Below, piece by piece: positions 1 through 64,000 of a DNA stretch of 64,000 nucleotides (within the stretch, counting starts at the first letter, position 1; every line of letters starts with the position of its first letter). Made by a program: the position numbers and the translations under genes. This DNA is from Pseudomonas baetica (GTDB taxonomy: Bacteria; Pseudomonadota; Gammaproteobacteria; Pseudomonadales; Pseudomonadaceae), in the NCBI RefSeq assembly GCF_002813455.1, contig NZ_PHHE01000001.1, forward strand, positions 3,100,001-3,164,000. Direction: 5' to 3'. A model generated the notes under the pieces. That model was not told where the DNA came from and made no database searches. It worked only from the letters and a program-made list of their open reading frames with translations.

Positions 1-149
1 TGCGCGCCGGCATCCAGACCCTGGTCAGCCTGTCCGCACCCACAGGCCTTGCCGTGCAATGGGCCCGTCGACATAACCTCAATCTCATCCACCTGCCGCA
101 GAAAAGTGCGCCGCGGGTGTATAGCCCCGCGATGGAGAATCAAGCGTGA
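1..149 (+). CDS. fdhD: FdhD, formate dehydrogenase accessory sulfurtransferase (C-terminal end only)
   Basis: The last 48 codons of a gene that begins before the window, read in the frame starting at base 3. The visible tail (RAGIQTLVSLSAPTGLAVQW, then an HNLNLIHLP stretch) matches the C-terminus of FdhD, which passes sulfur from a cysteine desulfurase to the molybdenum cofactor of formate dehydrogenases. Its TGA overlaps the GTG of the next gene (GTGA), so the two are translationally coupled, and that gene is a molybdopterin oxidoreductase, which fits. Only the tail can be seen, so the call leans on context. Confidence 0.8.
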   Translation, partial: RAGIQTLVSLSAPTGLAVQWARRHNLNLIHLPQKSAPRVYSPAMENQA

Positions 150-2494
150 GCCAACATCATCAAGCCGACCAGAAACCTGTCCCGCGCTACAAGCCTTACA
201 AAGGTGCCGCCGGCGGCTGGGGTGCCCTGATCAGTGTGGCCCAGGCCTGGTTGACCAGCGACAACGCGCTGAAAAACCTGCGCATGATGCTCAAGACCAA
301 CCAGAACGGCGGTTTCGACTGCCCGGGTTGCGCGTGGGGCGATTCGCCGGAAAGCGGCATGGTCAAGTTCTGCGAGAACGGCGCCAAAGCGGTGAACTGG
401 GAAGCGACCAAGCGTCGTGTAGACGCCAAGTTTTTCGCCAAGCACAGCGTCACTTCGTTGCTGGAGCAGAGCGATTACTGGCTTGAGTATCAGGGCCGCC
501 TGACCGAGCCGATGGTCTACGACGCCCAGACCGATCGTTACAAACCGATTGCCTGGGACGACGCCTACGCGCTGATCGGCAAACATCTGCAAGGCCTGTC
601 GAGCCCGGATCAGGCCGAGTTCTATACCTCGGGTCGTGCCAGCAACGAAGCGGCGTATCTGTATCAGCTGTTCGTACGCGCTTACGGCACCAACAACTTC
701 CCCGACTGCTCGAACATGTGCCACGAGGCCAGCGGTGTGGCGTTGGCGCAAAGCGTCGGCGTCGGCAAAGGCACCGTGACCTTCGACGATTTCGAACACG
801 CCGATGCGATTTTCGTCTGGGGCCAGAACCCCGGCACCAACCATCCGCGGATGCTTGAACCGCTGCGCGAAGCAGTGAAACGTGGCGCTCAGGTGGTGTG
901 CGTCAACCCACTGAAAGAGCGCGGCCTGGAACGTTTCCAACATCCGCAACACCCGATCGAAATGCTCACCAACGGCGACAAACCGACCAACACCGCGTAC
1001 TTCCGTCCGGCATTGGGCGGCGACATGGCGCTGCTGCGCGGCATGGCCAAGTTCCTCCTGCATTGGGAACGCGATGCGCAGAAGGCCGGCACACCGGCCG
1101 TGTTCGACCATGACTTCCTCAATGCCCACAGTGCCAACGTGCTGGAGTACCTCGGTGTCGTCGATGACACGCCGTGGGAGCAGATCATTGAGCAGTCCGG
1201 CCTGACGCTGGTGGAAATCGAACAAGCGGCGCGCATGTACGCCAAAGGCAAGAACGTGATCATGTGCTGGGCGATGGGTATCACCCAGCATCGCCACTCG
1301 GTGCCGACCATCCAGGAAATCGCCAACCTGATGCTGCTGCGCGGCAACATCGGCAAGCCAGGCGCTGGTCTGTGCCCGGTGCGCGGCCACAGTAACGTGC
1401 AGGGCGACCGCACAATGGGCATCAACGAGCGTCCGCCGGTAGCCTTCCTCGACTCGCTTGAGCGTCGCTTCCAGTTCAAGGTGCCGCGTCACAATGGCCA
1501 CAACGTGGTCGAGGCAATCCATGCGATGGCCGAAGGTCGCGCCAAAGTCTTTATCGGTCTGGGTGGCAACTTCGCCCAAGCCACGCCGGACAGCCCGCGC
1601 ACCTTCGCGGCGCTGAGCAATTGCGACCTGACCGTGCAGATCAGCACCAAACTCAACCGCAGCCACCTGGCTCACGGTAAAGACGCGTTGATCCTGCCGT
1701 GCCTCGGCCGTACCGACATCGACATCCAGACCGAAGGCCCGCAAGCGGTCACCGTGGAAGACTCGTTCAGCATGGTTCACGCCTCCAACGGCCAGTTGCA
1801 GCCACTGTCGAACCAGATGCGCTCGGAACCGTCGATCATCGCCGGCATCGCCGCTGCGACCCTGGGCAGCAAACCGGTGGACTGGAACTGGCTGGTAGCT
1901 GATTACGGGCGTATCCGCGAGCTGATCGCCGACACCATTCCGAACTTCAAGGCGTTCAACGAGAAGATCAAAAACCCTGGCGGTTTCTACCTCGGCAACA
2001 GCGCCGGCGCACGCAAGTGGAATACCCCGTCGGGCCGCGCCAATTTCCGCGCGAACCTGCTGCCCAAGGATCTGGTACACGAACGCACCCGCGCTACCGG
2101 ACAGTTGCCGGATCTGATCCTGCAATCGATGCGCTCGCACGATCAATACAACACCACGATTTATGGCCTCGACGACCGCTATCGCGGGGTGAAAGGCCAG
2201 CGCGATGTGTTGTTTGCCAACGAGGCTGACATCATTCGTCTGGGCTTCCGGCCAGGGCAGAAGGCTGACATCGTGTCGATCTGGGATGATGGTCGTGAGC
2301 GTCGGGTGAAGGGCTTTACGCTATTGGCGTTTGATATTCCTGCCGGTCAGGCTGCTGCGTATTATCCGGAAGTGAACCCGTTGGTGCCGCTGGAAAGTAC
2401 CGGGGATGGCAGCCATACGCCGACGTCGAAGTTCATTGCAATTCGATTGGAAGCAGCGAGCGAGACTGGGCTGATCATGGCCAAGTCTGCTTAA
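146..2494 (+). CDS. YdeP/FdhF-like molybdopterin oxidoreductase alpha subunit
   Basis: A 782-residue cytoplasmic oxidoreductase of the formate-dehydrogenase-alpha-like (YdeP) family. It would carry bis-MGD and probably one Fe-S cluster. The N-terminal cysteines lie at C59, C62 (FDCPGCAWGD) and C76, fewer than the four of classical FdhF. Typical molybdopterin-domain blocks follow (TSGRASNEAAYLYQLFVRAY, GANPGTNHP-like GQNPGTNHP, LLRGNIGKPGAGLCPVRGHS), with a C-terminal dinucleotide-binding domain. No signal peptide. The start is the GTG overlapping the fdhD stop. YdeP proteins are linked to acid resistance and formate metabolism, but the substrate is not certain; formate is an inference from the fdhD neighbour. 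Confidence 0.88.
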   Translation: MSQHHQADQKPVPRYKPYKGAAGGWGALISVAQAWLTSDNALKNLRMMLKTNQNGGFDCPGCAWGDSPESGMVKFCENGAKAVNWEATKRRVDAKFFAKHSVTSLLEQSDYWLEYQGRLTEPMVYDAQTDRYKPIAWDDAYALIGKHLQGLSSPDQAEFYTSGRASNEAAYLYQLFVRAYGTNNFPDCSNMCHEASGVALAQSVGVGKGTVTFDDFEHADAIFVWGQNPGTNHPRMLEPLREAVKRGAQVVCVNPLKERGLERFQHPQHPIEMLTNGDKPTNTAYFRPALGGDMALLRGMAKFLLHWERDAQKAGTPAVFDHDFLNAHSANVLEYLGVVDDTPWEQIIEQSGLTLVEIEQAARMYAKGKNVIMCWAMGITQHRHSVPTIQEIANLMLLRGNIGKPGAGLCPVRGHSNVQGDRTMGINERPPVAFLDSLERRFQFKVPRHNGHNVVEAIHAMAEGRAKVFIGLGGNFAQATPDSPRTFAALSNCDLTVQISTKLNRSHLAHGKDALILPCLGRTDIDIQTEGPQAVTVEDSFSMVHASNGQLQPLSNQMRSEPSIIAGIAAATLGSKPVDWNWLVADYGRIRELIADTIPNFKAFNEKIKNPGGFYLGNSAGARKWNTPSGRANFRANLLPKDLVHERTRATGQLPDLILQSMRSHDQYNTTIYGLDDRYRGVKGQRDVLFANEADIIRLGFRPGQKADIVSIWDDGRERRVKGFTLLAFDIPAGQAAAYYPEVNPLVPLESTGDGSHTPTSKFIAIRLEAASETGLIMAKSA

Positions 2495-2515
2495 CCGGGC
2501 GCTTCAACTGGCCCC

Positions 2516-2582
2516 TTCGCGAGCAGGCTCGCTCCCACATTGGATCGCGATTCATTGGGATGAACGCGGTCAACTGTGGGAG
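2516..2582. repeat. REP pair, left part, interrupted by the IS110 element
   Basis: One REP (cgcgagcaggctcgctccca, from 2518) is followed by the inverted partner, which stops at ctgtgggag (2582). The missing half (cgagcctgctcgcgaa) resumes at 3758–3773 on the far side of the insertion sequence. Intact copies of the same pair occur many times in the window, for example at 22630 and 33728, so the original target can be reconstructed exactly. Confidence 0.9.
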
Positions 2583-2605
2583 ATTCTATGGTTGAGGGGA
2601 AGCCC

Positions 2606-3553
2606 TCAACTGACTTTTGTCTGATATTCGCTTTGCCCTTTCAGCAAGGCGAATACCACCCGAGCAAGTTTGCGAGCCAGCATCACCAACGCCTGCGTGG
2701 TGCTGAAACCCCGTGCTCTCTGGGCTTCGTAAAACCCTTTCCAGGCTATCGTACGGCTAGCCGACATCGCTGCGTTGTGCAAAAGTCGGCGGGCCTCGGG
2801 GTCTCCGCGCTTGGTCAAGCTGCGGCGACCGTCCTTTTGCCCTGATTTCGATACCCGTAAATCCATGCCCAGGAAGGCGATAAACGCATCCGCGTTGCTA
2901 AATTCTCCCCGCTGAAACGCCGTGAGCAGGCGCGCTCCGGTCAGAAATCCAATGCCCTCAACTTTCAGGCAACGCTTCAATTGGCCGAGCAAACCGGCTT
3001 GTTTGAGCTGATCGTTGATCGTCTTTTCGATCATCGTTTCAAGCCGCTGCATGGATTTTATTTGTTCAGCAAAAGCTGCCTTCAACAGCGGCTCATTCGA
3101 CCAGCTCTGCACCAGGCCGACCCTTGCCTGGACCAAAGCCGCGCGGCGGCGGAAAAGGCTCAGGAGCTGGCGGTACAGCGGTGATGGCGGGGTCCAGGGG
3201 TGCAACTCCTCGGCTTCGTTCTTCAGGTAACGGGCCAGCAGCTTGGCGTCCAAGGCGTCGGTTTTGGCGCGGATCTTCACGCCTTCGCGGTAGTGTTTGA
3301 GTTCATAGCCGCCCACCATGTAAATCGTGCAACCGGCCGCATAGGCCAAATCAGCGAATTCCAGGTGGTAGATGTTGGTTGCCTCAATGGCAATAGACAC
3401 GGGGACGAGCAAGGCCTTCAGCCACTGCTTGATGGATGTTTTGGTATTGGGAATCGCTTCAAGCAGATCGCTATCGGCCTGATAAATCACCAGTTCATTT
3501 TTGGCGACATCCACGCCAACGATCGGATTTGATAGAGCGACTGGCATTGCCAC
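2606..3553 (-). CDS. IS110-family transposase (DEDD recombinase)
   Basis: A 315-residue transposase: an N-terminal RuvC-like DEDD domain beginning with VGVDVAKNELVIY, and a C-terminal Transposase_20 domain with a conserved serine region (GIGFLTGARLLTAF to GMDLRVSKSGQKDG). I chose the GTG at 3553 because GGAGG (3562–3566) sits 8 nt upstream; the frame is open further, to a GTG at 3583. A palindrome GTTGAGGGG/CCCTCAAC (2592–2609) overlaps the stop codon. The gene looks intact, so the element may be active. It would work with a bridge RNA from the same element. Confidence 0.92.
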   Translation of the reverse strand: MAMPVALSNPIVGVDVAKNELVIYQADSDLLEAIPNTKTSIKQWLKALLVPVSIAIEATNIYHLEFADLAYAAGCTIYMVGGYELKHYREGVKIRAKTDALDAKLLARYLKNEAEELHPWTPPSPLYRQLLSLFRRRAALVQARVGLVQSWSNEPLLKAAFAEQIKSMQRLETMIEKTINDQLKQAGLLGQLKRCLKVEGIGFLTGARLLTAFQRGEFSNADAFIAFLGMDLRVSKSGQKDGRRSLTKRGDPEARRLLHNAAMSASRTIAWKGFYEAQRARGFSTTQALVMLARKLARVVFALLKGQSEYQTKVS

Positions 3554-3591
3554 AGGATTTCCTCCGGGATAAGGTTTGAGCACTTGAAGGG

Positions 3592-3740
3592 TTCACCCAG
3601 AGGCGCAGGCTTGTTCCTATCGTCGGTCTAGCCAGATGCATTCTTTATCGGCGCTTGGGTGAAAGGAGGAGGGGCGAAATCTCCCACGGTCTGTGCTGCG
3701 TCAACAGTCAGAATCGAGCCTTGTCCCTCCTCCTCCCTTC
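3592..3740 (-). ncRNA. Candidate bridge RNA of the IS110 element
   Basis: The non-coding end upstream of the transposase folds, on the transposase strand, into two hairpins. The first has a GGAGGAGG/CCTCCTCC stem (3665–3674 with 3725–3738) and a roughly 50-nt loop. In the loop, AGGCTCG (complement of 3715–3721) equals the left half of the REP target and GTGGGAG (complement of 3681–3687) is complementary to the right half. The second hairpin has the stem TTCACCCA/TGGGTGAA (3592–3599 with 3656–3663). Its loop holds ACAAG, complementary to the element's own end CTTGT, and AGAAT, equal to its other end. This is the target-loop and donor-loop layout of IS621-type bridge RNAs. Transcript ends are unknown. 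Confidence 0.6.
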
Positions 3741-3831
3741 AAGTCCTACCATACAAGCGAGCCTGCTCGCGAAAGCGGTAGGGCATTCAATACATCTCTT
3801 CGCACTTGCACTTTTCAAACGGGCACAAAAA

Positions 3832-3857
3832 AGGCCGCTTTTTCACGAAAGCGGCCT
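3832..3857 (-). terminator. Rho-independent terminator, leftward
   Basis: Perfect 10-bp stem AGGCCGCTTT/AAAGCGGCCT with a 6-nt loop. On the minus strand it is followed by a run of T (the AAAAAA at 3827–3832). It may stop leftward transcription before it enters the insertion sequence. There is no leftward gene immediately upstream. Confidence 0.55.
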
Positions 3858-3888
3858 GTCCGAAGTAGCTAAAGACCGGCGAAAAACG

Positions 3889-3925
3889 CGTAAGTTCCGC
3901 CCATAAAACAGTAACTTACGTTTTT
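3889..3925 (+). terminator. Possible rho-independent terminator
   Basis: 8-bp inverted repeat CGTAAGTT/AACTTACG with a 16-nt loop, followed by TTTTT. It would act on rightward transcription; before the insertion it may have served the fdh operon. The long loop makes it uncertain. The next ten bases form a separate palindrome, TTGTATACAA (3924–3933). Confidence 0.35.
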
Positions 3926-4015
3926 GTATACAAGTCGTGTTATTCGTCGGATTTCGATTGTCACGCTTGTTACACAGCCTCAGGATCGGCGCCGTCATCC
4001 CTTTGAGGCTCCTCT

Positions 4016-4492
4016 ATGAAGTTCTCCTCGATTCTCTTGTTGTCCCTTGGCCTGGTCAGTGGTTTTGCGTCTGCAGGCGGCACCACCGAAGCAGGTGTGG
4101 GCGGCGCATTGGGCGGGGTTCTTGGCTCGGTCGTCGGTCAGTCTTTAGGCGGCAATACAGGTTCCACCATCGGCGCAGCCTTGGGCGGCGCGGGTGGTAG
4201 TGCGGTCGGCGCAGACAAGCGCAGCCGTGGCGAAGCCGCCATCGGCGGTGCGTTGGGCGCGGCCGGCGGTAACGTCGTGGGCCGCAGCATGGGCGGCACC
4301 ACCGGCAGCCTGATCGGCTCCGCAGCAGGTGGCGGCGCCGGTGGCGCGCTGGGTAACTACATGGGCAACAAAAGCGATGACGATGATCGTCGCTATGATC
4401 GCCGTCACGATGACCGTCGCTACTATCGCGACCGTCACCCGGGTCGCGGCCACGCTTATGGCCACCGCAAACATCACAAGTATCGCGACTGA
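4016..4492 (+). CDS. Glycine-zipper exported protein
   Basis: A 158-residue protein with a signal peptide (MKFSSILLLSLGLVSGFASA, cleavage after about residue 20). It is followed by a long run of small-residue repeats (GGALGG, GGAAGG, GGGAGG patterns, about residues 27–118) typical of glycine-zipper membrane-insertion segments. It ends in a 40-residue tail of Asp, Arg, His and Tyr. Glycine-zipper proteins sit in the outer membrane or periplasm; no enzymatic role is apparent. The start has a good Shine-Dalgarno (GAGG, 4003–4006). The gene is monocistronic, closed by the terminator at 4522. Function unknown. Confidence 0.8.
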   Translation: MKFSSILLLSLGLVSGFASAGGTTEAGVGGALGGVLGSVVGQSLGGNTGSTIGAALGGAGGSAVGADKRSRGEAAIGGALGAAGGNVVGRSMGGTTGSLIGSAAGGGAGGALGNYMGNKSDDDDRRYDRRHDDRRYYRDRHPGRGHAYGHRKHHKYRD

Positions 4493-4521
4493 GGCCTAAA
4501 CACCTCGTTGGCCGGTAAAGC

Positions 4522-4551
4522 AAAAATCGCAGCCCTAGGGCTGCGATTTTT
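4522..4551. terminator. Bidirectional rho-independent terminator
   Basis: Perfect palindrome with 15-nt arms (AAAAATCGCAGCCCT and its complement) centred on CCCTAGGG, with A and T tracts on either side. It lies between the converging genes ending at 4492 (+) and 4562 (-) and can serve both. Confidence 0.9.
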
Positions 4552-4561
4552 TTTACTTTTT

Positions 4562-4993
4562 TCACACCACCAATCTTTCCAGCGCCCCGCGTAACCCGGC
4601 AGGAATCGGCACTGGCTGATTGCTCGCCCGATCGACAAACACGTGCACGAAACGCCCGGCGGCACACGCTTCGCTTTCGCCGACCTTGAATACCGCCAGT
4701 TCATACTGCACCGAGCTGTTGCCCAACTTGCCGACCCGCAAACCGATCTCGATCAGATCAGGGAAAGCAATCGAGGCGAAGTAATCGCACGCAGAACTGA
4801 CCACAAAACCCACCACCTCACCGTCATGGATATCCAGCCCGCCGACCTGAATCAGGTAGGTGTTCACGGCGGTGTCGAAGAAGCTGTAATAGGTGACGTT
4901 GTTGACGTGGCCGTAGGCGTCGTTGTCATGCCAGCGGGTGGTGATGGGCTGGAAGTGCGGGTAGTCGCTGCGTTGAGGCATTGGGCTGGACAT
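4562..4993 (-). CDS. Acyl-CoA thioesterase, 4-hydroxybenzoyl-CoA thioesterase/YbgC-like hotdog fold
   Basis: A 143-residue single-domain hotdog thioesterase. The motif [20 protein letters not shown] (from about residue 20) contains the Asp and His/Asn of the 4HBT/YbgC family active site. Such enzymes hydrolyse short- or medium-chain acyl-CoA thioesters in the cytoplasm. It lies downstream of the 3-hydroxyacyl-CoA dehydrogenase on the same strand, with a REP pair between, so a shared role in acyl-CoA turnover is plausible but not shown. The exact substrate cannot be read from sequence. Confidence 0.85.
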
Positions 4994-5048
4994 AGATCAG
5001 CGATTCCTGAAGGTATTTTGGCGAGTCTAATTTAAACCGAGGCGTGGC

Positions 5049-5117
5049 CTTCGCGAGCAGGCTCGCTCCCACTTCGGAATGCGCTCCCCTGTGGGAGCGG
5101 GCTTGCCCGCGAAGGCG
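5049..5117. repeat. REP pair
   Basis: Inverted REP units ttcgcgagcaggctcgctcc and gagcgggcttgcccgcgaag with a short spacer, between the thioesterase and the dehydrogenase gene. Confidence 0.9.
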
Positions 5118-5138
5118 CCAGCACAGGCGCCACATCAA

Positions 5139-6362
5139 TCAACGGTCAGCAAACCCCTTCCCCTGCGCCGCCAACTCACCAATCAACCGCGCCGGCTTCC
5201 ACTGATCGCCCTGCCGCGTCTGCAGCGCCAACAAGCGCTGATGAATATCCGCCAGCCCCTGCTGATCTGCCCAGGCCATCGGCCCACCCTTGTCCGCCGG
5301 GAAGCCATAGCCGTTCAGATACACCAGATCAATGTCACGGGCCGACTCGGCGATGCCTTCCTGCAGAATCTTCGCACCTTCGTTGACCAGCGCCAGCAGG
5401 CAGCGCTCCAGAATTTCTTCCGGGCCAATCTCACGACGCTGAAAACCCAGCCCCTCGCTGACCTGCAACACAAGTGCATCGACCTCTGGATCATGCTCAG
5501 CCTGACGACTGCCCGGCTCGTAATGGTAGTAACCATTGCCGGACTTCTGGCCAAACCGGCCCATCTCGCACAAGCGGTTATCCACCTGAACCTGCGGCGC
5601 ATCCTGACCTTTACCGGCCAGCTCACGCGCACGCCATTCCAGATCAATGCCGACCACGTCGTACATGCGGAACGGCCCCATCGCAAAACCGAAGCCCTGC
5701 AACGCTGCATCGACCTGCTGTGGATAAGCGCCTTCGAGCAGCATCTTGCGCGCCTCCAGCACATACGGATGGAGCATGCGGTTGCCGATAAAACCGTGGC
5801 AGTTGCCCGACACCACACTGACCTTGCCCATGCGCTTGCCCAACGCCAGCGCGGCTTGCAATGCTGCCGGGGACGTCTGCGCGCCACGGACGATTTCCAG
5901 CAGTTTCATGATGTGCGCCGGGCTGAAGAAATGCAGGCCCAGCACTTGCTCAGGTCGCTTGGTGGCCGCAGCAATCGCATCGATATCCAGCGCCGACGTG
6001 TTACTCGCCAAAAGTGCCTCAGGCTTGAGCAAGCCATCCAGTTCGCGAAAGATCTTCTGCTTGAGCTCAAGGTTTTCGTACACCGCCTCGATCACCAGAT
6101 CGACATTGCGGATCGCCGCATAATCCGCCGCCGCGCTGACCCGGGCGAGGCGCGCATCAGCCTCGGCCTGATCGATCCGGCCCTGACGAACGTTGTGTGC
6201 ATAAGTGTCGGCCACAGCAGCGAGCGCCTGTTCAAGCATCTGTGGATTGTTATCCACCCATTGCACCGTCACACCGGCATTGGCCAGGCACATGACAATG
6301 CCACGGCCCATGGTGCCCGCACCGATCACCGCCGCCGTCTTGATATCGTATGTCTGGCTCAT
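5139..6362 (-). CDS. 3-hydroxyacyl-CoA dehydrogenase
   Basis: A 407-residue NAD-dependent L-3-hydroxyacyl-CoA dehydrogenase. The N-terminal Rossmann motif is VIGAGTMGRG with an acidic residue at the end of strand 2 (WVDNNP). The catalytic-His segment HFFSPAHIMKLLEIVRG and GFIGNRM follow, then two HCDH C-terminal domains (second with GYGFPADKGGPMAW). It resembles the dehydrogenase half of FadB/FadJ without the crotonase domain. I chose the ATG at 6362 (MSQTYDIK) because the Rossmann strand starts directly after it and AAGAGAAC precedes it; the open frame runs 8 codons further. Likely beta-oxidation. Confidence 0.88.
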   Translation of the reverse strand: MSQTYDIKTAAVIGAGTMGRGIVMCLANAGVTVQWVDNNPQMLEQALAAVADTYAHNVRQGRIDQAEADARLARVSAAADYAAIRNVDLVIEAVYENLELKQKIFRELDGLLKPEALLASNTSALDIDAIAAATKRPEQVLGLHFFSPAHIMKLLEIVRGAQTSPAALQAALALGKRMGKVSVVSGNCHGFIGNRMLHPYVLEARKMLLEGAYPQQVDAALQGFGFAMGPFRMYDVVGIDLEWRARELAGKGQDAPQVQVDNRLCEMGRFGQKSGNGYYHYEPGSRQAEHDPEVDALVLQVSEGLGFQRREIGPEEILERCLLALVNEGAKILQEGIAESARDIDLVYLNGYGFPADKGGPMAWADQQGLADIHQRLLALQTRQGDQWKPARLIGELAAQGKGFADR

Positions 6363-6480
6363 GTTGTTCTCTTGTTGGCGATCCAAAGACAGGTCTCACC
6401 ATAGTCAGCCATCGACGGTTTTTGAAGTTTATTACCGTGATGATCGACATTCAGCGGATGGATTTAACACGCCTTATCCC

Positions 6481-6559
6481 TGTAGGAGCTGCCGCAGGCT
6501 GCGATCTTTTGATCGTTAAAATCTACATCAAAAGATCGCAGCCTGCGGCAGCTCCTACA
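6481..6559. repeat. Perfect 33-bp inverted repeat (gctgccgcaggctgcgatc family)
   Basis: Arms at 6481–6513 and 6527–6559 are exact reverse complements, with a 13-nt loop. Related hairpins occur at 40499–40566 and 57236–57313. This is a dispersed Pseudomonas repeat distinct from the gcgagc REP type. It lies just after the helicase stop codon and could end or stabilise that transcript. Confidence 0.9.
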
Positions 6560-6566
6560 CAGGGGG

Positions 6567-8495
6567 TCAGAGGTGTAGCTGGGCCCACTGGCGGACTTCG
6601 GCGTAGGGGTACTCTTCCAGCGCCGCATACCCGGAAAGCGTCCGCGCCTTGAGCTTGGTGAACAGCGGCACACTGATCCCGCACAGAAACCGCGTCAGCC
6701 GCTCCGCCGTCGGCACATTGCCCGTGTGCTGCTCATGCTTGTGGATAAAATCACCGCACAGCGCGGCAAAGTTTTTATCCACAAGCGCCGGCAACTGCGG
6801 CGGCGCCGGCAAGCGGGCGACATGCCCATGACACACCGAACAATGCCCGCAGCGCTCAGGCGCCTCGTGATCACCGAAGTATTCGGCCAGTCGATAACCC
6901 AGGCAGCGTTCAGTCGCAAAAACCTCAAGCATGGCGTGAATTCGCGCCACTTCAGTCTGCTCGTGCCGGGTGAAGTAGTCGTGCAACTCACCACTCAACA
7001 CATCGCTGTCAAAATCACTGTGCAGCAAGCTATAGACCTCGGTCATCTGCTTGCTCTCAAGCTCGACCCAGCCCTTTTCCTGAAAGTAATCCAGCGCCTT
7101 CACCACACGATCACGCGCAGCCGAATATTGCGTGTATATCGCCTCGAAATTCACCGTGGCCCAGGTACGCGCGCGGGGCGACGTCTGGATGATCGCCGCG
7201 ACAAAATCTCTGCGCTCACCGTCGAAACGCTCAAGCAGCGCTTCAGGCTCCAGCAAGTATTTGAAGCGATAGTCGGCGTAATACGCATAGCGCGGGGCGA
7301 TCAAACCGCGCAGCTCCAATTGCACCAGCAAAGTCTTCAGCGGCAACGCGCGGATGTTGCTGTGATCCGCCAGCGGACCGAGCAGAAACTCCCACTGCCC
7401 TTGCGGCGCCGAGGCCTTCAGTTCATCGAGTACATAACGGATGCCGGCGCGCTCCGGCGTATCGCCGTAGACGAAGTTTTCCAGCACGTTGAGGCTGTCG
7501 CGATTGGCCAGCACCAGACAGTCCGACGGCTGCCCGTCACGCCCGGCACGGCCGATTTCCTGACTGTAGTTTTCGATGGATTTGGGCAGGTCGAAGTGCA
7601 CCACATTGCGGATGTCACTCTTGTCGATGCCCATGCCGAAGGCGATGGTCGCGACAATGCAATTGGACTGCCCGGCCATGAAGCGTTTCTGGATGCCCTC
7701 GCGCTTATCATGGGGCAGCCCGGCGTGATAAGCCTCGGCTTGAATGCCGTTGCGTTCCAGATGTTCGGCGATATGTTCGGCGGTTTTCTGCAAGGTCACG
7801 TAGACGATGCCTGGCTGGCCTGGCCGCTCGGCCATCCATTCCACCAGGCGCCGGCGCTTGTCCTGGCCGCGCACCGGCTCCACCAGCAGATTGAGATTGG
7901 GCCGATAGAAACCGGTGGTCACCACGTCTGCGGCAGCGATGGCAAATTTGGCCTGCATGTCGGCGATGACTTTCGGCGTTGCGGTGGCCGTCAGCAACAG
8001 TGTTTGCGGGATGTTGAACTGCTCTTGATAGTCCGGCAGCTTGAGGTAATCAGGGCGGAAATTGTGCCCCCACTCCGAGATGCAGTGCGCCTCGTCCACC
8101 ACCAGCAACGAGATCGGCACCTGCTGCAAAAAGTTGCGGAAGCGCTCGTTCTTCAAGCGCTCCACGGAGATCATCAGGATCTTCAATTCGCCCGAACGGG
8201 CGCGGGCCATCACGTCATTGGCGTCATCGCGGCTCTGCGCCGAATCGATGCTGCCCGCCGAAATACCGTGGCGCTGCAGAAACGCCAGTTGATCCTGCAT
8301 CAACGCCAGCAACGGTGAGACCACCAGCGTCAGATGCGGCAGCATCAGCGCCGGCAATTGATAGCAAAGGGACTTGCCGGAACCTGTGGGAAATATCGCT
8401 GCTGCCGAGCGCCCGGCGAGGACCGCGCTGATCGCGGTTTCCTGTCCGGGACGAAACTGTGGATAACCAAAAACCTGTTCCAGGGTGTTGTGCAT
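6567..8495 (-). CDS. RecQ-family ATP-dependent DNA helicase
   Basis: A 642-residue superfamily 2 helicase. Motif 0 (FGYPQFRPGQE), Walker A PTGSGKS (residues 36–42), the DEAH box in VVDEAHCISEWGHNFR, and motif VI QEIGRAGRDGQPS are all present. They are followed by the RecQ zinc-binding region with CGHCSVC near residue 550 and a C-terminal extension that differs from classical RecQ. It unwinds DNA 3'-5' in recombination and repair. ATG at 8495 has AGGAG upstream. The lineage probably also encodes a separate classical RecQ, so I give no symbol. Confidence 0.9.
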   Translation of the reverse strand: MHNTLEQVFGYPQFRPGQETAISAVLAGRSAAAIFPTGSGKSLCYQLPALMLPHLTLVVSPLLALMQDQLAFLQRHGISAGSIDSAQSRDDANDVMARARSGELKILMISVERLKNERFRNFLQQVPISLLVVDEAHCISEWGHNFRPDYLKLPDYQEQFNIPQTLLLTATATPKVIADMQAKFAIAAADVVTTGFYRPNLNLLVEPVRGQDKRRRLVEWMAERPGQPGIVYVTLQKTAEHIAEHLERNGIQAEAYHAGLPHDKREGIQKRFMAGQSNCIVATIAFGMGIDKSDIRNVVHFDLPKSIENYSQEIGRAGRDGQPSDCLVLANRDSLNVLENFVYGDTPERAGIRYVLDELKASAPQGQWEFLLGPLADHSNIRALPLKTLLVQLELRGLIAPRYAYYADYRFKYLLEPEALLERFDGERRDFVAAIIQTSPRARTWATVNFEAIYTQYSAARDRVVKALDYFQEKGWVELESKQMTEVYSLLHSDFDSDVLSGELHDYFTRHEQTEVARIHAMLEVFATERCLGYRLAEYFGDHEAPERCGHCSVCHGHVARLPAPPQLPALVDKNFAALCGDFIHKHEQHTGNVPTAERLTRFLCGISVPLFTKLKARTLSGYAALEEYPYAEVRQWAQLHL

Positions 8496-8626
8496 TCGCT
8501 GTCACTCCTTTGACCGCTGCCATGCCAACAGCCTAGCGGGCGATCGCAGCGAGTCGAGAAAAGGTCGGGGCCAAATCGATTCGCAATGATACAGCGATTT
8601 ACTTCAACGCCACGGTCCCTGTGATG

Positions 8627-8643
8627 GCGAGCCGGCTCGCGAA
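8627..8643. repeat. Single REP unit
   Basis: A lone ggcgagccggctcgcgaa copy between the small exported protein gene and the helicase promoter region, without an inverted partner nearby. Confidence 0.5.
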
Positions 8644-8676
8644 AAGGCCCGCCAGCACAATACAAAATCCTGCAAC

Positions 8677-9180
8677 TCAGGGCCGCAACACCGCCACCCG
8701 CAACTGCTCATTCAACATCTGCTCATGCACACCCAGGCTCTTGCTCGCCCACAATGCATGGGCCGGGCTGATGTCGCCAGTGAACGCCGCCGCCAACTGA
8801 CGCAAGTCGGCGATACTGCGCGCCTGTGGGCAGAAAGGCTGGTCGGCACAGTCCTGACTGGCGTTGCGATAAGTGCTCAGCAAGTGATCCCACAAGCCCT
8901 CGCGCACTTGCCTGATGGACTTGAGCTGCACTTGCGGCACACCCAACCGCTGCTTGAGCCCCGACTCGTCCAGCGCCTCGCTGGCAAGCAAGGCTTTGCC
9001 GAACATCAGCACCTCGGCGCGCGAAGCGGTGTCGACATTCGTCTGGTTGGTGAGCGCATCCGGCCAACCGGTGCGATTCAGATGATCAAGCACCAGCGCG
9101 TTGCCAACGTCGGCGGCCATTGCCCAACGGCAACCACTGACCCAAAGCACCACAATCGAGGCCATTCGTAGCCACTGCAT
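8677..9180 (-). CDS. Hypothetical exported protein
   Basis: A 167-residue protein with an N-terminal signal sequence (hydrophobic core MASIVVLWVSGC, AMA cleavage site near residue 22). The mature part is helical, rich in Gln and Leu, with a Cys pair (C116 and C121, CADQPFC) that could form a disulfide. I do not recognise the family. Start ATG 9180 is preceded by AAAGGGAATTAGGT. It is read in the same direction as the helicase, 180 bp upstream of it. The function is unknown. Confidence 0.7.
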   Translation of the reverse strand: MQWLRMASIVVLWVSGCRWAMAADVGNALVLDHLNRTGWPDALTNQTNVDTASRAEVLMFGKALLASEALDESGLKQRLGVPQVQLKSIRQVREGLWDHLLSTYRNASQDCADQPFCPQARSIADLRQLAAAFTGDISPAHALWASKSLGVHEQMLNEQLRVAVLRP

Positions 9181-9388
9181 ACCTAATTCCCTTTAAGCGT
9201 GTATCGGACGCCTGGAAACGTCCCACAGATTCTGGCGCGCACCATACAGCGGTTTGCTCAGAAGTGCCTGACAAACCCGTAGGAAATTTCCCGTCTAAGG
9301 GTTTTGCCCGAAAAGCCCCATGAAAATGCGTAGGGCAAATACCCGAACCCAGTAAAAACCCCTACGAACGCTGTCCATTCCGGCGGGC

Positions 9389-9418
9389 TTGTTCCTGCGC
9401 GCAGCGCCCTCCTATAGT
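9389..9418 (+). promoter_or_regulatory. Possible sigma70 promoter for the small protein gene at 9472
   Basis: TTGTTC (9389–9394), 18-bp spacer, TATAGT (9413–9418). It lies 54 bp before the start codon in the otherwise gene-free 9181–9471 stretch. The fit to consensus is moderate. Confidence 0.4.
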
Positions 9419-9471
9419 GGCCGGCGCATCTGAATTGCGCCGTGCGACTTATCAAAGGACAGCCCTCTTCC

Positions 9472-9759
9472 ATGAACTCACTGCACCCGCCCAGCCCCCG
9501 CTATCGCCGTTTGAAATCCAGCTACAGCGAAAAGCCGGTATTGGTCATCGACACGGACGCCAGCCATGAAGATCTGCTGGATGCCGCCCAACAACGTCTG
9601 TGCGCTGCCAACAATTTGCTGGAAACTCTTTACTGCATGTGTTTCCAACAGGCAGACATCAAAGACATCCCAAACATCATCACCGCACTTTATTTATTGA
9701 CTCAAGACGGTTGCGAACTGCTGGAAGTTGCAAAATTCAAAGCCATACACAACAATTAA
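9472..9759 (+). CDS. Small Pseudomonas-type protein, DUF3077/DUF6124-like (copy 1)
   Basis: A 95-residue cytoplasmic protein with no signal peptide. It is clearly paralogous to the gene at 11362: both have VIDT, a helical middle (AAQQRLCAANNLLETLYC), then ADIKDIPNI and ALYLLTQDGCELL. This style of short helical protein is common and often multicopy in fluorescent pseudomonads; the DUF3077/DUF6124 assignment is my inference. I chose ATG 9472 (AAAGGA upstream) rather than an in-frame ATG at 9442. The function is unknown. The pair flanks a predicted hydrolase. Confidence 0.7.
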   Translation: MNSLHPPSPRYRRLKSSYSEKPVLVIDTDASHEDLLDAAQQRLCAANNLLETLYCMCFQQADIKDIPNIITALYLLTQDGCELLEVAKFKAIHNN

Positions 9760-9825
9760 AACCAACAAACAACAAACCTGGAAACAACCAACGCATATAC
9801 CATTTTAAAAAATCGCACTAGGTTA

Positions 9826-9852
9826 GTTGCTCTTCCATTAAACAAGAGCAAC
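9826..9852 (+). promoter_or_regulatory. Hairpin that includes the Shine-Dalgarno of the hydrolase gene
   Basis: Perfect 9-bp inverted repeat GTTGCTCTT/AAGAGCAAC with a 9-nt loop, ending 4 nt before the ATG at 9857. The right arm contains the only Shine-Dalgarno-like stretch (AAGAG), so the folded RNA would hide it; it could equally be a protein-binding operator. Confidence 0.5.
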
Positions 9853-9856
9853 AAGC

Positions 9857-10999
9857 ATGACTGTATTAACTATTTTCTTTTGCGGCACCGGCTCCAACAA
9901 GTTTGATGTCACCCATGAAAACTTCTGGAACGGCGAACTGATTTCCACACTCGCTGCAAACCATTCCGGTCGCGAGTTTGCCGAATGGATCGTCGTCGAC
10001 GGCCCCGGCAGCGGTAACCTGCAAGCCGATGACCTGTTCACCAAAACCAAGGAATACGGGCTCAGCGGCACGTTGTTCGGCAAGGGTTGGGAAGAAAACG
10101 TCCAGCACGCACTGAATATCATCAAGGGCAAATGTGACTGGCAACGCGAGCAACTGACCGAAGTCGAATACAACCGCCTCAAAGCCGCTGGCATTCCCAT
10201 TGACGATGTCAAAGTCGAAGGCTCGTGGATGTGGCGAAAGTACAACTACGGCGACCGTAGCATTACGCAACAGAAGTTACAGGAAGGGATTATCAAGACT
10301 TTCCGCAAAGATGGAATTATTCCCACCCACGTCAATCTGGTAGGTTGGAGCCGAGGCGGTATAAGTTGCCACATGCTGGCCAATGCGATGTTAAAGGACA
10401 GCCAACTGAAAAATATTCCAGTGAATATCTTTGCGCTGGACCCCGTACCGGGCATCGGTAACTTCCAGGAAGAGCGGGTCAAACTTGGCAGCAACGTCAA
10501 AGAGTACGTCGCCTTCTACGCTCGCGATGAACGCTCCAAAGGCTTCAGCTGCGTAATCCCGCAAACCGCCACCGGCACCAAAACCAGCGTCTACCCCATG
10601 GCCGGGCGCCACGCGACCATGGCGGGCAACGCCACCGCCGACGGTGGCGTGCCTGCCAGCGCAAGCGACCTGAAAACCTTGGTGGAACCTGGCCGTGTGG
10701 TCCGTCACTACGCCGAAACCTGCCTCAAGCGCTGGGGCGTACAACTGAACAAAACCCTCAACCTGACCCCGACCGACCTGCAAAACCTCACCAACGGCAT
10801 CGTCCGCGATGAAGCCCGGTACAAACGGATGCACAACATCTCCTACACCTACTTCACCGAACTGGATAAAGGCGAACGCTACGTATCGCTGGGCAGCAAA
10901 GGCGTACCGTTCTCGGCGGTGAAAGGCCCGATCTACGCCCCGGCGACGGGGCTGACAACCAGCGTGCTGGATGTGGCGGCGTATCGGGTTATTGGTTGA
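9857..10999 (+). CDS. Predicted alpha/beta-hydrolase (lipase-like, DUF5621-like)
   Basis: A 380-residue cytoplasmic protein without signal peptide. The N-terminus (LTIFFCGTGSNKFD) and a GxSxG nucleophile elbow, VGWSRGGISCHMLANAM (Ser about residue 167), indicate an alpha/beta-hydrolase. A following ALDPVPG supplies an acid candidate, and histidines such as RHATMAG or RHYAET could complete the triad. The pattern recalls DUF5621 and Tle-type phospholipase effectors, but no T6SS marker gene (VgrG, PAAR, Hcp) is nearby. It sits between two paralogous small genes. Substrate and cell location are unknown. Confidence 0.65.
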   Translation: MTVLTIFFCGTGSNKFDVTHENFWNGELISTLAANHSGREFAEWIVVDGPGSGNLQADDLFTKTKEYGLSGTLFGKGWEENVQHALNIIKGKCDWQREQLTEVEYNRLKAAGIPIDDVKVEGSWMWRKYNYGDRSITQQKLQEGIIKTFRKDGIIPTHVNLVGWSRGGISCHMLANAMLKDSQLKNIPVNIFALDPVPGIGNFQEERVKLGSNVKEYVAFYARDERSKGFSCVIPQTATGTKTSVYPMAGRHATMAGNATADGGVPASASDLKTLVEPGRVVRHYAETCLKRWGVQLNKTLNLTPTDLQNLTNGIVRDEARYKRMHNISYTYFTELDKGERYVSLGSKGVPFSAVKGPIYAPATGLTTSVLDVAAYRVIG

Positions 11000-11128
11000 A
11001 GATTCTGAGTGTGTGATTGGACGAAAAAACCTACAGCAATGGCCTATCGGGTATTCGTCCCGTTCCTACAAGCTCAGACTCCCTTGCCGCCTATCGCGGC
11101 TTGGTAAGTCAAATCTATAGTCGTGACT

Positions 11129-11304
11129 GTCGCTGCCAAATCAGCGACTCGGGCTTGGTCACCCGATTGGATCGTGTATACGCACGCGCTGTATGCTGCC
11201 GGCACCCACTTGCCTGCGGTTTATGGTGACTGTGTTTGGGACACCTTCGGGTGTGCCGGGTATGTGCGCGATCCTCACCGGTTGACCAACCCGAACACAG
11301 TCGC
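11129..11304 (+). ncRNA. Candidate structured RNA leader upstream of the small protein gene
   Basis: A long-range stem pairs GCGACT-CGGG-c-TTGGTCA (11144–11161) with TGACCAA-CCCG-aacac-AGTCGC (11283–11304): 17 base pairs with one bulge and one 5-nt side loop. It encloses a hairpin with a TTCG tetraloop (ACACC/GGTGT at 11241–11254). The 5' strand can alternatively pair in a perfect local hairpin GTCGCTG/CAGCGAC (11129–11148), excluding the outer stem. The element ends 57 nt before the ATG at 11362. Weak overlapping open frames here look spurious. Whether it is a leader or a free RNA cannot be told from sequence. Confidence 0.5.
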
Positions 11305-11361
11305 CTCCTGTCGCTTGGTCACGATGCGGTGGCTTCTTTCGAAGCAATTGAGGATTAAAAA

Positions 11362-11661
11362 ATGACAACTTGGAATCAATTCACCTCCGATCGCTACCGC
11401 CCACTCGAATCCAACCTCACCGACACCAAGCCCCTGATCATCGACACAACGGCCAACCCACAAGACATCCTCGAATGCGCCGTCCAGCGCCTGCGCGCTT
11501 CAAGCGACCTGCTAAAAACCCTCTACTGCCTCAGCTTCAAACAAGCCGACGTCGAAGACATCCCCCACATCACCCACGCCCTCTATCTGCTGACGCAGGA
11601 TGGCTGTGACCTGCTGCAAGTCGCACAGCAGCAGATGCTCAACTGGAAAGCACCAGCCTGA
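11362..11661 (+). CDS. Small Pseudomonas-type protein, DUF3077/DUF6124-like (copy 2)
   Basis: A 99-residue paralogue of the 9472 product; by eye roughly half the residues are identical from YRPLES to DLLQVA. Same plan: variable N-terminus, LIIDTTANPQDILECAV, helical LLKTLYC, and ALYLLTQDGCDLL. GAGG precedes the ATG. The structured region at 11129–11304 lies directly upstream. The function is unknown; the repeated arrangement suggests local duplication around the hydrolase or a modular cassette. Confidence 0.75.
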   Translation: MTTWNQFTSDRYRPLESNLTDTKPLIIDTTANPQDILECAVQRLRASSDLLKTLYCLSFKQADVEDIPHITHALYLLTQDGCDLLQVAQQQMLNWKAPA

Positions 11662-11736
11662 AATTGAATGATCGTATCGCTCTTATGCACTCTGTGAGAG
11701 CGATCAAAAAAACGGTAATCAAACATGGGAGCAACC

Positions 11737-12000
11737 ATGAGCAAATTCTTTGATGAGCTGATGGAAAGCGTTATCGAGATGGACGAGATCTTACGCAAAA
11801 AGTATCGCGATTCAGACTCGAATGCTGATACGAGCGTTTTGACGTTTCAGCAAAAGCAGGCCCATTACGACAAGGTTCGCCGATCAAACTATTTGGCCAG
11901 CCTACGCATTGAAGGTTTTGAAACCACCCCTGCCGATGCTGAAAAGCCACTTTCCTCACGTATGCAGGTTCTCGAAAAGTACCGGCAAAAACCGGGCTGA
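11737..12000 (+). CDS. YhfG-like small protein (Fic-antitoxin family, no Fic partner)
   Basis: An 87-residue protein. The C-terminal half has the YhfG pattern (KQAHYDKVRRSNYLASLRIE, then GFE), the family that acts as antitoxin to Fic AMP-transferases in Pseudomonas. The N-terminus, MSKFFDELMESVIEMDEILR, resembles the leader helix of HTH-type antitoxins and is longer than in E. coli YhfG. GGGAG precedes the ATG at 11737; an in-frame ATG at 11725 lies just upstream. No fic gene follows; the next genes are hipB and hipA. It could be an orphan antitoxin or a remnant of a TA pair. Confidence 0.6.
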   Translation: MSKFFDELMESVIEMDEILRKKYRDSDSNADTSVLTFQQKQAHYDKVRRSNYLASLRIEGFETTPADAEKPLSSRMQVLEKYRQKPG

Positions 12001-12024
12001 CTAGAGGAAGCGCTAACGTTCAAA

Positions 12025-12170
12025 TGGCAGTATTCTAGCTATATGAACCAAAAACAGATGGAATAATGCCACTTAACTTCGTTTTTCACGGGTCTTACGG
12101 CAAACAGCATCCTTCATCTTAAGTGCTATTATTCTGGCAGTTAAGGTTAAAAAATGAAGGAATACTGCCA
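12025..12170. promoter_or_regulatory. Repeated operator-like sites upstream of hipBA
   Basis: TGGCAGTATTC (12025–12035), GAATAATGCCA (12061–12071), TATTC-TGGCAG (12130–12140) and GAATACTGCCA (12160–12170). The first and last are exact reverse complements. The third overlaps a -10-like TATTAT (12127–12132), and the last ends just before the ATG at 12172. This fits autorepression by the HipB-like protein, as known for hipBA operons. Confidence 0.55.
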
Positions 12171-12171
12171 C

Positions 12172-12666
12172 ATGGCCAAGAAAACAGCGCCGCTCTTGCC
12201 CTCTACTGCTCGACTTTTGGTCGACCTTGGTGAACGACTGAAGCTGGCTCGCCTACGCCGCAAATTGACGGCCAAGCAGGTCGCCGAAAGATCAGGCATG
12301 TCGCTGACAACCTTGCGCCATCTGGAATCCGGAGGCTCAGGCGTAACCATCGGGGCCTACTTGTCGGTCATGCAAGTGCTGGGGCTGGAAAAGGACCTGA
12401 ACAAACTGGCTGCAGCCGATGAAATGGGTCGCCAATTGCAGGATGCGCAGTTAATGCCTGCAACACGATCCGCAGCGAAAAAGCCCCAGCGAGTACGAGC
12501 AGTCAGTGCGGCAAAAAAGGGCGCATCCGAACACGTCGAGACTTCAAACGTTATCGATGCCGCCACTACCACGAAAATTCCGGCTGACTTCCCATTCAAC
12601 ACACACTCACTCTCCAGCCTTTTGAACAAGAAGAAAAAGGCCGGCCCCCCAACAGGTGAAGAATGA
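12172..12666 (+). CDS. HipB-like XRE-family antitoxin/repressor
   Basis: A 164-residue protein with an N-terminal helix-turn-helix ([20 protein letters not shown] to [14 protein letters not shown], about residues 19–60). It is followed by a long, basic, low-complexity tail ([18 protein letters not shown]) with no counterpart in E. coli HipB. As antitoxin it would bind the HipA kinase and repress the operon at the sites just upstream. Start is ATG 12172; an ATG at 12154 in the same frame would add six residues and also has a fair Shine-Dalgarno. The stop overlaps hipA (ATGA). Confidence 0.82.
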
Positions 12667-13922
12667 CGCTGATTGCTGTTTATGCAGACTGGGAATCCTT
12701 GAAAGGCGCCAGACGCCTCGGATTTCTACACGCAAGGAAAACACGCAACACCAACGTGTTCGAATTTGAGTACGACCCTAAGGCGTTGGCCGATCCCGAG
12801 TTGAGTTCCATAACTCTAGACCCGCGCATCGGCCCCTTCGAAGGCCGCCAATTCCCCGGCGAACATCAGAGCCGCTTTGGCGTCTTTGCAGACTCAAGCC
12901 CCGATCGTTGGGGCCAACTGTTGATGAAACGCCGATTAGAAAGGGACATTCGCGACGGCTTGCTCCCCAGCAACAGCAAGTTGTTTGAATCCGATTACCT
13001 GCTTGGCGTCCACGACCTGTTCCGTGTCGGCGCCCTTCGCTACAAACTCAATGACGAAGGCAACTTCCTCGACGACCGCGACGGCGTTGCCGCCCCACCC
13101 TTTGTCGAGCTACGCGCGTTAGAGCAGGCAAGTCTCGCCCTGGAAAACGATAGGGACAACACAGCCACCGAGGGCCGCGAATGGCTAAGAATGCTCATCG
13201 CACCTGGCGGCTCGCTGGGCGGCGCCAGACCGAAAGCCAGCGTCGTCGACGAGTTCGGTCAACTGTGGATCGCCAAATTCCCAAGTACGAGGGATGACTA
13301 CGATGTTGGTGGTTGGGAATTTGTAGTAAACGCTTTGGCGGTCAACTGTGGTCTACGTGTTGCGACCGGCACAGCCCGACGCTACGCAAGCGATCACCAC
13401 TGCTTCCTGGTGAAGCGTTTCGACCGAACCGAACGCGGCGGCCGACATCACTTCGCATCAGCCATGACCATGACCAACCGCGTCGACGGCGACGACGCCT
13501 CAACCGGCGCCAGCTACCTTGAGTTAGCGGAAGTCATCATGGAACACGGCTCGGAACCCAATACCGACCTCCGTGAACTCTGGTCACGAATCGTCTTCAA
13601 CATCCTGGTCTCAAACACCGACGACCACCTGCGAAACCACGGTTTTATTCTGGATCCTGGTCGGGGATGGCGCTTGTCGGCAGCGTATGACATGAATCCG
13701 GTGGCGAATGCGGATGGGTTGAAGCTGAACATCACTGATTCTGACAATGCGCTGGATTTGGAGTTGGCGAGGGAAGTGGCGGAGTATTTTAGGGTTAGCG
13801 GGAGCGAAGCCGAGCAACTCATTGAAAATTACCAAGAAATAGTCCGTCAATGGCCGACGGTCGCAGGGGCATTAGGGCTGTCGAAGCGTGAACAGGACAG
13901 CATGGCACCCGCGTTCTGGTAA
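12663..13922 (+). CDS. HipA-family toxin, serine/threonine kinase
   Basis: A 419-residue HipA-like kinase. It has the G-loop with phospho-acceptor serine ([15 protein letters not shown], about residues 180–195), the catalytic [11 protein letters not shown] (about residue 315) and the metal-binding Asp of YDMNPV. HipA kinases phosphorylate translation factors such as GltX and cause growth arrest when not held by HipB. All motifs look intact. It overlaps hipB by 4 nt. A terminator lies 110 bp downstream. The target of this branch is not known. Confidence 0.87.
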
Positions 13923-14245
13923 TTAATAAAATCTAAGGTTCACCTATCGCTCTCCGAATATTCTGCACCGACGGGTGTCCGAATTTTTTCTCCTGCCAAA
14001 CTACCCCCTGCACAATTTAGACTCTACGAGATCTCCGACGAAGGTCGGAGGCCTTTTTGCTATCCAAATACTCGCAATATGACGCTTCTCCGCTAGTCTC
14101 GTAAAGAGTGGCAAATACGCGCTCGCCTTAATGAAAACAAAAATAACCGTATGAAAATTTAATTACCGCAAGACGCATTAGCAACGCCTTATACGCAACA
14201 AATAAGTCATGCACGACGATAAAAACAAAAAACAGGAGCAAAATA
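13923..14245. other. 323-bp gene-free stretch between hipA and the ATPase gene
   Basis: The stretch holds one terminator (14033–14058) and is then strongly AT-rich. The last bases, ACAGGAGCAAAATA, are the ribosome binding site of the next gene. The change in base composition starts here, marking a probable transfer boundary. I see no RNA gene or repeat. Confidence 0.5.
14033..14058 (+). terminator. Rho-independent terminator after hipBA
   Basis: 7-bp stem CTCCGAC/GTCGGAG with a GAAG loop (14033–14050), followed by GCCTTTTT. Confidence 0.8.
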
Positions 14246-16849
14246 ATGACTGCTATAGCAAAGATAGTGGAGTGGGCTAATAAAACTGGTCGACCGATTT
14301 GGTGGAAACACACAATTAGACTGCTTATAGAAAAACAAGAGCTTACAGGAGCAAATCAAGAATTAATCTATAAATTGGCTCGAAGAGAATCTGGCTTTCC
14401 AGAGTCAATCGAAGATTATGAAAATTATAATTCAAGCATCTCGGCAGAAGGTTTTGAAATAGAGGAAAAGCCAGTAACATTAAGCTCAATTGGACCTACA
14501 GAAAATATCTCAGCCTTGGAAAACACCCAAGTTTTAAAGTTCTCAAACATAGGGTTAACCGTTATCTATGGAGATAATGGTTCAGGCAAATCAAGCTACT
14601 CTAGGATCTTGAAAAATGCATGTTTGACTCGAGGTGAAAAACCAGCCGTCATAGGAAATGCTTTTACACCCTCAAAACTTAATTCAAATGCAAAAATTTC
14701 GTTTAACGAAGGGGGATTGGCTTTTAATGACATTAACTGGACATACAAAGGCGACGAAATAATAGCTCTAAAATCAATTCGCGTATTCGATTCAAAGTAA
14801 GCATTTCACTATATAGAAAAAGAAGGGGAGTTAGACTACCGACCTGCAGGCCTTCACATACTAGACGAACTAGTTGACATGTGTAACAAAATACGAACTA
14901 CAGTCGACGAAAAAATAAAACCTCTTAAAACCCCTATAGTAGTTCCTGCAGCTGAACTCTCTACAAAAGCAGGTAAATTCATAAATTCGCTTTCTGCAAA
15001 AACTTCCTCAAGCGAACTTGCTTCATTTTGCATAACTGAGCAAGAACTGCTTGATTTAAACAACATTCAAACAGAGCTTAGAACTCTTAAATCACAATCC
15101 GCTGAAGAACTTAAAAAAAACCTAATAAAAATAGTCAACTCTGCCAAACCCCTACTAAATACTTTAAAAAAAGCAAACACATTAATCTCTGAGGAGAGTT
15201 TCGCAGGCTTCGCGAAGCTTATCGAAAACCAACGGGAAACCTACGACGCATCAGAAAAACTTAGAACTAGTACGTTCGCAAACCTTCCGATTCAGAAAAT
15301 TGGAAATGAGGTGTGGAAGACCTTATGGACATCGGCTAAAGCCTTTGTGATGGATGTGTCACCTGTAGGAGGTTTTCCACCGAAGGCTGGTGAGAATTGC
15401 CCACTATGCTTACAGCCTATCGGTGATGAAGCAGGCAAAAGGCTGGATAAATTTGAAACCTATATTAAGGACGAAATACAAAAAACAGCAAATAGCGCGA
15501 AAACAGCAAAAGATCAGCGAAAAAAAGAATTAGAAACAACAGCTTTCGACCTATCAATATTTGAACAAATAGTTATAGACCTTGAAAACAGAATAGTAGG
15601 ATTTCGAGAAAAGATATCGACCTACAGCTCAAGCTACTCATCAAGAATAAAAACACTACTAGACGAAGATATCGACATTATAAAGACTAAAGCTAGTGAT
15701 CTTGATGAAAGCATCGTAGACACGCTTGAAAATCAACTAAACGAAATCAACAAAGAAGTAGCCAGCTTAGTAGATGAAAAAAATATGGCTCTGCTAATCA
15801 CCTCTAAAGAAACCACAGAAAAAGAATTAATCGCCAAAAAACTCGTAACAGATAACAAAGCTACAATTGAACTCGAAATAAAACGCAGAAAGACACTTGA
15901 GATTTACGAGAAGATAAGAGAACAAACCACTACGAGAAAAATCACGACCCTAAGCTCAGAAATTAGTGAAGTCTACTTAACTGCTTCACTGAAGAGCCAC
16001 TTTACGGATGAGCTACGCCTCCTTGGATTCAAACACTACTCTGTTGAAGCAAATACGAGAAACGCCACTGGATCCCAACTATTTAAAATAGTACTCCCGG
16101 AGTCTACAACAGCTAGCGTCCATCAAATTGCTAGTGAAGGAGAACAAAAATGCCTTGCTCTCGCTAGCATTTTTGCAGAGCTGCGGGCAGACAACAGGGC
16201 ATCGGGCGTAATTTTCGACGACCCCGTAAATTCTTTAGATCATAAGTGGCGTTTAAAAATCGCCAATCGACTCATGAAAGAGTCTCTCGTGAGGCAAGTC
16301 ATAATATTTACCCACGAGATCGTTTTCCTCAAATTTTTACTTGAGGCAGCAGAATCTGACCCTAGTTACACACTTCAAATTACCAGTCTAGACAGAAACA
16401 TGACCTCGACTGGGATTGTTAGAAACTCCCCACCATGGGATGCGCTCACCACGGCAAAAAGAATCAAATATCTTAACGTGCTTTATGGTGAGCTAAAAAA
16501 ATCAGAAGCTAATGATACAGAGTCTGAATACAACAAACTCGCCGGGCAATTCTACGGCTTCTTAAGAGAAGCCTGGGAAAGACTAGTAGAGGAAAAACTG
16601 CTAAACAAAGTGGTAGAGCGATTTGGCCGAGGAGTACAAACGCAACGCCTAAATAAACTGAAAGATATTTGCGACGAAGATTTGGACAAAGTAAGCAATG
16701 CGATGGCTAAGTGTAGCGGATTATTTAAGGGGCACGACTGCGCACCAGGTGTATATGAATCAATGCCAGCAGCAAATGAAATACTCGAAGACATCAATCT
16801 CATTAAAGATTTTGAGCAGGAGTTAACCAATATCAGAAAGAGAAATTAG
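14246..16849 (+). pseudogene. RloC/PrrC-like AAA ATPase (AAA_13 family), split by one in-frame stop codon
   Basis: One continuous frame of 868 codons interrupted only by TAA at 14798–14800 (codon 185). The frame stays open between the pieces (IRVFDSK, stop, AFHYIEKEGELDYRPAGLHI). It encodes Walker A GDNGSGKSS (residues 109–117), long coiled coils around a zinc-hook-like CPLC (C385, C388), ABC signature SEGEQKCLALA (about 630), Walker B GVIFDDPVNSLDH (about 654), a His switch (IIFTHE), and a C-terminal GHD region. RloC and PrrC relatives are anticodon nucleases in anti-phage defence. Base use is much more AT-rich than the flanks. ATG 14246 has AGGAG; the second part could restart at ATG 14879. 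Confidence 0.8.
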
Positions 16850-16870
16850 TATAACTTTTTAAAACCCACA

Positions 16871-16899
16871 AAAAAGCCGCTCCTAAAGGGCGGCTTTTT
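16871..16899. terminator. Bidirectional rho-independent terminator
   Basis: Perfect stem AAAAAGCCGC/GCGGCTTTTT with a 9-nt loop between the converging ATPase gene and pckA; A and T tracts on both sides. Confidence 0.9.
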
Positions 16900-16919
16900 C
16901 ATTCACTACAAACCAACGC

Positions 16920-18461
16920 TTACAACTTAGGCCCAGCAGCCTTGATCGCGTCGCTCACTTCGAACTTCTTGAAGTTCTCGATGAACAGACCGGCCAATGC
17001 CTTGGCAGCCTCGTCGTAAGCAGCCTTGTCAGCCCAGGTGTTGCGCGGGTTGAGCAGGTTGGTTTCAACGCCCGGTACGGCCAGTGGCACGTCGAGGTTG
17101 ATGGTGTCGAGGTGCTCGGTGGCGGCACCGATCAGCGCGCCGCTCTGGATCGCTGCGATTACCGCACGGGTGGTCGGGATGTTGAAGCGTTTGCCGACGC
17201 CGTAGCCACCGCCGGTCCAGCCGGTGTTGACCAGGTAGACCTTGGAGCCGAAGCCGCGGATACGCTTGATCAGCAGCTCTGCGTATTCGCCGGCCGGGCG
17301 CGGGAAGAACGGTGCGCCGAAGCAGGTGGAAAAAGTCGACTTGATGCCGCTGCCCGAACCCATTTCAGTCGAGCCCACCAGAGCGGTGTAACCAGACAGG
17401 AAGTGGTAGGCCGCTTGTTCTTCGTTGAGGATCGACACTGGCGGCAGGACGCCGGTCAGGTCGCAGGTCAGGAAGATCACAGCGTTCGGCTCGCCACCGA
17501 GGTTGTGCTCGGAACGCTTGGCAACGTGTTCCAGCGGGTACGCAGCGCGGCTGTTCTGGGTCAGGCTGACATCGGCATAGTCAGCATGCTTGGCATCGTC
17601 AATGACAACGTTTTCCAGCACAGCGCCGTGCTTGATGGCTTTCCAGATGACCGGCTCGTTCTTCTCGGACAAGTCGATGCACTTGGCGTAGCAACCGCCT
17701 TCGATGTTGAAGACAACGCCTTCGCCCCAGCCGTGTTCGTCGTCACCGATCAGGTAACGGCTTTCGTCGGCGGACAGGGTGGTCTTGCCGGTGCCGGACA
17801 GACCGAAGAACAGGGTCACGTCGCCTTCTTCGCCGATGTTGGCAGCGCAGTGCATTGGCAGCACGTCAGCGGCCGGCAGCAGGAAGTTCTGCACGGAGAA
17901 CATGGCTTTCTTCATCTCGCCGGCGTAACGCATGCCAGCGATCAGCACTTTTTTCTGTGCGAAGTTAATGATCACGCAGCCGTCGGAGTTGGTGCCGTCA
18001 CGCTCAGGCACGCACTCGAAATTGGCGACGTTGAGCACTTGCCACTCATCACGGCCAGCCGGGTTGTACTGGGCCGGGTTGATGAACAGGCAACGACCGA
18101 ACAGATTCTGCCAGGCAGTCTGGGTGGTCATTTTCACGGCCAGGTAGTGATCTTCAGCCGCGCCTACATGCACGTGGGAAACGAAGTGCTCTTGCGCGTT
18201 GTTGAAGGCTTCTACGCGAGCCCACAAGGCATCGAACTTGTCGGCCGGGAACTTGCGGTTGATCGGGCCCCAGGCGATAGCGGCCTGGGTGGAAGGCTCT
18301 TCAACGATGAAACGGTCGACTGGCGAACGGCCGGTGCGATGACCGGTGCGGACAACCAGAGCGCCGGTATCGGCAAGCTCGCCTTCACCGCGGTTCAGGG
18401 CTTCTTTTACCAGATCATCAACACTCAGATCGGTGTACACGGCGTTATTGGCTTGCGTCAT
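16920..18461 (-). CDS. pckA: Phosphoenolpyruvate carboxykinase (ATP)
   Basis: A 513-residue enzyme converting oxaloacetate and ATP to phosphoenolpyruvate, CO2 and ADP, the first committed gluconeogenic step. It carries the kinase loop [25 protein letters not shown], and the [10 protein letters not shown] and [15 protein letters not shown] blocks of the ATP-dependent family. The start is the ATG at 18461 ([11 protein letters not shown]) with GGGGAA upstream; the frame stays open 36 codons further but that part is 5' leader. Convergent with the island and upstream of none of it; hslO precedes it on the same strand. Confidence 0.96.
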
Positions 18462-18642
18462 GAGGTTCCCCGTCGGCCAGTGGCCGAGTGTGCTCCAAAC
18501 GTTTTGTAGTAGAAAGTCGTGCACTACTACCGCGAAAAAAGTGGGCCGGATTATGCCAGAAAAGCCCAAAAAGAGTAGGGTCCTCCCGTCGTAACGGCGA
18601 AATTCCGTCGTTACGCAGTGAATTTACCTGCGCTGAACCGTT

Positions 18643-19545
18643 TTAGTGCCGGGTATCTGACGGCGTGTCGACGCCCGCACCAGCGAACAATTGAGCGATA
18701 TCGGCCGCATCGTAGACGTAACGCTCGTTGCAGAACTGGCAATCGATCTCGATTTTGCCGCCCTGTTCGGCCACCAGCGCCTGCGCATCTTCCAGACCCA
18801 GACTGACCAACGCAGTGCCCGAGCGTTCCCGCGAGCAACTGCAATGGAAGTGCAGACGCTGCACATCGAACAGGCGCACTTGCTCTTCATGGTAGAGGCG
18901 GTGCAGCACGGTTTCGTTGTCCAGGCTCAACAGCTCATCGGCGGTCAGGGTGCTGGCCAATGCGGTGATGTGCTGCCAACTGGCGGCGCGATCTTCTTCG
19001 TCTTTCAGGCGATCGGCCGGCAGTTGTTGCAGCAGCAGGCCACGGGCACGACGACCGTCAGCGAACAACTTGAAGCGGGTACCGACCTGTTGCGACATGA
19101 CGAAGTAGTTGGTGAAGCAATCGGACAGGGTTTCGCCATCAAGATCGACGATGCCTTGATAGCGCTGGCCGACAGTCGGGTCGACGGTCAGGGCCAGAAC
19201 CCCGTTGGGCATCAAGTCGCTGAGGGTCGCATCTGCCGCAATCTGATCGGCGTTGTAACGCGCCAGGCCACGGATTTCGCGCTCGCTGGAGCATTCGATC
19301 ATCAACATCGGGATCGGGCCTTCGGAACGCGCCTGCAGAATCAGCAAGCCGTCGAACTTCAGCGTGCCCACCAGCAAGGAGGCGGCCGCCATCAACTCGC
19401 CCAGCAATTGCGCAACCGGCTCCGGGTACGGGTGTTTGGCGAGGACTTCAGCGTAGCTGCGCTCAAGCGCGACCAGTTCGCCGCGGGTGTCGCTGTCATC
19501 GAAGATGAAGCGTTGGGTGAAATCGGTATCCGTTAGGTCGGTCAT
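18643..19545 (-). CDS. hslO: Hsp33, redox-regulated holdase chaperone
   Basis: A 300-residue cytoplasmic chaperone activated by oxidative unfolding. The C-terminal zinc switch is present as HCSCSRE (CxC) and CQFCNERY (CxxC), about residues 234–272. The N-terminal domain has the family block [20 protein letters not shown]. It lies between pckA and a divergent PAP2 gene, the usual Pseudomonas order. Length is typical. Confidence 0.95.
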
Positions 19546-19650
19546 AGGTCTGGGTATCTGAAAGTGATGACAAAATGGTTACAAAACATAAAAATTTGCG
19601 CTTCTTGGCACCCTTTTTGGTGCTTGCTGCTTAGCCATGGGAGGCATTTT

Positions 19651-20451
19651 ATGAACAATCCGGGTTTGTTCCAATCAAGGTGGAACCTCGGCCGGCTGGT
19701 TCTGTGCAACGTAGTGCCATTAGCGCTACTGGCTTTCTGGTTATGGCCTACGGGCAACTCGCTGTGTGTGATTTTCGACGAGTGGCTGTTCCGCTCGCTC
19801 AATGCACCGCTGGCCAGCAACCCGATATGGCTCCACATCTGGGCAATTGCAAGTCTGCGCCCGTTCGACATCGTGGTCGGGCTGATTCTGCTGACGCTGC
19901 TGATCAAGGGCGACTGGGTATTCAAGGCCATTGATGTACGCCGGGCGTTTTTCGGTTTCCTGTCGATCCTGTTGTTGATGGTGGTGATCCGCGCGCTGTT
20001 TTCCAAGTTCGCCGATTACATGGACTGGCAGCACAGCAGCCCGTCGATGATGCTGCAAGGCGCCGTTCACATGAGCGATTACTTCCCGCATCTGGAAAAG
20101 ACCTGGGAGCTGAAGGATCGCTCGAGCCAGAGCTTTCCCGGTGACCATGCTTCGGTGCTGTTGATCTGGGCGCTGTTCATGGGCATGCTCAGCCGCACGA
20201 CCGGGCAGTTCCTGACGATCTGGGGGCTGACCTTGCTGTTCATGCTGCCGCGGCTGGTGGCCGGCGCGCATTGGGGTCAGGACGATTACATCGGTGGTGT
20301 ATTGCTGGCGGTGTGGGCGTTAGGCTGGGGCTACTACACGCCGTTTGCGTATCACGCAGCAAATTTCTGGCTGAAGGTGACAGCGCCGATTTTCAATCTG
20401 CTCGGCAAACTGCCGGTTGTTTCGCGGATGAGTGTGGTGCGTAGCGCCTGA
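19651..20451 (+). CDS. PAP2-family membrane phosphatase
   Basis: A 266-residue inner-membrane protein with about six membrane segments. It has the PAP2 motifs SSQSFPGDHAS (motif 2) and the motif 3 region GAHWGQDDYIGG. Motif 1 would be expected near the KTWELKDRSS stretch. Members dephosphorylate lipid pyrophosphates or transfer phosphate to lipid A; which applies cannot be told. ATG 19651 follows GGGAGG; an open extension to 19564 has no such site. Located between hslO and hslR as in P. aeruginosa. Confidence 0.85.
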   Translation: MNNPGLFQSRWNLGRLVLCNVVPLALLAFWLWPTGNSLCVIFDEWLFRSLNAPLASNPIWLHIWAIASLRPFDIVVGLILLTLLIKGDWVFKAIDVRRAFFGFLSILLLMVVIRALFSKFADYMDWQHSSPSMMLQGAVHMSDYFPHLEKTWELKDRSSQSFPGDHASVLLIWALFMGMLSRTTGQFLTIWGLTLLFMLPRLVAGAHWGQDDYIGGVLLAVWALGWGYYTPFAYHAANFWLKVTAPIFNLLGKLPVVSRMSVVRSA

Positions 20452-20486
20452 TATCGAGTTGTTCAGGGCGAGTGCTGCGGACTCGA

Positions 20487-20569
20487 TTCGCGAGCAAGCT
20501 CGCTCCTACAATGACCGCGTAGCGCTAAAGCAACTCGGTCAACTGTGAGAGCGAGCTTGCTCGCGAAAG
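20487..20569. repeat. REP pair
   Basis: Inverted units ttcgcgagcaagctcgctcc and gagcgagcttgctcgcgaaa between the PAP2 gene and hslR, which converge. Confidence 0.85.
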
Positions 20570-20598
20570 GGACGGCACAGACACCATTGAACATCGCC

Positions 20599-21006
20599 CT
20601 ACTCGGCATTGCTGTTCCCACGAAACTTGAACAAGTCCCGCCGCTGCTTCTTGCTCGGTTTGCCATCGGTGCTCACGCCCAGCGCCCCGGCCTTGCGCAT
20701 CGCCGCAGCCGCCTCACGCTTTTCAACACTCACTTCGGTCTCGGCATACAACGTCTGTGCCTCAGGCGCGCCACGACGCACGATGGACAACGCCTCGACC
20801 CTCACCGTGCGCACTTCGAAACCGGTGCGAATCTCGAATTCATCGCCAATGCGTGGCTCTTTGCCAGGCTTGCAGCGCTCGCCTCGACAATGCACCTTGC
20901 CACTCTCGATCGCCGCTTTGGCCAAGGCACGGGTTTTATAAAAACGCGCTGCCCATAGCCACTTATCGAGACGGACCTTGTCGTCCTCTTCGCTTTTTTG
21001 TGCCAT
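20599..21006 (-). CDS. hslR: Hsp15, ribosome-associated heat shock protein
   Basis: A 135-residue S4-domain RNA-binding protein (VRLDKWLWAARFYKTRALAK, residues about 11–30). It binds 50S subunits carrying blocked nascent chains and helps recycle them. The C-terminal basic tail (KKQRRDLFKFRG) is typical. Its promoter region faces the rim operon across about 190 bp. Confidence 0.93.
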   Translation of the reverse strand: MAQKSEEDDKVRLDKWLWAARFYKTRALAKAAIESGKVHCRGERCKPGKEPRIGDEFEIRTGFEVRTVRVEALSIVRRGAPEAQTLYAETEVSVEKREAAAAMRKAGALGVSTDGKPSKKQRRDLFKFRGNSNAE

Positions 21007-21085
21007 GGAATGTCCTCATTCTGAAATATGGGTGAACTGTACTACCGTTTCTGTCGTGCCATGAATTGCAGCATCCCGGATTACA

Positions 21086-21214
21086 ATGCACCCATTCTGG
21101 TACCTGCTTCAGGGGCTGGTATTGCGGGCTGTAGAAATCTGTCGCCTTTTAACCCTTATTCTGCGTGAATACCGCGAATCCGGCCCCTGCGGGCTGAGCG
21201 GTTGTCACGGTTGA
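21086..21214 (+). CDS. Possible small protein upstream of rimB (position of rimA)
   Basis: A 42-codon frame, MHPFWYLLQGLVLRAVEICR then LLTLILREYRESG, ending in a Cys-containing tail; its stop overlaps the upstream edge of the rimB frame. The fluorescens-group operon has been described as rimABK with a small first gene, so the position fits. The ribosome binding site is weak (GGAT) and a -10-like TACAAT overlaps the ATG, so it may instead be leader sequence. Amphipathic helix pattern seen; function unknown. Confidence 0.35.
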   Translation: MHPFWYLLQGLVLRAVEICRLLTLILREYRESGPCGLSGCHG

Positions 21215-21222
21215 GCATTTTT

Positions 21223-21702
21223 TTGAAGACATTTGACCATTTGACCGTTGTCGGTCTGCGCGAGTGGGTGGCGCTCCCGGATTTGGGAGTCGCGGGCCTG
21301 CGGGCAAAAATTGACACCGGCGCCAGCACCTCCAGCTTGCATGCCACCGACATCGAACCGTTCGAACGCGACGGTAAGAAGTGGGTGCGCTTCACCGCGC
21401 ATCTGGGCACGGTGGTGCAGTTGCGTCACCGGCGCTGTGAAGCGCCGCTGGTGACGCGTAAAACCATTAAAAGCTCCAACGGTCATACCCAGGAACGCTA
21501 CGTGATCAGCACGACACTGGCCCTGGGTGATCGGGTCTGGCCGATCGAGTTCACCCTCGCCTGCCGCAAGTCCATGCGCTATCGCCTGTTGCTCGGCTCC
21601 AAAGCCTTGATCGACGGCCACCTGGTGGTCAATCCGGGCATCAAATATGTACAAGACAAGCCGGTGTTCCCGGTATCTACCTCCTCCACAGGTGTTGCAT
21701 GA
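21223..21702 (+). CDS. rimB: RimB, retropepsin-like protease of the rim operon
   Basis: A 159-residue protein of the RimK-associated, retropepsin-like family (often named ATP-dependent zinc protease). The active-site Asp motif is [13 protein letters not shown] (about residues 29–41), followed by [10 protein letters not shown]. It is thought to trim the glutamate tails that RimK adds to ribosomal protein S6. The start is probably TTG 21223 (MKTFDHL by analogy with homologues, GAG upstream); TTG 21202 and 21211 are also in frame. It overlaps rimK by 4 nt. Confidence 0.82.
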
Positions 21703-22604
21703 AGATCGCTGTGCTGTCGCGGAACCCGCGTCTGTATTCCACCCGTCGTCTGGTTGAAGCCGGCACCGAACGCGGGCATGAAATGGTCGTGATCGACACC
21801 TTGCGCGCCTACATGAACATCGCCAGCCACAAGCCGCAGATCCACTATCGCGGCAAACCGCTGGAAGGCTTCGACGCCGTGATTCCGCGGATCGGGGCGT
21901 CGGTGACGTTCTATGGCTGCGCGGTCTTGCGCCAGTTCGAAATGATGGGGGTGTTTCCGCTGAATGAATCGGTGGCCATCGCCCGCTCGCGCGACAAATT
22001 GCGTTCGTTGCAGTTGTTGTCGCGCCGCGGCATCGGTTTGCCGGTGACCGGATTTGCCCACTCGCCGGATGATATTCCCGACCTGATCGACATGGTCAAC
22101 GGCGCGCCACTGGTGATCAAAGTGCTGGAAGGCACCCAGGGTATCGGTGTGGTGCTGTGTGAAACCGCGACCGCCGCCGAGTCGGTGATCGAAGCGTTCA
22201 TGGGCCTGAAGCAGAACATCATGGTTCAGGAGTACATCAAGGAGGCTGGCGGTGCGGACATTCGCTGCTTCGTGGTCGGCGACAAGGTGATCGCGGCGAT
22301 GAAGCGTCAGGCCAAACCGGGGGAGTTCCGCTCCAACCTGCATCGCGGCGGCAGCGCCAGCCTGATCAAGATCACCCCGGAAGAACGCATGACGGCGTTG
22401 CGTGCGGCGAAAGTCATGGGCCTGTCGGTCGCGGGCGTGGATATCCTGCGATCCAATCACGGGCCGTTGGTGATGGAGGTGAACTCGTCGCCGGGATTGG
22501 AGGGGATCGAGACCACCACCGGCAAGAACGTGGCGGGGATCATCATTGAGCATCTTGAGAAGAATGGCGGGCCGAACATGACCCGGACCAAAGGCAAGGG
22601 CTAA
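21699..22604 (+). CDS. rimK: RimK, ribosomal protein S6 glutamate ligase
   Basis: A 301-residue ATP-grasp ligase that adds glutamate residues to the C-terminus of ribosomal protein S6, altering ribosome output and, in Pseudomonas, motility and virulence-related traits. It has the ATP-binding blocks [16 protein letters not shown] and [20 protein letters not shown], and the metal site [15 protein letters not shown]. Coupled to rimB by ATGA. A REP pair follows. Confidence 0.95.
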
Positions 22605-22629
22605 TTCTGCGGCGGCAAGACGGCCGCCA

Positions 22630-22711
22630 TCGCGAGCAGGCTCGCTCCCACAGTTGATCGCATTCCTTCAGGAAGAACACGGTCAATGTGGGAGCGAGCC
22701 TGCTCGCGAAG
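22630..22711. repeat. REP pair
   Basis: tcgcgagcaggctcgctccc and gggagcgagcctgctcgcga around a spacer, between the converging rimK and amgS genes. An intact version of the site used by the insertion sequence at 2583. Confidence 0.9.
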
Positions 22712-22741
22712 GTGCCATTAGCTTCAACGAAGATTCAGTGT

Positions 22742-24058
22742 TTAAACAGCATCCCGCGGCAACATCAACCCCAACGGCAACCTTACCCGCGCCTCCAGTC
22801 CACCACCGGACCGATTACGCAACTCAACATTGCCGCCATGCATCGAAGCAATCCGCTTCACGATCGCCAATCCCAATCCAGTACCCTTGCCGCCGCGCGC
22901 ACGGTCGCCACGGGTGAACGGGTTGAAAATCGCCTCAAGCTCCGACGGATCAATCCCTGCGCCACGGTCCATCACACTCAGCACCACATAGGGGGCGCTG
23001 GTGTCACCGGACACATAAGCCGCGACTTCAACGCCACTGCCGGCATGATTCAAGGCGTTGCCGATCAGGTTATTCAACAAGCGCTTCATCGAAACCCGAC
23101 GTAACGGAAACGGCTGGATCGGCTCCAGACGCAAGCGAACTTTCTCTTCGGTCTGGTTGTACGGTGCCGCGACTTCGCGCACCAGGTCGCTGAGATCGAC
23201 CTCTTCCACCGACTCATCGCGACCATCGCGAATGAACGCGAGGAACTGGTCGAGAATCGCGTCCATGTCTTCGATGTCACGCACCATGTCGTCGGTCAGG
23301 TCGTTGCGGTCGCCCATCAATTCCAGTGACAGGCGCAAACGGGTCAAAGGTGTGCGTAAATCATGTGAAACCCCGGCGAGCATCAGTTCACGCTCGCGTC
23401 CGGCCTGTTCGACGTCTTCGGCCATCTGATTGAAGGCGCGATACACCTCGGTCATTTCGCTCGGCGTGTCGCTGATCGGCAGGCGCACGCTGCGGCCCTG
23501 ACCGAGTTGCCGGGCGGCATAGACCAGCCGCTTCAAGGGCTGGTTGAGCTGGCTGACGAAAATCCACGCCGACGCCGTCGACAGCAAACCGATGGCCAGG
23601 AACCAACCGAGCACGTTCCAGATTTTCTGGCCGCGCAACGGGTGCGGGTACAGCGGGACTTTCAGCCAGCCATCACCCAGGCTCGGCGCGCGAACCCACA
23701 GCGCCGGCGGCGAGTGCATGCGTAAGCGCACTTCGGTGTCCGCGCCCAGCTCCGCCTGCATTTGCCGCTGGTAGATTTCGCTGTACGGCCAGTGCTGTTC
23801 GCCTTCCGGCACACCGGCGCCCACCACCCGGATCAGGGTTGCGGCGTCAGCGATCTTCGCGCGATTTTCTTCATCAGCGGCCCAATAGGCGCGCAGCGTC
23901 AGGGCGACGCCGTGGCTGTATTGGCGGTCCACTAGCACGTCCTCGTTCATCAACAGATAAACCAGGGTCAGCGCCTTGGAAAACAGCACGACAATGAGCA
24001 CCAGCCAAAGGGTGCGAGAGAAAAAACTTTGGGGGAACCAGACGGGGGTTTTCATCAA
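22742..24058 (-). CDS. amgS: EnvZ/AmgS-type sensor histidine kinase
   Basis: A 438-residue inner-membrane kinase: TM1 about 15–35, a periplasmic sensor of roughly 120 residues, TM2 about 155–175, HAMP, and HisKA with the phospho-acceptor in GVSHDLRTPLTRLRLSLELM. The ATPase domain has N box NNLIGNALNHA and glycine boxes DRGAGI and GKGTGLGLAI. In Pseudomonas this locus is AmgRS, which responds to envelope damage by misfolded membrane proteins and contributes to aminoglycoside tolerance. It follows amgR on the same strand with 111 bp between. Confidence 0.9.
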   Translation of the reverse strand: MMKTPVWFPQSFFSRTLWLVLIVVLFSKALTLVYLLMNEDVLVDRQYSHGVALTLRAYWAADEENRAKIADAATLIRVVGAGVPEGEQHWPYSEIYQRQMQAELGADTEVRLRMHSPPALWVRAPSLGDGWLKVPLYPHPLRGQKIWNVLGWFLAIGLLSTASAWIFVSQLNQPLKRLVYAARQLGQGRSVRLPISDTPSEMTEVYRAFNQMAEDVEQAGRERELMLAGVSHDLRTPLTRLRLSLELMGDRNDLTDDMVRDIEDMDAILDQFLAFIRDGRDESVEEVDLSDLVREVAAPYNQTEEKVRLRLEPIQPFPLRRVSMKRLLNNLIGNALNHAGSGVEVAAYVSGDTSAPYVVLSVMDRGAGIDPSELEAIFNPFTRGDRARGGKGTGLGLAIVKRIASMHGGNVELRNRSGGGLEARVRLPLGLMLPRDAV

Positions 24059-24076
24059 TAACCGCTACACACTTGC

Positions 24077-24157
24077 AGGAGCGAGCAATGCTCGCATATT
24101 GCGGATTGCGAGTCTGCGGGGATGGCCGTTCGACCAGCACCCGGCAGACTCGCTCCT
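24077..24157. repeat. REP-like inverted repeat between amgR and amgS
   Basis: AGGAGCGA (24077–24084) pairs with TCGCTCCT (24150–24157), and CGAGTCTGC (24109–24117) with GCAGACTCG (24144–24152). It sits inside the two-component operon and may set the kinase-to-regulator ratio. Confidence 0.65.
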
Positions 24158-24169
24158 ACAAATCACCGA

Positions 24170-24910
24170 TCACTTGGTGGCAGTGCCATCCGGAACAAAC
24201 ACGTAGCCCACGCCCCAGACAGTCTGGATGTAGCGCGGTTTCGACGGATCGGGTTCGATCATCCGGCGCAGACGGGAAATCTGCACGTCGATGGAACGCT
24301 CAAGAGCATCCCATTCGCGGCCACGGGCCAGGTTCATCAGTTTGTCGCGGGTCAGTGGCTGACGCGCGTTCATGACCAGGGCCTTGAGTACCGCAAACTC
24401 ACCGGTGGTGAGCATGTGTACTTCGTCGCCGCGTTTCAGTTCACGGGTGGCCAGCGACAGCACGTAATCACCGAAGGTGACGTTTTCGTCTTCGCTGCCC
24501 GGCGCGCCCGGTACCGGTGCGGCCTGGCGACGCAGTACCGCTTTGACCCGGGCCATCAGCTCGTCCGGGTTGAACGGTTTGGCCAGGTAATCGTCGGCAC
24601 CCAGTTCCAGGCCCTTGATGCGGCTCATCTCATCGCCCTTGGCGGTGAGCATGATGATCGGGATCTGGTTGTTCGCCGCCCGCAGACGACGGCAAGCGGT
24701 CAGACCGTCTTCGCCGGGCAGCATCAGGTCGAGGACGACCAGATTGAAGACCTCACGCGAGAGCAGACGATCCATTTGCTCGGTGTTCGGTACGGTACGG
24801 GCACGGTAGCCCTTGCTGACGAAAAACCGCTCCAGCAGGCTGCTCAGCCCCGGATCGTCGTCAACGATGAGAATTTTTTCGCCTTCAGCAGTTTGTGCAG
24901 TGCTGCTCAT
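24170..24910 (-). CDS. amgR: OmpR/AmgR-type response regulator
   Basis: A 246-residue regulator: receiver domain with the acidic pocket (IVDDDPG) and phospho-Asp in NLVVLDLMLPGEDGL (about residue 60), Lys switch LAKPFNPDEL, then an OmpR-type winged helix (RDKLMNLARGREWDALERSI, RRMIEPDPSKPRYIQTVWG). It controls envelope protease and stress genes with AmgS. First gene of the pair, transcribed away from tex. Confidence 0.93.
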   Translation of the reverse strand: MSSTAQTAEGEKILIVDDDPGLSSLLERFFVSKGYRARTVPNTEQMDRLLSREVFNLVVLDLMLPGEDGLTACRRLRAANNQIPIIMLTAKGDEMSRIKGLELGADDYLAKPFNPDELMARVKAVLRRQAAPVPGAPGSEDENVTFGDYVLSLATRELKRGDEVHMLTTGEFAVLKALVMNARQPLTRDKLMNLARGREWDALERSIDVQISRLRRMIEPDPSKPRYIQTVWGVGYVFVPDGTATK

Positions 24911-25268
24911 TAGATGCTCCTTTTAGCTCGGCGCGCATTATGGCGTAGCTGTCGTTATACGCACCGTGTGCATTGTTAGCAGATTTTTCCTTCACTGCCA
25001 GAAAACCGGGGTTTAAGCCTACAGACTGTGACACCCCCGAATGACAGAACGCTGGTTATAATGCGCGGCGTTTTGTGCCAGGCAACGTCTGAATCGTTAC
25101 CGCAGGTGGCCGGGCTTTTTTCCTGGCGACCGCAGTAATTGTTCGATTTCACGGGTCAATGGACTGCCTTTTGACCCAGGCAGCGGCAATTTTCCAGCCG
25201 CTCAACCAGACTCCGGGCCTTTATTTCCGTGCCTGCGAGCCTGCTTTCACAATATGTCAGGTGGTTTT
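24911..25268. promoter_or_regulatory. Intergenic region between divergent amgR and tex
   Basis: A 358-bp gene-free stretch that must hold both promoters. The clearest element is a perfect -10 TATAAT at 25057–25062 pointing toward tex; no good -35 is visible at normal spacing. The long tex leader (about 200 nt) contains no repeat I could recognise. Confidence 0.45.
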
Positions 25269-27593
25269 ATGGACAGCATCAACAGCCGCATCGCCGAGGA
25301 ACTCGGCGTACGCCCACAACAGGTCGAAGCGGCCGTCGCGCTACTCGATGAAGGCTCTACCGTTCCCTTCATCGCCCGTTACCGGAAAGAAGTCACCGGC
25401 AGCCTCGATGACACCCAGTTGCGTCATCTGGAAGAGCGTCTGCGCTACCTGCGAGAACTCGACGAACGGCGCATCAGCATCCTCGCCAGCATCGAAGAGC
25501 AAGGCAAACTCACCCCTGCCCTCGAGCGCGACATCAAACTCGCCGACACCAAGACCCGCCTCGAAGACTTGTACCTGCCGTACAAGCAGAAGCGCCGCAC
25601 CAAGGGCCAGATCGCCCTGGAAGCCGGCCTCGGCGACCTGGCCGACAGCCTGTTCAACGACCCGAACCTGGCCCCGGAAGCCGAAGCCGCACGCTTCGTC
25701 GACGCCGAAAAAGGCGTGGCCGATGTGAAGGCAGCGCTCGAAGGCGCCAAATACATCCTGATGGAGCGTTTCGCCGAAGACGCCAGCCTGCTGGAAAAAC
25801 TGCGTACCTACCTCAAGCAGGAAGCGACCCTCAGTGCCCGCGTGATCGCCGGCAAGGAAGAAGAAGGCGCCAAGTTCCGCGATTACTTCGAACACGACGA
25901 ACCGCTGAAAAGCATGCCGTCGCACCGCGCCCTGGCGATCTTCCGTGGCCGCAACGAAGGCATTCTCAGCTCCGCGTTGAAAGTCGGCGACGAACTGCCG
26001 GGCACCATGCACCCGTGCGAAGGCATGATCGGCCAGCAATTCGGCATCCAGAACCAGAACCGTCCGGCCGACAAATGGCTCGGTGAGGTGGTGCGCTGGA
26101 CGTGGAAGGTCAAGCTCTACACGCATCTCGAAACCGACCTGCTGGGCGAGTTGCGCGACGGCGCCGAAACCGAGGCGATCAACGTCTTCGCTCACAACCT
26201 GCACGACCTGCTGCTGGCTGCTCCGGCCGGTCCGCGCGCAACCCTGGGCCTTGACCCGGGCCTGCGTACCGGTTGCAAGGTGGCGGTGGTCGATTCGACC
26301 GGCAAACTGCTCGATCACGCCACGGTTTACCCGCACGTGCCGCACAACAAATGGGATCAGACCATCGCCATTCTGGCGGCCCTGTGCGCCAAGCACTCGG
26401 TTGACCTGATTGCCATCGGCAACGGCACCGCCAGCCGCGAAACCGACAAACTGGCGATCGAGCTGATCAAAAAATACCCAGCAATGAAGATGACCAAGGT
26501 CATGGTCTCCGAGGCGGGCGCATCGGTGTACTCGGCATCGGAACTGGCAGCCAAGGAATTCCCGGATCTGGACGTGTCGATCCGTGGCGCGGTATCGATT
26601 GCCCGTCGCTTGCAGGATCCGCTCGCTGAACTGGTGAAGATCGATCCGAAATCCATCGGTGTCGGCCAGTATCAGCACGACGTGTCGCAACTGAAACTGG
26701 CGCGCGGTCTGGACGCTGTGGTCGAGGACTGCGTGAACGCCGTCGGCGTCGACGTGAACACGGCTTCCGTGGCGCTACTGGCACGGATCTCCGGCCTAAA
26801 CGCAACACTGGCGCAGAACATCGTGGCGCACCGCGACGAGCACGGCGCGTTCAAAACCCGCGCAGCGCTGAAGAAAGTCGCGCGTCTGGGCGAAAAAACC
26901 TTCGAACAGGCCGCCGGTTTCTTGCGCGTGATGAACGGCGACAACCCGCTGGATTCCTCGGCGGTTCACCCGGAAGCCTATCCGCTGGTGCAGCGCATTG
27001 CCGCTGAAACCGACCGCGACATCCGCTCGCTGATCGGCGATGCCGGGTTCCTCAAGCGTCTGGATCCGAAGAAGTTCACCGACGAGACCTTCGGTCTGCC
27101 GACCGTAACCGACATCCTCCAGGAACTGGAAAAACCGGGCCGCGACCCGCGTCCGGAGTTCAAGACTGCCGAGTTCCAGGAAGGCGTCGAAGACCTCAAG
27201 GACCTGCAACTGGGGATGATCCTCGAAGGCGTCGTGACCAACGTGACCGCGTTCGGCGCGTTCGTCGACATCGGCGTGCATCAGGACGGTCTGGTACACA
27301 TCTCGGCGCTGTCGGAGAAGTTCATCAAGGATCCACGTGAAGCGGTGAAGGCCGGTGACGTGGTGAAAGTGAAGGTCATGGAAGTCGACATTCCGCGCAA
27401 ACGCGTTGGCTTGTCGATGCGCATGGGTGACACCCCGGGCGAGAAGATCGATGGCGCCCGTGGCTCGCGCCCGGGCTCGGCGCAACGCCAGCCTTCGAAC
27501 AACGCGCCACGCAAGGAAACCACCACCGCCGCGCCGGTGAACAATGCGATGGCTTCGCTGTTCGCCAACGCCAAGCAGTTGAAAAAACGCTGA
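25269..27593 (+). CDS. tex: Tex, S1-domain transcription accessory protein
   Basis: A 774-residue nucleic-acid-binding protein: helical N-terminal domain ([19 protein letters not shown]), YqgF-like nuclease fold ([20 protein letters not shown]), helix-hairpin-helix motifs ([20 protein letters not shown]), and a C-terminal S1 domain ([20 protein letters not shown]). It ends in a disordered Ser/Pro/Thr tail. ATG 25269 ([14 protein letters not shown]) has AGGTGG upstream and matches the usual start; an earlier ATG exists at 25254. Its stop overlaps the next gene by 1 nt. Confidence 0.95.
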
Positions 27594-27976
27594 TGGAGAT
27601 TCCGGCCGGGCTCGTCGAGAGCGCGTTTTTCAAGCTGTTGGGCTGCCGCCTGCACAGCCTGGAAACCGGGGTGGCGCAAGTCGCCCTGGGGCTGGAACCG
27701 GAACTGCGCAATCGCGGCGGCAAGTTGCACGGCGGCGCGCTGTTCAGTCTGGTCGACATCGCCATGGGGCTGGCCTGTTCCAGCGTTCATGGCTTCGATC
27801 AGCAGAGCGCGACCATCGAGTGCAAGATCAACTACATCCGCGCCGTTTCTGACGGTGAGGTGCTGTGCACGGCACGGGTCATCCACCCGGGCCGCCGCAC
27901 GTTGGTGGTCGAAGCCGACGTGATGCAGGGCGACAAACTGGTCGCAAAAGCGCAAGGCACGTTCGCTGTCCTGTAG
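27593..27976 (+). CDS. PaaI-type hotdog thioesterase
   Basis: A 127-residue thioesterase with the PaaI-family motif NRGGKLHGGALFSLVDIAMG (Asn, HGG and Asp region, about residues 40–60). It probably hydrolyses acyl- or aryl-CoA esters in the cytoplasm. It is coupled to tex (TGATG), the same pairing as in P. aeruginosa, though a functional link is not evident. The substrate is unknown. Confidence 0.87.
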   Translation: MEIPAGLVESAFFKLLGCRLHSLETGVAQVALGLEPELRNRGGKLHGGALFSLVDIAMGLACSSVHGFDQQSATIECKINYIRAVSDGEVLCTARVIHPGRRTLVVEADVMQGDKLVAKAQGTFAVL

Positions 27977-28032
27977 ATGTTGTTCATCATTTTGAGTTAA
28001 TTTCGGCGCTGTGATCGCAGCGTCGAGCTTTT

Positions 28033-28123
28033 CTGTGGGAGCGGGCTTGCTCGCGAAGGCGGTGTGTCAGGCGAATTGATGTTGACTGACACGCCCTCTT
28101 CGCGAGCAAGCCCGCTCCCACAG
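28033..28123. repeat. REP pair
   Basis: gtgggagcgggcttgctcgc and its inverted partner gcgagcaagcccgctcccac in the 317-bp gap between the thioesterase gene and gshA. Confidence 0.9.
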
Positions 28124-28293
28124 GGATCGCATAATCTTCGTGTGCATCAGCCAGATTCAGGGAATGAAGTTGGCGTTTCAACGGGGGCTTCCAGGCCCGA
28201 AAAACCAGGCGAAAACGCCAGTTTCAACTTCACCCTTGTAGACCGTCCTGCCCACCCCCATATTGGGGCGACTGACGCGTGAAGGAATCCAAA

Positions 28294-29877
28294 TTGAGCG
28301 AACTTCTCAACCGCCGCCTGGCTCTGCTCGGTGAGCGCGCCAACCTCTCTCTGCTCGAACAGTGCCTTCACGGTATCGAACGTGAATGCCTGCGCGTGAC
28401 CAGCGAAGGTCGTCTGGCGCAAACGCCGCACCCGGAAGCCTTGGGTTCCGCGCTGACCAATGAACAAATCACCACCGATTATTCCGAGTCGCTGCTGGAG
28501 TTCATCACGCCTGCCCTGCCCGATCCGGCCGACACGCTGGCGAGCCTGGACAAGATTCATCGTTTTGCCTACAGCAAACTCGGCAGCGAGTACCTGTGGA
28601 GTCCATCGATGCCGTGCCCGTTGCCGGCCGAGGAAGATATCCCGATCGCCTATTACGGCACCTCCAACATCGGTCAGCTCAAGTATGTCTACCGCAAGGG
28701 TCTGGCCCTGCGTTACGGCAAGACCATGCAGTGCATCGCCGGGATTCACTACAACTTCTCCCTGCCGGAAAAACTCTGGCCGCTGCTGAAGGAAGCCGAA
28801 GGTTTCGTCGGCACCGACCGCGATTTCCAGTCGTTTTCCTACATCGCGCTGATCCGCAACTTCCGTCGTTACAGCTGGCTGCTGATGTACCTGTTCGGTG
28901 CCTCGCCTGCACTGGATGCAGGTTTCCTGCGCGGTCGTTCGCATCAACTGGAACAACTGGACCCGGACACCCTGTATCTGCCGTACGCGACCAGCCTGCG
29001 CATGAGCGACCTCGGTTACCAGAGCAACGCCCAGGCTGGCCTGACGCCGTGCTACAACGATCTGGCCAGCTACACCGACAGCCTGCGCAAAGCCGTGGCC
29101 ACGCCTTACGCGCCTTACGTTGAAGTCGGCACGCACAAGGATGGCGAGTGGGTTCAGTTGAACACCAACATCCTGCAAATCGAAAACGAGTACTACTCCA
29201 ACATCCGCCCGAAACGTGTGACCTACACCGGCGAGCGGCCGATCCAGGCGCTGGTGGCCCGTGGCATTCAGTACGTCGAAGTGCGTTGCCTGGACATCAA
29301 CCCGTTCCTGCCGATGGGCATCGATCTGACCGAGTCGCGCTTCCTCGATGCGTTCCTGCTGTATTGCGCACTGAATGACAGCCCGCTGCTGACCAACACC
29401 AGTTGCGGCAACGCGACCGCGAACTTCCTCAGCGTGGTCAAGGAAGGTCGCCGTCCGGGCCTGCAATTGCAGCGTGACGGGGAATCGGTCGAGATGAAAA
29501 CGTGGGCAGCAGAACTGCTGGAGCAAATCGCGCCACTGGCAGCGCTGCTGGATCAAAGCCATGGCGGCGATGCACACAGCAAGGCGCTGGATGCACAACT
29601 GGCCAAGGTCAGCGATCCGTCGCTGACGCCTTCGGCGCAGGTGTTGGCGGCGATGGCTGAGCACAAGGAAAGCTTTGCGCAGTTCTCCCTGCGTCAGAGC
29701 CAGGCGCATGCCGAGTTTTTCCGTAGTGAGCCATTGGCGGCGGAAGAGCAGGCGAAGTTTGAAGAACTGGCGCGTACTTCGCTGGCGGCACAGGCTGAGC
29801 TGGAGCAGAACGAAGTGGGCGATTTCGATGTGTTTGTCGGGTCATATCAGGCGAGCATTTTGGCGATCAGTAACTAA
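28294..29877 (+). CDS. gshA: Glutamate–cysteine ligase (gamma-glutamylcysteine synthetase)
   Basis: A 527-residue enzyme joining glutamate and cysteine, the first step of glutathione synthesis, of the proteobacterial type 1 family. It opens with [20 protein letters not shown] and GIERECLRV, then [10 protein letters not shown] and the substrate region [16 protein letters not shown] chose TTG 28294 because AAGGA precedes it at 7 nt and the protein then begins MSELLNRR as in relatives; a GTG at 28279 is also in frame. It draws on the cysteine supplied by the sulfur genes farther right. Confidence 0.93.
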
Positions 29878-29890
29878 GCGTTGCCTTGCA

Positions 29891-29962
29891 TCGTTCCCAC
29901 GCTCCGCGTCCAGGTGACGCGGAGCGTCATCGGCTGCATTCCCACGCAGAGCGTGGGAACGA
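29891..29962. repeat. Inverted repeat of the cgttcccacgctc family
   Basis: tcgttcccacgctccgcgtc and the inverted cgcagagcgtgggaacga. The same family recurs at 61984–62091, and is a second dispersed repeat type in the window. Confidence 0.8.
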
Positions 29963-30003
29963 TCAATATCCCCCGCGCCTTAGATTTTTCCGCTCATAAG
30001 CTC

Positions 30004-30033
30004 ATTCTAAAAAGTTATTTATTTTTAGATTCT
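30004..30033 (+). promoter_or_regulatory. AT-rich motif upstream of tauA shared with the sfn operon
   Basis: ATTC-TAAAAAGTTA-TTTATTT, closely matching ATTCCTAAAA-GTTAG-TTTATTT at 44296 upstream of sfnB. AT-rich CysB-type activator sites are usual for sulfonate genes; this is a candidate site. Confidence 0.45.
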
Positions 30034-30090
30034 TAGATCATTTAGTCTCCTTTCACGCCGACGCTCGGTCGCCTGATATGGAGCTGTTCA

Positions 30091-31068
30091 ATGAAACTGA
30101 ATTTCCCGCTTCGCCTGCTGGCCGTGGCCTCGTTGGCTGCCGCGAGCTTTCTGGCGCAGGCTGCCGACCTCACCGTCGCCTACCAAACCACCGTTGACCC
30201 GGCGAAAGTCGCTCAGGCCGACGGCGCTTATGAAAAAGCCACCAAGGCCGACATCAGCTGGCGCAAATTCGACAACGGCGCGGACATCATCGCGGCCATT
30301 GCCTCCGGTGACGTGCAGATCGGCTATCTGGGTTCGAGCCCGCTGACCGCGGCTATCACCCGCAAAGTCCCGGTCGAAACTTTCCTCATCGCCACCCAGA
30401 TCGGCGCTGCCGAAGCGTTGGTCGCTCGCGACGGCTCCGGGATCAAGACGCCACAGGATCTGGTCGGCAAGAAAATCGCCGTGCCGTTCGTGTCCACCGG
30501 TCACTACAGCCTGCTCGCCGCGCTGAAGCACTGGAACATCGATCCTTCCAAAGTCACCGTGCTCAACCTCGCGCCGCCAGCGATCATCGCGGCGTGGAAA
30601 CGCGGTGATATCGACGCCACTTACGTGTGGGATCCGGCCCTCGGCGTGGCCAAGGAAAACGGCAAAGTGCTGATCACTTCCGGTGAACTCGCCAAGTTCG
30701 GCGCGCCGACCTTCGATGCGTGGATCGTGCGCAAAGACTTCGCCGAGAAGCACCCGGAAATCGTCCGGGCATTCGCCAAAGTCACCCTCGACGCCTACGC
30801 CGATTACCGCAAAGACCCGAAAGCCTGGCTCGCCGATCAAGCCAACGTCGACAAACTGGTGAAGCTCTCCGGCGCCAAGGCCAGCGACATTCCGTTGCTG
30901 CTGCAGGGCAACGTCTACCCGCTGGCAGCGGATCAGGTCAGCGACCTCGGCGCACCGACCACCAAAGCCATCACCGACACCGCCGCGTTCCTCAAGGAGC
31001 AAGGCAAGGTCGAAGCGGTTCTGCCCGACTACGCGCCGTACGTCAGCGCCAAATACATCACCAACTGA
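30091..31068 (+). CDS. tauA: TauA, taurine ABC transporter substrate-binding protein
   Basis: A 325-residue periplasmic binding protein with a signal peptide ([23 protein letters not shown] cleavage near residue 25). The mature part begins [20 protein letters not shown], characteristic of TauA, with [11 protein letters not shown] and YVWDPALG in the binding cleft region. It delivers taurine to TauBC. First gene of tauABC(D); upstream is the sulfur-operon-like motif at 30004. Confidence 0.93.
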
Positions 31069-31084
31069 TCGGGAGGTAACCGCG

Positions 31085-31879
31085 ATGGCCTTGCTACAGC
31101 TGGAGCGCATCAGCGCACAGTACCCGGGCAGCCCGACACCGGTGCTGGCGGATATTTCTCTGACCCTGGGGCCTCAGCAATTGCTGGTGGCCCTCGGCCC
31201 GTCCGGCAGTGGCAAGACTTCTCTGTTGAACCTGATTGCCGGTTTCGTCGAACCGAGCGCCGGGCGCATCACCCTCGATGGCGTGCCGGTCAAAGGCCCA
31301 AGCGCAGAGCGCGGCGTGGTGTTCCAGGACGACGCTCTGCTGCCTTGGCAGGACGTGTTGGCCAACGTGGCTTTCGGTCTGGAACTGGCCGGTGTGGCCA
31401 GGAACAAACGCGAACAGCGCGCTCGCGAGATGCTCGCGCTGGTCGATCTTGCCGGTTTCGAAAGCCGTCGTATCTGGCAACTGTCCGGCGGCCAGAAACA
31501 ACGCGTCGGCCTCGCCCGCGCACTCGCTGCCGACCCGCGCGTGTTGCTGATGGACGAACCCTTCGGCGCGCTTGATGCCTTCACCCGCGAACAAATGCAG
31601 GAGCTGTTGCTGCAAGTCTGGCAGCGCACCGCCAAACCGGTGTTCCTGATTACCCACGACATTGAAGAAGCGGTGTTCCTCGCCACTGACCTGATTCTGC
31701 TCGCGCCGAATCCGGGGCAGATCGTCGAGCGTCTGCATCTGGATTTCGGTCAGCGCTACGCCGCTGGTGAGTCCGCCCGCGCGATCAAGTCCGACCCGCG
31801 GTTTATCGAAACCCGCGAGCACGTGCTGAGCAAAGTGTTCTCGCAACGCAGCGCCGTGCAACGGCAGGAGCGTGCATGA
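31085..31879 (+). CDS. tauB: TauB, taurine ABC transporter ATPase
   Basis: A 264-residue ABC ATPase: Walker [11 protein letters not shown]-loop [11 protein letters not shown], signature [15 protein letters not shown], Walker [13 protein letters not shown], and His switch ITHDIEEA. Of the nitrate/sulfonate/taurine subfamily. GGGAGG precedes the ATG; the end overlaps tauC by 4 nt. Confidence 0.93.
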
Positions 31880-32709
31880 GCAGTTACGACGTTTCCGCCC
31901 CGGCAGTGAAAACCCCATCAGTGGCGGTTCCGCTGCGCCGCAGTCTCAGCACACGCTGGATCAGCCTGTTGACCTTGTTCGCCTTGCTGGCGGTCTGGTG
32001 GGCGGTGACCGCCACTGGATTGATCGAGCCGCTGTTCCTGCCGCCGCCGTCCGCCGTGTTGCAAAAAGGCTGGTTGCTGGCGACTACCGGTTACATGGAC
32101 TCGACCCTTTGGCAGCATTTGGGCGCGAGCCTGAGCCGCATCGGACTGGGCCTTGGCTTTGCGATTCTGACCGCTGTGCCGGTGGGCATCGCCATTGGCG
32201 CCAACCGCATCGCTCGCGGCGTACTGGATCCGTTGATCGAGTTCTACCGCCCTATCCCACCGCTCGCCTACCTGCCGCTGATTGTGATCTGGTGCGGCAT
32301 TGGCGAGTTGTCGAAAGTGCTGCTGATCTACCTGGCGATTTTCGCGCCGATCGCGATTGCCACTGCGACCGGCGTGCGCACCGTCGACCCGGCGAAATTG
32401 CGCGCCGCACAGTCACTGGGTGCGACCCGCGCACAACTGATTCGCCATGTGATTCTGCCGAGCGCGTTACCGGACATTCTCACTGGTGTGCGCATTGGTC
32501 TGGGGGTTGGCTGGTCGACACTGGTCGCCGCTGAACTGATTGCCGCCACCAGTGGTTTGGGCTTCATGGTGCAATCGGCCGCGCAATTTCTGGTCACCGA
32601 CGTGGTGGTGCTGGGGATTCTGGTCATCGCACTGATCGCCTTCGCCATGGAAATGGGCCTGCGCGCTTTGCAACGCAAACTGGTGCCGTGGCACGGCCAG
32701 GCGCACTGA
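31876..32709 (+). CDS. tauC: TauC, taurine ABC transporter permease
   Basis: A 277-residue inner-membrane permease with six predicted membrane segments and the EAA loop ([20 protein letters not shown], then [17 protein letters not shown]). Coupled to tauB by ATGA. A REP pair separates it from tauD, so tauD may be expressed at a different level. Confidence 0.92.
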
Positions 32710-32731
32710 ATAATTGCTATGTAAAGAACCC

Positions 32732-32820
32732 TGTGGGAGCGAGCCTGCTCGCGAATGCTGACTTTCTGTCGACATCTTTGCTGCCTGACACTCCGCTTTC
32801 GCGAGCAGGCTCGCTCCCAC
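32732..32820. repeat. REP pair between tauC and tauD
   Basis: gtgggagcgagcctgctcgc and the inverted gcgagcaggctcgctcccac, inside the tau operon. Confidence 0.9.
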
Positions 32821-32852
32821 AAAAGCTAAATCCCGAATTCTAGAGAACCACC

Positions 32853-33695
32853 ATGAGCAGCCTCAATATCACCCCGTTAAGCTCGGCCCTCGGCGCACAG
32901 ATCAGCGGCGTCGACATCAGCCAGCCGTTGAGCCTGGAGTACCGCGACGCCATCGAGCAGGCGCTGCTCAAGTTCCAGGTGCTGTTCTTCCGCAATCAGC
33001 CGATCGAGCCTTCGCAACAGGCGCGCTTCGCTAATTACTTTGGCGACCTGCACATTCACCCGATCTACCCGAACGTGCCGGAACAGCCGGAAGTGCTGAT
33101 TCTGGACACCGCCGTCACCGACGTGCGCGACAACGCGATCTGGCACACCGACGTGACCTTCCTGCCGACGCCGGCGATGGGCGCGGTGCTCAGCGCCAAG
33201 TTGTTGCCGGAGTTTGGCGGCGACACCTTGTGGGCCAGCGGGATTGCTGCGTATGAGGCGCTGTCGGCGCCGCTGAAGGCTTTGCTTGAAGGCCTGACCG
33301 CCACCCACGATTTCACTCGCTCGTTCCCATTGGAGCGTTACGGCAATACGCCCGAAGCGCTGGCGCAGTGGGAAGAGGCACGGCGCAAAAATCCGCCGTT
33401 GTCACACCCGGTGATTCGCACGCATCCGGTCAGCGGACGGCGTTCGTTGTTCGTCAACGAAGGCTTTACGTCGAAGATCAATGAGCTGTCGGAAACCGAA
33501 AGCGAGGCGATTCTGAAGTTCCTGTTCGCCCACGCGACGCGGCCAGAGTTCACCATTCGCTGGCGCTGGCAGAAGGACGATATTGCGTTCTGGGATAACC
33601 GCGTGACCCAGCATTACGCGGTGGACGATTACCGCCCGGCGCGGCGGGTGATGCAGCGGGCTACGGTGTTGGGGGATATGCCGTTTTTTCGGTAA
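32853..33695 (+). CDS. tauD: TauD, taurine dioxygenase
   Basis: A 280-residue Fe(II)/2-oxoglutarate dioxygenase that releases sulfite from taurine, leaving aminoacetaldehyde. The metal ligands are visible as IWHTDVTF (His and Asp, about residue 100) and the distal His in [20 protein letters not shown], whose Arg binds 2-oxoglutarate. Length and order match E. coli TauD. Last gene of the tau cluster. Confidence 0.94.
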
Positions 33696-33727
33696 TTACC
33701 GACATCTTCATTACCTGAACCGGCTCC

Positions 33728-33792
33728 TTCGCGAGCAGGCTCGCTCCCACATTGGAACGCATTTCCCTGTGGGAGCGAGCCTGCTCGCGAAA
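33728..33792. repeat. REP pair
   Basis: ttcgcgagcaggctcgctcc and gagcgagcctgctcgcgaaa, between the converging tauD and aldo-keto reductase genes. Confidence 0.9.
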
Positions 33793-33810
33793 GCTTTTTG
33801 AGCTTGAAAC

Positions 33811-34848
33811 TTATTCCGCCGTCGAAGGCTTCTCCCAAAGATTGATCCCGCCCTCTTGGGCAAACCGGTCAATCTCCGCCAGTTCCTCAGCGCTAAAGCT
33901 CAAATTCTTCAACGCCCCGACGTTCTCGATAATCTGCTCCGGCCGGCTTGCGCCGATCAATGCCGAGGTCACTCGTGGGTCACGCAGCGTCCAGGCCAGT
34001 GCCAGTTGCGCCAGGCTCTGACCGCGACGTTTGGCGATCTCGTTCAACGCACGCACGTGGGCAATGTTGGCTTCGGACAAGTGCGAAGCCTGAAACGATC
34101 CACCGCCCGGACGATTGACCCGCGCATCCGCCGGCACGCCGTTGAGGTATTTGTCGGTCAGCAGACCTTGCGCCAACGGCGTGAAGGCGATGACGCCGGT
34201 GCCGAGTTCATCGGTGGTATCGAGCAGATCCTTTTCCACCCAGCGATTGAGCAGGTTGTACGCCGGTTGGTGAATCAGCAGCGGCACTTTCCATTCTTTG
34301 AGCAGCGCGGCGATCTCGCGGGTTTTCACCCCGGAATACGAGGAGATGCCGATGTACAACGCCTTGCCTTGTTGCACCGCAGTGGCGAGGGCGCTAGCAG
34401 TTTCTTCCAGCGGGGTGTCCGGGTCGAAGCGGTGCGAATAGAAGATATCCACATAGTCCAGACCGAGGCGTTGCAGGCTCTGGTCGAGGCTGGCCAGCAC
34501 GTATTTGCGTGAGCCACCACCCTGGCCGTAAGGGCCGGGCCACATGTCCCAACCGGCCTTGCTGGAGATGATCAACTCGTCGCGGTACTGCTTGAAGTCT
34601 TCGCGCAGCAGGCGGCCGAAGTTGGTCTCGGCGCTGCCGTACGGCGGGCCGTAGTTGTTGGCCAGGTCGAAGTGGTTGATCCCCAGGTCGAACGCGGTAC
34701 GCAGCAAGGCGCGCTGGGTGTCGATCGGCGTGCTGTCACCGAAGTTGTGCCACAGGCCCAGCGACAGCGCCGGCAGCACCAGACCGCTGCGCCCGACGCG
34801 GCGGTAAGGGATGGAGTCGTAGCGGTTTTCGGCAGCGGTGTAAGTCAT
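33811..34848 (-). CDS. YghZ/Gpr-type aldo-keto reductase (L-glyceraldehyde 3-phosphate reductase)
   Basis: A 345-residue AKR14-like reductase. Catalytic tetrad candidates are Asp and Tyr in FDLANNYGPPYGSAE, Lys in ISSKAGWDMWPGPYG, and His in DIFYSHRFDPD. The C-terminal NADPH-binding region has LIGASRPEQI. E. coli YghZ reduces L-glyceraldehyde 3-phosphate and detoxifies methylglyoxal. GAGAGGA precedes the ATG. A decayed monooxygenase gene lies directly upstream on the same strand. Confidence 0.88.
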   Translation of the reverse strand: MTYTAAENRYDSIPYRRVGRSGLVLPALSLGLWHNFGDSTPIDTQRALLRTAFDLGINHFDLANNYGPPYGSAETNFGRLLREDFKQYRDELIISSKAGWDMWPGPYGQGGGSRKYVLASLDQSLQRLGLDYVDIFYSHRFDPDTPLEETASALATAVQQGKALYIGISSYSGVKTREIAALLKEWKVPLLIHQPAYNLLNRWVEKDLLDTTDELGTGVIAFTPLAQGLLTDKYLNGVPADARVNRPGGGSFQASHLSEANIAHVRALNEIAKRRGQSLAQLALAWTLRDPRVTSALIGASRPEQIIENVGALKNLSFSAEELAEIDRFAQEGGINLWEKPSTAE

Positions 34849-34901
34849 CGAATCCTCTCTTGTCTGTCTTGAAATGGGTGTCGACCTGCTCGCGAAGGGT
34901 G

Positions 34902-35573
34902 TTACACAAATCTATTGCCGGGTCGGGCAAGCCCAACGTTCTGGCGCAACGTCCGACCTTCATACTCAGTTCTGAACAACCCGCGCCGTTGCAGTTCCGG
35001 GACCACGCCAGTGGCGAAGTCTTCGAGCCCGCCCGGCAAATGCGGCACCAGCACATTGAAACCGTCGGCCGCGCCCTGTTCGAACCATTCCTGCAAGCGA
35101 TCAGCGATCTGCTCGGGGGTACCGACCAGGCTGTAATGCCCTCGCCCACCGGCAATCTTGCGACCGAGTTCGGCAAGGCTCAGGTTCTCCCGGCCCGCCA
35201 ATTCTGTCAGCAGTTTCTGCCGGCTCTGCTGGCCGCTTTCCGTCAGCGGTAGCTCAGGCATCGGCCCGTCCAGCGGGTACTTCGACAAGTCGAAGTTGCC
35301 CAGCATACGCCCAAGCAAGGCGACGCCAACCTCGGGTTCGACCAATTGCTGAAACGTTTCAAATTTTTCCTGCGCCTGGGCCTCTGTTTGCCCGACCACG
35401 ACGAAAACCCCGGGCATGATCTTCAGCGAATCGGCACTGCGCCCGTACTTGGGCAAACGTCCTTTGAGGGCGGCATAAAACGCTTGGGCGCCGGTCCCGT
35501 TGTCCTCCCAACTGTCCCAGAGCCCGTTATCGAACGCGAAAGCACCTGACGAATAGGGCGAGGACTGAATTGG
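34902..35573 (-). pseudogene. Decayed LLM-class (NtaA/SnaA-type) flavin monooxygenase
   Basis: The open part keeps the C-terminal half of the family (LPKYGRSADSLKIMPGVFVV, then GTPEQIADRLQEWFEQGAADG and PELQRRGLFRTEY). Upstream in the same frame a short block, SSGAFAFDNGLWDSWEDNG, remains before the stop codon at 35574–35576. Intact members have about 440 residues, so the N-terminal half is lost and the WDSWED block is joined directly to later sequence, indicating an internal deletion. The 35456 TTG could give a short product but is unlikely to be active. An intact relative is at 46956. Confidence 0.7.
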
Positions 35574-35603
35574 CTATGCTCTAAAGGACACCGAGGCGGC
35601 CCA

Positions 35604-35696
35604 TTCGCGGGCAAGCCCGCTCCCACAGGTTTCTGCGTTGAACACAAAATCTGTGAACGACGCCAATCCCTGTGGGAGCGGGCTTGCCCGCGAAGG
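35604..35696. repeat. REP pair
   Basis: ttcgcgggcaagcccgctcc and gagcgggcttgcccgcgaag around a spacer, upstream of the small membrane protein gene. Confidence 0.9.
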
Positions 35697-35733
35697 CGGC
35701 GGATCAAGCACCACATATCCCGAAGGCAAGTCT

Positions 35734-35994
35734 ATGCACACCGCCATCATCATTTTCTTCGGCCTGGTTCTGCTCGCCCTGATGCTCTACATCGGTGAGC
35801 GCATCGGCTTCAGCCGTCAGACCATGGCCTACGGCTTCGCCGCGCTGTGGCTGGCATTGACGGTGATTAATGGCGCGGTGGGGGTGGTGCATGCCGGCCA
35901 GTCCGTGGGATCGGAACTGGTGATCGGCAGTGCGGTATATGGCGTGCCGCTGGCGGCGATGGTGTTGTTCATGGTGCTGAGCGCCGAGTCGTAA
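35734..35994 (+). CDS. Small inner-membrane protein
   Basis: An 86-residue protein made almost entirely of three membrane segments (AIIIFFGLVLLALMLYIG, AYGFAALWLALTVING, YGVPLAAMVLFMVL). No domain recognised. ATG 35734 is used because the upstream open frame (from 35638) is translated REP sequence. It converges on betT. Function unknown. Confidence 0.65.
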   Translation: MHTAIIIFFGLVLLALMLYIGERIGFSRQTMAYGFAALWLALTVINGAVGVVHAGQSVGSELVIGSAVYGVPLAAMVLFMVLSAES

Positions 35995-36018
35995 AACGTC
36001 CCGACGCTCAGCTCATGA

Positions 36019-38019
36019 TCAACGCACCAGGTGCAGGAACTGCATGTGGCGCTCGTACTGGTCGAGGATGTCGTTGATGATCTGCTCCTTGGTGTAGCCG
36101 ACCAGATCGTAGTCCTGACTGCCCTCGCTCAGATGCACTTCGGCGCGGTAATAGCGGCGGTTGTTGAGCTGTTTGGAGCCCATACCGCCACGCGCAAATG
36201 ATGGCGTGAAGTAGCCGCGCATCTGCACCTGATAAATGAACGGATGCTGCTCGCCGTGGCCGATTTCCAGGCTGACGTTGTCATGCGCCGGATCCGGCTG
36301 GGTGACCACGTTCAGGCCTTTCTCGACGAACACCGCGGTCACTTCTTCAATCGCCGGGCGCACGGTGGTGTCCATGAAGCGGTACACCTCATCACGCGAC
36401 GGGAAGTGCACGGCCTGACTCAAGCGCTGGCGCCAGCCCCCCGTGCCACGTCGCGCACCCGACACCGGCGCCAGCGAATGCAGTTGCGCGATCTGCTTCT
36501 GCGATTCGAGATAGAACGCCTTGTGCAGGCCCCACATCATCAGCAGCAGAATCAGCGAGAACGGCAACGAGGTCAGCACTACCGCTGATTTCAGCGCATC
36601 GATACTGCCAGAGAACAGCAGCGCGCTGGTGATCAGCGCGGTCATCGCGCCCCAGAATACCCGCAGCCATTTCGGCCCGTCTTCATCCGGGTTGCCGCCC
36701 TTGGCCGACAGCGTCGAAAGCACCACGGTGCCGGAGTCGGCGGAGGTGACGAAGAACACGAAGCTGATGAACACCGTCACGGCGATGACGGTTTTGCTCC
36801 ACGGGTAGGTTTCCAGCAACAGATAAATGCTCATCGACGGGTTGTCGATGGCCGACATGCCAAGTGCGCTCATGCCGTGGTTGAGCACTTGATCAAGGGC
36901 GCTGTTGCCGAAAATCGACATCCACGCCAGGGTGAAACCGAGCGGGATCAGCAGCACACCGAAGACGAACTCACGGATGGTGCGGCCACGGGAAATCCGG
37001 GCGATGAACAGGCCCACGAACGGCGACCATGCGATCCACCAGGCCCAGTAAAACACGGTCCAGCCACCGAGCCAGTCGCTCGGTTTGTCGTAGGCATAGA
37101 GGTCGAAACTCTTCATCGGCAAGGCACCGAGGTAGTCGCCGACGTTCTGGATCAGGGTGTTGAGCAGGTGCTGGGTGGGACCTGCGAACAACACGAACAG
37201 CAGCAGCGCACAGGCCAGCAGCATGTTGATGTCAGACATCACCCGCACGCCTTTATCCACACCGGAGACGGCAACGATGATCGCCGCGCCCATCATCAGC
37301 GTGATCAGGCCGACCTGAATCCACTGGGTATGAGCGATGCCAAACAGGTAGTCGAGGCCCGAGTTGAGGTGCAACACGCCGAAGCCCATGTCAGCGCCAA
37401 GACCAAACACCGTGGCGATGATGCCGAAGCCATCCACTGCATAACCGATGGGGCCGTTGATGCGTTTGCCGATCAGTGGATACAGCGCCGAACGCAGGGC
37501 CAGTGGCAGGTTATGCCGATACGCGAAGTACGCCAGCGCCATGCCGACAAAGGCAAAAACGCCCCAGCCGTGCAGGCCCCAGTGCAGAAACAGAACCTGC
37601 ATCGCCTGACGCGCAGCCTCCGCTGTACCGGCCTCGCCTTGCGGCGGCTGGAGCATGTGGGTCAGCGGTTCGGACACGCAGAAGAAGAACAGCGTGATGC
37701 TGATCCCGGCGGCGAAGAGCATGCCGGCCCAGGACAGGTAACTGAATTCGGGCTCGTCGTGGTCGGCACCGAGTTTTATCTTGCCGTAGCCGGATAACGC
37801 GGTGACCACCACGAAGACCAGATACAGCGTCATCGCGAGCATGTAGTACCAGCCGACCGTGTTGGCCGCCCAGTTTTGCGCTTCCAGCAGCCAGGCACCG
37901 GCCTGTTCGGGCATGGCGATGACCACGAGACCAAACAGCAGAATGACCGTCGCGGCGAAGTAGAACACCGGCGGATTCATGCGCACCAGACCGCTGGCGG
38001 GGGTAGACGATGCACTCAT
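36019..38019 (-). CDS. betT: BetT, BCCT-family choline transporter
   Basis: A 666-residue secondary transporter with 12 predicted membrane segments and the BCCT signature around FYWAWWIAWSPFVGLFIARI. It has an extended cytoplasmic C-terminal domain (about 140 residues after the last membrane segment), as in high-affinity, osmotically modulated BetT proteins. It imports choline, the precursor of glycine betaine. The upstream 30-bp palindrome at 38111 looks like a BetI operator. Exact substrate preference within the family is an inference. Confidence 0.88.
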   Translation of the reverse strand: MSASSTPASGLVRMNPPVFYFAATVILLFGLVVIAMPEQAGAWLLEAQNWAANTVGWYYMLAMTLYLVFVVVTALSGYGKIKLGADHDEPEFSYLSWAGMLFAAGISITLFFFCVSEPLTHMLQPPQGEAGTAEAARQAMQVLFLHWGLHGWGVFAFVGMALAYFAYRHNLPLALRSALYPLIGKRINGPIGYAVDGFGIIATVFGLGADMGFGVLHLNSGLDYLFGIAHTQWIQVGLITLMMGAAIIVAVSGVDKGVRVMSDINMLLACALLLFVLFAGPTQHLLNTLIQNVGDYLGALPMKSFDLYAYDKPSDWLGGWTVFYWAWWIAWSPFVGLFIARISRGRTIREFVFGVLLIPLGFTLAWMSIFGNSALDQVLNHGMSALGMSAIDNPSMSIYLLLETYPWSKTVIAVTVFISFVFFVTSADSGTVVLSTLSAKGGNPDEDGPKWLRVFWGAMTALITSALLFSGSIDALKSAVVLTSLPFSLILLLMMWGLHKAFYLESQKQIAQLHSLAPVSGARRGTGGWRQRLSQAVHFPSRDEVYRFMDTTVRPAIEEVTAVFVEKGLNVVTQPDPAHDNVSLEIGHGEQHPFIYQVQMRGYFTPSFARGGMGSKQLNNRRYYRAEVHLSEGSQDYDLVGYTKEQIINDILDQYERHMQFLHLVR

Positions 38020-38110
38020 GAAGCATGCACCTCGAGGGGTTGAAACGTGGCTGAAATGATCGGACTCAGCAAAGGCAAGCCTCCTGTTGTGAGCGGGCAG
38101 CGAACCACCG

Positions 38111-38140
38111 GTTTAACTTGAATGAACGTTCAAGTTAAAC
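38111..38140. promoter_or_regulatory. BetI-like palindromic operator upstream of betT
   Basis: Perfect 12-bp arms GTTTAACTTGAA and TTCAAGTTAAAC around a 6-bp centre (TGAACG), 92 bp before the betT start. TetR-type BetI binds palindromes of this kind and is released by choline; the assignment rests on the gene context. Confidence 0.6.
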
Positions 38141-38283
38141 ATGGATAGGGCGCTAAGGACTAATCGCACGGCTAAGCGGTAGCTTTCCTACGCTAGCTCA
38201 AGGAGGGGTATGACGTGGGTTTGGGGCGATTCGTTCACTGGAGAATTGGCGGAAGGCCATTATCTTGATACAACCTTAAAACA

Positions 38284-38348
38284 TTCGCGAGCAGGCTCGC
38301 TCCCACTTTGGAATGCGTTCCACTGTGGGAGCGAGCCTGCTCGCGAAG
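38284..38348. repeat. REP pair
   Basis: ttcgcgagcaggctcgctcc and gagcgagcctgctcgcgaag in the 360-bp gap between betT and epsC. Confidence 0.9.
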
Positions 38349-38379
38349 AGGCCTGATGCAGCAACGCAGATTCAGAAAC

Positions 38380-39306
38380 CTACTTCTGCGTCCCGTCATC
38401 ATGCTGCAGATTGGCCTGAGTCAAATTGCACCCTGCCGGCACACTGCGGGTCAGCCACACGTTGCCACCAATGGTCGAGCCCTTGCCAATCGTGATCCGC
38501 CCAAGAATCGTCGCCCCGGCGTAAATGACCACATCATCCTCGACAATCGGATGGCGTGGATGGCCCTTCTGCAACTGCCCGTCTTCATCGGCCGGGAAGC
38601 GCTTGGCGCCCAATGTCACCGCCTGATAAATCCGCACGCGCTCACCAATGATCGCCGTCTCGCCGATCACCACACCCGTGCCGTGATCGATAAAGAAACT
38701 GCGGCCGATCTGCGCACCCGGGTGGATATCAATACCAGTGGCCGAGTGCGCAATCTCCGCGCTGATCCGCGCCAGCAACGGCAGCCCCGCGCGATACAAA
38801 TGGTGGGCCAGACGATGGTGAATCACCGCCAGAATCCCCGGGTAGCACAGCAGCACTTCATCGACACTGCGCGCCGCCGGATCGCCGTGATAGGCCGCCA
38901 GCACATCGGTGTCGAGCAACGTGCGCAACCCCGGCAATGCCAGGGCGAAATCCTGAACGATCTGGATCGCCCGGGCTTCGACTTCGGTGTCCGCCTGAGC
39001 ACTGTGCCGGGCGACATAACGCAATTCCAGGCGTGTCTGCGCCAGCAATGCATTCAACGCCACGTCGAGGGTGTGGCCGACGTAAAAATCTTCACTTTCT
39101 TCACGCAGATCGACCGGCCCCAAACGCATCGGGAACAGCGCGCCACACAACGCCTCGAGAATTTCCGCCATCGCCGCCCGCGACGGCAACTCGCGACCGC
39201 CCTGCTCGCCGGACGCCCGGCCGTTCTGTGCACGCCACTGATCCCGCGCGCTGCGCAGTTGGCTGACGATGGTCTGCAATTGCCAATGGCTGGAACGCTC
39301 GCTCAC
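38380..39306 (-). CDS. epsC: EpsC-type serine O-acetyltransferase
   Basis: A 308-residue enzyme making O-acetyl-L-serine, the precursor of cysteine. An N-terminal helical domain is followed by left-handed beta-helix hexapeptide repeats ([50 protein letters not shown]), with the catalytic His and Asp in FIDHGTG. It is longer than CysE, as EpsC forms are. The start is the GTG at 39306 with GAGGAG 8 nt upstream; the longer frame to 39360 lacks a ribosome site. Divergent from dcyD, another cysteine enzyme. Confidence 0.88.
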
Positions 39307-39496
39307 GGTAAAGACTCCTCTCGGGCGGCCGGACTGTCTGGCCGCGTCAACGGCGACCACTTTACGACATGCTCGCGAGGGCGAATTAAGAACCGATAGT
39401 GCTGGACTCAGTCCATTTGGCTATAAGCGATCCACGGTTGCCCATGCAAAATCGACTGCCTATAGTCCTTTCATCTTTCTCCGCCAGTACGGACTC

Positions 39497-40489
39497 ATGA
39501 TCAAACAACAGCTTGACCGCTTTAGCCGCCTCGACCTGCTCGGCCACCCTACCCCACTGGAAAAACTCGAGCGCCTGTCCACCTGGCTCGGCCGCGACGT
39601 GTACATCAAACGCGACGACCTGACGCCACTGGCCATGGGCGGCAACAAGCTGCGCAAACTCGAATACCTCGCCGCCGACGCGCTGGCGCAAGGTGCCGAC
39701 ACCCTGATCACTGCCGGTGCGCTGCAATCGAACCACGTGCGCCAGACCGCCGCACTGGCCGCCAAACTCGGTCTCGGCTGTGTGGCGCTGCTGGAAAATC
39801 CGCTGGGCACCGATGACAGCAATTACACCGGCAACGGTAATCGGCTACTGCTGGACCTGTTCGACACCAAAGTCGAGTTGGTCGAAAACCTCGACAACCC
39901 CGACGAACAACTGGCCGCACTCGCCGCGCGTTTGCGCAGCAACGGCAAGAAGCCGTATCTGGTGCCGATCGGTGGCTCCAACGCCCTCGGTGCTTTGGGT
40001 TATGTGCGCGCAGGCCTGGAACTGGCCGAGCAGATCAAGGACACCGGCCTGGAATTCGCCGCTGTCGTATTGGCCTCCGGCAGCGCCGGGACTCACAGTG
40101 GACTGGCGCTGGCCCTGGCCGAAGCCCTGCCGCAATTGCCGGTGATCGGCGTGACCGTGTCGCGCAGCGAAGAAGACCAGCGCCCGAAGGTGCAGGGTCT
40201 GGCGGAACGCACGGCGGACCTGCTCGGTATAGCGTTACCGGCAAGCTTCAAGGTCCAATTGTGGGACGAATACTTCGGCCCGCGTTACGGCGAACCGAAT
40301 GCCGGGACATTGTCGGCGGTGAAATTGCTGGCGAGTCAGGACGCGGTGTTGCTCGATCCGGTTTATACCGGCAAGGCCATGGCCGGGCTGCTCGATGGCA
40401 TCGGCCGGCAGCGCTTCAATGAAGGCCCGATCATCTTCCTGCATACCGGCGGGGCGCCAGCGTTGTTTGCCTACAAGGATTTCCTGTAA
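39497..40489 (+). CDS. dcyD: D-cysteine desulfhydrase
   Basis: A 330-residue PLP enzyme of the ACC-deaminase/DcyD family, splitting D-cysteine into pyruvate, ammonia and H2S. The PLP lysine lies in [13 protein letters not shown], the phosphate loop in [11 protein letters not shown], and [15 protein letters not shown] is the family block. ATG 39497 starts [20 protein letters not shown]; the upstream frame back to 39269 is leader. It precedes the cystine transporter tcyJLN, the usual grouping with fliY-type binding proteins. Confidence 0.9.
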
Positions 40490-40498
40490 CAGAAGATC

Positions 40499-40566
40499 AA
40501 AAGATCGCAGCCTTCCGCAGCTCCAAGAGATCACCATGTAGGAGCTGCGGAGGGCTGCGATCTTTT
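40499..40566. terminator. Long hairpin after dcyD (repeat family shared with 6481)
   Basis: 26-nt arms 40499–40524 and 40541–40566 with a single G·U position and a 16-nt loop; the right arm runs into CTTTTT. It is both a dispersed repeat and a likely terminator between dcyD and the tcy operon. Confidence 0.7.
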
Positions 40567-40656
40567 TCCACAGACAATGCATATTCTAATAAAGAATAAC
40601 ATTTCATATATTAAGTATTTTCAAGTCTAAAGCGGGCACCTTATAGTCTCGCCGCA

Positions 40657-40746
40657 GGCGAATTTGGCGGGAGACGCTTAAGCTGCTTTAAGGCAGGATA
40701 GCGCTGTCGTCCAACTCCCGTATTCGCCAACTTTCCTTAAGCGTCT
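40657..40746 (+). promoter_or_regulatory. Structured leader upstream of tcyJ with alternative pairings
   Basis: GGCGAA (40657–40662) and CGGGAG (40668–40673) pair in nested order with TTCGCC (40723–40728) and CTCCCG (40715–40720). An overlapping perfect 11-bp repeat, AGACGCTTAAG (40672–40682) with CTTAAGCGTCT (40736–40746), offers a second fold. A short hairpin CTGC/GCAG (40683–40696) lies inside. A -10-like TATAGT is at 40643–40648. No leader peptide was evident. Confidence 0.45.
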
Positions 40747-40772
40747 TCCATAAGAAAACACAGGGGCTTGTC

Positions 40773-41573
40773 ATGAATTTTTCCGCACTACGTCGCAATC
40801 TGCTGGTCGGTTCGCTGGGCCTGGCGCTGAGCGCCGGTCTGATTGGCCAGGCAGTGGCCGGTGAGCAGCTGCAACAGATCAAGGACAAAGGCGTTATCAA
40901 CGTCGGCCTGGAAGGCACTTATCCACCGTTCAGCTTCGTCGATGCCGACGGCAAGCTGTCCGGTTTCGAAGTCGAATTCTCCGAAGCCCTGGCCAAAGAA
41001 CTGGGCGTGAAGGTCAAGCTGCAGACGACCAAATGGGACGGCATCCTCGCGGCGCTGGAATCCAAGCGTCTGGACGCAGTGATCAACCAGGTGACCATTT
41101 CCGAAGAACGCAAGAAGAAGTATGACTTCTCCGAGCCGTACACCGTTTCCGGGATTCAGGCGCTGGTGCTGACCAAGAAAGCCGCCGACCTGAACATCAA
41201 ATCCGCTGCCGATCTGGGAGGCAAGAAAGTCGGCGTGGGCCTGGGCACCAACTACGAGCAGTGGGTCAAAGCCAACGTGCCGACCGCTGACGTGCGCACC
41301 TATGAAGATGATCCGACCAAGTTCCAGGACCTGCGTGTAGGCCGCATCGATGCCATCCTGATCGACCGTCTGGCCGCGCTGGAATATGCCAGGAAAGCCA
41401 AGGACACCACAGCCGCCGGCGAAGCGTTCTCCCGTCAAGAGGCCGGCGTTACCTTGCGCAAAGGCGAGCCTGAACTGTTGGCTGCCGTAAACAAGGCCAT
41501 CGACAAGCTGCGTGCCGACGGCACGCTGGCCAAGCTTTCGGAAAAATACTTCAGCGCTGACGTCACTAAATAA
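40773..41573 (+). CDS. tcyJ: TcyJ/FliY-type cystine-binding protein
   Basis: A 266-residue periplasmic binding protein of the polar amino-acid family. It has a signal peptide (LLVGSLGLALSAGLIGQAVA, cleavage near residue 30), then GVINVGLEGTYPPFSFVDAD and FEVEFSEALAKELGVKV. Adjacent dcyD and the matching permease and ATPase support cystine (also D-cysteine or diaminopimelate) as ligand. AGGGG precedes the ATG. It overlaps tcyL by 1 nt. Confidence 0.9.
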   Translation: MNFSALRRNLLVGSLGLALSAGLIGQAVAGEQLQQIKDKGVINVGLEGTYPPFSFVDADGKLSGFEVEFSEALAKELGVKVKLQTTKWDGILAALESKRLDAVINQVTISEERKKKYDFSEPYTVSGIQALVLTKKAADLNIKSAADLGGKKVGVGLGTNYEQWVKANVPTADVRTYEDDPTKFQDLRVGRIDAILIDRLAALEYARKAKDTTAAGEAFSRQEAGVTLRKGEPELLAAVNKAIDKLRADGTLAKLSEKYFSADVTK

Positions 41574-42238
41574 TGGAAGCAACATTCCAAATTGTACGGG
41601 AGGCCATGCCCTTTTTGCTCAAGGGCATGTACTTCACCGTCATCCTCAGCCTGGGTGGCATGTTCTTCGGCTTCCTGCTCGGCTTCAGTCTGGCGTTGAT
41701 GCGCCTGTCGCGCTTCAAGATGTTGAGCTTGATTGCCCGCATCTACGTGTCGTTCTTTCGCGGCACGCCGTTGCTGGTACAACTGTTCGTCATCTATTAC
41801 GGCTTGCCTCAGGTGGGCCTTGAGCTCGATCCGATACCCGCAGCCCTGATCGGCCTTTCGCTGAACATGGCTGCTTATATCTGTGAAATCCTGCGCTCTT
41901 CGATCAGTTCGATTGAACGCGGTCAGTGGGAAGCCGCTGCGAGCATCGGCATGACCCGCGCGCAGACTCTGCGTCGGGCCATCCTGCCGCAAGCGATGCG
42001 CACAGCGTTGCCGGCGCTGGGCAACAGCTTCATTTCACTGGTCAAGGACACCGCACAGGCCGCCACCATCCAAGTACCCGAGTTGCTACGTCAGGCGCAG
42101 TTGATCAGCGCCCGCAACTTCGAAATTTTTACCATGTATCTGTCCGCCGCGCTGCTTTACTGGATTCTGGCCACGGTGCTTTCGCACTTCCAGAACAAGT
42201 TGGAAGAGCGGGTCAATCGGCACGACCAGGAGTCCTGA
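41573..42238 (+). CDS. tcyL: TcyL, cystine ABC transporter permease
   Basis: A 221-residue permease with about five membrane segments and the HisM-type EAA motif ([20 protein letters not shown], then [15 protein letters not shown]). The N-terminal [18 protein letters not shown] is typical of polar amino-acid permeases. It probably forms a homodimer because only one permease gene is present. Confidence 0.92.
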
Positions 42239-42242
42239 CCCC

Positions 42243-42992
42243 ATGATCGTCGTGGAAAAACTGACCAAGCAATTCAAGGGTCAGGTCGTGCTCAACGGCA
42301 TCGACCTCGAGGTGAAGGAAGGCGAAGTTGTCGCAATCATCGGCCCCAGTGGCTCGGGGAAAACGACGTTCCTGCGCTGCCTGAACTTCCTTGAGGAGCC
42401 CACCAGCGGCCGGATCAAGGTCGGCGATATCGAAATCGATACCCGTCGCCCGCTGAACCAGCAGCAAAGCCTGGTGCGCAACCTGCGCCAGCACGTGGGT
42501 TTCGTGTTCCAGAACTTCAACCTGTTCCCCCATCGCACCGCCCTGGAAAACGTCATCGAAGGCCCCATCGTGGTCAAGAAGATGCCGCGCGAGCAAGCCA
42601 TTGCCCTGGGCATGAAGCTGCTGGCCAAGGTCGGTCTCGCCGGTAAAGAGGACGCCTATCCGCGTCGACTGTCCGGTGGTCAGCAACAGCGCGTGGCGAT
42701 TGCCCGGGCGCTGGCGATGGAGCCGGAAGTGATCCTGTTCGACGAGCCGACCTCGGCCCTCGATCCGGAACTGGTGGGCGAAGTGCTGGCGACCATCCGC
42801 GGTCTTGCCGAAGAGAAACGCACCATGGTCATCGTTACCCACGAAATGGGCTTTGCCCGCGACGTGGCCAACCGTGTGGTGTTTTTCGACAAGGGCGTGA
42901 TCGTTGAGCAAGGCGAAGCCAAGGCGCTGTTTGCCAACCCGAAAGAAGAACGCACTAAACAGTTTCTCAACAAGTTCCTGAATCACGCCTGA
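42243..42992 (+). CDS. tcyN: TcyN, cystine ABC transporter ATPase
   Basis: A 249-residue ATPase: Walker [11 protein letters not shown]-loop [15 protein letters not shown], signature [15 protein letters not shown], Walker [15 protein letters not shown], His switch VTHEMGFA. It starts 5 nt after tcyL and ends the operon. Confidence 0.92.
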
Positions 42993-43454
42993 GAAACTTC
43001 TCCGCACCAATCCAAACTTCCACGGATGGAAGTTACTCTGTTCCACCCCCTCCCAAATATATACAAATAAAACATAACCGATGCGCTACACATATATGTT
43101 CTGCAACAGATAAAAACAGCCTGAAACTCGCAGCAACTTAAAAAACCGACCCAAACAGCTTGCGTAGAAATCGATAAAATACCTTGAGCCCTGTGGCTTT
43201 ATTCCCCTTACCACCTAGGCATAAGGCCTCGGCAGCGTAGGAAACTTCTGATTAACCCGTAATTCAATCATTAACTAACACCGACTATTGACACCCCTTC
43301 CTGCACACTCTTATCTAGTCGCCAACCGGCGTCACTTAGTTCAATCAATGCGCATTCAACTTGAACAAAAGTTCAAAGCTTTATTGCCAGTTGATGCACG
43401 CCTTTTGTTCTTCCAGAAACGGACTTCGCTGCAAGGCTTCAAGGAGAGAAATCG
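42993..43454 (+). promoter_or_regulatory. 462-bp gene-free region with a strong sigma70 promoter
   Basis: TTGACA (43288–43293), 17-bp spacer, TTATCT (43311–43316) point toward the gene at 43455, giving a leader of about 130 nt. In that leader TTGAAC (43361–43366) and GTTCAA (43371–43376) form an inverted repeat around AAAA. The left half (42993–43280) is AT-rich with no gene that I can support. Confidence 0.6.
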
Positions 43455-44219
43455 ATGACCCGCACTTCGCATACCCCCGAACTGGCAGCGCCAACCCTGG
43501 CGCCAGCACAAAAAAACGGCATCAACCTGGCCGCAGCCGCCCACCTGATGGTCGACGTGCCGCCCTACCCCGCTATGGATTGCGGCGACCTGATCGAGCT
43601 GTTCTGGGACAAATGCTATGTCGCCTCAAAGGTGTTGACCGCCGAAGACGTCGGCGCGTCGGTGAGCCTGCGAGTGCCGGAGAGCTTCATGGCCAACGGC
43701 ACCGCGCGCATCCACTATCGGGTGAGGCAGGTCGGCCAGGGCCCGGTGTTGTCGATATCGACCCGCGTGCAGGTCAAACTCGACTGCCCCGGCGGGCAAC
43801 CCTCGGCCGTGTGCGGTGACGAGAACCAGCAACTGGTGCCCGTGACGATTCCTGACACCATTCGCCGCCAGGGCGTGAATCCCAATCAGATCAAACGCGG
43901 TGTACCACTGACCATCGAGCCCTACCCGAACATGGCCGAGGACGACGCTATCACCCTGCGTTGGGGTGATGTACGCATGGATCTGGCGCCGATCACGGCG
44001 GCGGATGTCGGGCTGCCGGTTCAAGTCTGGGTACCGCCAGCGGTCATCGTCGAAGCCGGTGAAGATCTACGCCTGGACGTGACCTATTGCATCCTTGACC
44101 GGGTCGGCAACAACTCGCGTTGGGCGCCACCGCGAACGCTGAAGATCGGTTGTGTGAACCCTTACCTGAAGGTGCCATTGAGGCAGGACGTCAAGGCCGC
44201 AGAACCGCGCAAAGAGTGA
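43455..44219 (+). CDS. Hypothetical protein with two Ig-like beta repeats
   Basis: A 254-residue protein built from two similar units of roughly 100 residues. Unit 1 runs from VDVPPYPAMDCGDLIELFW to RVQVKLDCPGG; unit 2 from IEPYPNMAEDDAITLRW to TLKIGC. Both share the PYP-M-D-I-L-W opening, a V(L/I)TAxDVG middle and VPxxxxxxxG. Such beta-sandwich repeats occur in large Pseudomonas surface proteins; here only two exist and no signal peptide is seen. AAGGAGAG precedes the ATG. The function is not known. Confidence 0.7.
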   Translation: MTRTSHTPELAAPTLAPAQKNGINLAAAAHLMVDVPPYPAMDCGDLIELFWDKCYVASKVLTAEDVGASVSLRVPESFMANGTARIHYRVRQVGQGPVLSISTRVQVKLDCPGGQPSAVCGDENQQLVPVTIPDTIRRQGVNPNQIKRGVPLTIEPYPNMAEDDAITLRWGDVRMDLAPITAADVGLPVQVWVPPAVIVEAGEDLRLDVTYCILDRVGNNSRWAPPRTLKIGCVNPYLKVPLRQDVKAAEPRKE

Positions 44220-44295
44220 GCACCGCATCTGTGGCAGGAGGGCTTCTGTGGTGAGGGGATTCTTAACCAACCCGACCATCACCCCTTCTATGCAT

Positions 44296-44327
44296 ATTCC
44301 TAAAAGTTAGTTTATTTAATATTTATA
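44296..44327 (+). promoter_or_regulatory. AT-rich motif upstream of the sfn operon
   Basis: ATTCCTAAAAGTTAGTTTAT followed by more A/T, matching the region before tauA at 30004. Candidate binding site for a sulfur-starvation activator such as CysB. Confidence 0.45.
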
Positions 44328-44371
44328 CACGCTTAGGGTATATGAACCGGACCACCGGACATTCTTTCGTT

Positions 44372-44394
44372 CGCCGCACTTTTGCGGCGTTTTT
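44372..44394 (+). terminator. Intrinsic terminator inside the sfn leader (possible attenuator)
   Basis: Perfect 6-bp stem CGCCGC/GCGGCG with a 6-nt loop (ACTTTT), followed directly by TTTTT (44390–44394). It lies between the AT-rich promoter region and sfnB, so transcripts must read through it. Confidence 0.65.
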
Positions 44395-44416
44395 CATGAG
44401 ATGTGAGGTAGGTAGT

Positions 44417-44485
44417 ATGGTCCGGAACACAATCACCCCAGTGCAGATCGCCAGGGCATTGCGTGCAGCCAAGGAGCGGCACTGA
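44417..44485 (+). CDS. Candidate 22-residue small protein coupled to sfnB
   Basis: ATG with GAGG 8 nt upstream; the product begins MVRNTITPVQIARALRAAK, a basic amphipathic helix. The TGA overlaps the ATG of sfnB (TGATG), so translation could carry over. The same frame is open back to an ATG at 44342, which would give 47 residues and run through the terminator hairpin. It could be a coupling peptide or a gene remnant; function unknown. Confidence 0.45.
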   Translation: MVRNTITPVQIARALRAAKERH

Positions 44486-45726
44486 TGTCCAGTCTGGCCG
44501 ATGCAAACGTCCAGTCGGATCTGGACATCGCCCCGTTGTTGTTGCCCGCGCAGGTCTTGCGCAACGACGCCCAAGCCATCAAGGCTGCCCATGAGCTGGC
44601 GCAAGTTGCTCGTGTTCAGGCCGCCAAACGCGACCGCCAGCGCAAGCTGCCATGGTCGGAAATCGAACAGTTCACCCGTAGCGGCCTGGGCAGCATTGCC
44701 ATCCCGCGCGAGTACGGTGGCCCGCAGGTTTCATTCGTCACCCTGGCCGAGGTGTTCGCGATCATTTCCGCGGCCGATCCGGCGTTGGGGCAGATCCCGC
44801 AGAACCAGTTCGGCATCATCAATCTGGTGCTCGGCAGCGCCACGCAAGAACAGAAAAAACAACTGTTCCAGAGCGTGCTGGAAGGCTGGCGCATCGGCAA
44901 TGCCGGCCCTGAGCGCGGCACCATAAACACCCTGGAACTGAAAGCGCGGATCACCGCCGACGGCGATGACTACGTGATCAACGGCCAGAAGTTCTACTCC
45001 ACCGGTGCGCTCTTCGCGCATTGGGTCGCGGTCAAAGCGCTCAACGATGACGGCAAGCAAGTGCTGGCGTTCGTCCGTCGCGGCTCGCCGGGGCTGCGCA
45101 TCGTTGATGACTGGTCAGGCTTTGGACAGCGCACTACCGCCAGCGGCACGATTTTGTTGAACAACGTGCGCGTCGAAGCGGGTCTGGTGGTCGATAACTG
45201 GAAGATCAACGAAACCCCAAATACCCAAGGTGCGGTGTCGCAACTGATCCAGGCTGCCATCGACGCCGGTATCGCCCGTGGCGCCATCGACGACGCCATC
45301 GAATTCGTCAAAACCCGCGCGCGGCCTTGGATCGACGCCAAGGTTGAACGCGCCAGCGATGACCTCTACGTGATCGCCGACATCGGCAAACTGAAAATCG
45401 AACTGCACGCCGCCGAAGCGCTGCTGCGCAAGGCCGGGCAAGTGCTCGATCAGGTGCACGCCGCGCCGCTCACCGCCGACTCTGCCGCCCGCGCTTCGAT
45501 TGCCGTGGCCGAAGCCAAAGTGCTGACCACCGAGATCTCGCTGCTGGCCAGTGAAAAGCTTTTCGAACTGGCCGGCAGCCGCGCGACCCTCGCCGAATTC
45601 AACCTCGACCGCCACTGGCGCAACGCCCGGGTGCACACCCTGCACGACCCGGTGCGCTGGAAGTATCACGCGGTCGGCGCCTATCGCCTCAACGGCACTT
45701 TGCCGGCTCGCCATTCCTGGATCTGA
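44485..45726 (+). CDS. SfnB-family sulfur acquisition oxidoreductase (copy 1)
   Basis: A 413-residue flavoprotein with the acyl-CoA dehydrogenase fold, of the SfnB/DszC-like group linked to use of dimethyl sulfone and other organosulfur compounds under sulfate limitation. It has GLGSIAIPREYGGPQVSFVT, the flavin-binding NGQKFYSTGALFAHW, and SGFGQRTTASGTILL. The C-terminus LHDPVRWKYHAVGAYRLNG matches its neighbour. First main gene of an operon with a second copy and an LLM monooxygenase. Confidence 0.87.
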   Translation: MSSLADANVQSDLDIAPLLLPAQVLRNDAQAIKAAHELAQVARVQAAKRDRQRKLPWSEIEQFTRSGLGSIAIPREYGGPQVSFVTLAEVFAIISAADPALGQIPQNQFGIINLVLGSATQEQKKQLFQSVLEGWRIGNAGPERGTINTLELKARITADGDDYVINGQKFYSTGALFAHWVAVKALNDDGKQVLAFVRRGSPGLRIVDDWSGFGQRTTASGTILLNNVRVEAGLVVDNWKINETPNTQGAVSQLIQAAIDAGIARGAIDDAIEFVKTRARPWIDAKVERASDDLYVIADIGKLKIELHAAEALLRKAGQVLDQVHAAPLTADSAARASIAVAEAKVLTTEISLLASEKLFELAGSRATLAEFNLDRHWRNARVHTLHDPVRWKYHAVGAYRLNGTLPARHSWI

Positions 45727-45762
45727 CGACCGCACACTTTCTCAAGAGCCTTGGAGAAACCT

Positions 45763-46956
45763 ATGACTTTTTCCCATCCCGTCGCGGTCATCACCAGCGA
45801 TGAGCAAGCCCTGATCGTCGCCAGCGACCTGGCCGAAGATTTCAAACGCGACAGCGCCCTGCGCGACCGTGAACGTCGCCTGCCGCTGCCAGAACTCGAC
45901 GTGTTTTCCCGCTCGGGCCTGTGGGGCATCAGCGTACCCAAGGAGTACGGTGGCGCCGGCGTGTCCAACGTGACCCTGGCCAAAGTCATCGCCCTGATCG
46001 CTCAGGCCGACGGCTCTCTCGGGCAGATTCCGCAGAACCATTTCTATGCGCTGGAAGTGCTGCGGGTGAACGGCAGCCATGAGCAGAAACGACGGTTGTA
46101 CGCCGAGGTTCTGGCCGGTCAGCGTTTCGGCAATGCGCTGGCGGAACTCGGCACCAAAACCGCCCACGACCGTGTCACCAGCCTCAAGCGTGAAGGCGAT
46201 GGCTATCGCATCAATGGCCGCAAGTTTTATGCGACCGGCGCGATTTACGCGCAGCGCATTCCAACGTCAGTCGTCGATGAAAACGGCGTGCAGCAACTGG
46301 CCTTCGTCCCTCGCGACAGCAAAGGCTTGAGCGTGATCGACGACTGGAGCGGCTTTGGCCAGCGCACCACCGGCAGCGGTTCGGTGGTGTTCGAAGACGT
46401 GTACGTCGCCGCCGAAGACGTGATCCCGTTCCAGAGCGCCTTCGAACGCCCGACCACCGTCGGCCCGCTCGCGCAGATCCTTCACGCCGCCATCGACACC
46501 GGCATCGCTCGCGCCGCTTACGAAGATGCCTTGCACTTCGTCCGTAGCAAAACCCGGCCATGGATCGATTCCGGCAACGACAAAGCCACCGAAGATCCAC
46601 TGACACTGAAAAGCTTCGGCCACCTGAGCATCCGCCTGCACGCCACCGAGGCGCTGCTCGAACGCTCCGGTGAGTTCCTCGACAAGGCTCAGGCCGAGAC
46701 CAACGCCGAAACGGTCGCTGCCGCCTCGATTGCCGTCGCCGAAGCACGGGCGATCAGCACGGAAATCTCCCTTGCTGCTGGTAGCACCTTGTTCGAACTG
46801 GCCGGCAGCCAGGCCACCCTGATCGAGCACGGCCTCGACCGCCACTGGCGCAACGCTCGCGTGCACACCCTGCACGACCCGGTGCGCTGGAAATATCACG
46901 CGGTGGGCAATTACTACCTCAACGATGAAAACCCGCCACTGCGGGGGACCATCTGA
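45763..46956 (+). CDS. SfnB-family sulfur acquisition oxidoreductase (copy 2)
   Basis: A 397-residue paralogue of the preceding product: GLWGISVPKEYGGAGVSNVT, NGRKFYATGAIYAQR, SGFGQRTTGSGSVVF and the C-terminal RVHTLHDPVRWKYHAVG align throughout. I use ATG 45763 (GGAGAAACCT upstream) rather than 45751. The tandem pair may act on different sulfur compounds or as a heteromer. Its stop overlaps the next start (TGATG). Confidence 0.87.
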   Translation: MTFSHPVAVITSDEQALIVASDLAEDFKRDSALRDRERRLPLPELDVFSRSGLWGISVPKEYGGAGVSNVTLAKVIALIAQADGSLGQIPQNHFYALEVLRVNGSHEQKRRLYAEVLAGQRFGNALAELGTKTAHDRVTSLKREGDGYRINGRKFYATGAIYAQRIPTSVVDENGVQQLAFVPRDSKGLSVIDDWSGFGQRTTGSGSVVFEDVYVAAEDVIPFQSAFERPTTVGPLAQILHAAIDTGIARAAYEDALHFVRSKTRPWIDSGNDKATEDPLTLKSFGHLSIRLHATEALLERSGEFLDKAQAETNAETVAAASIAVAEARAISTEISLAAGSTLFELAGSQATLIEHGLDRHWRNARVHTLHDPVRWKYHAVGNYYLNDENPPLRGTI

Positions 46957-48314
46957 TGACGGCAGCGAAAAAGAAGATCCTGCTCAATGCGTTCAACATG
47001 AACTGCATCGGCCACATCAACCATGGTCTGTGGACGCATCCTCGCGATACCTCAACGCGCTACAACTCCATTGAATACTGGACCGAACTGGCGCAGTTGC
47101 TGGAGCGCGGGTTGTTCGACGGCTTGTTCATCGCCGACATCGTCGGTGTCTACGACGTCTACCAGAACTCGGTGGACGTCACCCTGAAAGAGTCGATCCA
47201 GTTGCCGGTCAACGATCCGCTGCTGCTGGTTTCAGCGATGGCTGCGGTCACCAAAAACCTCGGCTTTGGCCTGACCGCCAACCTCACTTACGAGCCGCCG
47301 TATCTGTTCGCCCGGCGCATGTCGACCCTCGATCATTTGAGCCGTGGTCGTGTCGGCTGGAACATCGTTACCGGTTATCTGGACAGCGCCGCCAAGGCCA
47401 TGGGCCTCAGCGAACAAGTTGAACATGACCGTCGTTACGATCAGGCCGATGAATACCTGGAAGTGCTCTACAAACTCTGGGAAGGCAGTTGGGAAAACGG
47501 TGCAGTGCTCAATGACCGCGAGCAGCGGGTTTATGCCCAACCGGAAAAAGTCCACAAGGTTGAGCACAAGGGCGAGTTCTATCAGGTCGAGGGTTACCAC
47601 CTCTGCGAGCCGTCGCCGCAGCGCACGCCTGTGCTGTTTCAGGCCGGCAGCTCTGATCGCGGCTTGCTGTTCGCCGGACGCCACGCCGAGTGCGTGTTCA
47701 TCAGCGGCCAGAACAAACCGTCGACCAAGGTGCAAGTGGACAAGGTGCGCGCCAGCGCCGTCGAGGCCGGGCGCAATCCCGAGGACATCAAGCTGTTCAT
47801 GGGCCTCAACGTGATCGTTGGCGCGACCGAGCAAGCGGCGTGGGCCAAGCATGCCGAGTACCTGAGCTACGCCAGCGCCGAGGCCGGCGTGGCGCATTTT
47901 TCCGCATCCACCGGCATCGACTTTTCTCAGTACGAGATCGACGAACCGATCCAGTACGTGAAGAGCAACGCCATTCAGTCTGCGACTAACAACCTGCAGA
48001 ACAACGACTGGACCCGGCGCAAATTGCTCGACCAGCACGCCCTCGGTGGCCGCTACATCACCGTGGTCGGTTCGCCAGAGCAAGTAGCGGATGAACTGGA
48101 ATCGTGGATCGCCGAAACCGGGCTGGACGGCTTCAACCTGACCCGCATCGTCACCCCGGAAAGCTATGTGGATTTCATTGAGCTGGTGATTCCGGAGTTG
48201 CAGCGGCGTGGGTCGTACAAGACCGCGTATGACAGCGGCAGCTTGCGCGAAAAGCTGTTTCACGGCGCGGCGCAGTTGCCCGAGCAACACACTGGATCTT
48301 CGTACCGCCGCTAA
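46956..48314 (+). CDS. LLM-class flavin monooxygenase (NtaA/SnaA/DszA-type), organosulfur use
   Basis: A 452-residue FMNH2-dependent monooxygenase of the luciferase-like NtaA/SnaA/SoxA/DszA family. It begins KKILLNAFNMNCIGHINHGL, with TLDHLSRGRVGWNIVTGYLD and AGSSDRGLLFAGRHAECVFI as family blocks. It would take reduced flavin from a partner reductase not present in the window. Coupling to two SfnB proteins and to metQNI suggests desulfurisation of a sulfone, sulfonate or sulfur ether; the substrate is not known. Confidence 0.85.
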   Translation: MTAAKKKILLNAFNMNCIGHINHGLWTHPRDTSTRYNSIEYWTELAQLLERGLFDGLFIADIVGVYDVYQNSVDVTLKESIQLPVNDPLLLVSAMAAVTKNLGFGLTANLTYEPPYLFARRMSTLDHLSRGRVGWNIVTGYLDSAAKAMGLSEQVEHDRRYDQADEYLEVLYKLWEGSWENGAVLNDREQRVYAQPEKVHKVEHKGEFYQVEGYHLCEPSPQRTPVLFQAGSSDRGLLFAGRHAECVFISGQNKPSTKVQVDKVRASAVEAGRNPEDIKLFMGLNVIVGATEQAAWAKHAEYLSYASAEAGVAHFSASTGIDFSQYEIDEPIQYVKSNAIQSATNNLQNNDWTRRKLLDQHALGGRYITVVGSPEQVADELESWIAETGLDGFNLTRIVTPESYVDFIELVIPELQRRGSYKTAYDSGSLREKLFHGAAQLPEQHTGSSYRR

Positions 48315-48318
48315 AAAC

Positions 48319-48384
48319 TTCGCGAGCAGGCTCGCTCCCACATTTGGAATGCATTTCCCTGTGGGAGCGGGCTTGCTCGCGAAG
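48319..48384. repeat. REP pair
   Basis: ttcgcgagcaggctcgctcc and gagcgggcttgctcgcgaag between the monooxygenase and the metQ gene. Confidence 0.9.
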
Positions 48385-48432
48385 AGGCCCGACCGGACAC
48401 CACCTATTTATGCACTGACTGGAAAAACCACC

Positions 48433-49242
48433 ATGACCAAGAAACGCCTGCCCCACCCAGTCAAAGCACTGGCCCTGGCCCTCGGCCTGTTCAGCTCGGC
48501 AGTCTTCGCCGCCGACGCCCCGTTGAAAATCGGCACCACTGCGGCCTTCGCCATTCCGCTGGAAGCGGCCGTGGAAGAAGCCTCCAAACAAGGCCTGCAA
48601 GTCGAACTGGTGGAGTTCACCGACTGGATCGCGCCCAACGTCAGCCTCGCTGCCGGCGACATCGACGTGAACTACTTCCAGCACATCCCGTTCCTGGAAA
48701 ACGCCAAAGCCGCTGCCGGTTTTGATCTGGTGCCCTTCGCCCCGGGGATCATCAACAACGTCGGCCTCTACTCGAAGAAATACAAAAGCTTCGACGAGCT
48801 GCCTGAAGGCGCCAGCGTCGCCATCGCCAACGACCCGATCAACAGCGGTCGCGGTCTGCAACTGCTGGCCAAGGCCGGTCTGATCACGCTGAAACCGGGC
48901 GTCGGCTACAAAGCCACCGAAGACGATATCGTCGCCAACCCGAAGAAGATCAAGATCCTCCAGGTCGAAGCCGTGCAACTGGTGCGCGCCTATGATGATG
49001 CCGATCTGGTGCAGGGCTACCCGGCCTACATTCGACTGGCCAAGACCTTCGATGCCGGCTCAGCGTTGCTGTTCGACGGCCTCGACCACAAAGAATACGT
49101 AATCCAGTTCGTGATCCAGCCGAAGAGCAAAACCGATCCGCGCCTGATCAAGTTCGTCGACATCTACCAGCATTCGCCAGCCGTTCGCGCCGCTCTCGAC
49201 AAGGCCCACGGCAAGCTGTACCAGGCCGGTTGGGAAAGCTGA
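48433..49242 (+). CDS. MetQ-family substrate-binding protein (copy 1)
   Basis: A 269-residue NlpA/MetQ protein with a cleavable signal peptide (ALALALGLFSSAVFAADAPL). The motifs DIDVNYFQHIPFLEN and IANDPINSGRGLQLLAKAGL are characteristic. Family members bind D- or L-methionine; within this operon a methionine derivative or other thioether is plausible. ATG 48433 begins MTKKRLPHP; the longer frame from 48208 overlaps the monooxygenase and REP sequence. Followed directly by metN. Confidence 0.88.
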   Translation: MTKKRLPHPVKALALALGLFSSAVFAADAPLKIGTTAAFAIPLEAAVEEASKQGLQVELVEFTDWIAPNVSLAAGDIDVNYFQHIPFLENAKAAAGFDLVPFAPGIINNVGLYSKKYKSFDELPEGASVAIANDPINSGRGLQLLAKAGLITLKPGVGYKATEDDIVANPKKIKILQVEAVQLVRAYDDADLVQGYPAYIRLAKTFDAGSALLFDGLDHKEYVIQFVIQPKSKTDPRLIKFVDIYQHSPAVRAALDKAHGKLYQAGWES

Positions 49243-50364
49243 ATGAACGCTGCCATCCAGCGGCGACCGGAAACTGCGGAGCCACATAACGCTGAGCGTA
49301 CAGAACTGCATCCCGAGCTGAACCGCGCCCACGTGCGCTTCATCGGCCTGGGTAAAACCTACGAAGGCCGACAAGGCCCGGTCGCTGCCCTGCAAGGCAT
49401 CGATTTGGCGATCCAGCGCGGCGAAGTGTTCGGCATCATCGGCCGTAGCGGCGCCGGCAAGTCGTCGCTGATCCGCACGATCAATCGCCTGGAGCAACCC
49501 ACGTCGGGGCGAGTGCTGATCGATCAAGTGGACATCGGCGAATTCGACGAAGACCGCTTGGTCGCCCTGCGCCGACGGATCGGCATGATCTTCCAGCACT
49601 TCAATCTGATGTCGGCGAAAACCGTCTGGCAAAACGTCGAACTGCCGCTGAAAGTGGCCGGTGTGCCAAAAGAACAACGCGAGAAAAAGGTGCGTGAACT
49701 GCTCGAACTGGTCGGCCTGCAAGCCAAGCACAAGGCCTATCCGGCGCAGCTTTCCGGCGGGCAGAAACAGCGTGTCGGCATCGCCCGGTCGCTGGTGCAT
49801 GACCCGGACATTCTGCTGTGCGATGAGGCCACTTCGGCCCTCGACCCGGAGACCACCCAGTCGATCCTCGGCCTGCTGCGCGAGATCAACAAGCGCCTGG
49901 GCCTGACCATCGTCCTGATTACTCACGAGATGGCGGTGATCCGCGAAATCTGCGACCGCGTGGTGGTGCTGGAACACGGGCGCATCGTCGAGCAAGGCCC
50001 GGTGTGGGAAGTGTTCGGCAACCCTCAACACGAGGTCAGCCAGACGTTGCTCGCGCCGTTGCAACACGCCTTGCCGGAGGAACTGCAGCGCCGCCTGCAC
50101 GCGCAACCGCCCTCCTCCGATGCCGCAGTGGTGCTGCGTTTGCAATTCACCGGCAATGCCCGTGATGAGCCGGATCTGGCGGCGTCGTTTGCAGCCCTCG
50201 GCGGGCGGGTGAAATTGCTCCAGGGCGGCGTCGAGCGAATTCAGGGGCATGCCCTCGGGCAACTGCTGTTGGCCGTGAGCGGTTCGTCGTTGGCGGCCGA
50301 GCAATTGCGTGAACGCGCCGGGCAGTGGGCGCAACGGGTGGAGGTATTGGGTTATGTGGTTTGA
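49243..50364 (+). CDS. metN: MetN-type methionine ABC transporter ATPase
   Basis: A 373-residue ATPase starting immediately after the metQ stop. Walker [11 protein letters not shown]-loop [17 protein letters not shown] (typical for MetN), signature [15 protein letters not shown], Walker [15 protein letters not shown], then a C-terminal NIL domain (about residues 285–373) that senses ligand in E. coli MetN. The first 30 residues are an unusual N-terminal extension. Confidence 0.9.
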
Positions 50365-50998
50365 TCGCTTGCTGCAAGGTTTCATCGACACGTTTTTGAT
50401 GGTCGGCGTCTCGTCGCTGATCGCGTTGCTGGTGGGCATTCCCATGGCAGTGGTTCTGGTCACCAGCGACAGGGGCGGGATCTACCAGGCACCGGTGCTG
50501 AACCGGGCGCTGGGCGCCTTCGTGAACCTGTTTCGTTCGATCCCGTTTCTGATCCTGATGGTCGCGCTGATTCCGTTCACCCGGTTGATCGTCGGCACCA
50601 CCTATGGCGTGTGGGCCGCGGTGGTGCCGTTGACCATCGCGGCGACGCCGTTCTTTGCGCGGATTGCCGAAGTGAGTCTGCGTGAAGTCGACCACGGCCT
50701 GATCGAAGCCGCGCAGGCCATGGGTTGCCGGCGCTGGCACATCGTCTGGCATGTGCTTCTGCCGGAGGCGCTGCCGGGGATAGTCGGCGGTTTCACCATT
50801 ACGCTGGTGACGATGATCAACTCCTCGGCCATGGCCGGGGCGATTGGTGCCGGCGGGTTGGGCGACATTGCTTATCGCTACGGCTATCAGCGGTTCGATA
50901 GCCAGATCATGCTGACGGTGATTGTGTTGCTGGTGGCATTGGTGGCGGTGATTCAGTTGGGGGGGGATCGGTTGGCGCGGGGGTTGAACAAGCGTTGA
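50354..50998 (+). CDS. metI: MetI-type methionine ABC transporter permease
   Basis: A 214-residue permease with about five membrane segments. It has [20 protein letters not shown] and the EAA-type loop [20 protein letters not shown], then [20 protein letters not shown], all typical of MetI. The start ATG 50354 overlaps metN by 11 nt; a longer frame to 50309 is less likely. Last gene of this operon. Confidence 0.9.
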
Positions 50999-51034
50999 GC
51001 TCATCTGGATTCATGCCACGCCTCTGAAACCGCT

Positions 51035-51099
51035 TTCGCGAGCAGGCTCGCTCCCACATTTGAAATGCGTTCCCCTGTGGGAGCGAGCTTGCTCGCGAA
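51035..51099. repeat. REP pair
   Basis: ttcgcgagcaggctcgctcc and gagcgagcttgctcgcgaat between metI and the methyltransferase gene. Confidence 0.9.
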
Positions 51100-51170
51100 T
51101 GGCTGCGCAGCAGCCCCGAACCCGATGGCGTATATTCGGCAAATCTCCTTTGCCCGTGCAGCCCTCGACC

Positions 51171-51800
51171 ATGAAGCAAACCTCCGCCGACCTCGAACAG
51201 ATCACCGCCACCACCCTCGGCCATTACAACTCAGTGGCCGAAGACTTCCGTGAAGGCACCCGCGATCACGATGTCAGCCAGAACATCGATGCGCTGTTGC
51301 GGCACATTCAGGGCACGGCGCCATTCACGATTCTGGATTTCGGCTGCGGCCCAGGACGCGATTTGCAGACATTCACGCGCATGGGGCATGTCGCGGTCGG
51401 CCTCGACGGCTCGGAAAAATTTGCGCAGATGGCCCGCGAAGACAGCGGCTGCGAGGTCTGGTGCGAGGACTTCCTGAAACTGGATTTACCGGCCGAACGC
51501 TTCGACGGGATCTTCGCCAATGCCGTGTTGTTTCATGTACCACGGCAGGAGTTGCCACGGGTTCTGCGGCAACTGCGCGACACCCTGAAGCCCGGTGGCG
51601 TGCTGTTCAGCTCAAATCCGCGCGGGGATAACCAGGAGGGTTGGAACGGGCCGCGTTATGGCTCATACCACGACCTGCAAGCGTGGCGCGATTTGCTGAC
51701 CGCTGCCGGATTTGTCGAGCTGGAGCACTACTTCCGCCCGGCGGGGCTGCCGCGAGAGCAGCAGCCTTGGTTGGCGAGTGTCTGGCGTAAACCGGTGTAG
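51171..51800 (+). CDS. Class I SAM-dependent methyltransferase
   Basis: A 209-residue cytoplasmic methyltransferase with motif I ILDFGCGPGRDL (about residue 50), an acidic residue at the end of strand 2 (VGLDGSEKF) and the post-I block FDGIFANAVLFHV. The substrate is not recognisable. ATG 51171 (MKQTSADLEQ) is used; the frame upstream to 51060 is translated REP sequence. Monocistronic, between REP pairs. Confidence 0.82.
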   Translation: MKQTSADLEQITATTLGHYNSVAEDFREGTRDHDVSQNIDALLRHIQGTAPFTILDFGCGPGRDLQTFTRMGHVAVGLDGSEKFAQMAREDSGCEVWCEDFLKLDLPAERFDGIFANAVLFHVPRQELPRVLRQLRDTLKPGGVLFSSNPRGDNQEGWNGPRYGSYHDLQAWRDLLTAAGFVELEHYFRPAGLPREQQPWLASVWRKPV

Positions 51801-51813
51801 TCAGACCAGACGC

Positions 51814-51903
51814 CTTCGCGGGCAAGCCCGCTCCCACAGGTGTTGCGGGTGTTCACAAAATCTGTGTCCACTGAAAACCCTGTGAGAGCGGACTTGCCCG
51901 CGA
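51814..51903. repeat. REP pair
   Basis: ttcgcgggcaagcccgctcc and the partner gagcggacttgcccgcgatg between the converging methyltransferase and triC-like genes. Confidence 0.85.
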
Positions 51904-51923
51904 TGAGTGCGCAGCACTCGCTT

Positions 51924-54900
51924 TTAAGCCGCGTCTTTTTTCGGCTCGCGAATCTTGTACCAGGCGACATACAACGCCGGTAAAAACAGCAGCGTCAGCA
52001 ACGTCGCAATGACAATCCCGCCAATCATCGCGTAAGCCATCGGCCCCCAGAACACTTCCCGGGCAATCGGGATCATGCCCATGCTGGCTGCCGCCGCCGT
52101 CAGCAGAATCGGCCGGCGTCGATGCTCGGTCGCTTCCACCACCGCGTCCCACGGGGCCAGGCCCTTCTTCTCGAACTCATCGATCTGCGTCACCAGGATT
52201 ACCGAGTTACGAATGATGATGCCGATCAGCGCCAGAATCCCGAGGATCGCCACGAAGCCCATTGGCGTACCGGTCGGCACCAGCGCCAGCACCACGCCGA
52301 TCAGCCCCAGCGGCGCGACACTCGCCACCAGGAACATCTTCTGCACGCTGTGCAACTGGATCATCAGGAAGGTCGCCATCAAAAACAGCATCAACGGCAG
52401 AACCTTGGCAATCGGCCCCTGGGCCTTGCCGCTTTCTTCCACCGTACCGCCGGTGGCGACTTTGTAGCCCACCGGCAGTTTGTCGGCGAAGGCATCGATG
52501 GACGGTTTGAGCAGTTTCACCAGATCGGTCGGCTGGATCTCGTCGCGCACCGACGCCTTGATGGTGATGGTCGGCAAGCGGTCGCGACGCCACACCAGCG
52601 GCTGCTCCAGTTCATAACGCACGGTGGCGAACGCCAGCAGCGGAATCGACGTGCCCCCGGGCGTGACGATTTGCAGGTTTTGCAGGGTTTCCGGGGTGCC
52701 GCGCTCGGAATCCACGGCGCGACCGACGACGTTGATCAGGTAGATATCGTCATCGACCTGAGTCAACGGCGAGCCGCTGACGATGCTGTTCATCAGGTTT
52801 GCCACGTCTTCGGACGACAACCCTAGCTGACGCGCCTTGTCCTGGGCGATGTCGATGCGCAGGACTTTGCCCGGTTCGTTCCAGTCATAAATGATCTCGC
52901 CGATGTGCGAGTTCTTGTCCAGCTCGGTGGCCAGTTCGATCGCATGCTTGCGCACCTGATCGATGTCCTTGCCACTGATCCGGTACTGGATCGGCCGGCC
53001 CACCGGCGGGCCCATTTCCAGCGCCTGCACGTAACTGCCGATGCCGACGAAGTCTTTGCGCAGCCGCTCGCGCAGGCGTTCGCTCAAGGCTTCGCGCGCC
53101 TCAAAATCCTTGCTGACAATCACCAGTTGCGCGTAGTAGGGGTTTTGCAATTGCTGATCCAGCGGCAGGTAGAAACGGATCGCCCCCTGACCGATGTAGG
53201 TACTCCAGCGCACGATGTCCGGATCACCCTTGAGGGTTTCTTCCAGCTTGTCCACGGCTTTGCGGGTTTCGTTGATCGAAGCGTTTTGCGGCAGGTTCAG
53301 GTCGACCAGAATTTCCGGGCGATCCGAGGACGGGAAGAACTGGTTTTGCACGAAGCGCATGCAGAACACCGCCAGTACAAAGAGCAGAACCGTGATGCCG
53401 ATGGCCCACCAGCGGTTGCGCATCGACCACAACAAGCCGTGGTTGAACGCACGCCCGACGCGACCGGGCTCGGCCGCATGGGGTTTCACGTTGGCGCTGA
53501 GGATGTGCACGCCGATCACCGGCGCAAAGAACACCGCCACCACCCACGACACCAGCATCGCCACGGCGATGACCGCAAACAGCGTGAACGTGTACTCACC
53601 CGCCGAGCTGGCGTTGAGGCCGATGGGCACAAAACCGGCCACCGTCACCAGCGTACCGGTGAGCATCGGGAACGCCGTCGAGGTGTAGGCGAAGGTCGCC
53701 GCCTGCTCCCGGGTCTCGCCCATTTCCAGGCGTGTGACCATCATCTCCACGGTGATCATCGCGTCGTCGACCAACAGGCCGAGAGCGATAATCAATGCGC
53801 CAAGGGAGATCCGCTGCATGGTGATGCCGCTGTATTCCATGAACACAAACACCATCGCCAGCACCAGCGGAATCGAGCACGCCACCACCAGCCCGGCGCG
53901 TACACCGAGGCTGATGAAGCTCACCACCAAGACGATGATCACCGCTTCGAACAAAGCGCTGGTAAAGCCGCCGACGGCTTCTTCCACCACCACGGCCTGA
54001 TCGGACACGGTGTGCACACCGACGCCCACCGGCAGGTCGGCGGTGAGTTGATCGATGCGCGCGTGCAGGGCCTTACCGAACTCCTGAACGTTGCCGCCGT
54101 TCTGCATGGCAATCGCCAGACCGATTGCCGGTTTGCCGTCGAAGCGGAACTCCGGAGTCGCCGGGTCGACGTAACCACGGCTGATGTCGGCGATGTCGGC
54201 CAGACGATAGAAGCGATCATTGAGCTTGAGATTGACCTCGGCCAGATCCTTCTCCGAGGCGAACTGTCCGGAAGTGCGCACGGAAATGCGCTCCGGCCCG
54301 GCCTCGATCACCCCTGCCGGCGTCACCGCGTTCTGCGATTGCAGGCTCTGCACCACCTGGCGCTGATCGATGCCCAGCGCCGCCAGTTTGCGCGTGGAGA
54401 AGTTCAGGTAAATCACTTCGTCCTGCTGGCCGACCATCTCGATCTTGCCCAGCCCCGGCACATTGCGAATCTCGGCGCGGGCCTGTTCCACGTAGTCGCG
54501 CAACTGACGCATGCTCAGGCCATCGGCGGTAAATGCGTACACCGAGCCGTAGACGTCACCGAATTCATCATTGAACCCCGGCCCTTGAATGCCCTGGGGA
54601 AACTGCCCGCGGATGTCGTCGATCTTCTTGCGCACCTGGTACCAGATCTGCGGGATGTCCTTGGCGCTGGTGGTGTCGCGCAGGTACACATACACTGTCG
54701 ATTCGCCGGGGCGCGTGTAGCTTTTCACGTAGTCGAGCGAATCCAGTTCTTCGAGTTTTTTCTCGATGCGGTCGGTAACCTGCTTGAGCGTCTCTTCTTG
54801 GGTCGCACCCGGCCATTTGGTCTGGATCACCATGGTTTTGATGGTGAACGACGGGTCTTCTTCGCGACCCAGATTGAAGTACGAAAACACCCCCATCAGC

Positions 54901-54977
54901 AGTGCAACGAACATCAGGTACCAGACGAACGACTGATGCTTGAGGGCCCATTCGGAGAGGTTGAAAGAGCCTTTCAT
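51924..54977 (-). CDS. triC: TriC-like RND efflux transporter
   Basis: A 1017-residue proton-driven RND pump of the inner membrane, with 12 membrane segments and two large periplasmic loops. The N-terminus (NLSEWALKHQSFVWYLMFVA) and GREEDPSFTIKTMVIQTKWP agree with TriC of P. aeruginosa, which exports triclosan. GLLVDDAMITVEMMV in TM4 carries the paired Asp residues of the proton relay. It overlaps triB by 4 nt. Two adaptor genes precede it, the TriABC hallmark; the real substrate here may differ. Confidence 0.85.
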   Translation of the reverse strand: MKGSFNLSEWALKHQSFVWYLMFVALLMGVFSYFNLGREEDPSFTIKTMVIQTKWPGATQEETLKQVTDRIEKKLEELDSLDYVKSYTRPGESTVYVYLRDTTSAKDIPQIWYQVRKKIDDIRGQFPQGIQGPGFNDEFGDVYGSVYAFTADGLSMRQLRDYVEQARAEIRNVPGLGKIEMVGQQDEVIYLNFSTRKLAALGIDQRQVVQSLQSQNAVTPAGVIEAGPERISVRTSGQFASEKDLAEVNLKLNDRFYRLADIADISRGYVDPATPEFRFDGKPAIGLAIAMQNGGNVQEFGKALHARIDQLTADLPVGVGVHTVSDQAVVVEEAVGGFTSALFEAVIIVLVVSFISLGVRAGLVVACSIPLVLAMVFVFMEYSGITMQRISLGALIIALGLLVDDAMITVEMMVTRLEMGETREQAATFAYTSTAFPMLTGTLVTVAGFVPIGLNASSAGEYTFTLFAVIAVAMLVSWVVAVFFAPVIGVHILSANVKPHAAEPGRVGRAFNHGLLWSMRNRWWAIGITVLLFVLAVFCMRFVQNQFFPSSDRPEILVDLNLPQNASINETRKAVDKLEETLKGDPDIVRWSTYIGQGAIRFYLPLDQQLQNPYYAQLVIVSKDFEAREALSERLRERLRKDFVGIGSYVQALEMGPPVGRPIQYRISGKDIDQVRKHAIELATELDKNSHIGEIIYDWNEPGKVLRIDIAQDKARQLGLSSEDVANLMNSIVSGSPLTQVDDDIYLINVVGRAVDSERGTPETLQNLQIVTPGGTSIPLLAFATVRYELEQPLVWRRDRLPTITIKASVRDEIQPTDLVKLLKPSIDAFADKLPVGYKVATGGTVEESGKAQGPIAKVLPLMLFLMATFLMIQLHSVQKMFLVASVAPLGLIGVVLALVPTGTPMGFVAILGILALIGIIIRNSVILVTQIDEFEKKGLAPWDAVVEATEHRRRPILLTAAAASMGMIPIAREVFWGPMAYAMIGGIVIATLLTLLFLPALYVAWYKIREPKKDAA

Positions 54978-56038
54978 TGACTGTCCTCGTCAAGTTTCAC
55001 GGATTGTCCGGGTTTGAGGCTGTTGACGCCGGCACTGACCACCTGCTCACCATTCTTCACACCGCCGGCCAGCACCACGCTGTTGTCGGTGCGGCTGATC
55101 ACGCTGACATCGCGCGGGTTGACAGTTTTGCTTTGGGTGTCGACCACCCAGATCCGCGTTTTGCCGTCGACCTCTTGCAGCGCTGTCGCGGGCAATTCGA
55201 TGCGTGGCTTGATCGCCGAACTGAGGGTAACGCTGATCGCTGTGCCGAGACGAAATCCGGGCGGTGTATCCGCCAGCGTCAAACGAGCGCGACGGGTGCG
55301 CGTAGCGCTTTGCGCCTGCGGTTCGATTTCGCGGATGGTTGCCGTGGTGTTGATGCTTGGGTCGAGTTGCCCGGCCACCAGGAACACCACATCGCTCGGG
55401 ATCTGATCAACCAGGGTGTCCGGCAGATCGATCACCGCTTCCTTGATGTCCGGTTGCGCCAGGGTCACCACTTGCTGGCCGGCGGTGACCACTTGCCCGG
55501 CTTCGGCGTTCCACGCGGTGACCACGGCTTTGTGGTCGGAGCGCAGTTCGGTGTAGCCGAGTTGATCCTTGCTCTGATTGACCGCCGCCTGCGCCTGCTC
55601 CAGCGAAGCCTGAGTGGTTTTCAAATCCGTAGTGGCGATGTCCAGTTGCGCTTGCGCACCGACCCCGCGATCAAACAGCGCTTGCTGACGCCGAGCATTG
55701 GCCTGAGCGTTGATCAGTTGCGCCCGGATCTTGGCCAGATCGCCTTGGGCTGAGCGCAACTGGTTCTGCTGGTCGGACGGATCGAGGGTGGCGAGCAGCG
55801 TGCCCTTGTCGACTTCGGCACCGACATCGACGTTGCGGCTGGCGATGCGCCCGCCGACACGAAAACCGGTGTTGCTCTCATAGCGCGCCTGAATGCTGCC
55901 GGCGAAACGCCCAAGGGTTTCCTCGTTCAGTGCCTGAACCTTGATCGACAGCACCGGCCGCACCGGCTCCGGCGGAGGCTCGCTTTTCGAGCAGGCAGCC
56001 AACAGCATTGCCATGGACAACAGCCCCAAGTGCTTCAT
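54974..56038 (-). CDS. triB: TriB-like periplasmic adaptor lipoprotein (second adaptor)
   Basis: A 354-residue membrane fusion protein. The lipobox is LLAAC (Cys about residue 16). It has a beta-barrel and lipoyl region (GFRVGGRIASRNVDVGAEVD), a helical hairpin (about residues 95–165) and a C-terminal barrel ending near SLKPGQSVKLDE. It partners with TriA and TriC. Overlaps of 4 nt on each side show strict coupling. Confidence 0.85.
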   Translation of the reverse strand: MKHLGLLSMAMLLAACSKSEPPPEPVRPVLSIKVQALNEETLGRFAGSIQARYESNTGFRVGGRIASRNVDVGAEVDKGTLLATLDPSDQQNQLRSAQGDLAKIRAQLINAQANARRQQALFDRGVGAQAQLDIATTDLKTTQASLEQAQAAVNQSKDQLGYTELRSDHKAVVTAWNAEAGQVVTAGQQVVTLAQPDIKEAVIDLPDTLVDQIPSDVVFLVAGQLDPSINTTATIREIEPQAQSATRTRRARLTLADTPPGFRLGTAISVTLSSAIKPRIELPATALQEVDGKTRIWVVDTQSKTVNPRDVSVISRTDNSVVLAGGVKNGEQVVSAGVNSLKPGQSVKLDEDSQ

Positions 56039-57138
56039 GGCTGGGCTCCCGGTTGCAGATCTTTATAGGTGTTTTCGGCGATCTCGACTTTCATGCCCGG
56101 GTGCAATAACTGCCCGCCGGCGACGATGACTTTCTCACCGCCCTTGAGGCCTTCGCTGATGATGACCTTGCCGGTCAGATAACGACCGACCGTGACCGTG
56201 TGCAATTGCGCTTCACCTTTGTCGTCGACCATCCAGACTGCCGGATCGCTGACGTTTTTGGTCAGCGCCGACCACGGCAGCTCGACCGCCGATTTGCCGC
56301 TGCCTTTGGCCGTGGCGCTGACCACCGAACCGAGCTGCATGCCCGGCGGCAGTTTGTCGAGGGTGACTTTGACTTGCACGGTGCCGGACTGCGCGGACAC
56401 CGCCGGGGTGATTTCGCGCACGGTGCCGGTGGTTTTGATGTTGGGGTTGTCGAGCAGGCTGACCACAATCGAGCGATCCGACGGCCGCTCGGCGAGCAGC
56501 GACTCGTAGACGTTGAACACCGCGTCGCGATCGCCGTCACGGGCCAGTTTGAACATCGGCGCCGTGGCCTGCACCACCTGGCCGACCTCGGCCTGACGCT
56601 CGGTGATGATTCCGGGGGCATCGGCAATCAGCGAGGTGTAACTGAGCTGATCCTTGGCGTTGGCCAGTTGCGCCTGCGCGGCGCTCAATGCGCTTTGGCT
56701 ACTGCGCAACGCCGCCTGGGCGGAATCGTATTCGCTCTGGCTGGTGTAACCTTTGGGTAACAGTTTTTGTTGGCGCACGAATGCCGCAGCGGTCTGCTTG
56801 ACCCGCGCCTGTTCGGCGACAACCTGGGCTTGAGCCGAGTCGACGTTGGTCTGCAAATCCTTGGGATCGAGTTTGGCCAACACTTGTCTGGCGGTCACGC
56901 GGTCACCGACATCGACCATGCGCTGGATGATCTTGCCGCCAACGCGAAACGACAATTCCGTCTCGACGCGCGCCTGCACATCACCGGTGAGGGTCACGGC
57001 AGCCGCGTAGTCCGCGGGTTTGACCTCTTGCACGAAGACCCGTGGCAGGTACTCCTGAGGGGCCTTTTTCTCGCCGCAGGCGCTCAGCAATGTGAACAGA
57101 CTCAGCATGACCGCTGTTTTCAAACCGGGACTCGCCAT
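56035..57138 (-). CDS. triA: TriA-like periplasmic adaptor lipoprotein (first adaptor)
   Basis: A 367-residue membrane fusion protein with lipobox LLSAC (Cys about residue 21). SFRVGGKIIQRMVDVGDRVT is the lipoyl half-motif, with a helical hairpin after it. ATG 57138 (MASPGLKTAVML) has AAGGAG upstream; the frame runs 22 codons further without a ribosome site. First gene of the operon. The outer-membrane partner, presumably a TolC/OpmH type, is not in the window. Confidence 0.85.
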   Translation of the reverse strand: MASPGLKTAVMLSLFTLLSACGEKKAPQEYLPRVFVQEVKPADYAAAVTLTGDVQARVETELSFRVGGKIIQRMVDVGDRVTARQVLAKLDPKDLQTNVDSAQAQVVAEQARVKQTAAAFVRQQKLLPKGYTSQSEYDSAQAALRSSQSALSAAQAQLANAKDQLSYTSLIADAPGIITERQAEVGQVVQATAPMFKLARDGDRDAVFNVYESLLAERPSDRSIVVSLLDNPNIKTTGTVREITPAVSAQSGTVQVKVTLDKLPPGMQLGSVVSATAKGSGKSAVELPWSALTKNVSDPAVWMVDDKGEAQLHTVTVGRYLTGKVIISEGLKGGEKVIVAGGQLLHPGMKVEIAENTYKDLQPGAQP

Positions 57139-57235
57139 GCAGACTCCTTCCTGTGTACGAACGTGCAAGTGACGATACGACTGTGAGCTTAGAACAGGGT
57201 TCAACGTTCGCTCGCGCGATGATGCATTTACCCCC

Positions 57236-57313
57236 GTAGGAGCTGCCGCAGGCAGCTATTTTTTGCTGGTAAAGACCACGATCAAATGATCGCAGCCTGC
57301 AGCAGCGCCTACA
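57236..57313. repeat. Imperfect inverted repeat (gctgccgcaggc family)
   Basis: gtaggagctgccgcaggcag and the inverted gcagcctgcagcagcgccta in the region between triA and the divergent ATPase gene. A diverged copy of the repeat at 6481. Confidence 0.65.
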
Positions 57314-57363
57314 ATGCGACCGCTCCCATGCCCCGCGTGGGAGCGAGCCGGAGAAGGATTTTC

Positions 57364-58524
57364 ATGCTCAAGACCCTCGCGGTGGCCAATTACCGCTCGA
57401 TCAATAAATTGGTGATCCCGCTGGGCCGACTGAACCTGATCACCGGCCCCAACGGCAGCGGCAAGTCCAACCTCTACCGCGCGTTGCGCCTGTTGGCGGA
57501 GACGGCGCAGGGCGGTGTGGTCAATGCGCTGGCCCGTGAGGGCGGACTGGACTCGACATTCTGGGCCGGGCCGGAAACCATCAGCCGGAGGATGCGCAAT
57601 GGCGAGGTGGCGATTGAACCGACAGTGCGCCAAGGCGTGAAGCGCTTGCGTCTGGGCTTTGCCGGGGAAGATTTCAGTTATTCGATTTCTCTCGGGTTGC
57701 CGGAGCCGACGCTCTCGTACTTCTCGCTTGATCCGCAAATCAAAAAGGAATGCATCTGGGCCGGGCCGCTCTATCGTCCGGCGAGCCTGCTGGTGGATCG
57801 CGACGGGCCGATGATCCGTGCTCGCGCCGAGCGTCAATGGGACGTGCTGGCGCAGCACACGCCGAACTTCGACAGTCTGTTCGATCAGGTCGGCAGCCTG
57901 CGCAGCTCGCCGGAAGTGTTCCAGATGCGCGAGTTCATCCGCCGCTGGCGCTTCTACGATCACTTTCGCAGCGACGCCGACGCTCCCGTGCGCCAGCCAC
58001 AACTCGGCACGCGCACGCCGGTTTTGCATCACGATGGGCGTGATCTGGCGGCGGCGTTGCAGACCATCATTGAAATCGGTGATCCCGAGGCGTTGCAGAC
58101 CGCAATCAGCGATGCGTTTCCCGGCGCGCGACTAAACATCGAGCCGCTGCCCGGTGGACGCTTTGCCATCGAGTTTTATCAGGAAGGCTTGCTGCGACCG
58201 CTGTCGGCAGCGGAGTTGTCGGATGGCACGTTGCGCTATCTGCTGCTGATCGCCGCACTCCTGACGCCACGTCCGCCGTCGCTGATGGTGCTGAACGAAC
58301 CGGAAACCAGTCTGCACCCGGATCTGTTGCCGGCCTTGGCACGGTTGATCATTCGCGCCTCAGAAGAATGTCAGGTGTGGGTGGTGTCCCATGCGCGGCG
58401 GTTGATTTCAGCGCTGCAGGAAGACCCTGAGTGCAATTGCATCGTGCTGGAGAAGACGCTGGGCCAGACCGGGATTGTCGGGCAGCGGGTGCTGGATGAG
58501 CCGGCGTGGAACTGGCCGGATTGA
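57364..58524 (+). CDS. OLD/RecF-like AAA ATPase without nuclease domain
   Basis: A 386-residue ABC-type ATPase: Walker A TGPNGSGKSNLYRALRLL (about residues 28–40), a divergent signature region (AAELSDGTLRYLLLIAALLT), Walker B LMVLNEPETSLHPDLLPALA and His switch VVSHARRL. It lacks the TOPRIM domain of true OLD nucleases and the length of SMC proteins. ATG 57364 follows GGAGAAGG. Divergent from triABC, followed by a REP pair. A role in DNA repair or defence is possible; nothing local supports a partner. Confidence 0.75.
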   Translation: MLKTLAVANYRSINKLVIPLGRLNLITGPNGSGKSNLYRALRLLAETAQGGVVNALAREGGLDSTFWAGPETISRRMRNGEVAIEPTVRQGVKRLRLGFAGEDFSYSISLGLPEPTLSYFSLDPQIKKECIWAGPLYRPASLLVDRDGPMIRARAERQWDVLAQHTPNFDSLFDQVGSLRSSPEVFQMREFIRRWRFYDHFRSDADAPVRQPQLGTRTPVLHHDGRDLAAALQTIIEIGDPEALQTAISDAFPGARLNIEPLPGGRFAIEFYQEGLLRPLSAAELSDGTLRYLLLIAALLTPRPPSLMVLNEPETSLHPDLLPALARLIIRASEECQVWVVSHARRLISALQEDPECNCIVLEKTLGQTGIVGQRVLDEPAWNWPD

Positions 58525-58543
58525 GCGGCGCCTGAACGAGCGC

Positions 58544-58609
58544 TTTCGCGAGCAGGCTCGCTCCCACAGTTGATCGCATTTCAATGTGGGAGCGAGCCTG
58601 CTCGCGAAG
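58544..58609. repeat. REP pair
   Basis: ttcgcgagcaggctcgctcc and gagcgagcctgctcgcgaag between the converging ATPase and ABC transporter genes. Confidence 0.9.
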
Positions 58610-58640
58610 GCAGTATCAGAGTCGCATCTGAATCAAGGGA

Positions 58641-59513
58641 TCACCCCTGCCACTTGCCGCCTTCAACAATCACGCTCTCAGGCTTGGTGTCATCGCTCAG
58701 CTCTTTACGCACATATTGGTCGTATAGCTTGAGCAGATACTTCTCTTCACCCAGCTTGGCCAATTCGCTATTCACCCAGTCACGCAACTCGATGTTGCCC
58801 TTCTTCACCGCCGGCGCAATCGGCGCTTCAGCCCCGAGCTTTTCATCCAGCACGCGATAGCCCGGGTTCTGCTTGGCCCAACTGAACAGCACCAGATTGT
58901 CCTGCGCATAGGCGTCGCCACGGCCATTGGCCAGGGCTTGCAGCGATTCGGAGTTCTTCTCGAACTTCAGCAGTTTCCAGTCCGGGTGGTTTTGGGTCAG
59001 CCAGATATCAGCGGTGGTGCCAGTGGTGACAATAGTGGTGCGAGTTGCGAGGTCATCAAGGCTTTTCACCGAGCTGCTCTGCGGTACCAATGCCTGCACC
59101 GCTACCTTGAGGTTCGGATTGGTGAATTCCACCGCTTCCTTGCGCTCCGGGGTCACGGTCATGTTGGCGAGGATCAGGTCGACCTTGTCGCTTTGCAGGA
59201 ATGGAATGCGGCTCGCTGGCTCTACGGCCACGAACTCGACCTTGTTCTCGTCGCCGAGCAGATCCTTGGCGAATTGGCGGCCGATGTCGGTATCAAAACC
59301 GACGTAACGTCCGGCCTCATCGACGAAACCGAACGGTGGCTTATCGGTGAAGACGCCAACGATCAGTTTGTCGCGGGCCTTGATCTTGTCCAGATAACCG
59401 GCCGGCGCGGCACTTTCGCTGGCGACTTTCGGCTTTGGCGATTCTTCGGTTTTGCTGCAGCCGGCGAGCAAGGCGAGGCTGAGCAGGGGCAGTAGAAAAG
59501 CGGCAGTTTTCAT
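58641..59513 (-). CDS. Polar amino-acid-type ABC transporter substrate-binding lipoprotein
   Basis: A 290-residue family 3 binding protein anchored as a lipoprotein (lipobox LLAGC, Cys about residue 19). It has KLIVGVFTDKPPFGFVDEAG, ILANMTVTPERKEAVEFT and GRGDAYAQDNLVL. The ligand is not certain; the surrounding sulfur genes suggest a sulfur amino acid. Last gene of a four-gene operon in which every junction overlaps. Confidence 0.87.
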   Translation of the reverse strand: MKTAAFLLPLLSLALLAGCSKTEESPKPKVASESAAPAGYLDKIKARDKLIVGVFTDKPPFGFVDEAGRYVGFDTDIGRQFAKDLLGDENKVEFVAVEPASRIPFLQSDKVDLILANMTVTPERKEAVEFTNPNLKVAVQALVPQSSSVKSLDDLATRTTIVTTGTTADIWLTQNHPDWKLLKFEKNSESLQALANGRGDAYAQDNLVLFSWAKQNPGYRVLDEKLGAEAPIAPAVKKGNIELRDWVNSELAKLGEEKYLLKLYDQYVRKELSDDTKPESVIVEGGKWQG

Positions 59514-60292
59514 AGCAGTTCCAGTTCCTTTGTCGGATTCGTTTTTGGCAGTGTTGCCACGAAGGAGAACTTCTCCAGGAACTGCTGCGCGCGTGCGGTT
59601 TGCGGGTTCGTAAAGAAAATCTCGGGCGGGGTCTGTTCGAGGATGCGTCCGGCATCCATGAACACGATGCGGTCGGCCACCGCGCGGGCGAAGGCCATTT
59701 CATGGGTAACGATCAACAGGGTCATGCCTTCGCGGGCCAGCCCCTGAATCACTTGCAGCACTTCCTTGACCATCTCCGGGTCGAGGGCGGCGGTGACCTC
59801 GTCAAAGAGCATCACTCGTGGGTTCATGCACAACGAACGGACGATGGCGATGCGTTGCTGCTGGCCGCCGGAAAGCTGCCTTGGATACGCATCGCGCTTG
59901 TCCGCCAGACCGACGCGTTCGAGCAAGGCTTCGGCTTGCTGCTGCGCTTCGCGGCGTTGGCGTTTCTGTACTTTGAGCGGGCCCAGCAACAAGTTGTCGA
60001 GCACGCTCATGTGCGGGAACAGGTGATAACTCTGGAACACCATGCCGATCTGCTGACGCACTTCGCGCCAGTCGGTGGCCTTGTCCAGCAGCTCGCGGCC
60101 GACAAATTTCAGGCTGCCGCTGTGGGCCTCTTCCAGACCATTGAGGCAACGCAGCAGGGTGCTTTTGCCGCAGCCGCTGGGGCCGAGGATGACGATCACT
60201 TCGCCGCTCTGCACCTGCAGATCGATGCCGTTGAGCACCTGCTGCTCGCCGTAGAATTTGTTGAAACCGTGAAACTCGATCAATGCGCTCAT
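59510..60292 (-). CDS. Polar amino-acid-type ABC transporter ATPase
   Basis: A 260-residue ATPase: Walker A GPSGCGKST, Q-loop GMVFQSYHLFPHMSVLDN, signature [15 protein letters not shown], Walker B VMLFDEVTAALDPE (with Val where Pro is usual), His switch VTHEMAFA. Overlaps its neighbours by 4 nt on each side. Confidence 0.9.
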   Translation of the reverse strand: MSALIEFHGFNKFYGEQQVLNGIDLQVQSGEVIVILGPSGCGKSTLLRCLNGLEEAHSGSLKFVGRELLDKATDWREVRQQIGMVFQSYHLFPHMSVLDNLLLGPLKVQKRQRREAQQQAEALLERVGLADKRDAYPRQLSGGQQQRIAIVRSLCMNPRVMLFDEVTAALDPEMVKEVLQVIQGLAREGMTLLIVTHEMAFARAVADRIVFMDAGRILEQTPPEIFFTNPQTARAQQFLEKFSFVATLPKTNPTKELELL

Positions 60293-60948
60293 GCTTGCGT
60301 CCAGCGGCGCTCCAGCACACGCGAGGCGGCCGACAGCGGGTAGCAGATGAAAAAGAAAAACAGGAACAGCGCGCCGTAAATCAACACTGATTCGTAGGTG
60401 CGCTCGATGATCTGTTGGCCGACCTTGATCACGTCGACCACGCCGATCAGCACTGCCAGCGAACTGGTTTTGATGATTCGCGTGTAGACGTTGATGGTCG
60501 GCGGCGTCATGCGTTTCAGCGCTTGCGGCAGCAGCACGTAACCGAACAGCTGCGGGGCGTTCAAGCCAATCGACAGCCCCGCCTCACGCTGCCCGCGTGG
60601 CAACGAATGCAACGCGCCGCGCGCCACTTCACCGACTTCACTGGCGCCCCACAACGACAGCACCAGCACCGCACACCAGAAGCTCGGCAGGCTCACGCCA
60701 AAGAAAATCGGCAAGCCGAAAAACAGCAGGTACAGCCAGACCAGCACCGGGATCGCCCGGAACAGCTCCAGATAGACACGCAAAATCGCGTTCAGCCAGG
60801 TCACGTTGAGCGTGCGCAACACGCCGTAGAGCACGCCGCCGATGGTGCTGATGGCGATGCTCAGGAAGGAGATCGACAGGGTTTGCCCGGCGCCTTTGGC
60901 CAGTTGCGGCAACGACACCCAAAGCAGCTCAAGACCCGAACTGGCCAT
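60289..60948 (-). CDS. Polar amino-acid-type ABC transporter permease (second)
   Basis: A 219-residue HisQM-type permease with ELFRAIPVLVWLYLLFFGLP, the EAA region GQREAGLSIGLNAPQLFGYV, then LPQALKRMTPP and IKTSSLAVLIGVVDV. It overlaps the upstream permease gene by 20 nt. The two permeases are different enough to suggest a heterodimer. Confidence 0.88.
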   Translation of the reverse strand: MASSGLELLWVSLPQLAKGAGQTLSISFLSIAISTIGGVLYGVLRTLNVTWLNAILRVYLELFRAIPVLVWLYLLFFGLPIFFGVSLPSFWCAVLVLSLWGASEVGEVARGALHSLPRGQREAGLSIGLNAPQLFGYVLLPQALKRMTPPTINVYTRIIKTSSLAVLIGVVDVIKVGQQIIERTYESVLIYGALFLFFFFICYPLSAASRVLERRWTQA

Positions 60949-61594
60949 GCTGGAGCCTCCTTTCCAGACGGCTGAGCAGCAGCGACAGCGGCAGGAACAA
61001 CAGCACGCAAATCAGCGTCAGCACGGCGAGCATTTCGTAGGTTTTGTAGTAGAGCGCGATGTAGCTTTTGGTCGTGTAGAGGATTTCCGGCACCGCCACC
61101 GCCGAGACCACGGTGGTTTCCTTGAGCAGGAAAATGAAATTGGCGAACAGCGACGGCAGGCTGAGGATGCCCGCTTGCGGCAGGATCACGTAGCGCAGCA
61201 ACTGACCGTGGGACAGACCGATGGAGCGCCCCGATTCCAGCTGCGCCTGCGGCACCGCATCGACGCCTGCGCGCAGCACTTCAGTGAGGTAGGCGCCGCC
61301 GAGAAAGGTCATGGTGATGATCGCGGCGCTGAAGCCGGAGACTTTGATCCCCAGCGCCGGCAAGGCGAAATAAACGAAGAACAACTGGATCAGCAGCGGC
61401 GTGTTGCGTGCCAGCTCGACGTAGAGGCCGACGGCGCGCTGCAAGTAAGGTGTGCGAAACACCAGAATCGTCGCATTGAGCAGCGCCACCAGCAGTGAGG
61501 TGCCGATGGCGATCAAACCGACCTGCAGCGTCACGCCTACGGCTTTTAAAAATGCCGGCAGGGTGCTGAGGATAAACGCGTAATCGAATGTCAT
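60929..61594 (-). CDS. Polar amino-acid-type ABC transporter permease (first)
   Basis: A 221-residue HisQM-type permease with ELARNTPLLIQLFFVYFALP, the EAA region AQLESGRSIGLSHGQLLRYV, and FIFLLKETTVVSAVAVPEIL. First gene of the operon; its upstream region (61595–61740) is AT-rich and must hold the promoter. Confidence 0.88.
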   Translation of the reverse strand: MTFDYAFILSTLPAFLKAVGVTLQVGLIAIGTSLLVALLNATILVFRTPYLQRAVGLYVELARNTPLLIQLFFVYFALPALGIKVSGFSAAIITMTFLGGAYLTEVLRAGVDAVPQAQLESGRSIGLSHGQLLRYVILPQAGILSLPSLFANFIFLLKETTVVSAVAVPEILYTTKSYIALYYKTYEMLAVLTLICVLLFLPLSLLLSRLERRLQHGQFGS

Positions 61595-61876
61595 GAAGCT
61601 TCCTGGACGTCGCTCGGTAAGCGACGGTGATGCAGTCCATGGACAGCGGGTGACTGTCCGGCAGGAAGTGACTTTATAGGTATAAAAACAAGAATTTAAA
61701 TACTGTTAAAGCATATTGATATCACTCAAAAAACTATCCTGTGGGTTTGCCGGGAAGGAATAAGAAGGCTATTTTCCCTTGCGCTGTAGGAAGGATCTTT
61801 TTTTCACGAAAGCCCTCCAAGGACGAACAGCTTTTGGCCAAACTCCGCCGGCCGAACCCTCACAAGGAAGAGAAAC

Positions 61877-61969
61877 ATGGACGTAAAAGTGCCGCAGCGA
61901 CTGGATCCGCAGGACATTGTGAAATTGTTGGTGGCGTTGCGCCGCGCGTTGAAAGCGCAAACGGCCTGA
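61877..61969 (+). CDS. Candidate 30-residue small protein
   Basis: ATG preceded by AAGGAAGAG at good spacing; the product starts MDVKVPQRLDPQDIVKLLVA and continues as a basic amphipathic helix. It lies alone in the gap between the ABC operon and metQ copy 2, upstream of an inverted repeat. Codon use looks like normal Pseudomonas coding sequence. Function unknown; could be chance. Confidence 0.4.
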   Translation: MDVKVPQRLDPQDIVKLLVALRRALKAQTA

Positions 61970-61983
61970 GCCGTTACCCTGCT

Positions 61984-62091
61984 CATTCCCACGCTCTGCG
62001 TGGGAATGCAGCCTGGGACGCTCCGCGTCCCACCAAGAGCCGAACGCGGAGCGTCCGATGAGGCATTCCCACGCAGAGCGTGGGAACGATC
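61984..62091. repeat. Inverted repeats of the cgttcccacgctc family
   Basis: attcccacgctctgcgtggg is itself palindromic and pairs with the later cccacgcagagcgtgggaac; between them gggacgctccgcgtcccacc and gcggagcgtcc form another pair. Same family as 29891. Confidence 0.8.
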
Positions 62092-62103
62092 ATCGGGGAC
62101 ACA

Positions 62104-62139
62104 AAAACGCCGATGACTATCACTAGCCATCGGCGTTTT
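62104..62139. terminator. Bidirectional rho-independent terminator
   Basis: Perfect 12-bp stem AAAACGCCGATG/CATCGGCGTTTT with a 12-nt loop, just past the metQ copy 2 stop codon. Confidence 0.88.
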
Positions 62140-62171
62140 CACAACTTGAAGGGGTTCACTCAAGCGTCAGA

Positions 62172-62969
62172 TCAGAACGCCGGCAGTACCGCGCCGTTGT
62201 ACTTCTTCTCGATGAACGCTTTGACTTCCGGGCTGGTCAGGGCAGCGGCCAGTTTCTTGATGGCGTCGCTGTTCTTGTTGTCCTCACGGGCAACGAGGAA
62301 GTTCACGTAAGGCGAATCAGCGCCTTCGATCACCAGCGCATCCTTGGTCGGATTCAAACCGGCTTCCAGCGCGTAGTTGGTGTTGATCATGTCCAGATCA
62401 ACTTCCTTCAGAACGCGTGGTAGCAGGGCCGATTCCAGTTCCTTGAACTTGAAGTTGTGCGGGTTCTTGGCGATGTCTTTCGGCGTGGCCAGGGCGTTCT
62501 TCGGGTCTTTCAGTTCGATCAGGCCAGCCTTCTGCAGCAGGATCAGAGCGCGGCCGCTGTTGCTGCCTTCGTTCGGGATGGCGATGGTTGCGCCGTCCGG
62601 CAGTTCAGCCAGGGTCTTGTATTTGCTCGAGTAGCCACCGAACGGTTCAACGTGCACGCCTTGCACGGTCACCAGATACTTGGACTTGTCGTCCTTGTAT
62701 TTGCCCTGGTTGAAGCTGTTCAGGTACGGCAGGGTCTGGAAGTAGTTGGCATCCAGACGCTTCTCGCCAACCTGTACGTTCGGCTGCACGTAGTCAGTGA
62801 ACACTTTGATTTCCAGATCCACGCCTTCTTTGGCGAGGGTCGGCTTGATCAGCTCAAGAATTTCAGCGTGCGGGACCGGGGTCGCCGCGACGACCAGTTT
62901 CTCGCCGGCCTGGGCCAGGGAAGCCGTCAGAGCAGCCGCCAATGCGGTAAACAACAGAACCTTTTTCAT
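62172..62969 (-). CDS. metQ: MetQ-family substrate-binding protein (copy 2, no transporter partners adjacent)
   Basis: A 265-residue NlpA/MetQ protein with a cleaved signal peptide (FTALAAALTASLAQA). It carries VAATPVPHAEILELIKPTLA, DANYFQTLPYLNSFNQGKYK and IPNEGSNSGRALILLQKAGL, closer to classical methionine-binding MetQ than copy 1. No permease or ATPase is adjacent; it may feed the metNI pair at 49–51 kb or another elsewhere. A weak sigma54-like TGGCAC-N5-TTAGA lies upstream (63012–63029, minus strand), which could fit the neighbouring regulator. Confidence 0.88.
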   Translation of the reverse strand: MKKVLLFTALAAALTASLAQAGEKLVVAATPVPHAEILELIKPTLAKEGVDLEIKVFTDYVQPNVQVGEKRLDANYFQTLPYLNSFNQGKYKDDKSKYLVTVQGVHVEPFGGYSSKYKTLAELPDGATIAIPNEGSNSGRALILLQKAGLIELKDPKNALATPKDIAKNPHNFKFKELESALLPRVLKEVDLDMINTNYALEAGLNPTKDALVIEGADSPYVNFLVAREDNKNSDAIKKLAAALTSPEVKAFIEKKYNGAVLPAF

Positions 62970-63136
62970 GCAGTGTCCTTATCGAAAATCACGGTCGCTG
63001 ATGGCGACGGCATCTAATACGTGTGCCAGTGAAGTGATATCGCTGGCGTGAGGCGGACAATACCGGGATTTTTTATTCCCGGACAATAACGTTTATTCAG
63101 CTTCATATTCCATTTTGTTCATGTTGGACGAGACGG

Positions 63137-64000
63137 TTACAACCGCTCGCTCAAACTAATCAGCAAGTCTTTCAACGCCTTACGCTCATCGACACTGCCA
63201 CCGATGTTGATTTGCGTCACCAGCCGCTCGATCTGAACCTGCGGGCCAGACGCGTCGGGCAGGTTCAGGTGCTCCGGCAGAATTTCGTCGCCGGTGCTCA
63301 CCAGCAAGGCAAAGTGAATGACGTTTTCCAGCTCACGGGTGTTGCCCGGCCAGCTGTGTTGCTCCAACAGATGCTGCGCCGCCTCACTGATCAGCGGCAC
63401 CGGCAGGTCCAGACGCTGGCTGTAGATGCCGAGGAAATACTCGGCCAGCGACAGGATGTCGCCGATTCGCGCGCGCAGCGCCGGCAACTCCAGTTGCCCT
63501 TCGCTGAGGTAATGGTAGAGCCGCTCGTGGAATTTCCCGGCGTCCACCGCTTGCGCCAGATCGATGCTGGTCGCTGCCACCAGCCGCACATCCACCGGGC
63601 TCGGCTGAGGCGCACCGACGCGGGTGACTTCGTGGTTTTCCAGCGCCGCGAGCAATTTGATCTGGATCGGCAGCGGCAGGTCGCCGATTTCATCAAGGTA
63701 TAAGGTGCCGCCATTGGCCGAACCGAACCAGCCCGCACGACTGCTGGCCGAACCGCTGTAACTGCCAGCGGCATAACCGAACAGCTCGGCATCGGCGTAG
63801 GTCGGGCTGATCGCCCCGCAATTGACTGAAACAAACAGGCCGCTGCGGTCACTGGCGCGATGGATGTGGCGGGCGAGCAACTCCTTACCGGTGCCGGTCT
63901 CACCACGGATCAATACCGAGACCGATCGTGGCGCCAGCTGCTCAAGTTCCTCACGCAACTGACGCGAGCGCGGGTCGACGAACACCAGCGCTTTGGCGCG
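63137..64000 (-). CDS. SfnR-like sigma54-interacting activator (N-terminus outside the window)
   Basis: The visible part is an AAA+ sigma54-activator domain: Walker A GETGTGKE, Walker B GTLYLDEIGDLP, Arg-finger region ALRARIGDILSLAEYF, and the sensor II block WPGNTRELENVIHFALLVST. The sigma54-contacting GAFTGA loop reads GSYSGS (63749–63766). After ILPEHLNLPDASGP only about 35 residues remain and no helix-turn-helix is seen. The neighbourhood suggests SfnR, activator of sulfone-use genes. The frame continues past 64000. Confidence 0.82.
   Translation of the reverse strand, partial: RAKALVFVDPRSRQLREELEQLAPRSVSVLIRGETGTGKELLARHIHRASDRSGLFVSVNCGAISPTYADAELFGYAAGSYSGSASSRAGWFGSANGGTLYLDEIGDLPLPIQIKLLAALENHEVTRVGAPQPSPVDVRLVAATSIDLAQAVDAGKFHERLYHYLSEGQLELPALRARIGDILSLAEYFLGIYSQRLDLPVPLISEAAQHLLEQHSWPGNTRELENVIHFALLVSTGDEILPEHLNLPDASGPQVQIERLVTQINIGGSVDERKALKDLLISLSERL

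Follow-up and report, generated by a model that had tools for sequence, protein, structure and literature searches.

The window, a stretch of 64,000 nucleotides from Pseudomonas baetica, contains an IS110-group insertion sequence that sits in a REP and is very probably aimed at REPs by its own two-loop bridge RNA. The element and its insertion site consist of the following parts (positions are those of the window; on the minus strand the transposase is read).

2583..3755, minus strand: IS110 element, 1173 bp between two core dinucleotides; boundaries common to seven genome copies, empty orthologous site in G011 (locus L231)
2581..2582, minus strand: core dinucleotide on the right side, CT on the transposase strand and AG in the window; confirmed by the empty site
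3756..3757, minus strand: core dinucleotide on the left side, likewise CT on the transposase strand and AG in the window; confirmed by the empty site
2576..2582, plus strand: REP head GTGGGAG, the right half of the target plus core; from the window sequence and the empty site
3756..3771, plus strand: REP stem AGCGAGCCTGCTCGCG, comprising the core and the target's left half; from the window sequence and the empty site
2606..3583, minus strand: IS110 transposase/recombinase reading frame, 325 aa from GTG 3583, with PF01548 and PF02371
2589..2612, plus strand: right-end hairpin that overlaps the stop of the transposase and resembles a terminator on the plus strand only; three such sites were found against 1.6 expected

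In the host genome (6.9 Mb, a single contig) an own-genome search found seven copies of the element. Five of them measure 1175 bp counting one core and differ from the copy in the window by 0 to 2 changes; the remaining two (L013 and L014) are interrupted by a nested insertion sequence. The position within the REP is identical for all seven, with TTCGCGAGCAGGCTCG-CT to the left and CT-CCCAC to the right on the transposase strand. A second genome, G011, has the orthologous locus with an uninterrupted REP and without the element. Its flanks, 91.9% and 91.6% identical to those of the window, join at GTGGG-AG-CGAGCC, and the 2-bp overlap is the AG core. Thus the target of the element is a REP and its core is CT; with a CT core at both ends and precise insertion it has the properties of the IS110 group. 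An earlier note on this DNA had placed the element at 2583-3755 and reconstructed its target as AGGCTCG-CT-CCCACAG; both are exact to the base. The note had also proposed aligning other copies with their insertion sites, and it is this comparison that gave one REP position for 7/7 found copies. Beyond the seven elements, the own-genome search (best 40 of 794 candidates) returned no further copy of the non-coding end.

The nested elements of L013 (G000:C1:2128900-2132474) and L014 (G000:C1:3703988-3707450) lie within the donor-loop part of the non-coding end. By reading of the sequence they are IS3-type, with ends TGTAGTGGTC and a 3-bp duplication. With opposite orientations and roughly 9 nt between them, they represent two separate hits, which may reflect a hot spot or chance. 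This IS3-type element occurs at 100% over 1153 nt or more in at least 29 places of the genome (best 40 of 77 candidates). Rfam families also match elsewhere in the window: the Pseudomonas sRNA P34 matches at full length at 3754-4116 on the minus strand (146 bits), and a C4 antisense RNA at 11219-11311 on the plus strand (66.7 bits). The P34 match extends as far as the element's left junction, which places the insertion at the 3' terminus of the model of a known sRNA family.

The transposase probably starts at GTG 3553 or ATG 3547 rather than at GTG 3583, because nearly all of the 120 homologues listed are 313-315 aa long. It scores 171.6 bits against NF033542 (cut-off 140) and aligns with the IS621 structure 8wt6 (E 8e-20, 74.7 bits). 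In this alignment, read by eye, D25, E67, D109, D112 and S247 correspond to D11, E60, D102, D105 and S241 of IS621, and mutating these five residues in IS621 abolished recombination, as reported in PMC11208158. The protein thus has the DEDD RuvC-like domain and the Tnp domain with catalytic serine of the IS110 family. There are 172 nt of non-coding DNA upstream of the reading frame and 23 nt downstream, between the frame and the right end. This is the arrangement that PMC11187229 gives for the IS110 group; the long downstream non-coding region of the IS1111 group is not found in this element. A close relative is encoded by P. neuropathica (L046, 99% protein identity). Among plasmid records there was no relative at E 1e-20, in a search that may omit records near the window.

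The non-coding end upstream of the transposase carries two guide-bearing loops.

3584..3755, minus strand: non-coding left end upstream of the transposase, predicted to be a bridge RNA; from its fold and from guide-enclosing stems in relatives
3715..3721 (complement), minus strand: left target guide AGGCTCG in loop 1; from string match and covariation
3681..3687 (complement), minus strand: right target guide GTGGGAG in loop 1, the complement of core CT plus CCCAC; from string match and covariation
3640..3644 (complement), minus strand: left donor guide AGAAT in loop 2; from string match to the element end
3610..3614 (complement), minus strand: right donor guide ACAAG in loop 2, the complement of core CT plus TGT; from string match to the element end
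2583..2587, minus strand: left donor, the right end of the element (...AGAAT); from the window sequence
3749..3755, minus strand: right donor, the left end of the element (TGTATGG); contains, together with 3748, the -10-like TATGGT of a predicted circle-junction promoter

The two hairpins, with AGGCTCG before GTGGGAG in the first loop, had been described in the earlier note, and its strings and coordinates are exact. The same holds for its match of ACAAG and AGAAT in the second loop to both element ends, though these are 5 nt each, and comparison of GTGGGAG with CT plus CCCAC bears out its statement that the right guide is the complement of the right half of the target and the CT core. String search, fold and relatives all give the order that it had likened to IS621: in both loops the left guide precedes the right guide, for target and donor alike, as in bridge RNAs of the IS621 type.

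An ordered pair of a 7-nt left guide and a 7-nt right guide at most 60 nt apart was reached by 10/20000 dinucleotide shuffles of the 172-nt end. However, the same score is reached by 37 of the 2902 other segments of that length in the window, so that the guide match alone is no proof. These segments are presumably explained by the presence of both motifs within the window's own REPs, and covariation among relatives is the stronger evidence. ACAAG occurs twice in the non-coding end, the second time overlapping loop 1. Following the left guides the RNA reads AT in loop 1 and GC in loop 2, whereas the core is CT; both core bases are therefore covered by the right guides only. In IS621 the core dinucleotide is included in all four guide pairings according to PMC11208160. 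Since the first core base is described as less conserved (PMC11208158), we take the shorter reach of the present left guides as a detail.

The transposase strand of 3575-3757 folds with a minimum free energy of -68.8 kcal/mol (z -2.97; 1/200 shuffles as low). When 34 diverse sequences including that of the window were folded singly, a stem of at least 6 pairs enclosed both target guides in 32/34, the two failures being Methyloversatilis rows (L119, L111), and a stem of at least 4 pairs enclosed both donor guides in 34/34. Stem 1 exists in versions with compensating changes: GGAGGAGGGC/GCCCTCCTCC, GGTGGGAC/GTCCCACC and GGGCGGGAC/GTCCCGCCC. RNAalifold on a MAFFT alignment gave 24 pairs, five of them changed on both sides; we prefer the single folds because the main stem looks misaligned between clades. 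At the element ends, conservation of AGAAT is partly by construction, as right ends were located by the motif ATAGAATCT, and so is the invariance of TGTATG at the left end in 34/34 aligned sequences, whose rows were located by CTTGTATG. A comparison with the handshake guides of IS621, not used as evidence, found that, of the two bases following the right target guide, the first (A) agrees with the donor in 34/34 aligned sequences and the second (T) in only part of them (by eye). The covariance-model search suggested in the earlier note yielded no bridge-RNA hit over the region with Rfam 15, which may or may not include such a family; no match over the left end reached a gathering score, the sole hit being mir-1249 (E 0.61, far below it).

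Relatives with a match at E 1e-30 or better were found in 45 of 298 genomes of the genus, and 79 loci came from named genomes, some of them probably the same strains. Before grouping, 20 of 168 transposase rows were dropped as second copies of own-genome loci or as truncated. The other 148, with usable upstream sequence, formed 45 groups; 9 of them, without readable guide or flank, were left out, and the remaining 139 merged to 105 distinct rows of guide and site. When 24 distinct left-guide segments were compared with their commonest target, 143 of 168 positions agreed. Shuffled pairings reached a mean of 112.1 (sd 4.0, maximum 130), and 0/20000 were as high as 143; the offset was optimised in real and shuffled sets, and the statistic ignores relatedness. 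The guides AAGCCCG, AAGCCAG, AAGCCGG, AGTTCG and AAGCCGCC, for example, adjoin the targets AAGCCCG, AAGCCAG, AAGCCGG, AAGTTCG and AAGCCGCC, respectively. The target guides thus covary with the natural target, as those of a bridge RNA should.

With the register held fixed, each of the seven guide positions shows agreement in 54 to 66 of 69 tree rows. The 22 types of left-guide segment require 25 changes on a transposase tree with 70 members; true retargetings are fewer, because for some types the differences lie wholly outside the seven guide letters. A tree-aware test of independent pairs had too few pairs for significance: at position -6, with seven well-supported pairs, the target changed the same way in 4.2, the other way in 0.5 and not at all in 2.2 (median p 0.22), while among the positions listed -7 showed no agreement (0.3 versus 0.4 of 3 pairs). 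Some loci fit their guides poorly, namely L024/L078 (identical junctions, probably one genome), L039, L081, L101, L102 and L150, and the Methyloversatilis thermotolerans sites shown agree at 3 to 5 of 7 guide positions.

Some junctions have features of their own. In L024 (and L078) the left junction has the 18 nt CTCCCACATTTGGTAGCT on both sides of the element, an unusual duplication that hides the expected left target. In L049 and L141, which belong to different clades, the left target is another shared repeat (CATCGTCGGAACGCCGCCCGGAGC.GGCTCG). L035 and L090, loci that may be one strain, have two elements of the family in tandem on one strand with starts 1352 bp apart, each flanked by GCAAGCTCG-CT and CT-CCCAC.

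The right guide varies less. Elements with GTGGGAG are inserted at CTCCCAC in 113 of 115 cases. All six copies read of G094, with the guide GTAGGAG, are at CTCCTAC, and a distant Nevskiaceae element (L105) has the same pairing of GTAGGAG and CTCCTAC. Six copies in G080 combine the right guide GTGAGAG with CTCCCAC, one mismatch. We do not use a Fisher test on the right guide, whose p is overstated: it omits the only CTCTCAC site and all six copies in G080, and the six copies of G094 are one lineage.

These data bear on the possibility that the transposase protein recognises REP DNA itself and that the letters in the loops are a REP relic with no guiding role. In favour of it, REPs do contain both motifs, and 37 other window segments have an equal score. 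Yet from lineage to lineage the guides change with the REP flavour, they predict which flavour is used (see below), and their letters sit in loops enclosed by compensating stems. In addition, the left flanks of L168 and L165, judged by eye, are not REP-palindrome-like and still match the guide AAGCCCG at 7/7 and 6/7 positions, which favours sequence pairing over recognition of the REP hairpin. We therefore regard a relic as very unlikely.

How a guide RNA might be made is suggested by the element ends. A -10-like TATGnT opens the left end in 48/48 distinct junctions, and the hexamer lying 17 nt upstream across the junction agrees with TTGACA at a mean of 3.1/6, against at most 1.96 at the other spacings of 12-23. 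These motifs fit, without proving, a promoter that would form in the circle. A different reading is that the functional small RNA is antisense, like Asr9 of ISPpu9, and that the sense left end mainly regulates translation. PMC8450116 does describe a stable antisense RNA made by ISPpu9 over the tnp 5'-UTR. Scanning 2500-3900 for promoters gave none on either strand and so leaves sense versus antisense undecided. The order and strand of the guides, however, agree with a sense RNA like those of IS621 and ISEc21, and an antisense RNA as the functional one is very unlikely; sense and antisense RNAs could coexist.

If the guides aim the element, they should matter where a genome offers several kinds of REP. 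We counted perfect-match sites of three REP flavours (AGGCTCG, AAGCTCG and AAGCCCG) in each of 38 genomes. The genome to which the window belongs contains 846 intact AGGCTCG sites beside the 7 filled ones, 17 AAGCTCG and 597 AAGCCCG sites, and of further flavours 111 AAGCCAG and 1 AAGCCGG; 7/7 insertions are at AGGCTCG. Among 128 loci examined for insertions, the element could not be read in L173, and two rows (G216) lacked a left guide. The test itself used elements with one of the three left-guide flavours, 74 insertions in 23 genomes, of which 65 are at a counted flavour and 9 at other sequences. Of the 65, 53 are at the guide's own flavour and 12 at another counted one, against 38.6 at the own flavour expected from site numbers (P 1.1e-6). 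For guide flavours that make up less than 70% of the three, the count is 26 out of 36 insertions, with 12.9 expected (P 6e-7). Both statistics treat insertions within one genome as independent, which is only approximately true. No such preference is seen in G205 (0/2), G267 (0/1), G290 (0/3, its AGGCTCG guides), G100 (1/3) and G214 (1/4).

G-U wobble was considered as a cause of the off-flavour insertions. Ten of the 12 mismatches are G-U compatible, yet for AGGCTCG guides so is every alternative flavour, and the overall mismatch spectrum has no clear direction, guide A over target G being commonest. Wobble is thus a possibility and not an explanation that we adopt.

The guide flavour ranks first in abundance among the three in its host in 16 of the 23 genomes (shuffled mean 8.5; 21/20000 as high), which is suggestive of guides tracking the dominant REP flavour of the host, in a statistic that ignores relatedness. 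That all agreement stems from this dominance, the element having acquired its letters with a guide that does not steer, is hardly credible: insertions by the AGGCTCG guides of G205, G267 and G290 are indeed all at AAGCTCG, the commonest flavour of the host in G267 and G290, but the excess of guide-flavour insertions persists where that flavour is below 70% of the background, and 3/4 insertions in G125 are at a flavour with 106 of 1074 sites and 3/3 in G039 at one with 333 of 1251. The proposal of the earlier note that the guides encode REP targeting is hence supported by the common REP position of the copies, by the covariation of guide and site and by the predicted flavour.

For an element aimed by its bridge RNA we propose the following course, modelled on IS621. 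Excision would join the right and left ends into a circle, whose junction is predicted to create the promoter. From there the left end would be transcribed as the two-loop bridge RNA, with loop 2 supplying the donor guides AGAAT and ACAAG to pair with the element ends and loop 1 those for the target, and the DEDD/Ser recombinase would carry out strand exchange at the CT core. Among relatives, re-lettering of the left guide to other REP stem flavours has occurred repeatedly, the right guide mostly staying on the conserved REP head. We give an even chance to a broader interpretation, that the lineage is a natural record of guide evolution in which the bridge RNA tracks REP flavours as REP families diversify: the left guide would have been re-lettered many times on the variable stem, the right guide would be nearly locked to the head, and G-U tolerant guides would span flavours during a switch. 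Natural guide-target pairs with counted background sites might then allow the mismatch and wobble rules of bridge RNAs to be read from evolution, and they make target change by RNA-guided elements directly testable. With so many REP sites (846 intact perfect and 7 filled), insertion into REPs is also a plausible safe-haven strategy.

Bridge RNAs, REP-targeting IS110 elements and predicted guides of ISPpu10 are already published; the tracking of REP flavours is the fresh part. REPs were reported as targets of ISPpu9, ISPpu10 and others in 2006 (PMC1525189). PMC11208160 reports 144 of 173 IS621 sites in one assay in E. coli REPs, draws ISPpu10 with predicted LTG, RTG, LDG and RDG in an extended figure, and describes guide-target concordance over diverse IS110 orthologues, a set which may include the present elements. 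Among the open-licence papers listed, no title or abstract opening announces covariation of guides with REP flavour.

Of the known systems, IS621 of E. coli, also of the IS110 group, shares the upstream two-loop RNA, the guide order, the CT core and insertion into REPs (PMC11208160, PMC11208158), besides the five aligned catalytic residues. It differs in its REP sequence and guides, its protein is only distantly similar (74.7 bits), and the present left guides, unlike its own, do not continue through the core. Pseudomonas putida KT2440 has ISPpu10 and ISPpu9, likened here by description: they too are Pseudomonas elements in REPs, with 2-bp repeats (PMC1525189), AG for ISPpu9 (PMC8450116). ISPpu9, an IS110 element, makes an RNA antisense to the region corresponding to the present left end (PMC8450116). 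Its sense RNA Ssr9 is described in the same paper as lying downstream of tnp, pairing with Asr9 and having orphan copies with element ends; from this account we infer that Ssr9 could be a second or stand-alone bridge RNA. ISEc21 with its seekRNA likewise has the upstream non-coding end of the IS110 group and a bottom-strand match 5' of the top-strand match, but its target is a conserved segment in certain transposase genes of the IS3 family and not a REP (PMC11187229). ISPa11, of the IS1111 group, is as described in PMC11187229 also an RNA-guided DEDD element in Pseudomonas REPs, those of P. aeruginosa; unlike in the present element, its RNA comes from downstream of the transposase and its guide order is reversed.
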